From the NCBI GenBank assembly GCA_002794785.1, contig NBBA01000009.1:682001-746000 (forward strand): a DNA stretch of 64,000 nt, written 5' to 3'. The notes below the pieces were generated by a model. That model searched no databases, was not told the origin of the DNA, and saw only the letters and a program-made list of their open reading frames with translations. Positions within the stretch are counted from its first letter, which is position 1. Each line of letters starts with the position of its first letter. This DNA comes from Coniferiporia sulphurascens. Its lineage: Eukaryota; Basidiomycota; Agaricomycetes; Hymenochaetales; Hymenochaetaceae. Shown piece after piece: positions 1 through 64,000 of this stretch. The position numbers were made by a program, and so were the translations under genes.

Positions 1-998
1 TCCTGCGTCTAATTGTTAAAGGTACGGTTAAGCTTTGTCAGTCTTGTCAAGAAACTAAAAGAGACACACAGCAATTTCTTTGTCTTTCAACATCATTGTC
101 AGATGTCGGACAACCCAACCGCCCAATCGACCTGGAGAATTCGCGTCTACAAGTGCGGAGACCTCCCATCCTCTTTTCCCTCTACTCTCCTTTGTCCGCT
201 CCTCCAGGGAGAGCCAGTCTGTGACAGCGGTGCGGTGCTTTTGCACACGCACGGCAAATGCTAGTACCTGAGCTGTATAAATTCGAACGGTGGGGATTGA
301 GCTTTCGAGCAAGGGCAAGTATACGTCCAGTGCATGCATCTGCGTCAATAAGTGAAATAGGCGACATAAGAAGGAATGGGCGAGGAAGCATGAGGGCACT
401 TGCCTGAAACATGCAATCCAAAGTGGATCGTGCCTCACCCTTGAGGTCCGGACATTCTTCACCTAAACCCCATAGTGACGGACCGGTACAATCTGCGATT
501 GCTACGCATAGCGCTCTGAACGATCGTACAATGGGGATCTTTAGTGAGTCGGGAGCATTGGGGGACAGACCCGCTAAAGCGCCGAGTATCGCACCAGGCG
601 CACCCGCATCGAGGAGGCCGCGGAGGACAGCACGAGGGCCTGCAGGTCTAGGCATGTCAGTGAACGGGATAAGCTATAAGGCGAGAAAGCATCGCCGTCT
701 CACCATTTGCCAGCGTGGTAATTACATTCGCCGCCTCGATGCGGATGAGTCGGGCGGTCTCTTCAGAGCAGCTCGAATGCGCAGCGGGCGGGTTCACTTC
801 CGTGTCCAAGTTTACATAGTTGGCTACACTGAAAACGGGTATTTATGCTTGCTGGTTGAATTGTGCGGGAACGAAAAGGGCGTACGAGGTGAGTAGATGA
901 CCTTGAGGACCCCATGAGCGTTGAAATTCGAATTTGGCGACAGGGTCGCCAATGAGCGTGTTCTTTGCATTCTTCAGGTAATGTAGAACCCCAATCAT
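1..998 (-). CDS. Armadillo-repeat protein, possibly ARMC8/Vid28 (GID5)-like, 3' partial
   Basis: Runs off the left edge, so the C-terminus is missing. Exons I can join in frame: up to about 998..886, 828..704, 639..404, 339..about 30. The 885..829 and 703..640 introns are GT-AG; the 403..340 intron starts GCAAGT, a GC-AG intron. The product is helical, with segments such as IRIEAANVITTLANG, AVLRGLLDAGAPGAILGALAG and YLPLLESSIPTVRIYTAQVL that look like armadillo repeats. The N-terminal LKN..LIGDPVAK motif resembles the start of ARMC8/Vid28, a scaffold of the GID/CTLH ubiquitin ligase; that identity is an inference from memory. The start is uncertain: ATG at 998 is in frame, but an upstream exon ending before the CTTCAG at about 1004 is possible. 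It is transcribed away from the dephospho-CoA kinase gene. Confidence 0.5.
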
Positions 999-1173
999 TA
1001 TCCAGCTGAAGAAACAGTCGAAGAAGAGACGTTGTCGCGAAGGGAAGAGCGTTCCACTGAGCACTGCGGCCGTCGGCCGTGACGCGTGTATGCTCGTTGC
1101 GGACACGCTCACTTGGGAAATGCCTCTCTCATCGTCGACCACATCAAGGCGAGTCCGACTCTGCTAGATAGCT

Positions 1174-2011
1174 ATGCTAGGTGCGCTCGTCTTCCCGCTC
1201 CCGACGATGTTGCTTATATTGTCGCCTTTAAAGTGGTCGGGCTTACCGGTGGGATTGCGACGGGCAAGTCAACGGTCTCGTCGTTGCTCAAGTCTCATTC
1301 GGTCCCGGTTGTGGACGCAGATGTTATCGCTCGTGAGGTCGTCCTCCCGGGCACACCGGCACACTCTAAGATAGTCTCGTACTTTGGGACAGACGTTCTT
1401 CTTCCTGATGGCAACCTCGATAGACCAAAGCTGGGCGCCGTTATCTTTAATGACGAACAGAAACGAAGAAAGCTGAATTCAATTGTTCATCCTGCCGTTC
1501 GCAGGGCTATGCTATGGCAAGTTGTAAAGAAATGGTTTAAGGGAGATAGATACTGCATCATGGATATCCCCTTGTTAATTGAGACTGGCTTGTATAAATG
1601 GGTCGGCAAAGTCGTGGTGGTGAGCTGGTGCGTCACTCGCTGGTCCTCTGAATCCGTCGATTGTACCTGACCTTTGTTTTAAGTCCGGAGGACTTGCAGC
1701 TCCATCGCCTCATGGGCCGTGATCAGTCGACGAGGGAGGCTGCGATGTCGCGCATAAAGTCACAGATACCGATATCTGTGAAAACCAGGTATGCGGATAC
1801 CGTGGTTAGCAATGCTGGGGCACTGGAGGAGCTGGATAACCAGGTCAAGGATCTTGTGCTAAATCTCGAGAGGGAGACAAGGTGGACTTGGGCCGCCGAA
1901 TGGATTATACCGCCCCTGGGGCTGTTAACTGCGGCGTTGACGGTGTTGGTCAGGACTGCAAGGCGCAGCGTGTCCGAGGGCTTAAATATATACAGTGTGA
2001 AGAATGAATGA
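1174..2011 (+). CDS. CAB5: Dephospho-CoA kinase (CoaE/Cab5)
   Basis: Last step of coenzyme A synthesis: ATP-dependent phosphorylation of the 3'-hydroxyl of dephospho-CoA. Exons 1174..1180, 1234..1627, 1684..2011 (242 aa). The first exon is only 7 nt; splicing it gives the expected N-terminus MLVVGLTGGIATGKSTVS with a Walker A P-loop, which is why I chose this start. Further family marks are VDADVIAREVV, the LDRPKLGAVIF region, IVHPAVRR, MDIPLLIETG, and the late RLMGRDQSTREAA motif. About 20 hydrophobic residues near the C-terminus (WIIPPLGLLTAALTVLV) could anchor it to a membrane, as known for fungal Cab5 on ER or lipid droplets. It is divergent from the armadillo gene and only 98 bp upstream of the HSF start codon. 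Confidence 0.93.
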
Positions 2012-2109
2012 TCAAATTTATTTCATATTTTTTGACAATATGAGATAAGTAGAGGTTTTGTGTGAGGCACAGCAGTTGTCGGTTAGGTACCGTCAATGCC
2101 GGAGACGAC

Positions 2110-4474
2110 ATGGCCGAAAACGGCTATGCATACGTGACCTTTCCTAGGAATCCTACCAAGGGCGCGCTCTCCCCGACCACCATGTCCTCCGACAATCAGG
2201 TCGCGCTTTCGCGCATGACTCGGGCAACGCCAGGCGCGTTGAGCAAGGCTACCAGACAGGCTGTCCCTCCCTTTCTCCAAAAACTATATGAGTATGTCTT
2301 CAGGTCAGAATGCCCTCTCTCTTCCGTCTGATCCTAGGTTTTAGAATGGTCAGCGACTCTGCAACAGACAGTCTTATTCGTTGGTCGGACAGTGGTGACT
2401 CGTTTTTCGGTGAGCGTTACATGCCCCAGCTCGCATGCATGCTCAGTCTAATCTAATGTTCAGTCCTCGACCACGAACGTGTCGCCCATGATGTCCTGCC
2501 GCGCTGGTTTAAACACAGTAACTTCGCATCTTTCGTCAGACAGCTGAATATGTACGGATTCCACAAGATCCCTCACCTTCAACAGGGTGTGCTCAAGTCC
2601 GAGACCGAAACCGAAATATGGAACTTCGAACACCAGAACTTTCATAGGGGTCAACCGGACTTACTCTGCCTCATTACTCGTAAAAAACAAGCGCCGGAGC
2701 GCCAGGCAGAAGAGACTCCTTCAGGAGACAAAGATGGTGCAGGCGGGTTTGCCCCGGCGGGGCTCAGCGCAGGCTCACTTGTGGACATCAATTCTATTAT
2801 CAACGGTATATCAGCAATCAAGCGTCACCAAGCAACTATTTCTGCTGATCTTAATGACCTTAAATCGTCGAATCAGCACTTATGGCAAGAGGCACTTGAC
2901 GCACGCGAGAGACACAAAAAACAACAGGACACAATCAATCGTATCCTAAAGTTCCTCGCAGGAGTTTTTGGGAACTCTGCTGCACCTCGTAAAGGTTCAC
3001 CCTCGGATGGGTCTCCTCCAGCCATTCCAAGGAAAAGGCAACGACTGATGATCGAGGGGGCTCAGCAGTCACTCAAGCAAGGAGCCTTGGAGCCCCTTGA
3101 TGATGACGAAGAATTGTCAGTGGAGGCGCCGGACGACCGTAAAGTACCAACAGGTAAGTCGGTTGAGGCAGTGTCCATACAGTGATTGAGTATTGTGCCA
3201 CAGACCGTATTGTTGAAGTGTCACCTTCGCCATTAACGCACAAAAATATCGGGTTTCCGGCCGTTTCGGAGGCACAAGTCTCACCGACATCGTTGCCAAC
3301 TCAGCCCTCGGACCTCACTGATGTAGTTATGAATGGGAATTTTGCGGCTCAGTCACCCTTCGTCCCCTTTGCAAGTACTGCAACGAGTTCGGATCCCACA
3401 GTGTTTGGCTCGCCTTTTTCCCACGCTGAGGACAAAGGTACAGCTAACGCATTAACGTCCACGTCGCAAGGAGGGGCGAATCAGGAAGTGTTACAGGCTA
3501 TTGCAAATTCTCCAGGACAACTACAGCGTTTGCTGCAGCTTCTGAACTTTCAACAACAGAATGTACCCATGCCCCCACCTCTCGATTTGAACGCCGACGT
3601 AAATCATTCGACAGAAGAGTTCGCTGAATCCCATCCCCTGTCTCACCAACAAGTACATACCACGCCACTTACAGTGTCCGACAACTTCAGCCTTATCGAA
3701 CCAGATCAACAGACGCTCTCGCTCCTCCAAGCGGATGAACTGTCCCCTATGTCTTTTGAACCATTGCTTACGACTGAGAACCAGCTTCAGAAAACGCATA
3801 GAGATGCGGCAGCTATATCAGAAGACATCGATGCGATCCAGACGAGCCTCGATTCACTCATTAACAATCTCGGCTTTGATCCTTCTCAAATCACAAGAAT
3901 CCATGATTCGGAGCTTCGTGCGCGACCTGATGTGCAATCCGGTGTGCATAATGACAGTAGCTCACTATACGCGGGCGCGTCAACCGAGGACAACACTGAT
4001 CCTGCTCAACACCCGCCAACATTTACCCCCTCTGGTCCCAGTGCCTTTACTCCCGAGTCTTTGACTTCATTGAATTCTGACGGTACTCTGAACACGGACG
4101 ACGTGCCGTTTCAGGGCACAATACCCGAGTTCGACTTCAACGCTTTTATAAACGAACTTACCCGGCAGCAAAATGGTGGGGACGTTAGTGTATCTGGGTT
4201 TGGGGATTTCAGCACCGATGGGCTAGACCCCTTTATGAAGGCAGGCACCGATGTATCAACCTCTCCACACCTCAGTGCGTTTGTGGACGAAGTTGCCTCT
4301 CAATCAGATGCATCTTCACCTTCTGTGACTCGGGCGACTATCGTCGATGATCCCGCCCTCCCTATTATACCTGACACACCGGAAGACCCTTCGAAAAAGG
4401 CCCGCAAGAGGAAATCTGACACTGGTCAGATGGTCAGTGAACGGCTTCAAGTGAAGGCCAAGCGGAAACGTTAA
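2110..4474 (+). CDS. HSF1: Heat shock transcription factor (HSF-type)
   Basis: Nuclear activator binding nGAAn repeats. Exons 2110..2291, 2345..2409, 2464..3153, 3204..4474 (735 aa). The winged-helix DNA-binding domain (about residues 50-160) is spliced from three exons and carries [40 protein letters not shown] and MYGFHKI. A coiled-coil trimerisation region follows (about 195-265, with regular hydrophobic heptads from [14 protein letters not shown] onward). The rest is Ser/Thr/Gln/Asp-rich and probably an activation region, ending in a basic cluster ([15 protein letters not shown]) that could be a nuclear signal. The ATG at 2110 is the first in frame; 2182 is an alternative. Whether this is the essential Hsf1 or a paralogue cannot be told from one copy. 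Confidence 0.93.
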
Positions 4475-4729
4475 TATTGTGTACTTATGAGATTTCTTAA
4501 GATGATGTACGATTGAGTTTGTATAATATAGAATTTATTATTGTATCCCTAACCTTCCAAAAAGCCCTGGCTGGTAGATATAAATAACTAATGATTTAGG
4601 AAGACAAGAGAATGTGGGGCGGTTCACGACGTTAATTTATACAGGAAACCGAAGAAAAAGCAAAAAGATGAAAATGAGTGTGAAGTTTGCGATAAGAAGC
4701 GACGCGGGAAATTAAGGAATGTGACCGGC

Positions 4730-7700
4730 TTAGTGGGAAACTGGGACCTTAGGAGGCAAAGGGGGACGTGAAGACGGTGTGTTTGTCCTGCTAGTATTAC
4801 CTGAGTCAATGTTGATCCCGATATCGAGAGGAGAAAAGGGACGGAAGGATAGCCCAAAGTCCATGCGTGATTCGTCGACACTTAAATTCAGACGAGGAGC
4901 AGTAGATAATTCAGTAAGAGTTCCCGAGAAGGCATGATCTTCCGCCTGCGTACGAGCGTCCTCTTCCTTCGTTTCCCGGATATACTCGGCAGGAGGGCGT
5001 GGCGCTAGAGGAGGTGGGGGTGGGGGTGAAGGGACAGACTCTAGTACGGGACTGCTATGGTTCGCGTAGGACATGGACGGTGTACGCGTGGGTGCGACGC
5101 TATTGTGACTCACGTGGGACACAGATGGCGGCCGTGCAAAGTCGTGGCCGTAAGCTAACGCTGGACGAAGGGGTTCAGCTGTGCTAATTATGCCGTTATC
5201 CCCGTTGCTTGCCGTCAATGCCGCAGCATCCTCAGCCTCGAGTCTTGCACGAAGTCTTGCCTTCTCTTCGGCCGCTGTCAGAGGCTTCGAAGCAGAAAAA
5301 TCGCTGGGAGGCAGAGGCTGCGACCTTGACGGTGGTGGCCCACCGTACATTGGGGGGTTCCCTCGACTCCCTGACGCGCGCGGAGGAGGCGAAGGTGGGG
5401 CGGCAGCAGCAATGCTAGCTGCGGCATCTTCAGCCTCGTACTTCAGCCGCAGACGCTCCTTCTCCGAAAGAGCAGAATTACCAACAGAATACGACGCAAC
5501 GGGAGGAGGACTGGGAGGGGCTATGGAAGGCAAGAAGCTTCCTCCTTGATTGTCATTGTTTAATAATCCGTAATCTGAGCCACTAGCCGCTCGCATATTC
5601 GTCTGGACTGGTGAAGGACCAGAGGGGTATAATGCGTCATACGCAATAGGTTCTTCAGGCGGTGCGGAGGACGATGACGCTTGTTCATAACCAGTCACAT
5701 TCTGGGCGCGATCGACCGCTTGTTTGGCTTCATAATATCGCAAAGCAGCTTTCTCCTCCTCTGCCGTAGGGTATCGGCCGCGAACCATATTAGGAGGTGC
5801 ATTTGACCTGGAAACGGGAGAAGATAGTGCATTTGTCACTGATTGAGGAACAGACGCCTGTGCGGATGGATTTCTACTCATAGTCGCCATCGCATGCTGA
5901 TAGATCTGAGCCCCGGCGGATTTCGGCTCCGCGTTCTGAGACGGTCTAGTTGGATACTGCGCGAAAGTGTCGGAAAAGCCGCCGGAGCCTGCACTTGATG
6001 GCTGCCTCTCGTGGAATTGAGTTTTAGTCGCGGGTGGAGATCCACCGGAGACACTCGATCCCCCGGAAACCCCAGCTATAGATCCTTGCATTTGCGCTCT
6101 GCGCGCAGCATTTTGCGCTTCGTTAAACAAACGAAGCTTCTCTTCCTCGGCCGTAGGCCATGCTGTTGCAAGATTGTTTTTCGGGGCAGGGGCGGGAGCT
6201 GGAATAGGCATGGTCGGACCATTCGACCTCAAGGTTTCTAGGTCTGCGCGATGGGCGTCCGAAGGCTAAATAACAAGTCAAAATCGAGTCTATACCACAG
6301 AACGGGTGAAACTGACCATAGGGGAGCTGTAATTGCCAATGATAGCCTGTGTTTTTTGTGCTTGTTGCCTTGCACTATCAAAAAGCCTTTGTTTTTCTTC
6401 CTCCGCCGTCGGCCAAACAGCTCGTCCCTGGAGAGACGTGTTTGTTGGCTCAGGTCGTGTTGACGTTACGACACTAGGTTTGGTATTGGACGAGGAACCC
6501 CCTGGGGAGTCACCGAGAGCATTCTGCAACAGCTTCTTCTCTTCGAAGGCAGATAAGAACTTCTTCGGCGGGGAACGTTGAACCGGATGAGGAAATTCGG
6601 GCTCGACATCCATTTCGGCATTAGTTAAGGTAAGCCGACGGGGTGGGTTTGTGGCCGCGTACGGACGTCGAGGTGTTTCCTCGCCAAAATCATCCGTTGA
6701 CGCTGCGGAGCTGGTAGGACGAGTAACCTGAGGTCCGCCTTCAGTTACGGAGAATCCGAATTCATCATATCCTCTCCTGGCCACAGAACCGTTGACACTG
6801 TTGTTGACCTGCGCCGTCCCAGAGTGCTGAGCCACGCGTTCATTGATCTTGTGGGGGTGCACCTGGAAAGGCCCCGATCGACCAGGGATTGTACTGTAGT
6901 TTGACGACTGGTTTGTTATAGTTTGGGAAGAAGGCGTGGGGCGAACTACTCCTATCGTGCTTGCAATAGGGCGCTGAGAAGCAGTTATGGGTGCAATCAA
7001 AGACAAGTTAGGAGAGTGACCGATGCGTCTAGAAATAGCGATCAGAACGGGAATCACGATCGAAACGTTGTCCTACCTGACTGCCTCGATTGACATGTTC
7101 CTACGGCAATGTTGAGTTCAGTTTACTCTGTCGTTGCAGTTTGGATGCTTACCGTGGCCAGTTTGATACCGTAACGGGTAGCTCCATAAGTAAGGGCTTT
7201 CCTGTAGCTAGGACTGCCTTGACATTGATGCTGTACGCGATATCAATATGCCGGGCAGAGCTGACGGTGGTTGTCGTGTGAGTCTGAGGAATGAAACATC
7301 CTAGCTCAGCCCTGTGCTGCTGGCCTTGGTAAACCGTCATGTTCACGGGAACCTTTTGTTCACCAATTGGTGTAACGTGAACTTGGGGTGCACCCTTCTT
7401 TCCAGATACATGAGGACCAGCTCTGAAGATGACTGTCTCTTTCAGCAGAAACTCGAAGGCGCGAAGAGCCGCCGTCGAAATCCCGTCGTTTTTAAAGGTT
7501 GCAAGGACCTTTACCCTGTCACCGGGTCCGTAGCAAGTATGCGTGCGATCAACTGTAAGAATGAGGAGCTCGTCCACAACATGTCGACTTTCTGGCTGAG
7601 CATAAACTGGCCACGTGGAGTGCAATTCGTGCTTGTCAATGACAATCGGGTGACTCGTCGATAGAATAGGGTCCACTTTCTTGAAGAAAAATCCCCTGGT

Positions 7701-8407
7701 TCGAATGATAAGCATAGGCATCACAAGTCCTGGAACGTAAAAGGACGAACTCACTTTTTACCCTTCGTACACAATGTAGCATTCAGCTCGTACTTTATTC
7801 CCGCTGCACACACACGGAGATGAGTCGGAGACACGTGTAAAGTTGCGTCAGTCACATACCGCCCTTCTCAAGAGCAATACTGGGAGGTATCGACTCCGGA
7901 ATCCTTATGGAAAACGGGAAATCTTGCTGTTTCATAGAATCAGCCAGTCAGCGTCGGTGACGAAATATATCCCGGCGACTACTCACGGTGTGCAGCATAC
8001 TCCAGTCTCCTTCCGCTTCCCAAACCTTCACTGGACTCTGACCTACGAAGTCGTAGAACGTACTGGCTTGTCCGCCACCAGGCAGAGTTTCGACCTTCTT
8101 CAGTTCGACACGAACCCACTTCGCCTTGGTTCCCTGGACACCCAGACGCAATTCTAAGGTCTAAAACGAAGCAGCATGAGCTTTCCCCGCGATTGATGAG
8201 AAGAGCGAGCCTGTAAACACACCCCTCTGACCTCTGCGTGAGGTCGATCATGGCCTGCGGGGATCCCGGGATATCCTGCATTGCTAACCCGTTAATCTGC
8301 TTTTCAGAGGTATATATCACCCTTGGGGACGCGCCTACAACAAATTCAACGTTTGGAGGAGGCCGTAAGGTACTGCAGAGTCCAGACGCGTTTGTGAGAT
8401 GAATCAT
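4730..8407 (-). CDS. Alpha-arrestin (ART-type) with C-terminal TAEEEK repeats
   Basis: Predicted adaptor that brings ubiquitin ligase Rsp5/Nedd4 to plasma-membrane cargo. Exons 8407..8219, 8160..7987, 7926..7860, 7803..7755, 7695..7153, 7028..6317, 6265..4730 (1089 aa). The first 370 residues form arrestin N and C folds: PRVIYTSEKQINGLAMQDI, KAKWVRVELKKVETLPGGG, FYDFVGQSPVKVWEAEGDW, FPFSIRIPESIPPSI, then KGFFFKKVDPILSTSHPI. The remaining 700 residues are Pro/Ser-rich and low complexity, with six degenerate copies of a TAEEEKxRLxxxAxxA motif and one PPMY (PPxY, WW-binding) near 5350. The 8219/8160 junction uses a weak GTTTAC donor and is the least certain. Which transporter it serves cannot be told. 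It is convergent with HSF. Confidence 0.85.
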
Positions 8408-8740
8408 GGTGATGAGTACAACAGGGCTTCTCACAGCCTTGCCTGCGACATCTCGTGAGTGTGCAGGGCACCCGGTTGTCGTACCTAGCCAGAGAAACTG
8501 CGGTGTTCGTGCCAAACAAGAAAGGAGTGCAGGGAACTCAGTTAAAGCCCACCGCGTACTATTTGATTGGAATATGAGCGCGGACGCTCAAGCCTTTAGC
8601 GAAGCACACGTGCCTATTGGCTGTGGTACATCACAACGCCCGAAGTGACCAGGACATTATAAATCAAAGCACAAATAACTATGTATGTACAACAGGAACG
8701 AGTGCGACACTCAGAAACTCGAAAGTAACATATTACAGAA
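8408..8740. other. Intergenic 333 bp, no gene seen
   Basis: Lies between the start of the arrestin gene and the end of the SF3B2 gene, both on the minus strand. It should hold the arrestin promoter and the SF3B2 3' end. I see no conserved frame or RNA gene in it. Confidence 0.6.
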
Positions 8741-10858
8741 TCAGAATTTGAACTCTTTGCCCTTCTTCGTATCCCTGTCCATTTTCTGCTTCTTTTTAGC
8801 CATCTCCTTCGCTACCATGTCAGAGAAATCTTCCCTATTTGCTGCGCCTGGCACACCAGCACTACCTCTTGACTGAGCATCGTATCTTCGGCGGAGTTCA
8901 GACTCGGACATCCCTTCCAGTTCCGATGCATCGAGCGAGACATCCACCCCATTGGCTTTGCGCTATTGATGAAACGTTAAAACCGCGTCCGGGTGTTGTT
9001 AAAAGAAAAGGCCTACCTTCGTGCCCCGCTCATCACCCAGAATGGGCACGGATGAACCAGCTACAGCGCTAACATCGTATGCTCTCTCACTACCCATGAG
9101 ACCACGAACAGCAGTTTGCTTCTCAGGCACGACTTGGTACAGGGAACGAGGACCAGCATCCGCCGGCTCTGCCTGCGCCCGCCCAGTGTTTTTCCTAAGT
9201 TCCAGGAAGTCGGGTGTTTCCAACCCTCCAGCAACCGTTGAGACGACACTCGTCATGCCCGAAGGCGTCTCCATGCCCGAAGGCGTTTGCAAACCGTCTG
9301 TTGGTGTCGGCTCGGCCTCTTCATCCTCATCCTCTTCTTCTTCAGACTCGCTCTCCTCTTCCTCTTCTGTCGTGTGAGATGAGTATCGGTCGTCTAGTAG
9401 AAGACGGTAAACAACTTACCTTCTTCGGGCTCCAGCTCACCCCACACGTTCTTGTCAATAGGTTCACCAAGCTGCAAACCCGCGGATTAGGATGCACAAA
9501 ATAGGAGAACATATATCACATACCTGTGAGTCACTGGCTTTGGGAAGGACACCAAATACATCACCGTATAGAGGTCGATTATATTCGTCCAATGGTGGCT
9601 TTCCCCAGCCTCCGGGATGAAAACCCCACTGCGCACTGGTAGTATGTTAGACGAACGCTCTCGACGCTGGCAAGTCCATACACATACCCTTCAGGTATAG
9701 GTGCATTTAGACCAGGTATTCGCAGCGTTGGGTAACTCGGGGGAGGACCGAATCGTTGCATACTGATCAGCCAAGGCGGAGGAGCAAGAGGTGGAATGGA
9801 AAGGGCTTCGACAAGTTCAGGCGAGAGGTCTCCTGGCCGCTTTTCTTTTAAGGAAGTCTCAAACTCCTTTCCCTCGTAATACCTGTCGTAAAGTTATTAG
9901 TCACGACCCCTCCTTCGAAATGTAGACCTCGCACATTTCGCCGAAGCCTGTCACAGGTGGCTTCGTCTGGAATTTGAAGAATGCATCATGCAGTTTCTGG
10001 TAGTCGATATCAATTTTCCCCATCTTTGGCTGTACTCGCTCCCTTGTTTTTGCTTTCAGCGACATGTTCGCTTCCTTCTCCTTCACCGCATCCCGCATAG
10101 TCGCAATACCCGTGTCTGCTATGTACGCAGGCAGTTGGAAAGGAGGCTTCTCTATACCTCTCTTTCCCTGTAAGTAATCACGTTTTGCACTCCAGTGTTG
10201 GGGGATTGGGACGCTGTTCCGATAACTCTTGAGGTGTAGGAGCAGACGCGGATCGGCTGCAGTCACGTCCGTCCATTCCACGACTTCGGGCTTTTTGACG
10301 AGCTGTTTGAGCTCTGCGACAGTTAAACGATTCATCTTGCGCTGCTTCTTTTTCGACAATGGCTTCTTCTCCTCTGCTTGCGAGTCGTCATCGGATGGCA
10401 TTTCATCGTCGGAATAGATGATCTCGCCTTTCGAAGGCTCTGTTGCTTTGGACTTTTGATATGATGACGTCGCGTTAAGCACAACATGCAGACGAAAGAC
10501 ATTGCACGCACTGATAATTCATCCGAAGGGAGCTGGAAACGAGCAAAGACGTCGGAGAATGCTTCAAGAGCAGGGTCTTTAGCCCCCAACGGCTCTAGGA
10601 CGTACTCAACATAATGCTCATTTTCTTCGTCCTCCGCTTTCACTCCTTCAGCGCCGGAAATGGCTGTCTCCTAACGAGTGTTATTTTAAATAAGTTCCAT
10701 GTCCAAGCAATGCCCGTGAAACACACCTTGGTATCGCCGTCGGTAGCCTTCTTCGCCTTCGCCTTTGCACGACGGAGTTGATTTTTCGACTTTATCTTCC
10801 CATTAGCTCTTGCGCCATTAATTCCATTCGCAACCTGAGCAGAGCCATTGTTCGCCAT
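8741..10858 (-). CDS. CUS1: Splicing factor 3b subunit 2 (SF3B2/SAP145, Cus1)
   Basis: Component of the U2 snRNP SF3b complex, which contacts the branch-site region and binds SF3B4. Exons 10858..10727, 10670..10512, 10452..9935, 9882..9688, 9635..9524, 9471..9420, 9366..9017, 8962..8741 (579 aa). It has a basic N-terminus, an acidic stretch (IIYSDDEMPSDDD), the DUF382 core (VVEWTDVTAADPRLLLHLKS, VPIPQHWSAKRDYLQGKRG) and the PSP domain (PPSYPTLRIPGLNAPIPEG then AQWGFHPGGWGKPP). After this come an acidic Glu run and METPSGM repeats, ending in a Lys-rich tail. All eight exons join in phase. The ATG at 10858 gives MANNG; no stop separates it from an upstream in-frame stretch, so a slightly longer start is possible. 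Confidence 0.93.
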
Positions 10859-11242
10859 TGCAAGTATAACCAATGACAAGCGCGGCAGAGGAATGATGGA
10901 ATGGCCGTTAGCTGCATTGGCTTTCACGAGGTGTCACGAATGATGTACGTGACAAAAATGGCACGGTCACGTCGCGATGCACCGAATCGGCCCCGTACGA
11001 GCTGCTCGCAAACCTCTTTTAAAATAAATAGAGCCGCTGTCCGGTCCTGAAACACACACTGCTACTAGCTACTAAGCATCGAATGATGTAGTACACCGCA
11101 CTGGTATAAAGCCCAAGCGCCCAAAATTAAGTAATAACTTTTTAAGCAGTCTGCTATCGGGTACGTCTTGTGCCAGTGTTCAAGTTAGGTTAAATGGTTT
11201 GGGTTATAGAACTACCTGAACTAAGTTCCATACCGATGCGCA
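10859..11242. other. Intergenic 384 bp, no gene seen
   Basis: Between the SF3B2 start and the end of the next minus-strand gene. It probably contains the SF3B2 promoter. No conserved reading frame or structured RNA is evident. Confidence 0.6.
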
Positions 11243-12135
11243 TTAAGGAACAAGTCGCCGTACAACGCTCTGTGGGAAAAGCCACAGAAGGGTCCATACG
11301 ATCCAGCTCAAGATTTCGTGCGGCCAATACGGAGTGATGTGCGTTGCATTGTGGCCAACGGAGCGGATAATGGAATCACATAATATTTCCGGGGATGGTG
11401 CGAAGATAGTACCTCCGGAAGCCCTTGCGATATCGTAGTAGTCCATGTACGTGACCTGAACTCCGTCATATCCAAGTGATTGTATTTCTCTGGACAACGC
11501 AGACGCGAATGACTATCATCGTGTTTAGTGTGAGTATTAATGTTGATATGGAAGATGCAGAGGCGTACTGCGAGGAACCTCGTATCATCCAGGTTCATCG
11601 ACGAGGAGCGAGAGCCCCGAGACTGTGTACTCGAGCTGGATACCAAAAGTAAAGCAGCTGGAGTATGACTGACAAGATTTGATAATATCGTTCTTTGTAT
11701 TTCAACGAATAGCGCGGAAGGATAGCAAATCTCATTTGAGACCGGGTTCAACCCTGTCCATACACCAGCGTCGACACAGCTAATGGCAACAGTAAAGTTT
11801 CGCGCCCGAATATCCTCGGATATTAATAGGAGTGTCTCCTCTGAACCGTTGGCATTCACAGTGAACCATGAATACTGACTATCTGGATAATGTTGCAAAG
11901 ACCCTTTTTGAGAGCTATCAATCGCCACGACCACGACATAAAAGCCGTACGAGAGCAGTTTATCGCACATGCTAAACAACGATGAATGAGCGTGCAATCA
12001 GCAGTAAGTAACTAGAACCAGCCTGACGGGCGTTACTCACGCTGCGCCGAGTGACTCGGAACGCGAGGCATATACGACCAGTGCGCTTGGGTTTTCACCA
12101 CGGTGGTAAGTACCGACAAATGAAGATTGCGACAT
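11243..12135 (-). CDS. SDR-like Rossmann protein with degenerate active site, C-terminal membrane segment
   Basis: Exons 12135..12041, 11971..11569, 11512..11243 (255 aa, normal SDR length). The N-terminus ALVVYASRSESLGAAMCDKL is laid out like an SDR beta1-loop-alpha1 but lacks the TGxxxGxG pattern, and I find no YxxxK catalytic pair; LVSSSSTQSRGS sits where the catalytic Ser strand would be. A hydrophobic C-terminal stretch (EILSWIVWTLLWLF) could be a membrane anchor. It may belong to a non-catalytic fungal SDR-like family (DUF1776 type); I am not certain. The start at 12135 is 235 bp from the divergent Rpn8 start, implying a shared promoter. Function unknown. Confidence 0.55.
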
Positions 12136-12370
12136 CCTTCACAGCATAGGGAGCGACAGTATCTTGTAGACGTGAAGCGCGATAGAGTGCCATCTTGCAA
12201 CTTACCACGGTGACGCCGGTCTCAGGCTCAGGAAGGGAAGATCATCTTGCTAATTACTGAATCTAGAAAGACCAAACACGAGCAAGCGACGCGCGTCTGG
12301 AGATTCGAACGCGTAATACGGGTACCAGTCTTTACTGGCTCTCCTGCTACTCGTCTCTGCTCTTCTAACA

Positions 12371-13605
12371 ATGGTCGCAACAACAACAGATCAGGTTCGT
12401 ATATGCGCTTTCTTTATAAATCTGTGTGCTAAGGTAGTCCTGTCCCCTAAGCTCTTAGCTCTCCAAGGAAGCACCGTAGGTAAGTGCCGTCTATGGCATT
12501 ACTAGAAACTGCCTCCTCGAACACATTCTAGTCGTACATCCTCTTGTGTTGCTCTCTGTGGCCGACCATCATGCACGCTCCGTGGCCCGTAGCTCTTCGA
12601 AAAGGGTTGTCGGCGTGCTTTTGGGTCAGGACAATGGCAACGTCATAAACGTGGCGAACTCTTTCGCGGTTCCGTTCGAGGAGGACGAGAAGGACAGCAA
12701 AACCTGGTTCCTCGATCATAACTACATCGAATCAATGTGGGAGATGTTCAAAAAGGTCAACGGTAAGCCGTGTCTATCACATTTAGTCTCAACCTGTGCA
12801 TGCTGAGCCAGTCTGTCCCAGCTCGCGAACGAATGATCGGCTGGTACCATTCCGGCCCAAAGTTACGAGCGTCCGACCTGGAAATTAACGAGCTTTTCAA
12901 GCGTTTCATACCTCGTCCGGTGATGGTCATCGTCGACGTCCGGCCTCAGACCGTAGGGATCCCAACGGACGCATATTTTGCGGTTGAGGAGATCAAGGAT
13001 GTACGTACTACAATGACCGGCCTAAGCCTGACTCGGACCCTGACCTTTGACCCCAACAGGATGGCACGGAAACCCGGAAGACTTTCTTACATGTCCCCTC
13101 GGCAATCGAGGCAGAGGAGGCAGAAGAAATTGGTGTCGAGCATCTTCTTCGTGATATCAAAGACTCAACAACAACGACTCTTGCGACGCGGGTCAGCGAG
13201 CAATTAACCTCGCTACGAGGATTGCAATCGCGTTTATCTGAAGTTCAGAAGTATCTTGTCGACGTAGCGGCGGGCAAGCTCCCAGTCAATCATCAGATTG
13301 TGTACCATCTACAGGACGTCTTCAATCTCTTGCCCGACCTCGAAGATCCTGTCGTGACACAGAGTTTCACGTCAAATACGAATGATCAACTCCTCATCGT
13401 TTACCTCAGCAGCTTATTACGTGCTGTCATCGCCTTACACGCATTAGTGGACAACAAGGCTGCAAACGGAAGAGCGGAGCTGGAGGAGGGCAAGGGAGAG
13501 GACAATCTGAGGAATTCAACAAAAGGCGACTTAAAGTCTGGAAAGGAGGATTCCAGCAAAGACTCTGGCTCGGACTCTAGTAAAGAAACCGATAAGCCTA
13601 AGTAG
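12371..13605 (+). CDS. RPN8: 26S proteasome regulatory subunit Rpn8 (PSMD7)
   Basis: Lid subunit that dimerises with the deubiquitinase Rpn11. Exons 12371..12394, 12434..12479, 12532..12762, 12822..13000, 13060..13605 (about 341 aa). The MPN domain shows [33 protein letters not shown] and [11 protein letters not shown]. The loop reads [17 protein letters not shown], so the JAMM zinc ligands HxHx7Sx2D are absent, as expected for Rpn8 rather than Rpn11. The helical C-terminal half includes [20 protein letters not shown], and the tail is rich in alternating Lys/Glu. The first intron is only 39 nt as drawn; a longer alternative (GTATAT at 12400 to the AAG at about 12466) would give a shorter N-terminus and cannot be excluded. 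Confidence 0.93.
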
Positions 13606-13849
13606 ATCCTTGTTGGGTTACGAACCTCTTACACGTCTTTTCACGATTGATCTCGGAAGAATTGGCATGAACGTAATTGGTGCCTCAGTGATAAATACAA
13701 TAGGCTCGGTTCAATGACACCATGCCCGGTACACGATAAATTGGCACAAAAGATGACACCTAACAATTCCTACACCATACATTTTTTTCCTATAAACCTC
13801 TGGAGATATGAAAAGAAATGATCAAGGGGTACACATGGAATAGAAAAAT

Positions 13850-16800
13850 TTAACAGTACAGAAGGCGATAAAGGTTATAAGGATTCTTTTTATGCAAAGC
13901 GTACCACTGGCTTGATGTTGCATTGTCGAGATCGGCACTTGTGAGCAAATGAACACCAAGGTCGATGGTTTTGCTCTCGTTTTGTCGCCTTTCCCAGGAA
14001 AGTCGCATATACCCTGGGACCGCGAGAAGCTGTTCAAGCTTTCCAGTCGCAATTTGGCGAACCTCCACCGTTGAAACACCTAAGATGAACATATATGGCG
14101 ATCGAAATATAATATTCTGGGCGTTTCTGGATTCCCATTCGACAAATTTCGAGGAAAGCTGGCCATTGACGTTAATGTACGACGCGAAATCTATAAAGAA
14201 ATACATGAGAAAACAGTATTCACTCTGAAAAAACTGCGCCTACCCTTATAGCATAGAATAAAGTCGTCATTGAACTTATGAAAAGCCAGAGGCACGGAAG
14301 AGCGACAACGTTCCGCCAGGTCCGGCAAGGGGTCGTCAGCTAGCGGGAGAGCCTGCAACTGCGTTGATAAGAGGCTCTCTTTTAGTTGCTGGGCACTAGA
14401 ATATTAGTAAGTCATCGGTCACGGAACGCCTGACGGGATATATCCGCCCACTCTTCGAATTTCACTATGTAAAATGTGTTTGTTACAAGGACAAAACTGT
14501 TCTTCAAGAAGTATATGTCTTTGACGAGATACGTGAGCTCTACCTCCTGTGGAATGCAGCATTGTGAATGTTAGCGGCATAGATAATTGCGACAAACCTA
14601 CAGTAATGAGATTAAAAGGTCCAAATTTGCCCCGAAAAACGTGTCGCATCTTCGAGGACGACCCTGTTTCTATAACTTCAAAGAATCGGAGAAGAGTTTT
14701 CTATTTCTGATGCATTAGTATGAGTTATTATTTGAAACGTCGGTGGATTCACTTCTTTCTTCTTCGCGGATACCACGAGGAAGCTACGGTTTCCAATATT
14801 CCCTGTACGATAAAAGTCCACAGCCATGGATTCGTCTACACGTCGTTGGGATATGTGATTGCCCTTCATTAAATTCTCCAGACGATACCAGAATAGGGAC
14901 TGATATTTAGTTAGTATGATCATCAGTAAACGTATAAGGTCGCAATGTTGATACCTTCTCCGCCAAGACCATTAGGATGCCTACTTCATTCATCACCGTA
15001 AGGTCCGTTACGCCATTCAGCGCAACTACATGCCGCAGGTTCGCTTATTGAAGCATTAGTCATGCTGATGTTGCGTTTTGAAACTGTCACCCACGATCAC
15101 TGCCCTGACGAAGCCATATTCCACCCTCCTGACCACCTTGTGCAATGGCCAGCACCGTCTGATCGACGTACGCTACTCCCAAAAAATAGGTTGGCATTTA
15201 AAGTGTCACAAGAAAAAAGGGACGTACAAAATTCAGCAGAGCACAGCAGAGGCTTCGGAGATGTGTGAATAGTTTCCATATTGATAACCTTCAATCGTTG
15301 TCATTCGTATCCGCCTTACTACACAAAGAACACCACGAAGTCACGCACTTTTGTCTTCATCGCCTCTGCTATTCGTGCCGTCTGCGATTCCTGAAGTTTA
15401 CTGCACCATATGCGGGTTGCATACTCCGTTTCACCGTACAGGAATATTGGGGTTTGTCCAATGTAGTGCAGCTTTACACAGGGGAAAAGAGCATCGGATG
15501 GTGCCGTAGGAGGTATGTCGTCCACGGATAAACTTATCAAGTCTAACGGAAGCGGCTAGATATGAGAGTGGTCAGCATCGTTATAGCCGAGTAAACAGGG
15601 TTGGGTTATTCCTACCCTCTCACAGACGCTTAGACGCAGGTATCCTTGAGTATTAGTCTTTGTTGCGAATAACACTGGTATGCCTGTCACGACTGCTCTG
15701 CTCTGGAGCGCTTAGCACGCTGCACTCACAATAATTATCGAGCAGTAAAGCAAACCGCTCATTGAGAGAAATTCTCCCGGACTGCGGACTAGCCACACCG
15801 AGATGTAGGTTTCCGGACATTATCACCGCGCGGGAAGTCGATGTTATGTCTATATCCTGAAAGCACGGACAGTTGTATGAAAAATACACGGTAAAAGGAA
15901 AAAGGGACCAACATATTCAATGCTAGGATAGCTGCTGAAATCTAGCGCGGCGGAAAGACTTGACAACCGGGCACGTTCCTTGGATGCCGACGTTTTGAGT
16001 CCCACTTGGAGACTGACATCCCATAGTCTCGGAAACATATCCGAAATCACTTGGCGATCTTCACTCTCCTCCGTTAAAAGATCCGAGATCGCTCGCAAGC
16101 TGTCCACAAAGTGGCGCAGATGCAAACTTGGCGTACGCAAAAAACTCATAAAATCCGATTCATCGCGGAGTGAAGGCTCTTGCTAATAATTGGTGAGATC
16201 AATGAAAAAATGTATGAATACCACGGACGTACCTGCATTATGCGTTTGAATATCCCAGAACGTACCTTGCCCTCCTGCATCAAATCAACAAGTTTCCGAT
16301 AGGATGTACCAAAGCGGTGGTCATAGAGAGAATGCCATGGGATCTGGTCAATGCCACATTTTGCGACAATGGGTCCGATCCACGGGTGCTGACCGCGTTG
16401 CAGAGTGAAGAAGTTCTCCAGAAGTTGTCGATGGAAACGCAAGAAGTCATCAAAGGCGGCGATAAGAGATCTGAATATAGTCTGAAGGCTCATATCTTCT
16501 TTTCGCCGTAGACCCTCTATCTCCCAGAGGATTATCCGCAGCAGTTTCTGAAGATAACAATTTCATAAATCTCAATTAATATACCTTTTATACCTCTACT
16601 GACCTGTAAAATCTTTAGTTTTACTACGTAATTGCGCTCCTTGGAGATAAGCTCGAATATGAGCCTATGTTAAACGTACGTCAGCAAGGATTTTGCTAGT
16701 GAGAATTTACAAGGCGTTTACGTTTGGCGACTAACATCCGCCTTTGAAGCGGACTTGACCGTCTCTGCAGAAACGAAGTCTTTCCAGCCCTTCTCGTCTT

Positions 16801-19800
16801 CAGTTTGTTGCCACGAAGACAAATGAACTAGGTTGACAGTCTTTATCATCTCTTGATACGCCTCTTGCAGCACCGGAGCCTCGGGATCACTATTCATTTC
16901 TGAGATAATATACTGCAGTGTGCGATGATGCCGATCCAGGTGAGTAACTGGCGCGCGGAGAAAATCGTCGAGTGCTTTACGGAGGGTTTTGCCTCCAGGT
17001 CGCTGTTCCTAACTCGCAGCCGTCAGAGCCAATTTCCGTGCCATTGATCTATCGTTGAGACCCACTTTCAACACCGCAGAGAATTGATCGTTAGAGTCTT
17101 CCTCATCCCCAATAATCCTCTGGACCTCGGGGAGATGGCAGATGTACTCAGGGTAAACCGAGGAGAATTGCTTTGCAGCTAAAATAGAAAAGACGTGTTA
17201 ATAAGTTGCTACACGGTTCAAGACTAATATTTCGTGATAACGTGCCTTCCTGGCAGAGAAGGGCTATTCTGGTGAAGCCAATGGCAGATACGTTCGAACT
17301 GGCTTGCAACGCATTTCTGAACTGATAGTTGACCAACCGCAAGGTGAGGCTATCCTCAAATATACTGGACAAGAATGCGTCAAGACGGGCACCTATAATA
17401 CCAGGATTTGACTCTAAGCGCTGGGAAAGATATTCGTGTGTGGTGTCTGCGAGAAAGGAAGTCTCATGCTCAACGAGGTTCTCCACGGCGGCGACTTGAT
17501 TAAGCCTTCTTGGAATTCGCGTAATCCCGCGGATACTTTCCATGCTCGCCACACCTGCCCATTTAGGATCGACTTGTCCGTCGACCGTCATCCGGGATAT
17601 GATTATGTCAAAGTTATCCTTGCCGCGTCGCTTCGATGACGTCAGTGAAGTCGGCTTCAGCTTAGGCATGCGTTCATAAGCAGTGTTTTCGCGTTGGCCG
17701 AGATGGCTTTCGTCGCTGGATTCAGACTCGAATGTGGACCGGGGCTCGGGATGGATGGTCTGCTCAGACGCATTTTGCTCTGGGAACTAGCATGTTAGCC
17801 AATTCTTATCCTGGATGATTTCTCAACAGTTTTCTTTGCAGAACCTACGGTTGTGTATTGAAAGGTTGGACATTTTCCTTAGTATTCCAATGTTCGCTTT
17901 CTTTTCGGCCGGCTTACGTTCCAGTTCGACGGATATCGGTTCAGAAAACACCTGACCCGACCAGAAATAACTTTGTTCATGAGAGGTAGTGTTGTCTACG
18001 TGTGCGGCAATGCTAACTGGACTTCCCGAAAGAAGTGAACTAGCAGAGCGTGGAGTCGCTGGGTGTGTCCCAGAATTGCTTGTAGATAGATTACTCATCC
18101 TACTCATGACTGAGCTAGATGAGCTCGACTCTGGACGGTTAGTCATCTTCCCTGAATCACACCGCTTAAAGCCGTACATTGAGGTATACAAGACAAGTAC
18201 GTACCTGGTATTGCTTCGAGCGCGGCATCTGCTTTCATATGTGACGCGATCACTTGGATCAAATCGCCAGTGTTCGGTCGCTTCCTTGGTTCGGCATCCC
18301 AGCACCTCTTTTTTAAAGCATGCATGTCCGAGGAAAAACCACGCCGATGCGCCCTCGCCTTAAGCTCCGATGACATGGTCGGACGTGTTCCATGAAGAAT
18401 CTCGGGTTCCAGTAATTCGTTGTCCTCGATATGGTAAAACGGGACTTCGCTGGTAAACAACTCGTTTGTGCAACAACGTCAGGATTTGGCAAGGAAGATT
18501 CGATTATCATTATTTACCTCTGGATAATTGGACAATAGTACAAAGCCAGTCAGCCTCAGACTGTTAAAACACGAAAGTCACTCACCGAACATTACCACGC
18601 CTATTTAAGAAAGTAGCGACATTAAACACGAGAAAATCCTTCGTTAAAAGAAACAAGACGAACCCAAAGAGTATATATCAGACTGTTTTGTATAAATCGC
18701 CTCGCAATGATCCTTTTTTCTAGCGGCCCGGATCAACTCGGGCGCGCACCAACGGAGGAAATCCTCGACGCCATTTGATATCTGGCTGGAGAGCTGAAAT
18801 AATCCGAAGTCGCATATACAGGCTCCAGTACCGTCGTCCTTGATTAATATGTTCTCGGCGCGGAGACAGCCACAAAGAATAGGCTGGCCTAATGCATGTA
18901 AGTACTGCATTGCGGTCGATATGTCGTACAACCACGGAACAATATTGGTATCTCCGCAAACTTCGAGATAAGTGAGAGCGTTTGCGTTTGGAAATAGCGG
19001 AAGTACCTGTGTGGCGGTTTCGAACCTTCAGTAATAGTGATTTGACCGAGCAATACTAGGAAACGTACCAAGCAGCATCCTAGGTCCTCATTAACAAGAG
19101 TCCCATACACACGAACAATGTTCTCATGCCTAACAGAATAATAGGCGGCGACCTCCCTTCGAAAGCGCTGCAGAAAAAGGTCAGGAATAAAGGGGGGGCT
19201 CCTAAATACTAATGAACTTACCTTGACAATTCCATCATTATACTGGACTAGCTTGAGCGCCTTTATTGCGACGCTCTCCTTGTCTAGCCATTCGCCTTGA
19301 TACACTTCATACAGCGGGCTTAGGGCGCTTCTCTTGGATTCAATGTCGCTTATCTGTGTCGTTAAATCAGGGGTTGGGATCCGGATGTCGGCGTGCTTGT
19401 ATAAAAACATCAGTGCAGACTCGATATCGGAGTGCACACGAGATGTAGTGTGACACTCTCGGACCGCCTGAAGAAATCATTTCCATTGTGCCATTAATAC
19501 ATAGCAACGTCAAGGAAATGCGTAGGGCGCACATTTTGAAGTCTTTTGACGAAAAGACTCCTGCTGTCCGGCGGCTGTTTCAAAACGCGTTCGAGTAATT
19601 CTGTATTTGCTACAATTGTGTACAATGTGTCTCGAAGTGCATCCTCATCTTGCCTTCGTTTCTCAGTTAATTGCATGTCCTTGATTAGACTAGATTAATT
19701 ATCTTTTAAGCACAGGAGACCAAAATCATATTTACCTCGGCGCGCATACCGCACCACCTCAATTCACCATAGAGCTTATCGACGCCAGTGCGTATCTGAT

Positions 19801-20171
19801 CCGACTGAAGGAAGCTTTGAACAATGTCCAGCTCACACCATTCCACCAGTCGATCGTGGATATTGTTTACGGCACTGAGTAAAATTTAAATTCCGCTACG
19901 TCATGTATAAGACAGCTAGACCCACTCATCCCACTGCTGGGCGGACTCCGGCTCGGCCTCGGTAAGAGAACCTGCGGAAAGCGTTTTCTCCACGAGGGTG
20001 CACAAGAAAGCACACTGTCTCTAACATATGCGTGTGAGAAATTCAGAGTAAGCTATTATTAATAAGCAAGGGATGAGACGAAGGGCTTACCTTGTAGGCC
20101 TTCACTCTTCGAGCGCATTCCTGCGCTTTTTTAAGAGTGTGTGGAAGAAGTAGCGGCTCTGGTGTCGCCAT
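13850..20171 (-). CDS. Composite signalling protein: helical bundle - pseudokinase - DH - DH - PH - CNH
   Basis: 28 exons joined in phase (1589 aa): 20171..20091, 20020..19926, 19874..19736, 19679..19533, 19467..19222, 19167..19069, 19006..18664, 18600..18586, 18519..18518, 18460..18205, 18151..17849, 17779..17246, 17178..17066, 17008..16722, 16664..16604, 16547..16233, 16182..15913, 15856..15730, 15683..15616, 15555..15349, 15288..15228, 15172..15095, 15043..14955, 14899..14753, 14700..14602, 14546..14452, 14395..14244, 14190..13850. Residues 1-150 form a helical bundle like those before fungal TKL-type kinases. The kinase-like domain (about 200-475) keeps VAIK, CDFG and WCAPEL, but the HRD loop reads LCGCLRAEN, Cys replacing the catalytic Asp. 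A Ser-rich linker leads to DH1 (about 665-885, YPEYICHLPEVQ, LRKALDDFLRAPV), DH2 (about 890-1100, LIFELISKERNYVVKL), PH (about 1103-1240) and CNH to the end. Predicted Rho-GTPase exchange factor of the Rom/Tus1 kind. Confidence 0.8.
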
Positions 20172-21815
20172 GAGGTGCTGTGTGCTTCTTCACAGAGGTG
20201 AGCAAGAGGGAGAGGTTGCACGGAAGATGAGGTGAGCATTGCTCTTTTGTAACTGTTGGTACCGTTGCAGCCGTCAGCAGCCCCGGTAATCGTAGAACAC
20301 TTCGCAAGGAGACGCTGCATATACAGCTTCGCACGTGTCTGCTCCCATTGGCCGCATTTGAAGGTTGATGTCGCTGCCGCGTAGTTTACTGATCGCCGAC
20401 CGAACTTCAGTGCGCGCCCTTAGCGCGGAACCTTGCAGAGAACAAGTAACTAAACGCTGAGGAAGCGGAAGCTATCCGAGCATATTTCGACGACATACGT
20501 GCAAACAACGGCTCGGAGCCTCGGAGTCGTCGAACAGGCGAACATGGATTGAGGCAAATTGGCGTCACGTGCACGACACACGGTCGCGTCGCTCGGTTCA
20601 GCCACTGCACCCAACTCAGCGCTTCGAAGAAGCGCTGCATGGCGACCCGGACCTGAATCCTGATGTGGCGGGAATGCGGTGTTCTGCCTGCACAATTTTC
20701 AAGTCCATCGCCGCAGCAGCTTTGTGCTGCATCTCGAGGATCCATTGCCAGCTTCTCATATTCTGGGCTTGGGCTAGTAAAGCTAGGAATATTGTCGACG
20801 CAACTTTAAACTTATTGCTCGATTATCGGCGGTTTCATTCCAGTGTACTTAAATATTTGAGTTGACGGCGTGGTACCTACTTCTTGTCTTCAGTTGAGAA
20901 ACTTCCCACAAACCTTGTTGTATGCGCCGTACCTTGATGGCAGGCAGCGGCGAATTGATTTATGGAAGTGCTTGAGGGCCCCGATAGCACGTTTGAAAGA
21001 CCCATGCATGCACATAGTAGTCCAACTAAGTCTGGCGAGCCTCCCGTCACTGCAACCCTGTCATTGCATCGTTTGTAATTGACGTGAACAGACGATTTGC
21101 ATGGAATCTAATTTGCAATCGAAGTTGGGTGCAAATTGCAGGATTCGCCAACATTGTCAGCAATCATAATTAACAGTCAAGGTTTCGGAAGCTTGCACCC
21201 CAAATTTTTCAACGTAACGACTCTAAACTAAGAAGCAGATAGCAACCAGGAATTCATCACATATGAGCAACAATGTTGGCACGAGCGAAGTACTGGTGAT
21301 AGCGGTAAATGACTGCCAGCTCGTTAATACCAAAGTACATGCATTACAAACACCACTCAAACTTTCACTGGTAATTTATTTTGTATAATATAATAAACCA
21401 AGCCCATCGATAACGTGACCCCATAAATTGGATACACTGACCTCATTTTTAAATCGGGATAAAATAAACATATATTACCCATAAATATATAACGGCATTC
21501 GTTTTCTAGGGGGGTCGGTCAAATTTCTCAGGGTTGAGGATCTTCTCACGGAGCTTATAAAGGAAGTGCTCAGGTCAGATTTTTATCATTCTCTTCCTGC
21601 ACGTGTCCATGTTCTCACAACTTCTCCTCCGACTACCACGTCGTCTCCCCGTCCGTCTCCCTCAACAAGCTTTTATCCACCTGCGAACTGTGCGTACTTT
21701 TCGTAGCCTTTAAAAGCGAGTGCATACGATGAGCGTAGCGACGGGCAGCAGCTACCGCTGGGCCGACGCTTCTCTTACTAACTACATTTATTTGTCTCAG
21801 CGAAATCCGGAAAAA
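20172..21815. other. Intergenic 1.6 kb, no gene seen
   Basis: Between the divergent starts of the composite kinase/GEF gene and the zinc-knuckle gene. Short frames here (for example 20407..20745) have no recognisable product. A TTATAAA at about 21555-21561 precedes a pyrimidine-rich stretch and may be the TATA element of the zinc-knuckle gene, whose 5' leader could contain an intron. Confidence 0.6.
21555..21561 (+). promoter_or_regulatory. Possible TATA element upstream of the zinc-knuckle gene
   Basis: TTATAAA about 255 bp upstream of the ATG at 21816, followed by CT-rich sequence typical of fungal leaders. Only the match to the consensus supports it. Confidence 0.35.
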
Positions 21816-23039
21816 ATGTCTGCTGCTCGTGGTTGCTTTAACTGTGGCGAATGTGCGTCGTTCGATCCTTTTTTCTTCGTTTGTCTACTATCGTCGGTCA
21901 TCATATGCCGTGAATCGCATATTTTGACGGTTTATATCTTGTGCCTCTTCATATGGATTTACGTTCTCCTGAGCCGGGTGGCACGGTACTGACGGTGGTC
22001 CAACCGACTTTTGCTTTACATGTTACGCGGCATCCACATTTGGCCAAATCTATTCGTATATCGCTCCAATATCGTCTCCTACGATGAAAAAAAACGAAAT
22101 ACCGTTTGCCCTTGTCATGATCGACCGAACGTGATCAAATAGACGGCCATCAAGCTTTAAATTGCACGGCGAGCCGGGTTTGGTACAGTCACTTTGGACA
22201 TTGATGAGTTGAGGGACCAACTGAGCACTTCTGGTCATTTTAAAAGCTATAACTGTCAGCTTCATCTCCGTTTCCTCGTTTTAAGTACTTGACGATTAAT
22301 TGGATTCTTTTCAGGCGGCAATAACGGTCACATCTCGAAGGACTGCACCGGCGAAACTAAAGCGAAGTCCTGCTACAGGTGCAAACAGGAGGGCCACATC
22401 GTTAGTCCATTTGGTTTGACTGGTCATGTTGTAGTGGGCCATTATCTAATGGATGTTTTAGTCTCGGGACTGCCCAGAGCAGGCAGAAGCTGGCAGTGGA
22501 TACAGGTCGTTCAACAATGGCGGGGGGCAAAACGCCGGCCAAGAGTGTTACCGCTGCGGGAAGGTAGGACACATAGCCCGCAGCTGCCCCGAGGCAGCTG
22601 GTGGAGCTAGCAGTGGAAACTACAGCGGCGGCGGTGGTGGGGTCTCTTCGGGGAAGTCTTGGTGAGCAAAGCATGAGCGCGCTTTTGCAGGGAGAGTATC
22701 ATAACTCCGTTCGCAAATAGCTACACCTGTGGGGGTGTTGGCCACCTTTCGCGCGACTGCGTTCAAGGCTCAAAATGCTATAACTGCTCTGGCTTCGTAA
22801 GTTCATCTGTTAATGCTTTTGTCTGATTGATGCTTGAGCCCTTATTCCACAGGGCCATATCAGTCGTGATTGTCCTCAGCCTCAGAAGAGGGCATGCTAC
22901 ACATGCGGTTCCGAAGGGTGGGTGTTTCCATTTGTTCAATCGAGCGGCGAATTTTACTGATGATCCGATGTCGATTTTTAGACACATTTCGCGAGACTGT
23001 CCTGGAACATCCGCGGATGCTGTAGTAGAGGATGCTTGA
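21816..23039 (+). CDS. GIS2: CCHC zinc-knuckle nucleic-acid-binding protein (Gis2/CNBP type)
   Basis: Exons 21816..21852, 22315..22400, 22462..22661, 22721..22796, 22853..22917, 22982..23039 (173 aa). CX2CX4HX4C knuckles: CYRCKQEGHISRDC, CYRCGKVGHIARSC, CYTCGGVGHLSRDC, CYNCSGFGHISRDC, CYTCGSEGHISRDC; several span exon junctions, which confirms the splicing. A Gly/Ser-rich spacer lies between the third and fourth complete knuckles. The first knuckle is odd: as spliced it reads CFNCGE, then CGGNN, then GHISKDC, five extra residues. The first intron is 462 nt, against about 60 nt for the others, so a missed exon inside it is possible. Gis2/CNBP proteins bind RNA and affect translation and stress granules; that role is taken from the family. 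Confidence 0.88.
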
Positions 23040-23432
23040 GTTAGTGATGTAGCTGCGAAGTTTGCTCTGTGGTAGTTTGCCTTTTCTTGTTTTGTCGATT
23101 AAGCGTATGCCCAGCTCCAAATTCTTGTGCAATGTACGATCGTTCATCATAGCGCCGATGCATGTGCTTCCAGATTATATACAGATGAACATGCCTGATG
23201 TATCATGACATGCCTCATTGCGCCGGCTTCAGGCAAAGTGATTATCTTTATCGGTCTGTATCTCAATACCTCAATGCAAATAATGACCGAGCAATATTAG
23301 GTGCTGGCCTGATAATATTTTCAAGAACAGGGAGTAAACTGCATCTATCGTACTTATTAGAGGTGCACCTGGTCGTAAATGTTCCAAGTCTGTTATAGGG
23401 TGTCAGATACTTTTCAATGAGCGACGGCCCGA
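23040..23432. other. Convergent 3' region, 393 bp, no gene seen
   Basis: Between the ends of the zinc-knuckle and mannosyltransferase genes. If the latter has an extra terminal exon (see its entry), part of this stretch would be coding. Confidence 0.55.
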
Positions 23433-26352
23433 TTAGCCGCGTACCTTACGCCAAAGGAGCCCTTTATGCTCTGCGATAGGACCGTCTATACCAAAAGCAA
23501 GGCCTCTGAACCACCAGAAGTTACCGATGATTGCGACACCAGTAATACCGAAGATAACCCATTTTGTGTGCTCAGCAAGGCGACGATTAGACAGGATGAA
23601 ATGATCGAGAAGGTGCGTGAACATAAGCACAGAAAAGTAGAGTGTGGGGAGCTGTTCAAATCGCCGGTGTTAGTTTAACCGAAGAAATCCCGAACACCAT
23701 GATAGAGACACGCACGTAATGGTGGACATAGGTTACACGGCCCATAATAAGAAATGGGAAATAGTGAAGCGCCCAACCTACAAAAGCAACTTTTCCAACA
23801 TATAGGAAGTGCTCCCATTCGTCTTTTGCAGCCCCGTATAAGCAAGCCGAATGCTAAAAACGAGTGGTTTGCTCACCAAGTTCAAAGTCTTTATACTTGC
23901 GCTGTTGCCTCAGAAGATATATACCAACGACGATGAGGGAGACGATGAGACTCATAGAACCTGACCACCATATAATTGGCGTGCCGAGCAGGTAGTACTT
24001 GGTTTGTGTATCACCCCAGCCGCACATGCGAAGACCGAGATACATGAAAGGCCAGTCCGTCGGAGCGGAAGCGAGGATGTCTTCTTTGTCGGGATCAGGA
24101 ATAAGGGCGTTATTGGACGTCATCATAGCAATGTTGAGATGCCAAAAGTCGCGCAAGAAGGGCGATTTATAGTATTTCGTCTCGCCGGCTGGCACTATGG
24201 AAATGTCAGTGCGCGAAATTTAATGTGTTATAGCTTGTACATACACCGATCATTCCAATGACTCTCAACATTCCACCATGTATGAACATCACTGGGGTTG
24301 TCTTCTTTAATGCAAGAAACCTCGATCTGTTTAAAACCCCATTCTGGAAGAATGGCATTTGCTGCGCGAAGATAGCATCCTAGCTTGTCATGGCGGAAAC
24401 GCAGACGTGTGGTCAACGAGTGGATCCGGTCGACGTTATCTTTACTACCCTGCTTCAGGTCATCGACAACTTCCACCTTCCAGTAATCGTGGAAATCTCC
24501 GACAGTTGTGTTACCATAGCAAGAAACTTCGTTGTTGAGTTTGGTGACTGGCGCAGGAACATTGTGCGAGTGCAAGTTGCGAGTGGTCGATCCGTGTTGG
24601 AGGCGAATAACGTCCCCGTCCTTAAGAAAACGAATGGGGCCATTTCGGTCGAGAGGCCGCTCATCCCAGCGCGGGTGAATGATCCATTCATTATTGTTAT
24701 CCTTGTAGTGATAGCAAGTGACCTGTTGCTGATTCGAGCCAACCGGGTATGATTGAACATGGGAATGAAGAAGACCGCCGCCATAACCGAAGTTCTTCAG
24801 TGTGATCTTCGATCCGTAGGCCAGCTCTAAAGGTTCGAATAATCAGCTCGTAGCACGTATCTGGCTAATAGAAAGGACTTTACACACCCAAAGGATTCTT
24901 TCCAAAATCGTTACCGACTAGATTGGCTTGGAACAGCGAGCTCATTTGTGAGTCCCCGGGTCCGGAATGATTAAGGATCATAAAATGTATCTTAAAGGTT
25001 GACATATAAACTAGAGTCGGAAGAATAATCAGGCAGGCGATTCGAGCGGCCCAGTGCTTTGCTTGATCACGCTATAAGTTTACCATTAGAGGAGACTGCC
25101 GATGAAATGAAGAAACAAAATCTAACCCATGATAGACGCAGGTCGCCGAATTTGTTCCACAGGTCCTCTATCGTATAGGCACCAACCAAAGCTGTTGCGA
25201 ACAGACCGACCCATTTAACACTGACTAAGAGTTAGACACATATAGATGATACAGCCATCGACGCTAGGAATCCGCACCTGGTAACACAGCCGATAGACAG
25301 GCCAGTCATAGTGAGCCAAAGCCACCAATCTGGAGAAAACGAGCTGTGCAAATGTCTTAAGTAAATGCCAATTGGCTAAGCATAGTGACCGACCGATATT
25401 GTTGATTATTAAATTTGCTCATGCAGAACACGGTGGTGAATGTGAAGAACAGAAGCATCGCATCCAAAAGGATAAAACGCGAAATGCAGATCCATGCTAT
25501 ATCTATAGTCAAAAAGCAGTCAGCGACGTCAACTAAGCAGGAAGAGTAGCATAATCCTACCGCAAAGGACCATCAGCGCAACCAAGTGACATGCACGTTT
25601 ACTCATTCCGAGCTCAACGGCTGTGTACCATCCCAGAGGCACCAAGGCTACCCCGAAGGTCGCCAACATCACTCGCATCGCCACGTACGGCAGACCTTCA
25701 GGGTATTCCGTTCCGCTTTTGAACTCAAAGTGGCCATCATAGCCAGCAAGAAGGCCGACGAGCCCTACAAGCATCTTCCCGAGCGGCGGGTGAACGTCGA
25801 AGTAGAACTCTCGCTTCAGGTAATGTGAACCGAACTTTCCGAAGTGGGCCTCATCCCAGACGACCACATTGGATTTACCGATGCGGTAGAATCGCGTCCA
25901 ACAAGAAAGGAGTGTGTAAATGGCGGGGGGGAGGTGCTCGAGATTTTGTTGGACGAATTCAGTCTTAAAAGATGAGCATCAGTCGACGGTACACATGCAC
26001 TACTGCCAGCACATCAGGTCGCGCTCACCAAGTTTGTGGCTGGAGGCGGAGGGGGTTTCTGCAACCTGCCCCCGAGAGTCGGGCCCCTCAACTGCTTCAT
26101 TTTGCTGTACACATCTTTTCCCTCATCCCCATAGCCGTACTCGGGCTTCGTGTCATCGGCATCACTGCCCGGCCCAACACCCGCCCTGACTCTCCTTCTC
26201 GCGGTTTCTTCAGTCATGTAATGCAAAGGCAACTCTTCTTCTTGCTGAGACCAATGGGAGGACGGGTAGGCAATTTCTTCAAACTCTGAGGAGGTGCGTG
26301 TGGGACTGCCAGGAGGAGTACCAAGGTTAAGAGCAACTTGCGGAGGTCGCAT
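23433..26352 (-). CDS. PMT2: Protein O-mannosyltransferase, PMT2 subfamily
   Basis: ER membrane enzyme transferring mannose from dolichyl-phosphate-mannose to Ser/Thr of secretory proteins. Exons 26352..26029, 25963..25561, 25502..25394, 25343..25278, 25220..25127, 25071..24888, 24826..24245, 24194..23877, 23822..23716, 23651..23433 (801 aa). The luminal catalytic loop shows VWDEAHFGKFGSHYLKRE and FYFDVHPPLGKMLVG, with the Asp-Glu pair essential in PMTs. MIR motifs follow (LHSHVQSYPVGSNQQQVTCY, LRFRHDKLGCYLRA), then SPFLRDFWHLN and several C-terminal membrane segments. LAGYDGHFEFKSG and GLRMCGWGD fit PMT2 better than PMT1 or PMT4. The C-terminus may differ: a donor-like GTACGC at WRK suggests one more short exon. 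Confidence 0.9.
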
Positions 26353-26761
26353 CAGCTCGGCTGGCCGTCAGGCAAAGCCTTCGGTTGCACTATAAAGCAA
26401 CAGCGGAACACCAGCACCAGTAACAGAAAGGCGGAATCCTGTTTTATGTGCGCGCGGTGCACGACAGAGCGGAAACGGGTTGCCTTGAACGCACCGTCGT
26501 GGTTGTAAATGAGCTTTTTTATTACGCAAATATGGCAACACTACGTGTCCATCACTTCCGGGCACAGGTTTCTGGGCGCCGATCACAAGTAATGAACATA
26601 AAAGATACTAGAGGGTGTATACACGATAGACAACAGAGATAAAAAACAAACGACGAAACAAAAATTGCACAGAAATAATATATACGACTGGGCTACCCTA
26701 CAGGTGACGGTTGTAGATACCTGCAAACTAAATTAGCAAACGCTTTCCTAAACAAATTATT
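26353..26761. other. Intergenic 409 bp, no gene seen
   Basis: Between the start of the mannosyltransferase gene and the end of the fibrillarin gene, both on the minus strand. AT-rich toward 26640-26760. No supported gene. Confidence 0.6.
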
Positions 26762-27966
26762 TTACTCGAACGCACCAATAACCATAGCGTGATCACGCTC
26801 ATATGGCTGTTAATGAAAAGATGAGCAAAATCCAGACAGAGCAGCATGAAAGTCATTCACCTCCAAAGTGAGCTGTTCAATTGGTTTAATTTTCTCTGAC
26901 GCTAACTTGTTTCTTTCGCTCTCGAACACGACAGCAGCTGGGGCCGTCGAGTCAATACAGTTAGCCTTTATTGAAATGACCACATGGCCTTTATCTTTTA
27001 GGAACTGGTGAGCGTTGAGTGCGACAATGCGAGCCTGGTCCGGTTGAGCAACATCTGCAAAGATGACATCGACCATGGACAGTAACATTCTGTACTTGGA
27101 CGGATGACGGGCATCTTCGATGATGGCTGCAACAAGAATGTTAATAGTGTGTTCCCACGAGTATCGACAGCGGGCATACGGATAACATTCGTCCTCTTTT
27201 TCGCCATTCCAATCAAGTCTCGTCCTGAACGATTTGAGAACTCCACAGCGTAAACTGTTCCTTCCTAGAGCAAAAAGTAAGTACATGTATACTTGGCTAA
27301 CTTCATGCGAGACTTACAGGACCGACAACGTCCGCCACATGACTTACGCTCGTCCCGCTTGCAGCACCGAGGTAGAGCACCTTCTTTCCAGGTGCAATAT
27401 AGATGTTCTCTACACCCCCGAGAATACCTGCCGCAAGCTTGCTGCGGAAGGGGTTCCAAACGCGATACTCGACTTTCGTTCCGTCTGCACCACCGTCGAT
27501 AGAAATGCGCTTTTCGCCGTACACGGATTCGCCCGGAACTAGATTCTTTGTGACCAACATATGCTCCTTGCCTTTGGCAATGAATACACCCGGATGTCTG
27601 TGGGGTTCAAGTATGACGCTTGACCCGCCCCTAGCGCCGCCGCGGCCGCCTCCTCGAGCACCTCTGCCTCCACGGCCGCCCGGGGCACCTCTGCCTCCCC
27701 CACCACGTCCACGTCCTTGGAATCCTCCTCCTCTCGGGGGCCCGCCTGTACAATGGAAACCATAAGCATATATACGAAGACGAAATAATGTGCTACTAAC
27801 CACGTCCCCCCCTGCCTCCTCCACGACCGCCGCGGTCTCCCCCTCCGCGACCTCTCCCGCCTCCTCCCCTGCCTCCGAATCCTCCGCGTCCCCCTGATTC
27901 ACCTAAGAAACGCATCATGTAGCCAGTCACGATATGGAGAATTAACTAAAACTTACCGAATGCCAT
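26762..27966 (-). CDS. NOP1: Fibrillarin (Nop1), rRNA 2'-O-methyltransferase
   Basis: Catalytic subunit of box C/D snoRNPs in the nucleolus. Exons 27966..27957, 27902..27801, 27745..27318, 27264..27180, 27126..26861, 26806..26762 (311 aa). A 10-nt first exon (MAF plus one base) leads into a Gly/Arg-rich domain of about 75 residues. The methyltransferase core shows [62 protein letters not shown] (SAM loop), [14 protein letters not shown] and [17 protein letters not shown]. The last 45-nt exon gives [14 protein letters not shown], the expected fibrillarin C-terminus, and lies beyond the stop of the long frame at 26810, so that frame alone mis-ends the protein. Confidence 0.95.
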
Positions 27967-28181
27967 TGTTTCTGTTTTTTTTGCTTGAGGACCGACGAAG
28001 GAAGTTGGCTGAAGCTTTTGAGTCCGTTTTTTTTTCGGTATCCGTTTGGAATCCAGTTCCCACGCCTGCTTATACACCTCGAAATGCTAGTACTATTAAT
28101 TATTATTACATTTGAAAGTCCACAAGGCTATATATAATAGGAATACAAAAAATGCAATTGACATGTAAAATGGGAGCACCA

Positions 28182-29314
28182 CTACTTTTCCTTTCGACCC
28201 TTCCGACTCTTTGCTGCACCTCTCAGTGACTTAGCGCGCGTGTCTCGCTTGCCTTTCCCCGTTTTGTCTCCAAGTAACCCCTGTTGAAGTTTCTCGAACT
28301 CTTCGTCATCAATGTCTGGAGGAGCATCTTTGTTTCTCTTTCCCGAAGCCTGATTGTCATCGTCATCTTCTATTGCTCGCTTCTTTCCTTTCTTCCCTCT
28401 GACCTTGGGCTCGGGTTCAGCGTACTTTGATGCGAGGCTGTCGAGGAATCCGTCCATCCTTTTCTTCTTCCCCAATATTAGGGCCTGCGGGGCCGAGTGG
28501 TCTTCTTCATTAACGTCGGCCTCATGCTGCGAAACATCCGCTTTGTCCTTGCCCTTCATTTTCCTTGATCCTGTCTTTCCGCTGCCGTAAAACTCGTCCC
28601 ACACGCCCAGCTCTCTCGCTAGTTCCTCCGCCTCCGTTGCTTCCTTCCTTCCCCGACTGACACGCGCCAATTTCGCTTTCTCGTCTTTAACACTCTTCTC
28701 CCAAGACTTACATGTCGTAAGCTCACGATCTTTAATAAGTTTGGTTATAAGCACGGTGAAGCGCGTCTCGTCTTCGAACGTGGAGTGCGGAATATGCTTC
28801 ATTATTTCACCAATATTGCCGCCCGTCTCTAGATAGGCACGTTTGATGTCTTCAATTTCCTCTGCTGAGCCTATCGGTGGTTAAGTGTAAATATTAAAAC
28901 AGTGTATGTCCTAGGCGAAAGAGAATACATACCCTGATACTCCTTTTTCATTTCATCTAACTTTCCTCTCGTGACACTGTCGAAAAGACCCGTGAAATAT
29001 GTATCCCAACCATCCCCTCCTGCCTGTAATTCGAAGCCCTCATCGGTCCGACCCGTTTGATCGTACCTCTTTCGCCGCTTCTCGTCACTGAGCACCGCGT
29101 ATGCGAACCCGACCTGTTGAAACTTGATCGACGCGTCTCTCCGTATCTCCTCAGAAGAGGTGTTGTGCTTGTCGGGGTGGTGTATAAGCGCCAGACGGTG
29201 GTACGCCTTCTTTATAGCATCAGATGTTGTCGATTTATCAAGGGAGAGCACGGAATAGAGGTCGACCTCCTCTTGGTCTGGAAAGAACTGTGATACCGGG
29301 TCGTCTCGATCCAT
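28182..29314 (-). CDS. J-domain protein, DNAJC9-like
   Basis: Exons 29314..28933 and 28870..28182 (356 aa). The N-terminal J domain (about residues 15-85) contains DLYSVLSLDKSTTSDAIKKA and the HPD motif (HHPDKHN), so it should stimulate Hsp70. The segment after it, with FRKS-like text absent but FTGLFDSVTRGKLDEMKKEY and a helix near IKRAYLETGGNIGEIMKHIP, matches the layout of DNAJC9, a histone-binding cochaperone in animals. The C-terminal 150 residues are highly charged and Lys-rich (KSLRGAAKSRKGRKEK end), suggesting nuclear localisation. Assignment to DNAJC9 is by domain order and the IPHSTFEDE region. It sits downstream of the membrane-protein gene on the same strand. Confidence 0.82.
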
Positions 29315-29694
29315 ACTGTCGCACAGCAAAGTAACAAGAGGCTTGAAAGTCTACTGCGAGCGCGTCGCATCACTAAATACGTATGTCACGCGATCACGTG
29401 CATACAAATTAATCGTCCTCGAATTCGAAATGTAACCGTTGTAAACGATTTAGAACGAGTAAACAAAAGTCAACGGTCCGCTTCACACCAAATAAATACG
29501 ATACTATATGGTATACACTAAATAGAAATCTTTCTGTCATTTAACGATGGAAGGAAGACATTTCAGCAAGGGTGAGCAAAGGGCCCTAGATGCATCGCGG
29601 ACGGCATTAGCGCGAAGGCGATATGCACGAGAGTCAATGTGGAGAGACACTCACCAAAAGATGAAAGCAAACCGGATCGACGAGCCACATCGGA
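29315..29694. other. Intergenic 380 bp, no gene seen
   Basis: Between the DNAJC9-like start and the end of the upstream membrane-protein gene. AT-rich; likely holds the J-protein promoter. The plus-strand frame starting at 29547 is not convincing. Confidence 0.55.
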
Positions 29695-31523
29695 CTATTC
29701 TATGGATAGTCTTGGCGAAAGTGCCATCCCACCGGAGTATGAAGACGCGCGCCCGCCTACGCCTGGAGTAGTCGGAGTAGAATATGTTACTTTTTCCGGT
29801 ACATCTGAGATACATGAAGTTTAATCACCCAAAAAATCTTTTGCATCTGTTGCGACTTGTGAGTACTGACCATGCATTTTCGCCGAGGCTAGGCCTCTGT
29901 CGAAATCGGCAAAGCAGCGTAGCCCAACAGCGAATGTTGCAAACAACAGCAGGAAGGCCACAATTGCTTGAGAATATTCAGAAACATGGCTGTCTGGAAA
30001 GCGGCCACTTACTGAAAACAGTTAAAGTTGCACGAGTTGTTTCGTATTCTGCCTCTGAACCGGGCTCATAGAAACGAACCAATTTGTAGACTGAGCGCAA
30101 AAATGTAGTTAGGACTGCATTTCTCTTACAAAACCTAAATCCATACTGAAGTACGACTCGGCCGCCAGCATGACAATTAGTGAGAGTGTCATTAGCCTGT
30201 TGGGCTTGATAGTGAGTGCAGATTAGTAAAATATCCTTTTTTACTTACCACTTTATTTCTCTCTTCACAGCAAACCCACAGAAGATGAGCAACAAGAGTA
30301 CAATTGGAATAGCGGCAACAGTCAGGCCAAACTCGGCAGAGTCTTTTTGGAGGACAAGGATGAGCATCTGGTTGTTTGGTTAATAAACTACCCCAAAAGA
30401 GGCAGTTTACATGAAGCGAACCTGCATTGTAACCCCAGCGAAGCAGAAAAAATCAAATTTAAGTAGACAGATCATAATCTGGTACCACTGGTACATCGCT
30501 GAAAAGACGAGTCAATTTTGCTTGATGACACGAGCGCACGTCACATACTCTTCATCACCGGATTGGCACCAATAACATGAAACACTGCCCAGCTGCGATG
30601 AACATATATCAGATTACGTTGGCGGACAGTTTGCAAATTCAGTTTGCATACCCAAATTCGCCAAATAGTTCCCTGACAAAAAAGATCATTATAATCCATG
30701 AAGCTGCAAGCACGCATGGAACGACGATCAAGAAAGGCTCGACTCTGCTCCATAAAGTGTGTGGGCCGCCACATCCCTGGAGAAAAGACAATAAAAACGA
30801 AGCTCAACAGCAAAAAAGAACGACGCACAATAAAGTCCGTGCAAGGGTCGTCCCTTAGGAAAACCAAAGCAGTACGAGCTTCGTGTACTTGGAGCGCAGA
30901 AAACACAAGTAAGGCTACGTGGAATGCTGCAAAATACATTAGGTTGGGCGTGATCCAAACGACGAAGATGAGCATTACCCAGAATCCCGACTAACTGAAT
31001 CACGTTGCGGAGCTTCAGTGCATCAAGAGCCATAAGCAGCTCAAAGACCCTAGGACTGCCAGTAAGCAACACTTCAATGTAATGCAGGAGGTTGATGTGA
31101 GTACTCTGCAAGACCGAATAGAGCAAGGTAACATGGAATTGTCTGTCAAAATCGAAGCTGCTCAGTTTATTAACAAGGTGAAAAGGACGAAAGACGCACC
31201 TTGTATCCAGTTCTCGTTTTCGTATCAACATTGCCTTCCACCTGTCAACCCGCGTGAGCTCACAGTCTTTAGTGGAAACGTGGATCATTCTGTACCTCTC
31301 CGAAGGCAATAGCGACCATCGCTAACACCACAGCCGCATCTGGACCATGTAACGCATGAATAAACCGATTATGGGGTGTTACAATCGATACATCCACGTA
31401 CTGACGACAACTAGCAAACAAGATTAATTGAGAATCGCCACATGTGCAGAGGCTGATCGTGGACTCACTTGTTGCAACGAACGCCTTCTGCGCCCGAGTG
31501 CCCATGAAAGGCTCGACGGCCAT
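29695..31523 (-). CDS. Uncharacterised polytopic membrane protein
   Basis: Twelve exons join in phase: 31523..31296, 31241..31200, 31105..30979, 30926..30829, 30776..30652, 30592..30549, 30498..30422, 30367..30249, 30196..30147, 30090..30013, 29966..29871, 29804..29695 (397 aa). I count about seven or eight hydrophobic segments, for example FHVALLVFSAL, FLIVVPCVLAASWIIMIFF, WAVFHVIGANPVMK, FGLTVAAIPIVLLLLIFCGF, WLMTLSLIVMLAAESYFS and TIVAFLLLFATFAVGL. Conserved-looking motifs are LRDDPCTDFIGCGG, MYQWYQIMICLLKFDFFCF, YKLVRFYEPGSEAEYE and CFADFDRGL. A Thr/Pro/Ser-rich tail (YSTPTTPG) follows the last membrane segment. I associate this architecture with an uncharacterised family common in basidiomycetes, but I cannot name a function. 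Intron 31199..31106 is longer (94 nt) and could hide a small exon. Confidence 0.75.
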
Positions 31524-32038
31524 GATTACTCGGAGACCTACTATACAGACGTTTACGATAAAGCCTTAGGGCCCTGGGTGGTAGAAAGGCAAGCGGAGGA
31601 TGGTGAGCGCCGTAGAGCTCGGGTAGTTGACGGGCTCAGCCTGCTGTGCCACACAGGTTCACACCTGGCCATCCCGGCGACCCCGTGCGTACATTCAAGG
31701 TGATCGCGGGGAAACGATATCACTGGCGGTACTGCCCTCGGGCTCAATCCACACGCAAAAGTATGCCGCGAGCGCACAGTCTGTCTATTTGGGATAACAT
31801 AATGTCCTTGTACAGACGACAAAAGTATGAAATTAATGCGAGGGTTCAGATAAGAAAACTGTTGGTTACTGCCGGATCGTGAGAACTGTGTATCCGTCGC
31901 GTGAAGTCAGAAGTCGACCACGTGCCCAGGACGCGCGGAAAGGTTGGCTTCAACCAACCATCGCGTGGCCCGCCGCTCCGAGTGTCGAGTTCGAGTCCGG
32001 CTGCGTCGTAGTCGTCCGCAGACACCAGGTTCGCCCTC
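31524..32038. other. Divergent intergenic region, 515 bp, no gene seen
   Basis: Lies between the start codons of the membrane-protein gene (minus) and the disordered-protein gene (plus), so it should carry both promoters. Short frames on both strands look like chance. Confidence 0.55.
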
Positions 32039-35000
32039 ATGGACGACCCCGTCCCCAGCTCACCCACCTCGTCAGGTTCTGACAATAGCGATGCCGTCAA
32101 CTCTTCCTCGGCCAAGATATACTTCGGTCCATTACGATCTCCCGAGAAGAAATTCGCCCCCATGCCCAGTCCGGCTCCTTTCCTTATCAGTGGCGCGCCG
32201 GGGCCTTCAACGCCACGGCGCTCGCCACGATTTTCGCTTTCGCCGCTTCCATCTTGCGAGGAGAAGCCAAGTGAACATAATGAAGGCGGTGGAAAGGGCG
32301 AGGATTCTTTGTCGGACAAACAGGCGGCAACGCCTGGGCCATGGCAGAGTGTTCCTATTCACGATCTCTTTCGAAGCGATGGTAAGTTATGCATTTACTT
32401 CTCCCATATATTTCTCAACTGTTTTCAGAACCATCGTCTGCTATCGCAAGCCGTATAATGCGAGCACATGACAACCCGTCTCCACCTCCCAAATCTCTTC
32501 GGTCCTCATTGACTCCGCGAAGAACATCTAAACTGGTCAATGAATTGTCATTTCTCGATAGACCATGCACAAAGGAGATTACGAACTCAGCTGCGGACTT
32601 GCCTCTGCTCTCTTCCAATGCCCTTGCATCTTCGTCGCCATCTCTGTCTGAGCTTCTACAGACAACATTCTTGGCGTCGTCTAGCGGGATCGAGAACTCA
32701 GTCCCGATTGTTCACAACCCATCACCGGAGGTACCTCAACCTGAAGCAGAGCCTGATCTTATATCTTTCGACAGACCCGTGCTAACTTTGTCCAACGACG
32801 AGCATGTTGCCATCCATGCACCGTCTCCGCGGCATGGACAGAATTCCCGACAAACGGTCGATGATCTCTTATTCTCTTCCCCTGCTCATCCCGTCCTTCC
32901 AACGATCCGACAGCATACGGACGGCGCTTCTCCTGCCGATCTTTCGCCAGCACCCGGTCCAAGCACCCCACGAAGGAGAAGTCTTAGGCTTAATGCTTTG
33001 ACTTCAAACCAAGTCGAAGGGCCATTGTTCACGCCGGAAGTTATAAACACAACTCAGTCTCCGTATACGGACGCTGCGCATGGCCGGAAACGGAATCGAG
33101 ACGGCACGGAGAGGTCGACCCGTCTGCTGCTTACTCCCAGCAAAGTCGATTGGTCCTTTGAATCCGACGCATTAGAAAGCGAGTCGGACAAAATGCTTTC
33201 GTCCTCAAAAAAAAGCAAAAGAGACGGGAAGCGTGCAAAGATGGGGGATGAAGTTACCAATGATATGCTTAATCTGCAGCTTGCAGAGCATGTACCTCAA
33301 GTTTCTGAGCGAATACCGTTGACTTCTTCAACTGCCGATCAGGATGCGCCCACTCCTTCCTCTGGCTCACAGATGGATGCTCCTATAACGCCTTCTAGTG
33401 TAGATCTGGTTACTGTATCCAATGCTGCGGACCAAGGACCCGACTCAAATTGCCTTAACTCGCCCCAGTCATCCGCTCATTCGAGTGCTCAACGTCCACC
33501 GCCTGGTTTGATCGCCCCTCAAACTCTCGTCCAATCCTCTTCGCTTTCAGGGGGAGTGTCCTTTTTGACCTCTAACTCTCCCGTCAAATCGATTTTGACA
33601 CCAACTACTGATCCCAATCGCACTCCAGCGAGGCGTGTCCCTTTCTTTACATTGCGAGACCCCTCTCATGCCGGCACGGATTCTTTTACCCAACCCGATG
33701 GTTTGCGGATTTTCTCCGCAGTCAATCGTACACCTGTATTTTCTCGGCCACCAACAGACAGCCGCGATCGAAGTCCGGCAAGACGAGTTTTAGTCTCGGA
33801 GGTTGCGGATAAAAAGGACACCTCAGCAATATCTCACTGTCCAGAATCTACCAGAGCAGAGCCTAGATCTACCGTAGAAAAAGACGAAATTGCCACAAGC
33901 GGGTCCTCGTTTAATAAAACAATCACAAGAGCTACCTCGATTAGACCCCCTTCCAAAAAAACTTTCTTGGCTCCTCCACCGTCAAGCTCCTCCTCAAGGA
34001 TCACAGCTCCTGTAAGGACGGTAAAACCCACTTCCTCTCAAGGCGGCAGTCGCATTCCTCGTATCGGCTCACTGTCGAAACCCACGTCGTCGAAGCTTCC
34101 GGCAATATCAACCAGGAGTTCCAGTGGTTTAGATATCCCGGTAAGTGTAAGTTGGGTCAAATTTTCGTCGTGTCTTAACCCCTTGTTCAGCCAAGTCGTT
34201 TACCTTCTCCCATGAAGCGCCCTCCAGGGGGACCTTCCCGGACCTATAACAGTTCGTCAAGTGGGTCCGAGGATTCTGGGGGTAGAGTCGTCTCCACAAA
34301 TATCGGCCTTGATTCTGTCCGAAGAGCGCCTGCGGCACGGAAGGTCAACCGCAAACGAGAGAATGAGAAGCCTACGCCTGTACGACCCATGGTGAAAATG
34401 CGACAGTTCATTCCCGGTATGTATGGGGGACCCGTGAAGAGCGTTTTACCTGAAGTGGCAGAGGGACAAAATGATCAACGTGACTTCTCAAGCCCTTCCG
34501 GTGGTACTCAACAAAGGGGCTCAATTATAGTCCGGGAGGTTGTAAAGGGGACTTTGCAAGATTTCGAGTTGAAGGCTTCCTCGTCTAAAAGCCTGGAAGC
34601 GTTAAGTGAAGCCAAGGCGAAAGAGCACGCAGGATTAGCTAATCCTACCGGGAGACGCTTTGTGCGAGTTCGGTCTACTGGCCCGAGCTTAGATAAATTC
34701 ACGTTTGAATGTCCTGTTCCCGGGAGAGCGGAAGAACAGATGGATGTGGATTCAGAGTCTTTTGGTGACCCTATGCGGTCAACTGACGGGGTTACTGGAG
34801 AAGCTGCAGCGCATCCCGATTTAGATTTGTCTACTGCCTCAAATGCCCGAAGATCGACACGGGGTCGTCGGGCCTCTCAGCAAGCCGATGTCTTCGGGGA
34901 TATTATGGCTACAGACCCGGCGACATGGAACAACGCGCATCGAAAACCTCTAGACGGTTCCAAAAAATCGGCAGCGCCTCCGAACCTGATCTTCCACACC

Positions 35001-35682
35001 AATGGACTAGCTTTGAAAACATTGACTAATAACAATACGACGAGGAACCAACATTATCATGCGCAACTCGAAATGAACGTTATCCGGAAGGCAGGTAACA
35101 GACCAGAGAGTCCTACCATAAAGCTACGGACCATACTGGAAAAACAGAAGGAGGAGCAGGACAAGATGCGCGCAGAAAGGGCCAGGCGAAGGCGAGGAGA
35201 CGATGCAGGAGATTTAAGCACGGACGTAGAAATGCAGGACTTAGTCGTCATCCAGTCCGCGAAGCATAGGCGAGGACCTGGCGAGGAAGAAGATTATATG
35301 ACTCCTGTACGGCCCGGAAACAGTAGGAAGGGCGTCAGATGGGACAAAGGGCTTGAGACGTCGGTGTTTATTGACGAAATTGAAGTGCAGCCACCCGGTA
35401 GGGGACCTAGGGACGATGACTTCCTGACACCCCGTAAAGGTTGTCTCAGCACAATGCCAAATGTGAGACTTTTCGCGTTTTAAGTGACGGGTTTCACTAA
35501 TGCTATTATATGCAAAGCAGAGGGCCCCATTGGATAGCCTTGGCAATGCTACGAATGCCGATGTACCTCTCGAGCTCGCTCCCGAGAAGGTTGTCGTTAC
35601 GAAATATGTCTATGATAACGATGAGGAAGCACAGGTCATAATACCCAAGGCCACGAGAAGTAGAACGAAAAAGAGTCGATGA
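32039..35682 (+). CDS. Large disordered Ser/Pro-rich protein with many S/TP-R/K sites
   Basis: Exons 32039..32381, 32429..34140, 34191..35462, 35521..35682 (1162 aa); all junctions are GT-AG and in phase. No folded domain is recognised. The sequence is rich in Ser, Pro, Thr and Asp and has many short CDK-like sites: SPEKK, STPRRSPR, LTPRRTSK, STPRRRSLR, LTPSKVD, RTPARRV, RSPARRV, TPVRPM, LTPRKG. A basic patch (KRKRDG-like, SSKKSKRDGKRAK) near residues 375-385 could be a nuclear signal. The second half has a conserved-looking block (RFVRVRSTGPSLDKFTFECP), an Arg/Lys/Glu-rich helix (KLRTILEKQKEEQDKMRAER) and KGVRWDKGLE near the end. I infer a nuclear, cell-cycle-phosphorylated scaffold, but the identity is unknown. 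Confidence 0.72.
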
Positions 35683-35912
35683 AGTCTTTTCCACTCCCAT
35701 TTTTATTTTGCGCGGATCATAATCTGTCTTCAAATAGCTGTAATTCATTACAATGTATTTCCTTTCTATTTCTTTTTGATTTGTCGACCCGCTTGCTTGA
35801 ACATAACGATACAGGGGGATGTTCATTATTGCCATCGCTCATAAATCATTTTTGTATTACGAACAAACTTCCGGATTATCCTTGGACCTGTATCAACACC
35901 CTATCGATCCAA

Positions 35913-37043
35913 TCATTTCCCTTCCCTGTAGACAATGGTGGGCGAGGCTTGGTTTACTGGAAGAACATAAACTTCCGCAATGTTAACGTGCGGAGGGCGT
36001 GATGCAGCCCACACAATCTCCTCGGCGATATCCTCTGCCACAACTGGAGGCGATAAGTGTCAAAAAAGGGCCTGGAGTCGCCCATGTGAAGGAATATAAC
36101 GTACGTGGCTGGAGACCATCATAGACTTTGTCCGCAGCGGATTTGTCGCCTCGGAAGCGTACAACAGAGAACTCAGTCTCAACCATGCCTTTATAGAAAT
36201 GCGTAATAAGGCAATTTAACTGGCCAACACAATTCTCTGAACCTTACCGGGCTGGATTTCTGTCACACGAATGGAAGTGTCGACAACCTCGCGCATCAAT
36301 GCACCCGAGAACGCGCGGACGGCATGTTTTGTCGCGCAGTAGATACTTCCTCCAACATACGGTTCGCGTCCAGCAACAGACCCAATGTTGATGACATGGC
36401 CGGTCTTACGCTCCTTGAAATCTAAACAAAGGATCAGACAGAAACTAGCGGAAAACGACTGGGTGCCTACCTTTAAGTAAAAGCTGTGTCATCCCGATGA
36501 GTCCGAAGACATTTGTTGTGAACATAGCCTCGATATCCTCAGGCGCGATATTTCCCACTCTCTCCACACCCAACACAAATCCAGCATTATTCACTGCGCA
36601 GTGTTAGTCAACGAACACTGCAACAGTAATAGGGTACGTACCCAGGACATCGACGCTGCGGAGATCCTTAGGGATCTTTTCCCAGAGAGAGGCGACTTGT
36701 AACTTGTCGGATACGTCGAGCTGGACGCTAGCAACCTTTCCACTTCCTTGGACGGCCTTGACGGCATCGACGACCTTTTGCAGGGCATCTGCCCTTCTGG
36801 CCAGAAGAATAAGATTTGAACCCGCCTACATCATCTTAGAAAACACCATCTGGAGATAAGGATTGCAAAACTTGCTTTAGCAAACAGGAGAGCAGTCGCC
36901 TACAAGGAAGAGTCGTTAATGAGCGAAGTTGCACGCGCATATAGTCAGCTTAGCGACGCTGGACTCACCGCGCCAATTCCTCCGCTTGCACCGGTGATTA
37001 GGATTGTCTTCCCTATCAAGCGCGAAGAATTGAAAACAGACAT
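35913..37043 (-). CDS. Classical short-chain dehydrogenase/reductase (YMR226C-like)
   Basis: Exons 37043..36969, 36899..36876, 36825..36642, 36593..36471, 36421..36248, 36188..36105, 36043..35913 (264 aa). The Rossmann nucleotide loop is TGASGGIGA (about residues 17-25), followed by [11 protein letters not shown], whose Arg pair suggests [25 protein letters not shown] and the catalytic YCATK (Tyr/Lys of YxxxK, with the Ser in GSVAG) are intact. The family includes NADP-dependent 3-hydroxy acid or L-allo-threonine dehydrogenases such as yeast YMR226C; the substrate here is inferred only. Exon 2 is 24 nt, and intron 36875..36826 begins GCAAGT (GC-AG). The last exon reaches TGA at 35915..35913. 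It is divergent from the SET gene by 312 bp. Confidence 0.92.
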
Positions 37044-37355
37044 GTCGGCTAAGGTGTGGTAGTAGTAGGAAAGAGGACGGAGAAGTCGTTATCGGCAGCG
37101 TGTGTGAGCACAGTTGTTGGATTCGGCATTCTGTCGCCATCGAAAATGCTTGCGTGATAATAACTCTTTAGTTTCGTACCACGAGCTTCCTCTGCTGTAG
37201 TATTTTAGTCTTGGACTAGTACGGTATTTCAAAGGCTATCTGTAGAGAGCTAAGGCCAGTGTCCCCTTACCGCATGCATATAGCTTGAACTTGTCCAGAT
37301 TCCGAACACGCCAGTGGCTGGGATCTAAGCGAAAAACTGTCCGCGATTTCGGTTT
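37044..37355. promoter_or_regulatory. Divergent promoter region between SDR and SET genes
   Basis: The 312 bp between two outward-facing start codons. No internal gene is supported; specific elements are not recognised. Confidence 0.5.
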
Positions 37356-39085
37356 ATGGGCCACTTTCAAAAGAATAATGAGACGACAGCATCGGATGAA
37401 CGTCGATGGAAGAACCTAATAACTTGGCTAGTGAGCAAAGGGTTCAATACGGACCAGTTTGCCGTCAGACCTCAAACACGAGAGGGTATGATACGATTTC
37501 AAAGAGTAAACCGATTTCCCCAGATCTTCATTCTAAATTACAGGAGCGGGGCGAGGCCTGTTTGCTACTCAAGCTCTACCGGTGAGGCCGGTCCTACAAC
37601 ACTTCAAAAATGCAATCTGACTTAAACATGATATCCATCTACAACAGTTACCATCCGTACCGTTCCTAAGAGTCCCTGAGGCGGCTCTTCTGAACTCACG
37701 GACTCTGAGGGCAATATACCCCACAATCGCTCTGGAGGGTTTTTCTGTATCTAACTCTCCCGGAGAGCTCATCGTCAGCGGAACGCAATTGCTGTCGATC
37801 CACTTATCCTTGAATCGTCCAACGGGCGACTGCGAATCTGAAGATCCTTTTTTCGGCCCATACATATCCATACTTCCAAGGGACTTTGACAGCCATCCGC
37901 TCAGTTGGATTATCAAGAGAGAGCTGGGCCAGGCGGCACACTGCGAACAGTATTTGCTTCGATCTTTGCCTCCAGATGTCCTGTCTGAGCTCCAAGCTGT
38001 TGCAAGGCGTTTCTGGGATGACTGGAAGGTTGCCCTACAGTGCGCGGTGAGTTTATATATTAGGTTCAACTTTCCCCTAACTGAATTTACCTCTTAGGAA
38101 ACATACCAAATGCTTTTTTGTATGAATAATCGACTTGGAGTTCTCGATATAGATGATTTTCTCTGGGCTTGGCTTATAGGTATGCAGCTTGCCATGCATA
38201 TAGGGAGCCCGCGTTTTCGATTATTATTATTTTTTACAGTGAACACACGCTGTCTTTATTTCAAAATATTCACTAAAGATCTTCCGCTATCTAACCTGAC
38301 TCTTTGTCCGATTATTGACCTCGCTAACCACGCAACATCTGACTCCCTACCTCAAGTCTCTCCCCAAAAGACTTCAAACTTTCGGTCGAACGCTCTTGCC
38401 AAGTCACGTGAATTCGTATTCCTTACACCTGGTCGAGCTGTAGACGAAGGCGAAGAAATCTATCTCAAATACGGCAGTCATTGCAACAGAACGTTGTTTG
38501 TCGAGTATGGTTTCGTTGGCGAATGCATTGAACCATTTGGCGGAGAAGTGGAAGTCTCCGACTTGATTCATGAATTGGCCTTGTCGAAGAGCAAAGACAT
38601 TAAGAATTTGCTCGATGAACAAGGTTACTTGAGGTAATACCTTTTGGTGTGTATAGCAATTGATTTGGACGCTAGCTGATATACGTTTAAGTGATGTGAG
38701 CGTGTACACCTCACCAGCACCCGTCCATCCCTCGTGGCGTCTACTTTGTGCTTTGAGGCTCGCCAATCTTAAATTTGCAGTTTGCTCTAATTCCGCGGGG
38801 GACGAGAGCACGATGCGGTCGTGGCGGGACGTGACGGCAGGTATAGCGGACATCGTCTCTGAAGAAAACGAGGTGGCGATGCGGGAGGATTTAGGATGGA
38901 TAGGTGATATGCTTTTGACGCGATCAGCAAAGGCACTAGCGCTGCTTCGGGACGATGAACGGGGGCGAGGGAACAGCTCGGCCTGGTACGAATGGGCAAA
39001 GGGAAACATCGTGAAGCTCTGGGAGGAAGAGAAGCGTGTCGCCCAGGCGCTCGTCGATGCGCTGGCAACTGGATGTGTGTTCTGA
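37356..39085 (+). CDS. SET-domain protein-lysine methyltransferase (RuBisCO-LSMT/SETD3 class)
   Basis: Exons 37356..37485, 37544..37581, 37648..38046, 38098..38179, 38240..38633, 38692..39085 (478 aa). The split SET domain starts with GAGRGLFATQALP, spliced across two introns, has a long insert (ELGQAAHCEQYLL to WDDWKVALQ), then the motif CPIIDLANHATSDS (NHxxxSD-like SAM site), DEGEEIYLKYGSHCNRTLFVEYGF with the YG..N and GF motifs, and a helical C-terminal substrate-binding region. This order is that of the Rkm/SETD3 class, which methylates ribosomal proteins, eEF1A or actin; the substrate cannot be told. The 38-nt exon 2 and all phases agree. Confidence 0.88.
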
Positions 39086-39315
39086 CGAGTAGCAAATAAG
39101 TAGAGATGATGCATCTGAGTGTGCGACCCGCTTGGCAGGTTGCTTTGGGACCACTTTGTCGCCGCGCAGTGAGCGCGCGCACGTCCGCATGTGATTAGTC
39201 GGCGACCGTTGTACCGGAACGAGTCGATTCTGGCCATCAAATCAGCCTTGGCCCTTGGGAAACACAGCAGCAGGTGAGAGCGGCTCTCTTCCACGCCTGT
39301 GTTCATCTGCCCTCG

Positions 39316-41084
39316 ATGGGTCAGGTCTTCAGCTGGATTTCGTCCCCGTCCCAGACGAGGCTGTATGTCGTGGAATCTCCAGTCCGTCTGAAAGCCAAGG
39401 ACGCTGGCAGCCTCGGGGCCACACGGTCTTTGGCACTGTCCGAATTCATCCAGTCGCGTTGTCCTTCCTTGCTACTGCCCTTTAATCCAGTGTGGTATTT
39501 AAACGGGTTGGATTCTCAGCTAAATATCTCTTCTACACAGTGGTTGACAAACTTTATAGTGGTCATCTCCAGACGGGCTATTGTGTCGTTGGTGACTTCT
39601 CGCAAGTAGACAAAGTTGTTTATGACCGGTGTGTTTGTTCCACATGTGATATAAAGGTGGAAACACTAAATCACAACTTCCCAACGCTCAAGGACTCTGC
39701 TTCGCCTCAAAGACGGGGGTACTCTGTACGTGTATTCCATAAATACGGGAATAATCAATTGACGTTCTTCTAGAGGACTGGATGCGACACCTCCAGCCCA
39801 CGACAGGGTCCTACCTGATGATACACCAGTTATCGTCGTGATGCATGGACTAACGGGAGGTCAGTCGACGCCCTATGCCACTACTGCCGTTCCGCGCCCG
39901 TAGTAAATATGCATCTGTCTGTCGCAGGTTCACATGAATCCTATGTCCGCGCGATACTGGCGCAAGCGGTTAGGCCGAGGGGTGAAGGCGGACTAGGTTA
40001 TCGCGGTATTGTTGTTAATTTCCGAGGATGTGAGTTTTCTGTACCACACATCTTTGACACTCCACCCTCGGCCTTGTCTGTGGCTTACACCGTGCAGGCG
40101 CAGGGGTTCCGGTAACAAGCGGCCAGCTCTACTCTGCTGGGCACACGGATGACCTTCGTCAAGCACTTGTGTATATTTCACAACGTTATCCGGGGGCGCC
40201 CTTGCTCGGGTTAGGATTTTCGTTGGGCGCCGGTGTAGTCACCAGGTATATTGCCGAAGAAGGGGAGCGTAGCCGTCTACGTGCTGGATGCGTACTGGGA
40301 TGCGTTCGTAAATTTAGTTTGTTCATACGGAGATACCCGTGCTCATTCCTAAATTTGCAGCCTTGGGACCTGCTTGCAAACAGCCAAAGGTTTGTCTACG
40401 TAACATTTCGCACCTCTCTGTGACTTACTGTTGTAATATGACGATCGTAGAATTGAGGGGGGCTTCTTCCTCAGGCAAGTTTACTCGAAGGGGATGGCCA
40501 GCAACCTCGTGAATCTTATGAAGAGGAATGTGCCATCTATTCGCAAATTACCTGAGAACCGGATCACACCCCTTTTACCCGAGCTGTACGCCTTGAAGAA
40601 CCCAACGCTACTCCAGTTCGACTCGCTTATCACGAGAAACATCGGTGGATCAGCGCCTCCGTTCCCGTTCCCTACTGCCCGTGCATATTACGAGTGGGCA
40701 TCAAGCGATAAATGTCTCAAACATGTCCGCGTTCCGCTCTTGGCCGTGAATGCCGCGGACGATCCAGTTGTGGGACACCTCCCTTTGGATGTTGGCGACA
40801 ACGGTTACGTGGCGCTTGCGGTTACCGCAGGGGGTGGACATCTCGGTTGGTTCGAAGCGGCAGAAGGGAAGGGCCTGCGCAGGTGGATCACCCGTCCGGT
40901 CGTCGAATGGCTCCGGGCGGTTTGCGAGGACTTAGAAGCTGAGCCGTCGCGCGCTTCATCTATTGTAGAGGACGATGGATGGCTTATTGAGGTTGGACGG
41001 GAAAACCTTGGTATCCAGGTTATTGGGGAAGTGGGCGAAGTCGAAGGTATCGAAGGTGAAAGTGGGCTTTTTGCAGGGCTATAG
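39316..41084 (+). CDS. Alpha/beta hydrolase, YheT/EMB8 (Eeb1/Eht1) family
   Basis: Exons 39316..39506, 39560..39718, 39774..39859, 39928..40029, 40098..40303, 40361..40389, 40451..41084 (468 aa). Family marks: FNPVWYLNGGHLQT, VIVVMHGLTGGSHESYVR, VVNFRGCAGVPVTS, YSAGHTDDLRQAL, nucleophile elbow GLGFSLGAG (Ser), CPWDLLANSQR, ARAYYEWASS, AADDPVVGHLP (Asp) and TAGGGHLGWFE (His), so the triad is complete. Yeast relatives Eeb1/Eht1 are medium-chain acyl ester synthases/esterases; Yju3-like lipases are more distant. A stretch of exon 2 (RCVCSTCDIKVETLNH) is not typical of the family and could conceal a small unspliced piece. The acidic Gly/Glu-rich C-terminal tail is variable. Confidence 0.9.
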
Positions 41085-41265
41085 CACTTTATCATCGTAC
41101 GAATAGAGAGTCCGGACAACGGCAAAGTTTTAGACTTTAGAGGATTTGTAACGAAATCTGTAAATATGATCTATGTAGGCAGGATTAGCTACAATAAGGT
41201 AAATTATTAAGGTTACAGAGACGACCATGTCGTACGGGCGTGACCAAAAACAATGAATGGAATGG

Positions 41266-43184
41266 CTAAAATACCATGTTCTCGTAGTCGACTTCGTAAT
41301 CTTCCTCCTGGTGGGTTTCCATGCGTATGAAGCCTTGACAGCGATGTGGCTGTCGTGTCGCGAGCGAGTCTTCGCTCCATCCAGAAGGAGCGGGACTGGG
41401 AATCCGCGGGATAGCGGGAGGTGGAGGTAGGACTGCAGGAACCAGATGCGAATTCTTGTCAAGCCAAGAGCCAATCTCGACCCGCCTCTCTTTCTCGACG
41501 GATATAGCGTTGGGCGCCGCTTCCCAATTCCTGTCCATGTACGGCGGAGGTGTATTTCCAGAATCCGATTCGGAATCGAACTGTAAGCCAGCGGAGCTCA
41601 CAGAATCTGAAAAACAAATATGTGAGTAACCGGAGTCGTCAGAACAAGTAAAGACAAGACGAACCGTCGCTCTTTCCACTCCATGTCGACTCGGATGGCT
41701 CGTAATCTCCGGTCGAAAAGTCACCTTGATATAGCTCTTCGGGTCCAGGTGTGCCTATAGCATCATCAACGGCCATTTCGAGGTCAACCATCTCAAGTAC
41801 CTACATTAATAGATCATAAGTTAAATAAATAAACAGTCTCCCCGTTTCGGACGATCAAAACAAGGGAAGTGATAGGAAGAACGAAGCACAGGAGGTAGTG
41901 CAACTCCTCCGGATGTCGTACATGTTGCACGGCATTTCACAAGGGAAGTAAGGAAGAGCGACACCCACCGCCGGGAACAGGAAAGAATCAGGTAAAGACA
42001 TCGAGGATATGATCCAGTAACTGAGGTACTCGAGTATCGTCGGCGCACGAGAAGTAGGCTCCTTCCCTTTACTTTTCGGATCGGGCTTCTTTGGATTTAG
42101 GGGATGCGCCTGCTTGACGCGGGTCGTGAAGCCATACTCCCAACCTTTGACCGATGGAATTAGCCGCATTTTAAAACTATTAAGAAGAAGGCTCACTCTG
42201 AGATGAAATTCCGCCAAATACCCATTGATTGTAGTTCGTCAAGACAAACCGAGGGCAATCATTTTGTTTGCATATGTCAAAAAGCTTCATAACAAAGCTT
42301 CAATATTAAGCGCGAAATGAAAACCGTGATGTATCTTGTACCTTTCCCCAGACTTTGTGGGCACTATTGAATCGTTTTTGATTTGTTCCAAGACAGTTAT
42401 CGTAAGATGGGATTACCCTTTCCGATACAAATTGTTCGAAATCGCGAGGGGCCAGAATCCACGGGGGCTGATATGCAACTATAAGTTTGATGGGCTTGTC
42501 ATCGAGACCAGAAGTCCCTGCGGCACCAGTGACCCTTTCCCACATGAAGTACTGGAAGATGTTGTGATCGCAATCCCGGATAATGTCAGGGCAGGTAAAG
42601 CCGTAATCCTTCATTGAATTCTGATACTCCGGAATCATCTGGAGGATACGTTGGATGGTCCGCAATACGATACTTTCAATCCACACGATACCGAGCCTGA
42701 CGAAAACGGACTTAGTGCCTTAATCAGTCCTCAATATAATTTGCAACTTACTCTCCAATACGCTTTAGCGGGAAGGGGTTGATATCTGGGATGTCATATC
42801 CCTTGCAAGGGATACACGGCTTCTCTCCGGTTTCAGGGTCTGTGTCGCTAACTGCAACAGGGGCAGACGGAACATGTTTTCTAACAACTAAAATACGATG
42901 AGTCTCGTTTACTGGAGTACACACGGAACAAACTAACATTCGAGAGTAAGTCTGTCCAAATAGTTATTTTTGATACGATGGATTTGACGGAGCTTCCGGT
43001 AGCGTTCCGGCCGGATAGTAAGGTTGTTCCTGTGCGACTTATACTTGTCCGGGGGCATAGACGGAGTACATGGTGCTAAGCGGAGTTTGGGGAGCGTCGC
43101 CTGAGAAAGATATTGCTGCATATTGGAAGATACAGTAGCGGTGCACCCAGGGTTCCAAGGTGACGCATCGAGGAGGGAGAACAT
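41266..43184 (-). CDS. Conserved fungal protein of unknown function
   Basis: Exons 43184..42938, 42887..42752, 42696..42342, 42284..42197, 42144..41969, 41800..41665, 41606..41266 (492 aa); all phases match. I remember similar proteins from mushroom genomes, always unnamed. Conserved-looking blocks: GYDIPDINPFPLKRIGELG, VWIESIVLRTIQRILQM, DCDHNIFQYFMWERV, LIVAYQPPWILAPRDFEQF, HKVWGKLFDICKQND, RFVLTNYNQWVFGG, and PTILEYLSYWIISSM. The C-terminal 130 residues are Pro/Ser/acidic with PPPYMDRNWE. The order of a DCD/FQYF core and a later TNYNQWVFG block suggests a single alpha/beta fold, possibly a degenerate nuclease or kinase-like domain, but this is a guess. Intron 41968..41801 (168 nt) is unusually long and may hide an exon. 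Confidence 0.72.
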
Positions 43185-45599
43185 TGGAGACGGCGGGGAG
43201 ATATGTGAGTAAGCACATAGTGTGCTACTGGGTTTATGTATACATTCCCGTTACAGCCATTCCGTGTTTTGGGACAACAAGGTAGACATTTTGTTGTTTT
43301 AGGTGCTTGAGACAGCGTTCTTTGGCTAAAGAAGTAGTGAGGCCGGATCGGGAAAGCATTGTATCTTTCTGTTAAGTTCCCACCTTCCACTTCTGGCATG
43401 AGCATATAGCCAGATTCCGTCTCGATAAAGTTACAGTTTTCGATCTTGTTTCTCCTCGAGTGTTCGCATTTTGGTCATGTACATACAGCTCCTTTCCACC
43501 CTTCAAACTAAACCCCGTCGCGACCGAAGCATCATCAACACAAAATAGTTTCAGGTTTAGATTTATACAGAGGTAACTAAAAATGACAAATTATTATCCA
43601 CATAAGTATTTTTCAAGCCATGAGACTATCGCATTCCTCTGCCTCGTACAACACCCTGCCATCGAACAAAGACATAAGGATATACCACCCTGGATGATCC
43701 AGCATCGGACGGGTGTGAACACGTCTGCGTGTGGGGACGATCGCCGCGCAGTTCTCGCGATCGGGAAGTATCGTAAATTTGTAGTGGTCGTGTTGCTCAG
43801 TAGCGGCCGACCAGAGCTGGGTCCGTCTCCCGTGCAACGCAGTCGCCACATCTGCTTGGGCTGATTCGTATCGGATTCTTGACTGGTAATGACATCATTC
43901 GTATGCAGGTTGTCGCCTTGCATCCTGTTCAGGAGGGAATCAGCGCAGGTCGCAGACGTTTATACTTGGTACTACTTGCCATATGGATGTACATGTCTCC
44001 TGCTAAACAGACAGTCTGGTCGCAAGCAATCCTGCGCCCGCGTAGACATTGAAACGAAGTGTCCGCACGCTGTGTGGAAGCGACCGTCGATAATCTAAAT
44101 AGAGATCAACACCGTCCACAGCGAGTCGAAGTTAAAATACCTACATTATGGCACATTTTAGTTGCACTGAAGGCCCGGGAGGTTAGGTAGCTTGTCTGTA
44201 CTCTCAGCTGTACGGGTCTCTCTTTTTAAGGCCTGCATCGCGTGCTTCTGTGACTCGCTGACCTCCAGTTTAGCACCTGCCTGCCGCTCGTGTTCTCGCT
44301 GCACGTCCACCTCATTCACTTAGTTCTTGCTGCAAGCTATTAAATCTCCTCATCGGCTCTATGAATCTGTGCAACATGGAATTAGCCACGACTTCGGAAA
44401 GCACCTGGTTAAGCACGCATTCGGACATGCCGCACCATCTTCAAGCGAACCGTACTCCCCATGTCCAACGGGAATCACAACGAACCAGTTTGTATGACCA
44501 AGAAAATGGCGTTTCTCATACAATTGTGCGGTTCGTTTCCCCCGCCTTTCGCTTCATGAACTCCGAAACGTATGACGGGGGGCACCCGCATGACGCTGCC
44601 TCGAGGCTCTGAAAGTTATAAGCGTGGATAATTCCAGCTGTCTAGGGTTTAAAGTCGGAGATCTGATTGCCCTGCAATCGCGACTGCCGTTTTCTTCCTT
44701 CACATGGTATGAATGATGCTCATGTCTAGAAGAGACCGCATAGGTAGGACTTTTTAAGCGACGTTATCGGTCTTTCCCAAATCGATAGATCACTCGCCGG
44801 TTGCAAAAAAGGGCTTTAACTCATCTCCCCGTAACGTGCTTGCAGCAAGGTGACAGGCCGATACATGTGCTTTTCTCCGGGCCATTGGACACGTGTTTAT
44901 AGTGCACGTATGAATTTTTGGCTAAGCCAGACTTCTCGGTCCGTGAAGGGGACAAGTCTGACTATGCGGTCAGCTGCAAAGAGCTTGCGCCGTCCGTTCA
45001 GCTTTGATCAATGCCATCTGCAACAAAGGAAAGTCGATGAAGTCGAGAGTAATGACTAAACTCGGACGGGGTTTTGCGCTAGAGCCCAGAAAGACTCCAA
45101 ATTCTGGTCTTCTGGGGGGATAATCTAGACGTTTACAACCGGATCATCTCAAGCACTTCGCAAACAATATTAATTCGGCACAGTATTAACGAAGTGGTGT
45201 GTGCTCACCGTTTTGAACCCAAATGTGTTTGATAAACTTAACTAAATCAAAAGAACGCAGGAAAAACACGCTGGGAGTGAGGTAAGCCAGTGAAGAGAGA
45301 CAGCAACGGCTTGAGGACGTATTGATGTAATGGTCATCAGTAGAACACTCCCAATACCAGAAAATAAGTAGCATTAGTGAACTATGTAGCCAAACGGGAA
45401 ACATTGATTCTCGGAGATCAATACGTTGGGGTAAGTGAATTGTAATTGACAATTATGATTCACGTAGAAAGTGCGTGTGCGGATACGCTGAACGGACCGA
45501 TATAGATTACGCTGATGGCGGGGTCACTCTAAACCCGACTGAAGCACGTCAAGCAGGCCAACTCGAAGCCCAAGACAAATACGTAACCAGCAAGGTCGG
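43185..45599. other. Gene-poor stretch of 2.4 kb
   Basis: No frame in this region reads like a conserved protein, and I found no tRNA, rRNA or repeat. A short perfect inverted repeat (CCAGAA, 10 nt, TTCTGG) lies at about 45087-45108. It could hold a non-coding transcript or a fast-evolving orphan that I cannot recognise. Confidence 0.55.
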
Positions 45600-46205
45600 C
45601 TATGCGCCACGCTTTCGAATCTGCTGTACGAGCTCAACCTTTTTGCCAACCTGCACAAAGAGAGATAGTTTAGTTGCTGCATGCTTCATTTTGTTATACC
45701 CAGCTCACCTCATCCTTGAATCGTCTTCTCCAACGGAGACTCGCCAGTTTTCTCCGCTCCTCGCCCTTCGGTTTATGCCGTCTGTTGGAACGCCATTCCT
45801 TCGCCACATTATTTACGCTAAGGAGCCTGTCTAGGTATTTGACAGCAAATGCGACATCACCATTGCGTACGGCTACGCTGCGACCTACATTCAAAAAATT
45901 TTCAATTTAGGAGGTGGAATGTACGATTAACTTCACGCAAGGTGTCACTGACCGGAGTAGGCGTCACGGGGAGGTAAGGCCTGCTTTGACAGAAAATCCA
46001 CAGACGCCTTTCTCCATTTCGCCTCTGGCGTCCGTCCGTCACTGCTTTTAATCTCCTTTGGTATAATCAAGTTTTTCCAAAGGTTGTTGTCAGTGGACTT
46101 CTGTGTCGCCGAAGTTGCGTTGAGGCGAAAGGTGGGGTGGCCCGAACCACGCAGGAAAGACGTCTGAGACCTCTTGCATGCGCAGCGCAGCAGAGATAAG
46201 GACAT
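45600..46205 (-). CDS. MRP21: Mitochondrial small ribosomal subunit protein bS21m (Mrp21)
   Basis: Exons 46205..45953, 45884..45709, 45650..45600 (159 aa). A 50-residue Ser/Thr/Arg-rich N-terminus (LLRCACKRSQTSFLRGSGH) looks like a mitochondrial presequence. The bS21 core follows: DGRTPEAKWRKASVDFLS, KQALPPRDAYSGRSV, a helix NNVAKEWRSNRRHKPKG, LASLRWRRRFKDE and the basic end VELVQQIRKRGA. The last exon is only 51 nt. It sits head-to-head with the RWDD1-like gene (209 bp between start codons). Confidence 0.92.
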
Positions 46206-46414
46206 TTCTTCCCTGAGGTCAGCAACGAAAGATGGCAAGCCAACGTATCGGAGGTTTCTGCAAGTTGACGGGAATGAATGAACTCAGAACTGTCACTAGG
46301 TCGTTGAAATTGCCGAAAACGCGCACGTGCTTTACAGTAATGCACTTCATCAAGACGCATCAACTTGTTACTGTAGTACATAAGTACACTCGTTGAAGAG
46401 ACAGCTCAAATACT
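46206..46414. promoter_or_regulatory. Divergent promoter region between bS21m and RWDD1-like genes
   Basis: Only 209 bp separate the two start codons, so the two genes must share or overlap promoter elements. No specific site is recognised. Confidence 0.5.
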
Positions 46415-47495
46415 ATGTCGGACGAATTATTAGAGGAGGAGATGCAGGTATATGCTCAGCCTATTGACTCAGATCTATGGAGCCAGTTCAAATATACCTC
46501 TCACAGGTACTGGAGTCGATATATCCGACAGAGCTTACAAGTCGGTGCATGCCCGACTCCATTTCATATTATTCCACTTTGGCTGAGACAGTGTAATGTG
46601 TAGAAATATCCGAAAGAGAGGTTCATTTCAACGTCGAGCCTGAGGATTCCGTGGAGGGTGGATTGCAGCGTATGGATACTTGTCAAATGTGCTCCAGGTC
46701 GTCGACGTTAGCTCATTATTCATGTAGTGATATTGTTGCTCAAGGTCGTCTATCCCGAAACTTATCCAGAAGTACTACCAGAGCTCACGATAGAGCCAAT
46801 AGAAGGAGACCTGGAGCCAGACGAAATGGCTTCTCTGATCGACCAATTGAAGGAAGTGGTATGTTTCTTTCCCTCCTGATTATATGCAATACGAACGGCT
46901 TCGAAACGGCTTATCTTCCAGGGAGAAGAGAACTTAGGAATGGCTATGACGTTTACACTCGTATCTCATCTGAGAGAACAGTTATTATCCCTTGTAAAAT
47001 CCCGTTTGGAACGGATAAAACAAGAGGAAAATGAGAAGGAGCGTCGTGCACTAGAGGTCAGTCCAGATAGTCGGTTTATTGATTGAGGAAATTCATTTTC
47101 GCGTCTGCGTTAAGGAAGAGGAAGCACGAACAAAAGGGACACCTGTAACAAAAGAGAGCTTCATGACATGGAAGGTCAAGTTTGAGAGAGAAATGTCTAA
47201 GAAGAGAATCCAGGAGGAAGAGGAGCGATTAAAAGGCATGAGCCCGAAAGAACGCGAAGAGCACAAGAAATTACATACCCGTCTGAGCGGTCAGTTATGT
47301 CCCAAAATATATTTTATACGAAGTAACTCGTATTTTCCAGGACGACAGCTGTTTGAACGAAACCGTAATTTGGACGATGAAGCAAATCTCATCGAAGAAG
47401 GGACAGTATCTGTCGATATAAGCCAGTACGAACGGAGCATCGAAAGAGAGGAGGATCAGGATGATGAACGGCTCGAATTTAGTGACAGTGATTGA
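46415..47495 (+). CDS. GIR2: RWD-domain protein, RWDD1/Gir2-like (DRG-family regulator)
   Basis: Exons 46415..46447, 46507..46540, 46604..46669, 46728..46858, 46922..47056, 47115..47289, 47341..47495 (242 aa, the usual family length). The RWD domain is spliced from the first five exons: VLESIYPTELT, VHFNVEPEDS, VVYPETYPEVLPELTIEP, DQLKEVGEENLGMAM, FTLVSHLREQLLSLV. The C-terminal half is charged and helical (KQEENEKERRALEEEEA, TPVTKESFMTWKVKFE), with the conserved LSGRQLFERN and an acidic end. Yeast Gir2 binds Gcn1 and the GTPase Rbg2, linking ribosomes to stress signalling. eIF2B alpha, a later component of the same general control network, lies 2 kb away. Confidence 0.92.
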
Positions 47496-47599
47496 TGCAG
47501 CCCCATGAATGTAGTCATGTAATCCACCCACACTGTAGTTATTAAAACATGCGTGTTTATGACTGAGGATGTGACTATAGCTATTACAAGAACTATATA

Positions 47600-49045
47600 T
47601 CACTCAAGATCCAATCGTGTGGCTAACCTACTCCGTGTGGGGTCATCTTGTGATGCCTGACCTCGCACGGGCTTCCAGGCAGAAGTTGCTTTCGCTGGTG
47701 AACTTCCGCCGTGAGTTGATTCGGGTGTCCTTTGACTCGGATTCACATTCGCCTGACGCCCCGACTTAGCGGCATGTACTACGGAAGGAACATGAGAATT
47801 GGGAGTGTAAAGCCGCAGTCGCGACTCAGGCGTTGCGGGAGGCTGAATCTATGCTTCGTGAACACGGCGAGTTGTGCTAAATTGTTAGCTCGCTAATTAA
47901 CTTACCGAGGATATAGACGAAAGAAATCCTTGAGTATCTTGTGCATTATAGAACTCGATGAGAATCGTTAAAGCCTCTTCAAGAAAAAACGTGTCAGCGG
48001 ACGAAGCCACGTCCACCGGGAAACACACCAGCTAGATCTGACAGCTCGGTCTCGCTAAATTGACACTGGTCAATGACAAAGCGAGATGCATCGGGTGAGG
48101 TAGGCTTGTTCGTTGGAGGCGTAGGCAATGATGCCGACGGTGCAGAAGAAGCAATACGCGCGTCCAACGAGGCCGAATGGTCACCATCCACGAATCTTTG
48201 CGCAAGAATGAAACACCCAGCCGCTATGATCCGCACGTCAAAGAGCAGGCAGAGTACCGTACGGTAACTAAAAACATCGGTTATTTGTGGTTAGACGCGC
48301 GGTAGGCTGGTGTCTGTCTTACTCACGAGTCGTGGGCTATAGACCAGGCAGCATCACACAACAATCCTTCACTTTCATCTTGCACATAACGTTCAAGAAG
48401 GTCTACTAAAATCTCGTGAGGGCTGTCCACAACGAAGTCAAAACACAGTGCTTCGAGCAGAATCTCTTCGGTAGCCAAAATAGCATCCTGGCATGTTTGA
48501 ATGTCCTGCAATTCAGTCTTGATTCAACACTTCCACCTGATGTAAGGCAGCTCACTTACTGTATCAGAGACGTTCTCCACATTCAAGCCGGTTATTTTGT
48601 TCTGACAGACTTTGGCGACGTCTCTTAGTTTCCGACCACACTCTTCCGTCTTTGTTGCTAAGAAAATGCAGGCGGCGGCAACATCCTTAGAATATAAGAA
48701 GGTGAACAGGATCCCTGGTAGCCATACTCTCCGGGACTGACTTGACGGTGGTAGTCCTCTAGACTAAAACGCATGTAAAAGCGATGAAACCATGTCGCAG
48801 CGGTGCATAATGCTGTGGTTGGACTGCACGACCTAAGTATTAGTAGAGAATGCAAATGGTTGCACTGACAGTTGAAGGGACGCGCCCAAACGGAATAGGA
48901 ACTCGACGCCCCTCGCCCGGTCATAGAGCTCCTTGTCCAGGGAAATTGAGGACGTGCTCGCGGACGGAGTGGCAAGTAAAGCGGAGGCTGGAAAAATCCA
49001 CTGGGAAGAGGAAGAGTTCCCCACCTCAAACCGATGTACACCCAT
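47600..49045 (-). CDS. CTK2: Cyclin of the CTD-kinase type (Ctk2/cyclin K/T-like)
   Basis: Predicted regulatory partner of a Cdk9/12-type kinase that phosphorylates RNA polymerase II. Exons 49045..48870, 48832..48742, 48685..48560, 48505..48327, 48267..48029, 47976..47906, 47848..47600 (376 aa). Cyclin box marks: QWIFPASALLATPS, LDKELYDRARGVEFLFRLG, LCTAATWFHRFYMRFSLEDY, DVAAACIFLATKTEECGRKL, then the second fold with TEEILLEALCFDFVVDSPHE and YRTVLCLLFDVRIIAAGCFI. A Ser/Pro tail follows with TPESRLRLYTPNS and SQRTPES. Intron 48869..48833 is only 37 nt but has a CTAAT branch site and TTAG end. Intron 48028..47977 (GTGTGT..GAAG) is needed to reach the AEALTILIEFY frame; without it the frame stops at 47994. 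Confidence 0.88.
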
Positions 49046-49257
49046 GCTAGCAGAACAGGCTGGCGATATCTCGTGTTGTCAATGGATGTTGAGGAGTGAC
49101 CTTGGGAAGTAATTGAAGGTTCAAGTTCATCCTGAGAGTATTAGTGGCGGAAAGCTATCGAACCCAAATTAGGTAAGCAGCGAGTCACTGGACGCATACA
49201 TTTGACCGATACACTGGCTCTCAAGTCGGCCAGCGTTCTTCACGGCAGTCGATACAT
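49046..49257. promoter_or_regulatory. Divergent promoter region between cyclin and eIF2B alpha genes
   Basis: 212 bp between opposing start codons. No individual element is recognised. Confidence 0.5.
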
Positions 49258-50742
49258 ATGAGTGTCTTGGCTGGACTCCCCGCCTCGCCTGTAGAAGGCG
49301 TGCGAAGGCGCGAACAATACGACATCTTCAGCGCATATCGTCGGATGCTGGCAAATGAAAGAGTACAACTGCACTCGTGTCTGACGAGCGATTCGTTTCT
49401 TGACCAATTAATGCCAGATCTCCACACCATTGGCAGCAATTCTTGCGTTGACTGAATTAATAGAGAAATCTAATGGTTAGCAATATCATGTCGCTCAGCG
49501 TCATACGTGGGGCTAATGTATATCTGTATCCTATACAGCTGGGACTATGTTTGAGCTCGTTCAAGCTCTGAACGAGGGGGCCGAAGCTCTGCGAAAACAG
49601 TTCACGAATTCGATTAGTATAAATGCGGGCTGTGAGCTTTTCATAGCTTTTGTGACACTTTTCCCCCACGAAGCTGCTGTGAGTTATCAGGTATTCGTTT
49701 GTAGGGCTCTGCTGAATCCTCCGGCGCTTAGGACTTCAAGGACCTGAAGATCGAGCTTGTGGCACAGGGTAGGCAGTATGCAAAAGAAGCGATGTCCTAC
49801 AGAGAAAAAATCGCGGGGCTAACCCTGGGATTTATCAAAGATGGCTCTGTAGTGTGTTATAACCTTTACATTTTCTGCGAAAGCCGCTATGACTCGAAAA
49901 CCCATTATTTAACAGATCCTGACCCACTCGTATTCTCGAGTGGTCATGCAAGCTCTCCTTCTTGCACATACGCAGAAGCGGATATCTATCTACGTGACGG
50001 AGGCCAGACCGCGTGGCTCTGGGTATGGTCCTTGTTTATTTGAATTATTTCCCAGTTTTGCTCACTTCACTTAGCATCAAAACCCACGAAGAGCTGACGG
50101 CTGCAGGGATTCCGTGTACGGTCGTGCTCGATTCCGCGGTTGCGTATGTAATGGATAAGGTGGACCTTGTTCTCGTCGGCTCAGAGGCTGTTGTGGAAAG
50201 TGGAGGATTGATAAATGCCGTTGGCAGCAATCAAATGGCCATTATTGCGAAAGCTGCAAACAAACCTGTGTATGCGATGGCAGAGAGGTACGCCTTCTAC
50301 AACCATTCTGAGCTATTCTAATTGTGGTTTGCGTATAGCTATAAATTCCACCGCCTTTTTCCACTTTCGCAATATGACCTGCCTACACATACTCCAGAAA
50401 TTCACTCTTTCCCTCGTCCGCCCGCACGGCCTCAGAATAGCGCGGTGGCTCGGCCATCCGTCTTCCAGCCGCAGACTGTTTCACCACCACCTTCTGAGCG
50501 AAGACATCAGTCCTCGGCTTCCGCTCATACACTCTCCCCTTCCGAGTATGCGATGACTCCAGAGCAGGTACGATTGAATCCAGAAGTCGATTATACACGG
50601 TACGTTGGTTGAGTGAGAACGTTATTACACAGCCCTAACTGCGCCCCTTAGACCTGACTTAATTTCACTGGTGTTTTCCGATGTTGGCATACTAACGCCC
50701 GAGGGTGTCAGCCAGTATCTGGTGGGAATGTTTGCCGGGTAG
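49258..50742 (+). CDS. GCN3: Translation initiation factor eIF2B subunit alpha (Gcn3)
   Basis: Regulatory subunit of the eIF2 nucleotide exchange factor; senses phosphorylated eIF2. Exons 49258..49362, 49418..49475, 49539..49678, 49732..49851, 49916..50022, 50075..50287, 50339..50599, 50652..50742 (364 aa). Family marks: STPLAAILALTELIEKSN, INAGCELFIAFVTL, YREKIAGLTLGFIKDGS, ILTHSYSRVVMQALL, ISIYVTEARPRGSG, IPCTVVLDSAVAYVMDKVD, VLVGSEAVVESGGLIN, GSNQMAIIAKAANKPVYAM, ESYKFHRLFPLSQYDLP, and DLISLVFSDVGILTPEGVS at the end. A roughly 55-residue Pro/Ser-rich insertion (around residues 272-325) separates the last two blocks; human eIF2B alpha, at about 305 aa, lacks it. Confidence 0.95.
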
Positions 50743-52355
50743 TTGTATATGCTTTATTAATAGCGCCCGCTTTTTGAATGTGTGGCGCGACACCCATAAA
50801 CCGTTTTAATATGAAGCGGATGCATCGAAGTGTTTTTACCACGTACTATTCCATGCGATGCGACCAAGATCGCGCGCATCATTGTAAAACCCTATTTTCG
50901 ATAGTGTATGGCTGCCGAAGCGAAGTGCTTCAAATCGAATTTCTAACGATTCGTTACTTCCTTAACGTGACCCAGTTACACGGAGTATTATGCGTACCAA
51001 AATAAGCAGTACACTTCTTTGCAGACACTCTAGCTGTCGGAGCGGCGCCGCGTTTGGTAATTTCCAACAGACCCCCTGAAGTGCTTCAGATTCGGCGAAA
51101 CAGAGGTCGATGCTCGGATCGCTACAGGTTGCAGATTTGCCCACTTTTTAGGCCGCTCGACAGTAACATAGCGACTCGGGAGTGCAAATGGAGGATTCGA
51201 TGCTTGCCCGTTAACATTATTGGGCGGATGGATGTGCCGAACAAAAGAGAAACGATGACAAGTCGACCGGCGATATCGCCGGAGGGCAATCAGCCCGAAC
51301 GGAATTGTCTTTTCAGCGCTGCTCATAAAGCTTGGGGGGCCGTTAATAGAAACGGGTCAATTCCGATGAAACGCGCGACGCGACGAATGTATGGCAAAAA
51401 GATCATCGTGAATCCGGGCGAAATTTTTCAAAACGGGTCGAGACTTAATGCCGAAAAACTACGCGGGCACCCGAGCCTAAGGATAAGGATAACGACGATG
51501 AGAAAGCCTTGTTTTTCTCTCTCTTGAAGAGCAGTCTCTTCCGGGTTCAGAGAGGATTGCGCCTGACCGTGACCGATAGGGAAACCGCATTCGGGACGGA
51601 ATGGCTGGAAGAGGCAGGCACTTCCGTCACAGACACTAGTACTTCGGACGGCGCGGTTCGGCAGACTCCAGAGCGGTCGACATATTTCTTGTGTCCCGGG
51701 GACCGCTTTGCGTTGAGCTGAAAGGCAGGGTTGTAATCCGGGTGCACTAGGGCGCGCAGCATCAACGGGCGTGCGCGAGAGCGTCGATATGCCGGAATGG
51801 TGCAGACAGATTGGGGTGAAACTCGAGGGTCGGTGGGACCGGTAAGCAGGCTGGTACTAATGGGGAAGGAAGTTCCCGCGATACCAGGCGCCGTCGTTGT
51901 GAAACGAGGCTGCCGCTGGCACGAGGAACGATGGGCCCCCGGTTCTTTCCTTTTTTTAAATATTTTTATATTATATTTTGCCTATCGCCTGCCGTCGCTC
52001 ATATATATAAGTCACATCTTAGCCCCCCTCGCCCACCGCCCACCGCTCCGCTCTGCTTTTGTCGTCTCCTCCGCCTTTCTGCCCATGCCGGTCTAAGCGG
52101 TCCTCATCCCTCTAACTTATAAGCAAGGACCAGAGCACCTCCGCACGCTCTGCATTCTTCAGCGCCTTTGCGCCCCATCCTGTGTCCCTGTCCCAGTACT
52201 GCTATCTCCCTGTAAGCCGAATCCTAATATCTACCCGTACCGTCTTCCGTAGGTCGATGCTAACATGCCACGCATTTTACATCCAGCCCGTACTTATTAC
52301 CCTATCTATTTACTCGTCAATTTATCTCTTCAACTCGCTCCCCCACCTCTCCACA
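50743..52355. other. Intergenic 1.6 kb, no gene seen before the orphan ORF
   Basis: No frame here is convincingly coding. From about 51955 to 52130 the DNA changes to an AT-rich patch, TATATATAA (52002-52010), then pyrimidine-rich sequence, which looks like a core promoter for the orphan ORF downstream. Confidence 0.55.
52002..52010 (+). promoter_or_regulatory. Possible TATA box of the orphan gene
   Basis: TATATATAA followed directly by a C/T-rich tract; a second TTATAAG lies at about 52118. Both are upstream of the ATG at 52356. Support is consensus match and context only. Confidence 0.4.
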
Positions 52356-52982
52356 ATGAGCGCCCCTCCTCAAATATTTTTTTCTTCCAACGTCCAACAC
52401 ATGGACGAATGGGCAAGCCGTACGGGAATTCCTCTCACAAGTGCGGAGGCCCTTGGAACGCTCTACGCCCGTGCACACGCCTGGCTTCTCACTCTTAAAA
52501 ACCAGCTTATCCGGGGCCATGGTTGGCGTGAAAAGGGAGTCGATCCGCGCATGCTTTTTTCCATAGAGTGCACGCCACCTTTTCGGTCATCTGGCGGTCT
52601 GCCGAGGACCCCGCCGTTCAACCTCCAACTTCCGTTGCACGCGTCCACTTTCTTCTCACCTGAAAGGCGTATCCAGTGGGAGATGGTTTTCCACAGCGCG
52701 CTTTTTCCCGCTATGCGCCATACGTGCCAGCCTGTCGGCGACATCCTGCATTTGCTACAGTGCTTGTTGACCGGTATGATCGTGCTTGTCAAGGAAGAAG
52801 AAGTGCCCGGGGAAGGTGTATGGAGGACGACGCGAGGGTTACCGCCGCCGGAATGGATCAGCGCCAACGAGGCTATTCTCCTGCAGATATTCGGGTCGTC
52901 TCATTACCGGAAGCTTTTCCGTGCGGCGAACGACAAGCGGCTTGCGTTTAAGGTGCATCTAGAAGCCCCGTCGCGACACTGA
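52356..52982 (+). CDS. Orphan hypothetical protein, single exon
   Basis: An intronless frame of 208 aa starting MSAPPQIFFSSNVQHMDEW; the frame is open upstream to 52182, but the earlier part is low quality and lies in the pyrimidine-rich leader. The predicted product is soluble, with no signal peptide from the chosen start, rich in Pro, Leu, Arg and His. Segments such as FFSPERRIQWEMVFHSALFPAMRH and EWISANEAILLQIFGSS have the amphipathic pattern of real helices. A plausible TATA element and CT-rich leader precede it, in a region otherwise empty of genes. I do not recognise a family. It could be a lineage-specific gene, perhaps expressed at particular stages, or a chance frame. Confidence 0.45.
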   Translation: MSAPPQIFFSSNVQHMDEWASRTGIPLTSAEALGTLYARAHAWLLTLKNQLIRGHGWREKGVDPRMLFSIECTPPFRSSGGLPRTPPFNLQLPLHASTFFSPERRIQWEMVFHSALFPAMRHTCQPVGDILHLLQCLLTGMIVLVKEEEVPGEGVWRTTRGLPPPEWISANEAILLQIFGSSHYRKLFRAANDKRLAFKVHLEAPSRH

Positions 52983-55518
52983 GGCTGTCCGTCGTGCACG
53001 TTTTCGACACTGACACTGTTGCTCCTTGGTCTACATTCTCACTGGCCGGAGAAACGGATTTGGGGTCTCAGGACCTATTGCTATATGGGAGTGCTGCCTG
53101 GTCGTGGACTTCCGGTTCTAAAAACTAATCGTAATATCGCCAGCAAATTATGTTGTTCGGTTTGTCGCGGACATTCCCGCATTCCTGCTAGTCATCTCTT
53201 GATTTATTGTTGCTGTCTTTCTTCACCTCACGCACTTGATCTTCGTTGTCGCCGCAATGATTCCGTTTTATTCCTTACGCACGCATCCGAATAGCCATCG
53301 CCCTAATAGAGCTCAGCGGACACGTCGTGTATATCAAGTAGTACCCTATTCGTCGCATCGTCCCCGGGCTGTCGTTTTAATTACCCTATGCACACTGAGA
53401 TATTCTTCCCCACTTCAACTGTAATAATTGATTGGTTTGCTTTGAGATGAAGGAGAAGGCGGAAGCGCATCGCCCGGCGGAAGAAGGGAGAAGCACGGTA
53501 AGGGCAGTGGGAGAAGCTGGCCGTCGAAGGGTCCACGGGACAGGGTTCACGTTCCGAGTTCTTCTGGCAACGAGCCCTTGCAACGAGCGATCTCGATGTC
53601 CCAATCTGGGTGTCTCAGGCGACGGCCTCCGCGCAATGCCGATTTGTGCATTATTAATGGCACGCCTGACGTAAACCCTTGTACTTCTGGGTTGAAACGT
53701 CAGGTAACGGCTTTACAGCTCAGCTGAACGTCAATCAACATCAGTATTAATGTCCGTTTGGCTAGAGTGGCCCCGGCGGATTGAACCCCCTCCCCAGTTC
53801 ACATACTGTCTTTTTTTAGACCTTTTTTTTTGATGAGAGGAAAGAGGCGCAAGCGACTCTAAATTTTACTGTCGGCTAGGGTGCCCCCTTCCGTTAGACT
53901 TTTATGTATGTTTCGGTCCCGAAGTACACAATTTGCAAACCGAGCGTACGCGAGGTGGCTTTGTTTAATTGAGTCCATAGCCACATCCGCGGATGCTCAA
54001 CGTCCGGCGAACGAACGCCCAATGCCGCTTCGCAAAATCCGTCTTCACGCCATCCACTAATCTACACCCCTTCGAGCAAGCCCGTGGCGTGTCGTGAGGC
54101 AGACACTGAGCCTGCAGCACGACGGCTACAGAACCGCTTGTCCGTCAGCCAATATAAAATCCAGAGGCGTCAGCGAGACGTCCGGCCATTTGCCCTCCAA
54201 TTAGCGAATTTCGTAAGCCAGGCTGACAGCTCCGCATTGGTCAGTATTGGCAGCTTGTGCTTCTCAACCCAACTGCGATCAAGGTCTCAAGCGCCCCTGC
54301 AAGCGGCTTCGACAAAGTGTCGCGGCTACGGCGACGTCTGCTACTCGTCCTGCGCGACAGACAGCTTTTCGCTATGCAGGATTGAAGATAGAGCTTCTGA
54401 GATCGGCGAGGGAACGTGGAGATTAAGGGGAAAACGCGCCGTTTCGCATGCATTGCTCCCTTCTTGAGCTAGAAATTTGCATTGACGATCAATTTAATGA
54501 ACCGGTCGGCTCAGCCGCGTCCCTAAATGAAACTCAAGAACTACAGACCCCAGAACGGCAAACAATATAAGCGTTTTCTCGCTCCTTTCTATACGTCCTG
54601 CCAACTGAACTGCATGCGGATCCGAAAAAGGGGACACGGAAGACCGTTACAAACCATTGATCTAAGTGGTTATGGGCGAGGTGAAGGAGCTGGACCTTTA
54701 ATGCGAGGGTTGGTTTGGTAAATGAGGGGGAAATGTACCATGGCCCCAAGGGCAAGCGGACGTTGAAACCACCCCAATAATCGTAAAACTATTTGCCATC
54801 ATTTTCATCCGGAATTACCGCAGCACTCAGGGTAAGGGCGTCCATACTACCCGCACTCCAGCCACTGCCTTTCCATTCCATGTAGCGACTGAGACGCCAA
54901 GGCTATCTGCGTTCGTTAATGACGGTGACGGCATATACCGGAGGCGAGACTCAGGTTGTTTCGCAGTCCAAAGAGAACTTGGCCTTTGTCGAGATGAGGC
55001 AAATTGCGGACGAAAAAGGGAGAACTTCGATGCTAAAAATATGTAACAGAGTTTGTAGGACATTGGCTCGGCAAAGAAAAAAGCGCCGAGAAAACGTTCA
55101 GACGGCCTTGCTTTTCCGGCCCAGCGCCCTGCCAGTGGTTCTTACAAAGCCCGCAGGATTCACTTTATGTCGAACCTGAAGAATAGGGCCCCAAGGGTCA
55201 ATTATTCGGGAAGCTCGAGCAGTGGTGGCATATGATAATAAGCATTCCGGGGCGACGGGCATCGTCATATTAATGCTCCAGTGGCTATGCTAATGATCGC
55301 TGAGACTGGGCGGCAATAGCCGGTAAAGTACACATCTAATTCCCTGGCATATACACGGAGGGCCGGTACTGTACGCCTGGAGTGCCACGCCCTTGACACG
55401 TTTTCGAGAAATAATCGACCTCGCTAAAAGTGTCTATTTGGGTTGGCCGTGCGATATCGAAAGCAAGTTCACATACTAAACAAGAAGGGAAATGGCAGCC
55501 TGGGCGACGGTCAGTGCA
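52983..55518. other. Gene-poor stretch of 2.5 kb
   Basis: Several short frames on both strands (for example 54084..54467) show no recognisable domain and no splice-consistent extension. No RNA gene or transposon end was found. An AATATAAAA at about 54149 is the only core-promoter-like element noticed. Confidence 0.5.
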
Positions 55519-56732
55519 TTACTTCCCCGAGAACCACCCCAACCAGCCCTTTGCCTTGCGTTTTTTTACAGTTTCCGCTTTCTTGGGCTTTTCCGCTACC
55601 TCCGATATATCGTCCGCAGCTATTACGTCGAGAGTGGCACTGGTTGAACCTTGTTTTGCGTATCGTCGTTTGTACTCCGCAGGGCTCTCTACGTTAGTCC
55701 CCCGAGCCCATTGGCCTTTTTTCTTTTTCCTATCCTCAAAAGTTTCAATAACCATAACAAAGCGTGAACATCGAGCTGCCTTACTTTGCCTGAGCTTCAA
55801 GCTTCAGAAACTTATCTACTCCCCATTTCCCATATTCGGCTCCTCCCTCGACGTATGTTACTGCCCAACCAGCCTTGAGCATCTCGAAAGAGACAAATTT
55901 TCCGATCCCGAACAGCGGGGTGAAGAATTTGGGAAGTAGTGGCCAGGGAATCATCGGAATAGCAACCTACGTGCGAAGCAACCGGAAATTTGAATTTAAA
56001 AAAAGAAAGGGTGTACAAGTGAACTCACGATGCGCTTATACTGATCGCGACGAAGCAATTGGCAGTAGATGAACTTTCCCTCGAGTGTCTTTTTTGTCCA
56101 TGCAAGCGCCTCCTCGCCATATTCCTGGCCGGGATTTCCGAAGTGAGCAAGCTGTAAACAGTACAGTTCATCGCAAAGACGGTATAGCAAAGAGCAACGA
56201 AGTCTTTGCCTCAGGAGCATCGATGCCTGCCATTCTTATGTGTAAAGTCTGGTCAACAAGATCTGGGAGAGGACCATGTAAATTGGTGTTATAATCCGGG
56301 TTGCTAGCACTGCATTTTTGCAGATACCGTACCTTTTGATTTATCCGGTATGTGTCGAAATTTTATTGGAAAACGCCATCCAAAAGCAGGGGTATGATAT
56401 AATCGAAAGTTATCGCCGTCTCCGACTCTAACGCCGGGCACAGTAAGCGCAATAACATTGTATTATTTGGTAATTAAGGGTACTTACCTCGTAACATAAC
56501 CCTTGACCCATCTTTTTTTGGCGATTACTTTACGCGGGACGTAGTCGACGTTCGGAAACCTGCGGAAGTACCGAACGTAGGTACCGTAGGTAGCGCCAGT
56601 CAGAAGTGTCGTCCCCACGACCGTAGCAATAAAAATACGAGTCGGCGAGGTCAAATAGTAGTCGATAAGACGGGGTGATAGTCCTTCTGGTGGCTCCGGA
56701 TCCGGGATCCGCTTTCGAGATGTTGAGGACAT
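55519..56732 (-). CDS. LCL3: LCL3-like SNase-fold endonuclease, membrane-anchored
   Basis: Staphylococcal-nuclease (TNase) family; yeast Lcl3 is mitochondrial. Exons 56732..56488, 56427..56333, 56262..56210, 56151..56029, 55966..55790, 55734..55519 (302 aa). One N-terminal membrane segment ([20 protein letters not shown]) is followed by [12 protein letters not shown]. The nuclease core has [25 protein letters not shown] (Arg, Asp and Glu of the active site), [32 protein letters not shown] (second Arg) and [20 protein letters not shown] text. The tail is [10 protein letters not shown] and Lys-rich. Two introns, 56209..56152 and 55789..55735, begin GCAAAG, so this gene seems to carry two GC-AG introns. 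A non-ATG (GTG) frame extends upstream to 56786, but ATG 56732 fits the family. Confidence 0.88.
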
Positions 56733-56970
56733 TAATTCTTCTACGTACCGGTAATCAATAGTAGCTGCAGTACTTGTAGTAGGCACTGTCGAGCAGATTC
56801 GCGGGGCGCGTCGTGGCCTGCAACACGCCCGGCCGTTGCCGAAGTAGCGTCGGTCACACTGAGTTCAGTTGGAACGCGTCCCGTACTTGTGTGTTCGGTC
56901 CTCAAACGGTCCACTTCTTCTCATTCGCACTGACGACGCCCGCGCTGATAGCAAGGGCATCTTCAAGACC
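56733..56970. promoter_or_regulatory. Divergent promoter region between LCL3 and TOG genes
   Basis: 238 bp between opposing start codons; it must serve both genes. No specific motif recognised. Confidence 0.5.
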
Positions 56971-59900
56971 ATGGATGGCCCTCCTCCACCGGAGGAAGAT
57001 TTCAGTCAGCTCTCAGTCGCCGATCGTCTCGCACACAAGAACTGGAAAGCACGAGTATCTGCTTATGAGACGCTCATCAAGACCTTCCAGAACACTGCAT
57101 CGGACTCGGATCCAGCCTTTAACCCTTATATCAACCATCCAGACACTCTCAAGAAGATAGTCACTGATACCAATGCCGTTGCACAGGAGAAGGGTGTCGA
57201 ATCAGTGGTGGCGTTTGTCAAGTTTGCTGGAGAAAGTGGCGCACGGACTAGAGAGGTGGTTGTACCCGCGTTGGTCGACAAATGCTTTGGATCAGCACGC
57301 GCAGGAACGAAGAGCCAGGCTATGGAGCTTGTTTTACAGTACGTCGAAGTGGAAAACGGTGGTGCTGGGACCGTGGTATGTTTACGCGACCATTCGTTAT
57401 GGTCTATCCTTCTGATGCTCGAGTAGGGCGACATATTACCGGGCCTAGCAGCGAAGCAGCCGAAGGTTGTGGCAGGATGTGTTACAGCATTGAAAGAGCT
57501 TATGAGGTATGCACATAAACGACTTATATCGGCCGGCATTTAACACCAGCCACAGGACATTTGGGGCGCAAGTCACCCCACCTCCTCCAATACTTAAGGC
57601 GTTGCCCAAAGTTTTTGCTCATACGGACAAATTGGTCCGCGCAGAGGGTACTATTCTCGCACAGACGCTTTATCAATGTATTGGGCCTGCGATTGAGCCT
57701 TGGCTTGCGGATTTGAAGCCTGTGCAAGTCAAGGAGCTAAAGGAGAGCTTTGAAAAGATGGACAGCGAAGGGAGAGGGAAAGGAACCTTCAAAGCAGAAA
57801 GATACACGCGTGCTCAGGCTCGGGAAATGGAGGCTGGTACTGGTGTTGAGGATGAGGCAATCCAAGAAGGTATGTGTTCTATGCCGACTCAGGAAGTAAG
57901 TTCTTGCCTAAAGTCTGCTCTGTAAGATCCTGCTGCCATGGATCCGCGTGCATTCGCAGAAGAGGTCGATATTGTTCCAAAATTGCCCTCGGGTTTGCAA
58001 ACCGCACTTGTATCATCGAAATGGAAGGAGCGCAAAGAGGCATTGGATGATCTCTTGGCAGTCCTTAGTGCCACACCACGTATTAAAGATGCGCCGGAAC
58101 TGGGCGATGTTGTGAAGGGGCTCGCTGGACGCATGACTGACGCAAACATTAACTGTGTCATCGCGGCGGCGAATTGCATAGAGGCCCTGGCAAAGGGCAT
58201 GATGGGGAAATTTGCGAAGTTTCGTGAAGTAATTGTTAATCCCATGTTGGAAAGGTTGAAAGAGAGGAAGCAGAATGTTACTGATGCAATTGGAAATGCC
58301 TTGGATGCAGTTTTCTCAACGGTATGTGTGAAAAACCCATCCGAATATGCTATCTCACTGTCACGCAGATTACCCTGCCGGACATACTTGAGAATGTTCT
58401 CCCCATTCTTGGTTCGAAAAATCCTCAAGTTAAGGAAGGGACGTTGAAATTCCTCGCACGATGTTTATCTTCTAGCAATGTCCCGCCAACAGGCCCGCAG
58501 GTCAAGCCGCTTTCGGAAACTCTTGCAGGACTTCTCGAGGATTCGTTCGAAGGGGCCCGGAACGAAGCTGCACTCTGCCTTGGGACCTTAATGAAGATAG
58601 TTGGCGAGCGACCGCTCAATGCTATTATGGATCAGTTGGCCGAAGTAAGGAAAGTCAAGGTCAAAGAGGCATATGAGAAAGCAACTGTGAAGTGTAAGGC
58701 TGGTGGGGCTCCGCCTTCACGCGCCGCACAGGCTAAAGCACCTGTCAAGCAGGCGCCCTCAAAAACTCCTTCCGCCATGGAAGACATTTTAGCTGAAGAT
58801 ATTGGCCATTCGAAGCCCAAGGCTAAGCCTCCGGCACGGCTTACGGCGAAGAAGCCACTCCTCGAAGATGCCGTCGGCTCGGAAAGCTCTTCTATCCCTG
58901 TAGAAGCGCCTAAACCTCCCGCTAAGCCACCTGTACGACCAACGGTGAGTTCCCTAATGTTCGCATGTATCGCTACTCACTTCTTCGCTAGCAAGCGAAA
59001 AAAAATGTACCTTCCGCGGCAGCGGCAGCAGCGGCGGCGGCATCATCTTCAAAATCGACAAAGTCAGCAGCCCCCGTCGTGTTAGGTGGTCTCGACTCTT
59101 TCAAATACAAGCATACACCCGAAGATGCAGAGGCCCTTGCGATGGACCTAATTCCCCCTCAAATTGCAAGTGAATTAGGAGATTCAAACTGGAAGGTTCG
59201 GTTGGCTGCCTTGGAAGAAATGGCTGCCTGGGTCGAAGGTGTCGCTGGCGAAGTCGATAGCGAAGTGGTATATAGGTTCTTAGCCAAGAAAGGATGGAAT
59301 GAGAAGAACTTCCAGGTACGTGAAATGTCGTTGCGATACCCGTGCCGCATCTTTTACAAAGTACACACGTAGGTTTCTGCAAAGCTTTACGGTGTCCTGT
59401 CTATCCTAGCCGAGCAAAGTCCATCTTTTGGTCGGTCTTGCGTCGCGCTGGCAACTCCCCATTTGAGCGAGAAGCTCGGCGATATGAAGTTGAAGAAACC
59501 GGCTGGCGAAGCGCTTATGCTTTTCGCAGAGAAGACTTCGCTACAATTTGTCTTAAATCAAGGCAAGTTACTTTTATAATTAAGTTTCCATGCATATGCT
59601 CACCTTGTGCAGCCTACGATTCCTTGGGTAAACAGAAGGCTCCAAAAGTTTTGGCCGATTCCCTTACGTGGATCGAAACTGCCCTCACTGAGTTTGGTGT
59701 TGCCGGAATAACCCTCCGAAATCTTATTGAATTTCTGAAGACCGCACTTTCAAATTCCAACGCTGCTGTGAGAACGAATGCCACTAAAACATTGGTGACA
59801 ATTAAGGTTTTTGTCGGAGCAAGTGAGGTCGCACTTAGATAGCTTTTCTTTGCATCGCCTCATTTTTGGACCAAACAGGTATAAAGGATTTATTAGGGGA

Positions 59901-62900
59901 AATCAACCCACAATTACTTGCTACGATCCATGGCGAGTTCGACAAAGTAGAAGGAAAACCCGCTCCGGAACCAACGCGGACCTCAGTGGATGTACAAAAC
60001 TTGGCAGTATCGAGTGGGTCCGGAAAAGGTGCCACTGCCGGCGCTGGTGCCATGGACGATCTTTTTCCCCGTGTTGAGCTTGACGGTCTTCTCAAAGGCA
60101 CTACAATTTTGGCAGACGCAAAGAGTGACGCGTGGAAGACAAAGAAGGAAGCCTTAGAGACTCTACAAGCTATTCTGGACCAAGGACCTAACAAACGCCT
60201 CAAGCCAAACATGGGTTCGCTATCTCAAATTGAATTTACGCTGTACTGTATGCTAATGAAGTATTCGGCAGGTGACATTGGTCAAATACTCAAAGCCCGC
60301 GTGTCAGATACGAATAAAGCTGTTCAGCTGCTTTCGTTAGATATCATTTCCCGGATCGCCACGGGTATGGGCAAGCCGTTCGAGAAACACACGCGCTTCT
60401 ATGCTTTGCCAGTAGCAACCATATTGTCCGACCAAAAAGCGAACATTCGACAGGCAGGCCTTGCGACGCTAACCGCTATTGCAGAAGCCTGTGAAGGAGT
60501 TGAGAGCTTAGTGCATGGTCTTGGAACTGCCTTGGAGTCAGCAAATCCGTTACAGCGAAGTACCCTCCTGAACTGGATTGGCGATTGGTTCAAAGGCCAT
60601 GAGCCCAGTGCCTCGTTAGACCTGAGTGTTTGGGCAGCACCTGTTGTGTCTTGTCTTGACGACCGAAGTGGCGACGTCAGGAAAGCCGCTCAAGCTGCAT
60701 TACCATTCGTGGTCGCGCAAGCTGGGTTTGACTACGTTATGCAGCAAACGAACTCCTTGAAGCCTGCCTCCCGCTCAACTGTGGTTCCTCTTGTGAAAGC
60801 AGCGGCAGCGGCAGCCCCTGTGAAGTCGGTCAAGCCAGATCCGGCACCGCCATCGACCAAGGCCTCGGTGCCAAAACCAGTCACTCCTCCTCAGTCGCCT
60901 CCCCCGGCTGCTTCCGCCCTCAGTGCTTCCGTCGCGGGTCCTGCGAGCAAACTCAGCGGCGTCCGCCGCAAACTTCCACAGGGCTCCATTCCGCGCCCAG
61001 ATTCACGGGCTAGCATAGCTGAGGACAACCCCGCACCTTCATCTCGCCTTCCATCCAAACCCGGCCTGGGCGGCCTGAAGCGGCCTACCACCTTCGCTAC
61101 GAAACCTTCTGCACCAGTGGCGGCGTCTCCCATACCCTCGGCTTCATCTCCGTTTGTAACAGCCAACTCTGATGCCAAAAGAGTGAGGCTTGCGAAGGAT
61201 GGTATACGTTGGGTCGTCGAAGCCGGGCCTGCGCGAAAAGATATCGTTGATCTCCTTCAAACGCAAGTAGAACCGCACGCATCAAAAGAACTTGTTGCCC
61301 TTCTTTTTAGCCGTGATCACAATGCGGTGAACGATCACATATCGGGCCTGAATCTTTTGTGCGATTTTTATTCGGCGCTGGCGGCGGGTGACGATAAGTA
61401 CGGATTTGCCGGTCAAGACCGAAATAACGTCGGAATTTCAAATATAGATTTGGCCCTTAAATACGTATCAATACGTGTGCATGAGCCCCAGCCGAATCTC
61501 ATTAGCAAGTGTCTGGATGTTGTTGACAATGTTATGGCGTTTCTGCGCGATGTCAACTATCAATTGGCGGACTCCGAGGCCCTGTGCTTTGTACCGACTA
61601 TTATCAATAAGGTATGGCACCGCCTTTATCCAACGCTGCAAAACCTAACGTTTTATAATTAGCTAGGAGATGCCCGTGAAGCTGTTCGCATTCGGGTCCA
61701 GCAGATTATTCAGACTCTTCCAAAGGTCTATGCCTACAGTCGGGTGTTCCAGCTGCTAATGGATTATGGTCTAAAATCCAAGGTTGCGAAGACCCGACAG
61801 GGATCTCTAGATGAAATGGCCGGTCTCCTGAAGCGCACTGGGGTGAGCGCATGCGAGCCTACAAAATCATTCCCAGTGATAGCGTCCATGATTTCGGACA
61901 AGGATGCGTCAGTCAGAAAGTCTGCCTTATCAGCGTTAAGGTGAGATACTTTCCTTGCTTCCGGCACTTTTCTAAAATCGGTTTCACTTAGCGAGGGCTA
62001 CGTTTTGGTCGGAGAGTCGCTATGGTCTTATGTCGGGATGTTGTCACCTAAAGACAAGACACAGTTAGAAGAGCGCCTGCGACGTGTTGCTGGACCGAGC
62101 AACACCGAAGCTCCCGAAGTTCCGCCGACACCGGCGCCGGCTCATGGCCATGTCTCACGGTTCACTTCCGGCGTTCCGAGGCCTGGCTCACGGATAGGAG
62201 GACCAGGCGGTCTTCCTCGTCCTTCTTCCCCCTCTGTGGCGCCGGCCTCTCGATTAGCTCGTCCGTCCTCACCCGCTTGTGTTATTGCCCCCCTGTCGCC
62301 CGGTACATCCAATGACGAAGGGCGCTCTACTTCACCCGTGCCATCGTCCAAGCTGCCGAAAAGCTCAATTGCTGCGCCCACTTCACCTCGTCTTGTCCGA
62401 CCGAAGAGTTTTCTCCCATCACGCCTTGGTCCTACTCGCGGCGGGGCGCCTGCCTTCGCTGCATTAGCAGAGGCACAAGTGTCCGAGTTTGTACCAGAAA
62501 GACCCGCCCTTCGGCCGCTGAACGGAGACCACAATCGCGACTTACCGCCTGTTGTTGATGACATTGCGCCTGCATCAGAAGAACCTGAAGGGGATGTGAT
62601 CAGTCTAACCATTTCCAAGATATTGAGCAGTGATGCTTCTCGGAGCGTGGATGCGCTCAAACAAATTCAGAAAGTGCTTGAGGTTGGTCCTGAAGATGGA
62701 CCCTCATCCCCACAGTACAGAGAGTTATCGGACCATACGGAAGGCCTGATCGAGACAATCACGCTTCAAATGAATCACGTATTCGAAAATTCGTCGACCG
62801 TTGACGAACCGGAGAACTTCAGACTCGCCAAGCACTTAATTCAAACTATAAATGCGTTTTGCGATCATCCTTTGCTAGCAGAGTCGGTACCTGTTGACAT

Positions 62901-64000
62901 ATTGACGGGACTGTTCGAGGAGCTAACTCTTCGTCTTCTTCAAACGGATGAGAGCGGGAGTACCAAAGTCAAAGATCTGTCGCGGTTCATTAATATGATA
63001 ATCCTCCGACTGTTCGCAACGTGTCGGAGGATGGCGGTGCTTAGGTAAGCCGCGTTCCCAGCCAAATCCCATTCTTTCAGGACTGACTTTCACGTAGGTC
63101 GCTGTTTACCTTACTTTTACAAATTGTCAAACCTTTTCCGGCCAACGGCACCCTTTCCGATGCGAAGGAGGCTAAAGTGGCGGAGCTGGTCCTTAAATGT
63201 ATCTGGAAACTTGCGAGGAACATTCCAACAGATTTAGAAAAGCAAGATCTAGACCCAGTTGAACTTTTCCCAGCTATTGAACACTTTTTGCAATCAATCC
63301 CCCCCAACGAATGGCGAGCGCGTGCCACTAACAAAGTTCCGAGTGGAGACATGCCTTTGAGGACTGTTAAGGTTATTATCCAGCACGTCGTTGGTAAGCT
63401 CTCGCTTTTTCCGTATGTACTTCCACTAACGTATTTAATTCGTGGACAGCATTTTATGGCGATGAAGTTTATGACTTCCTCTCATCCTCGTTTGACGACC
63501 CGTCGGCAACTATTGTTTACCCTTACGTTTATCGCATTCTGAACACAAGCCGAGGGAATGCAGAAAATGGGCAACAACGACAGGCGACCAACGGATTGTC
63601 GAAATCTGCCGAAAAATCAGAACGTGGAATTGCGAGTCGTCCAGCGAGTCCTCCCGCCAGGTCTTCCACTGCCTCGCTTGAGCAACGCAATTCCTCGCCC
63701 AGTCATCGAACTTCTCGAAGTGCGTCCGCAAATGGCGGAGGTATGCTTCCACCTCCTGTGGATGAACCAGATCCGGATGAACAGCTGCTTACGATCATTA
63801 ACCACATCTCGAGCGAGGCGACGGGGGCCATGCACAAGGAGGGTATAACGGAATTACATCACTTCCTGAAGGCATATCCCCATAAGAAGCCTCGTGTTGA
63901 TAGAATGCTTGAGAACACCGGGCCTGCATTCAGGAAATATATCGCTAGGATGTTGGCTAATAGAGCAGCGGAGGACGCAGAACGCACCGTGGCGGTGGCA
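56971..64000 (+). CDS. XMAP215/ch-TOG family microtubule polymerase, 3' partial
   Basis: Runs off the right edge. Exons 56971..57375, 57427..57506, 57556..57869, 57927..58321, 58369..58944, 58992..59315, 59373..59562, 59613..59822, 59879..61611, 61663..61940, 61992..63044, 63098..63393, 63450..64000 (2135 residues so far, all in phase). TOG-like HEAT arrays appear at about residues 10-245 (LAHKNWKARVSAYETLIKTF), 275-475 (LVSSKWKERKEALDDLLAV), 625-860 (ELGDSNWKVRLAALEEM), 885-1115 (AKSDAWKTKKEALETLQAIL) and 1265-1500, each opening with the W-K/R signature or equivalent; Ser/Pro/Ala-rich linkers separate them. A helical region follows (QLLTIINHISSEATGAMHKE) near the edge. Intron 59563..59612 starts GCAAGT (GC-AG). 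Role: plus-end microtubule growth, spindle and hyphal tip. Confidence 0.93.

What the first reader, a model, noticed from the sequence alone, without database searches (positions are those of the whole stretch)
13850..20171. One gene encodes helical bundle, pseudokinase, two tandem DH domains, PH and CNH
Seen: 28 exons from 20171 to 13850 join without a frame break, including the junctions that link the kinase-like part to the GEF part (18205/18151 and 17849/17779). Known: yeast Rom1/2 and Tus1 are DH-PH-CNH proteins without a kinase; many agaricomycete kinases have an N-terminal helical bundle but no GEF. Inference: fusion of the two architectures could couple a signal-sensing pseudokinase directly to Rho activation, for example at the cell wall. 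I do not know a characterised protein with this domain order.
Basis: partly seen in the sequence, partly recalled or inferred. Interest (0 to 1): 0.85.

Follow-up and report, generated by a model that had tools for sequence, protein, structure and literature searches.

The report
Pseudokinase fused to Rho1-type GEF
A wood-rot fungus carries one gene that joins a cell-death-protein-like helical bundle and a dead-looking protein kinase to a Rho-switch regulator; relatives seem to share it, but databases show only pieces, most likely because one exon is just two letters long.

Summary
My reading of window 20171-13850 (-) gives 28 exons and 1586 aa with no stop. Pfam finds kinase, RhoGEF and CNH; each DH alone passes the RhoGEF cut-off, the PH does not reach its own. 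Deposited proteins of three Hymenochaetaceae genera recover 25 of 27 introns. The two missing introns flank a proposed 2-nt microexon (18519-18518), where the Phellopilus models are split; that path ranks 1 of 648 splicings against a kinase profile built without this gene. The HRD Asp is Cys here and in Phellopilus. A tandem-DH CNH gene without kinase exists in the same genome, so tandem DH is not unique; the kinase fusion is the novelty. Both DHs are eroded (12-18 of 43 canonical positions against 33-40; positions chosen on the canonical set), so direct Rho activation is unproven. The genome also holds a helical-bundle-kinase-RasGEF gene: this kinase module is fused to GEFs of two classes. 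No description in print turned up in ten library searches. No transcript was seen.

The parts
13850..20171 (-). Whole gene, 28 exons, 1586 aa
   Evidence: model; Pfam and relatives
19362..20171 (-). Exons 1 to part of 5: N-terminal helical bundle plus two further helices, aa 1-190
   Evidence: profile 33.4 bits vs best of 901 shuffles 10.5; six helices in a low-confidence model of Phellopilus P0023
18233..19332 (-). Protein kinase domain, about aa 200-465; K223 and DFG 335-337 kept, HRD place is CGC 314-316
   Evidence: Pfam 5.1e-31; alignment; residues checked
18866..18868 (-). Codon 316, Cys in place of the catalytic Asp of HRD
   Evidence: alignment; position counted
18518..18519 (-). Proposed 2-nt microexon (AG), exon 9, inside the kinase stretch SLGVVMFELFTSEVPF
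17586..18232 (-). Ser-rich linker joining kinase to GEF half, crossing both junctions named in the finding
   Evidence: present in P0001 and P0022; 84% and 57% identity
16796..17585 (-). DH1 (RhoGEF), CR1 Glu replaced
   Evidence: 41.7 bits, E 1.9e-10
17179..17245 (-). GC-AG intron inside DH1
   Evidence: recovered with P0001, P0021 and P0022
15913..16795 (-). DH2 (RhoGEF), CR1 Glu kept, CR3 diverged
   Evidence: 33.0 bits, E 8.6e-8
15349..15856 (-). PH-like domain, aa 1103-1233
   Evidence: PH_5 E 0.0017, below cut-off; DH2-PH aligns to LARG 1txd, E 0.017
13976..15255 (-). CNH domain, about aa 1245-1545
   Evidence: Pfam 5.3e-28; nearest solved structure 5o51 A. fumigatus Rom2, 9e-14

Best explanation
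One gene encodes a single protein in which a kinase module laid out like MLKL (four-helix bundle, two linking helices, pseudokinase) takes the N-terminal place of a Rom2/Tus1-like tandem-DH-PH-CNH Rho1 regulator. Shown by sequence: domain order, loss of the HRD aspartate, erosion of both DH domains, similar conservation of all parts between two genera. Inferred: the N-terminal module receives the signal (by phosphorylation, ligand binding or oligomerisation), and the PH-like and CNH parts place the protein at the membrane beside Rho1, where it steers Rho1 output (cell wall, polarity) mainly as a Rho1-binding scaffold or weak exchange factor rather than as a strong GEF.
For: Continuous 28-exon frame; 25 of 27 introns recovered from relatives; kinase C-lobe end and GEF in one deposited protein in two genera (P0001, P0022; 81% and 49% identity in that piece); N-terminal part conserved in Phellopilus P0023, 57% over 392 aligned columns; identity window to Phellopilus 49-72% in each part (helical 58, kinase 56 and 49, linker 57, DH1 58, DH2 72, PH 55, CNH 62); HRD Asp lost in both fusion sequences and kept in 8 of 8 other kinases aligned; fusion DHs keep 12-18 of 43 canonical positions, canonical DHs 33-40; CNH matches solved Rom2 CNH, a domain reported to bind the Rho1 switch II motif in A. 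fumigatus (PMC9697909, passages).
Against: No transcript, protein or activity data. Relatives' proteins are themselves predictions. Pfam finds no kinase in P0001 or P0022: they hold only the last part of it, whose match to solved kinases is weak (E 0.05, with a profile that includes the window model). DH2 keeps the CR1 Glu in 3 of 4 sequences and both DHs still pass the Pfam cut-off, so exchange is possible; DH2 is also the part most conserved to Phellopilus (141 of 196 aligned residues; 44 residues are missing in that model). The 43 positions were chosen on the canonical set, which favours it. Rho1 as target is inferred from domain kinship only. Structure models were poor (pLDDT 57 and 34).
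Confidence: 0.55

Rival explanations
1. Active exchange factor: the pseudokinase module gates a working DH2-PH, so that a signal directly loads Rho1 with GTP.
For: DH2 has the CR1 Glu in window, C. weirii and Phellinidium and passes the RhoGEF cut-off; PH-like and CNH parts follow in the usual order.
Against: Several CR3 positions of DH2 are changed (canonical R to H, LL to DS or SR, K to D or E) and the CR1 Glu is Thr in Phellopilus; DH scores 33-42 bits against 102-115 for the tandem-DH paralogue.
Confidence: 0.27
2. Cell-death protein: the four-helix bundle disrupts membranes like MLKL or HeLo domains and the GEF half is its sensor or brake.
For: Layout like MLKL (recalled); basidiomycete MLKL-like domains are frequent at the N-termini of fungal NLRs (PMC9815663, passages).
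Against: A related helical-bundle kinase here is fused to RasGEF, which points to signalling; that paper itself asks for experiments before cell-death activity of such domains is accepted.
Confidence: 0.1
3. Two separate genes: a truncated kinase-like protein and a GEF that starts at the Met in exon 10, as deposited for Phellopilus.
For: P0023 and P0022 are separate entries on contigs of the same length; P0001 also starts at that Met.
Against: The cut lies inside the kinase domain; P0023's tail aligns with exon 10 read in another frame; the GEF entries keep the end of the kinase C-lobe; the window has an in-frame path that ranks 1 of 648.
Confidence: 0.06
4. Both products (compatible with the readings above): the 2-nt exon is skipped or included, giving a short helical-bundle protein or the full fusion.
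For: Skipping in the window puts exon 10 into the frame that P0023's tail resembles, a frame that stops at 18360.
Against: No RNA evidence; the skip may be only an annotation error.
Confidence: 0.15

Closest known systems
Rom2/Tus1/Rgf-type fungal Rho1 GEFs (DH-PH-CNH, some with DEP)
   Same: DH, PH-like and CNH in the same order; CNH matches A. fumigatus Rom2 5o51
   Different: N-terminus is a helical-bundle pseudokinase; two DH domains, both eroded
Tandem-DH CNH gene in the same genome (C2:2409-2414 kb, L015)
   Same: two DH domains, then PH-like sequence and CNH; its DH1 also lacks the CR1 Glu (Lys)
   Different: no kinase match at E<=1 in the 9.9-kb stretch (tblastn); a DEP-like stretch ahead, below cut-off (13.3 of 32.7 bits); DH domains score 115 and 102 bits
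Helical-bundle-kinase-RasGEF proteins (Auriscalpium P0002; C13:148-152 kb here)
   Same: related N-terminal helical bundle and TKL-type kinase, fused to a small-GTPase GEF
   Different: RasGEF instead of RhoGEF; HRD Asp kept
Human MLKL and basidiomycete MLKL-like domains
   Same: four-helix bundle, linking helices, pseudokinase (MLKL layout recalled)
   Different: no GEF in MLKL; cell-death role untested here
KSR2
   Same: best PDB match of the kinase part (E 1.4e-17); a TKL pseudokinase scaffold (recalled)
   Different: KSR2 keeps the Asp at the HRD place in the printed alignment; no GEF

Membership tests
Rom2-type RhoGEF | RhoGEF (DH) domain over Pfam cut-off | tested here: met
   DH1 41.7, DH2 33.0 bits, cut-off 27.6
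Rom2-type RhoGEF | PH domain after DH | tested here: inconclusive
   PH_5 18.9 bits under cut-off 30; LARG alignment continues into PH, E 0.017
Rom2-type RhoGEF | C-terminal CNH domain | tested here: met
   99 bits, cut-off 26; 5o51
Rom2-type RhoGEF | N-terminal DEP domain (in Rgf1 and Rgf2, not in Rgf3) | tested here: not met
   no DEP hit at E<=1; DEP variability from PMC9697909 passages, so not strictly defining
Rom2-type RhoGEF | conserved CR1-CR3 positions of a working DH | tested here: not met
   12-18 of 43 positions in 8 of 8 fusion DHs, 33-40 in 5 of 5 canonical (positions chosen on the canonical set, one fusion DH has 15 gaps)
Rom2-type RhoGEF | exchange activity on Rho1 | not testable with these tools
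   biochemistry needed
Active protein kinase | VAIK Lys, HRD Asp and DFG Asp all present | tested here: not met
   Lys and DFG kept, HRD Asp is Cys in window and Phellopilus
Helical-bundle (MLKL_NTD-like) kinase | N-terminal helical bundle related to other such kinases | tested here: met
   33.4 bits vs best of 901 shuffles 10.5; P0002 E 3.5e-18 over helical and kinase parts
Helical-bundle (MLKL_NTD-like) kinase | match to CDD MLKL_NTD | not tested
   CDD not on hand; Pfam gives no hit for the N-terminus
Single gene | transcript spanning kinase and GEF | not testable with these tools
   no RNA data

The most novel reading that the evidence does not exclude
A signalling protein made of two dead enzymes: an MLKL-like pseudokinase fused to catalytically dead tandem DH domains, acting as a Rho1 scaffold, with production of the full fusion gated by inclusion of a conserved 2-nt microexon (skipping yields only the helical bundle and part of the kinase).
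Probability: 0.17. Interest if true: 0.82.

Novelty: new variant of a known kind. Interest (0 to 1): 0.62.

Why it matters
If transcribed as read, it is a direct physical link between an MLKL-like pseudokinase and a Rho1-type regulator, seen whole in two genera of Hymenochaetaceae (window and Phellopilus) and in part in a third (Phellinidium, GEF half only). With the RasGEF fusion it suggests that mushroom-forming fungi have wired this kinase module to small GTPases more than once, a lead on what the TKL kinases that are so many in Laccaria (PMC2838846, passages) may do. It also shows how a 2-nt exon can hide an architecture from databases.

Tried and rejected
A codon-and-splice gene finder of my own gave another 29-exon path; dropped because it skipped segments that relatives support. 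Skipping the microexon, or using other exons between exon 7 and exon 10: 648 GT-AG paths with at most three exon pieces and introns of 45-150 nt were scored, all 648 reported; the model path was first at 209.2 bits, the second (201.2) also uses the 2-nt exon, the best path without it had 200.0. Paths with longer introns or more pieces (up to 19432) were counted but not scored. A close paralogue of the whole gene in the own genome: the kinase part's best hit elsewhere had 52 bits, the GEF part's search reported hits only in this gene; but one search also missed the CNH genes known, so only a close copy is excluded. Whether the kinase descends from the kinase-RasGEF family: the tree of 10 sequences leaves it open. 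Structure prediction of the GEF half failed (pLDDT 34) and of the N-terminal half was weak (57); Foldseek on the latter listed kinases in the 50 rows shown, and nothing about the bundle. Absence from other fungi cannot be claimed: one search scored only 7986 candidates, and only lengths of 0.55-1.75 times the query are candidates. That P0022 and P0023 lie side by side rests on equal contig length only.

Full report
What is there. Reading the minus strand from 20171 to 13850, I assembled 28 exons by splice sites and frame: 4761 nt, 1586 aa, no internal stop, 27 introns of 50-70 nt. 26 introns are GT-AG; one (17245-17179) is GC-AG. Exon 8 has 15 nt and exon 9 only 2 nt. Pfam on the product gives Pkinase, RhoGEF in two stretches and CNH. 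Cut out alone, DH1 and DH2 each pass the RhoGEF cut-off (41.7 and 33.0 bits; 27.6 needed), and the next piece matches PH_5 below cut-off. A first automatic gene finder of mine chose another path and was dropped.

Relatives. The window's genome is 39.35 Mb in 31 contigs. Its GEF half is 92% identical to a Coniferiporia weirii protein (P0001), 66% to Phellinidium pouzarii (P0021, a partial entry) and 57% to Phellopilus nigrolimitatus (P0022) (3 proteins at E<=1e-8 among 7986 scored candidates). The kinase half found one protein at E<=1e-12, Phellopilus P0023, 57% identical (7994 scored). All three genera are Hymenochaetaceae; that the window itself is a Coniferiporia is my inference. P0022 and P0023 are both given a contig of 1,393,024 bases, so probably the same one. 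Aligning the four deposited proteins to the window DNA with a spliced aligner of my own recovered 25 of 27 introns; P0022 differs at 3 of its 18.

The split in the databases. P0023 follows the window through VMF and then has a tail that aligns with exon 10 read in another frame (VVYWCDPLLPYRRQR against VVYQRSPVLPYRGQR): the Phellopilus model apparently went from exon 8 straight to exon 10 without two bases. P0022 and P0001 both begin at the same Met a little further into exon 10, still inside the kinase. Pfam is too coarse to see that remnant (no kinase hit in P0001 or P0022); a profile of alignment A1, which includes the window model, matches it weakly to Kit kinases (E 0.05). The split is best read as the trace of an unseen 2-nt exon. 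In the window, a profile of six other kinases, built without this gene, puts the path with the 2-nt exon first among 648 GT-AG splicings (209.2 bits; best path without it 200.0). A paper on Trichoderma says functional microexons had not been described before in filamentous fungi (PMC11121469, start of abstract in a listing). A real microexon-skipped short product is not excluded.

The kinase. It is of TKL type: best solved matches are KSR2, CTR1 and RAF. Lys of VAIK and DFG are kept; the HRD place is CGC here and GGC in Phellopilus, while 8 of 8 other kinases aligned (6 fungal, 2 bacterial) keep the Asp. The N-terminus is related to those of three other helical-bundle kinases (33.4 bits, Phellopilus 22.0, against a best of 10.5 in 901 reported of 1000 shuffles).

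The GEF half. CNH hits in the own genome lie at three places besides this gene (a lower bound). One (L015) has two RhoGEF domains, PH-like sequence and CNH, with a DEP-like stretch ahead that is below cut-off and no kinase match in the stretch searched; its DH pieces, typed with approximate splice borders, score 115 and 102 bits. DH1 of the fusion is nearest to DH1 of that gene; the nearest relative of DH2 is unclear. So tandem DH is not special to the fusion. At 43 positions where at least 4 of 5 canonical DHs agree, the fusion DHs keep 12-18 and the canonical ones 33-40; the choice of positions favours the canonical set, and the Phellopilus DH2 model lacks 15 of them by gap. The CR1 glutamate is N, N, K, S in DH1 and E, E, E, T in DH2 (window, C. 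weirii, Phellinidium, Phellopilus). In CR3 of DH2 the canonical R is H, LL is DS or SR, K is D or E, while Y is F. Which residues do the catalysis is recalled; that mutations in CR1-CR3 lower exchange is stated in PMC9697909 (passages).

A second GEF fusion. Auriscalpium P0002 is a helical-bundle kinase with RasGEF. The window's genome has its counterpart on C13, with kinase, RasGEF_N and RasGEF by Pfam. A tree of ten kinase rows does not tell whether the RhoGEF-fused kinase comes from it.

How it may work. Shown: architecture, loss of HRD Asp, eroded DHs, similar conservation of the parts (49-72% to Phellopilus). Inferred: the MLKL-like part is the receiver; PH-like and CNH parts bring the protein to Rho1; output is through Rho1 binding or weak exchange. 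In fission yeast Rho1 GEFs, N- and C-terminal regions are thought to hold the GEF autoinhibited, and A. fumigatus Rom2 CNH interacts with Rho1 (PMC9697909, passages).

In print. Ten searches of the paper library listed no paper whose title or abstract describes a kinase-RhoGEF-CNH protein of fungi; I saw passages of four papers and listings of the rest. Kosti et al. 2010 (PMC2838846) report many TKL kinases in Laccaria; the words RhoGEF and RasGEF do not occur in its main text. Absence from this open-licence library is not absence from print.

Noticed in passing
G000:C13:148164-152388 (-), L053: Helical-bundle-kinase-RasGEF gene, counterpart of Auriscalpium vulgare P0002; a second fusion of this kinase module to a small-GTPase GEF.
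   Followed up: partly
G000:C2:2409000-2414000 (-), L015: Tandem-DH, PH-like, CNH gene with a DEP-like stretch below cut-off and no detected kinase.
   Followed up: partly
window 18519-18518: Proposed 2-nt microexon with a 15-nt exon just before it (18600-18586); possible splice switch.
   Followed up: partly
window 12767-13605 (+): Convergent neighbour with JAB and MitMem_reg matches, likely a proteasome lid subunit such as Rpn8 (name from memory).
   Followed up: partly
window 22293-22662 (+): Zinc-knuckle (CCHC) protein fragments upstream.
   Followed up: no
P0022 versus window 16229-16049: The Phellopilus GEF model lacks about 44 residues of DH2 (CR3) and uses three other introns; mis-annotation or real loss not settled.
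   Followed up: no
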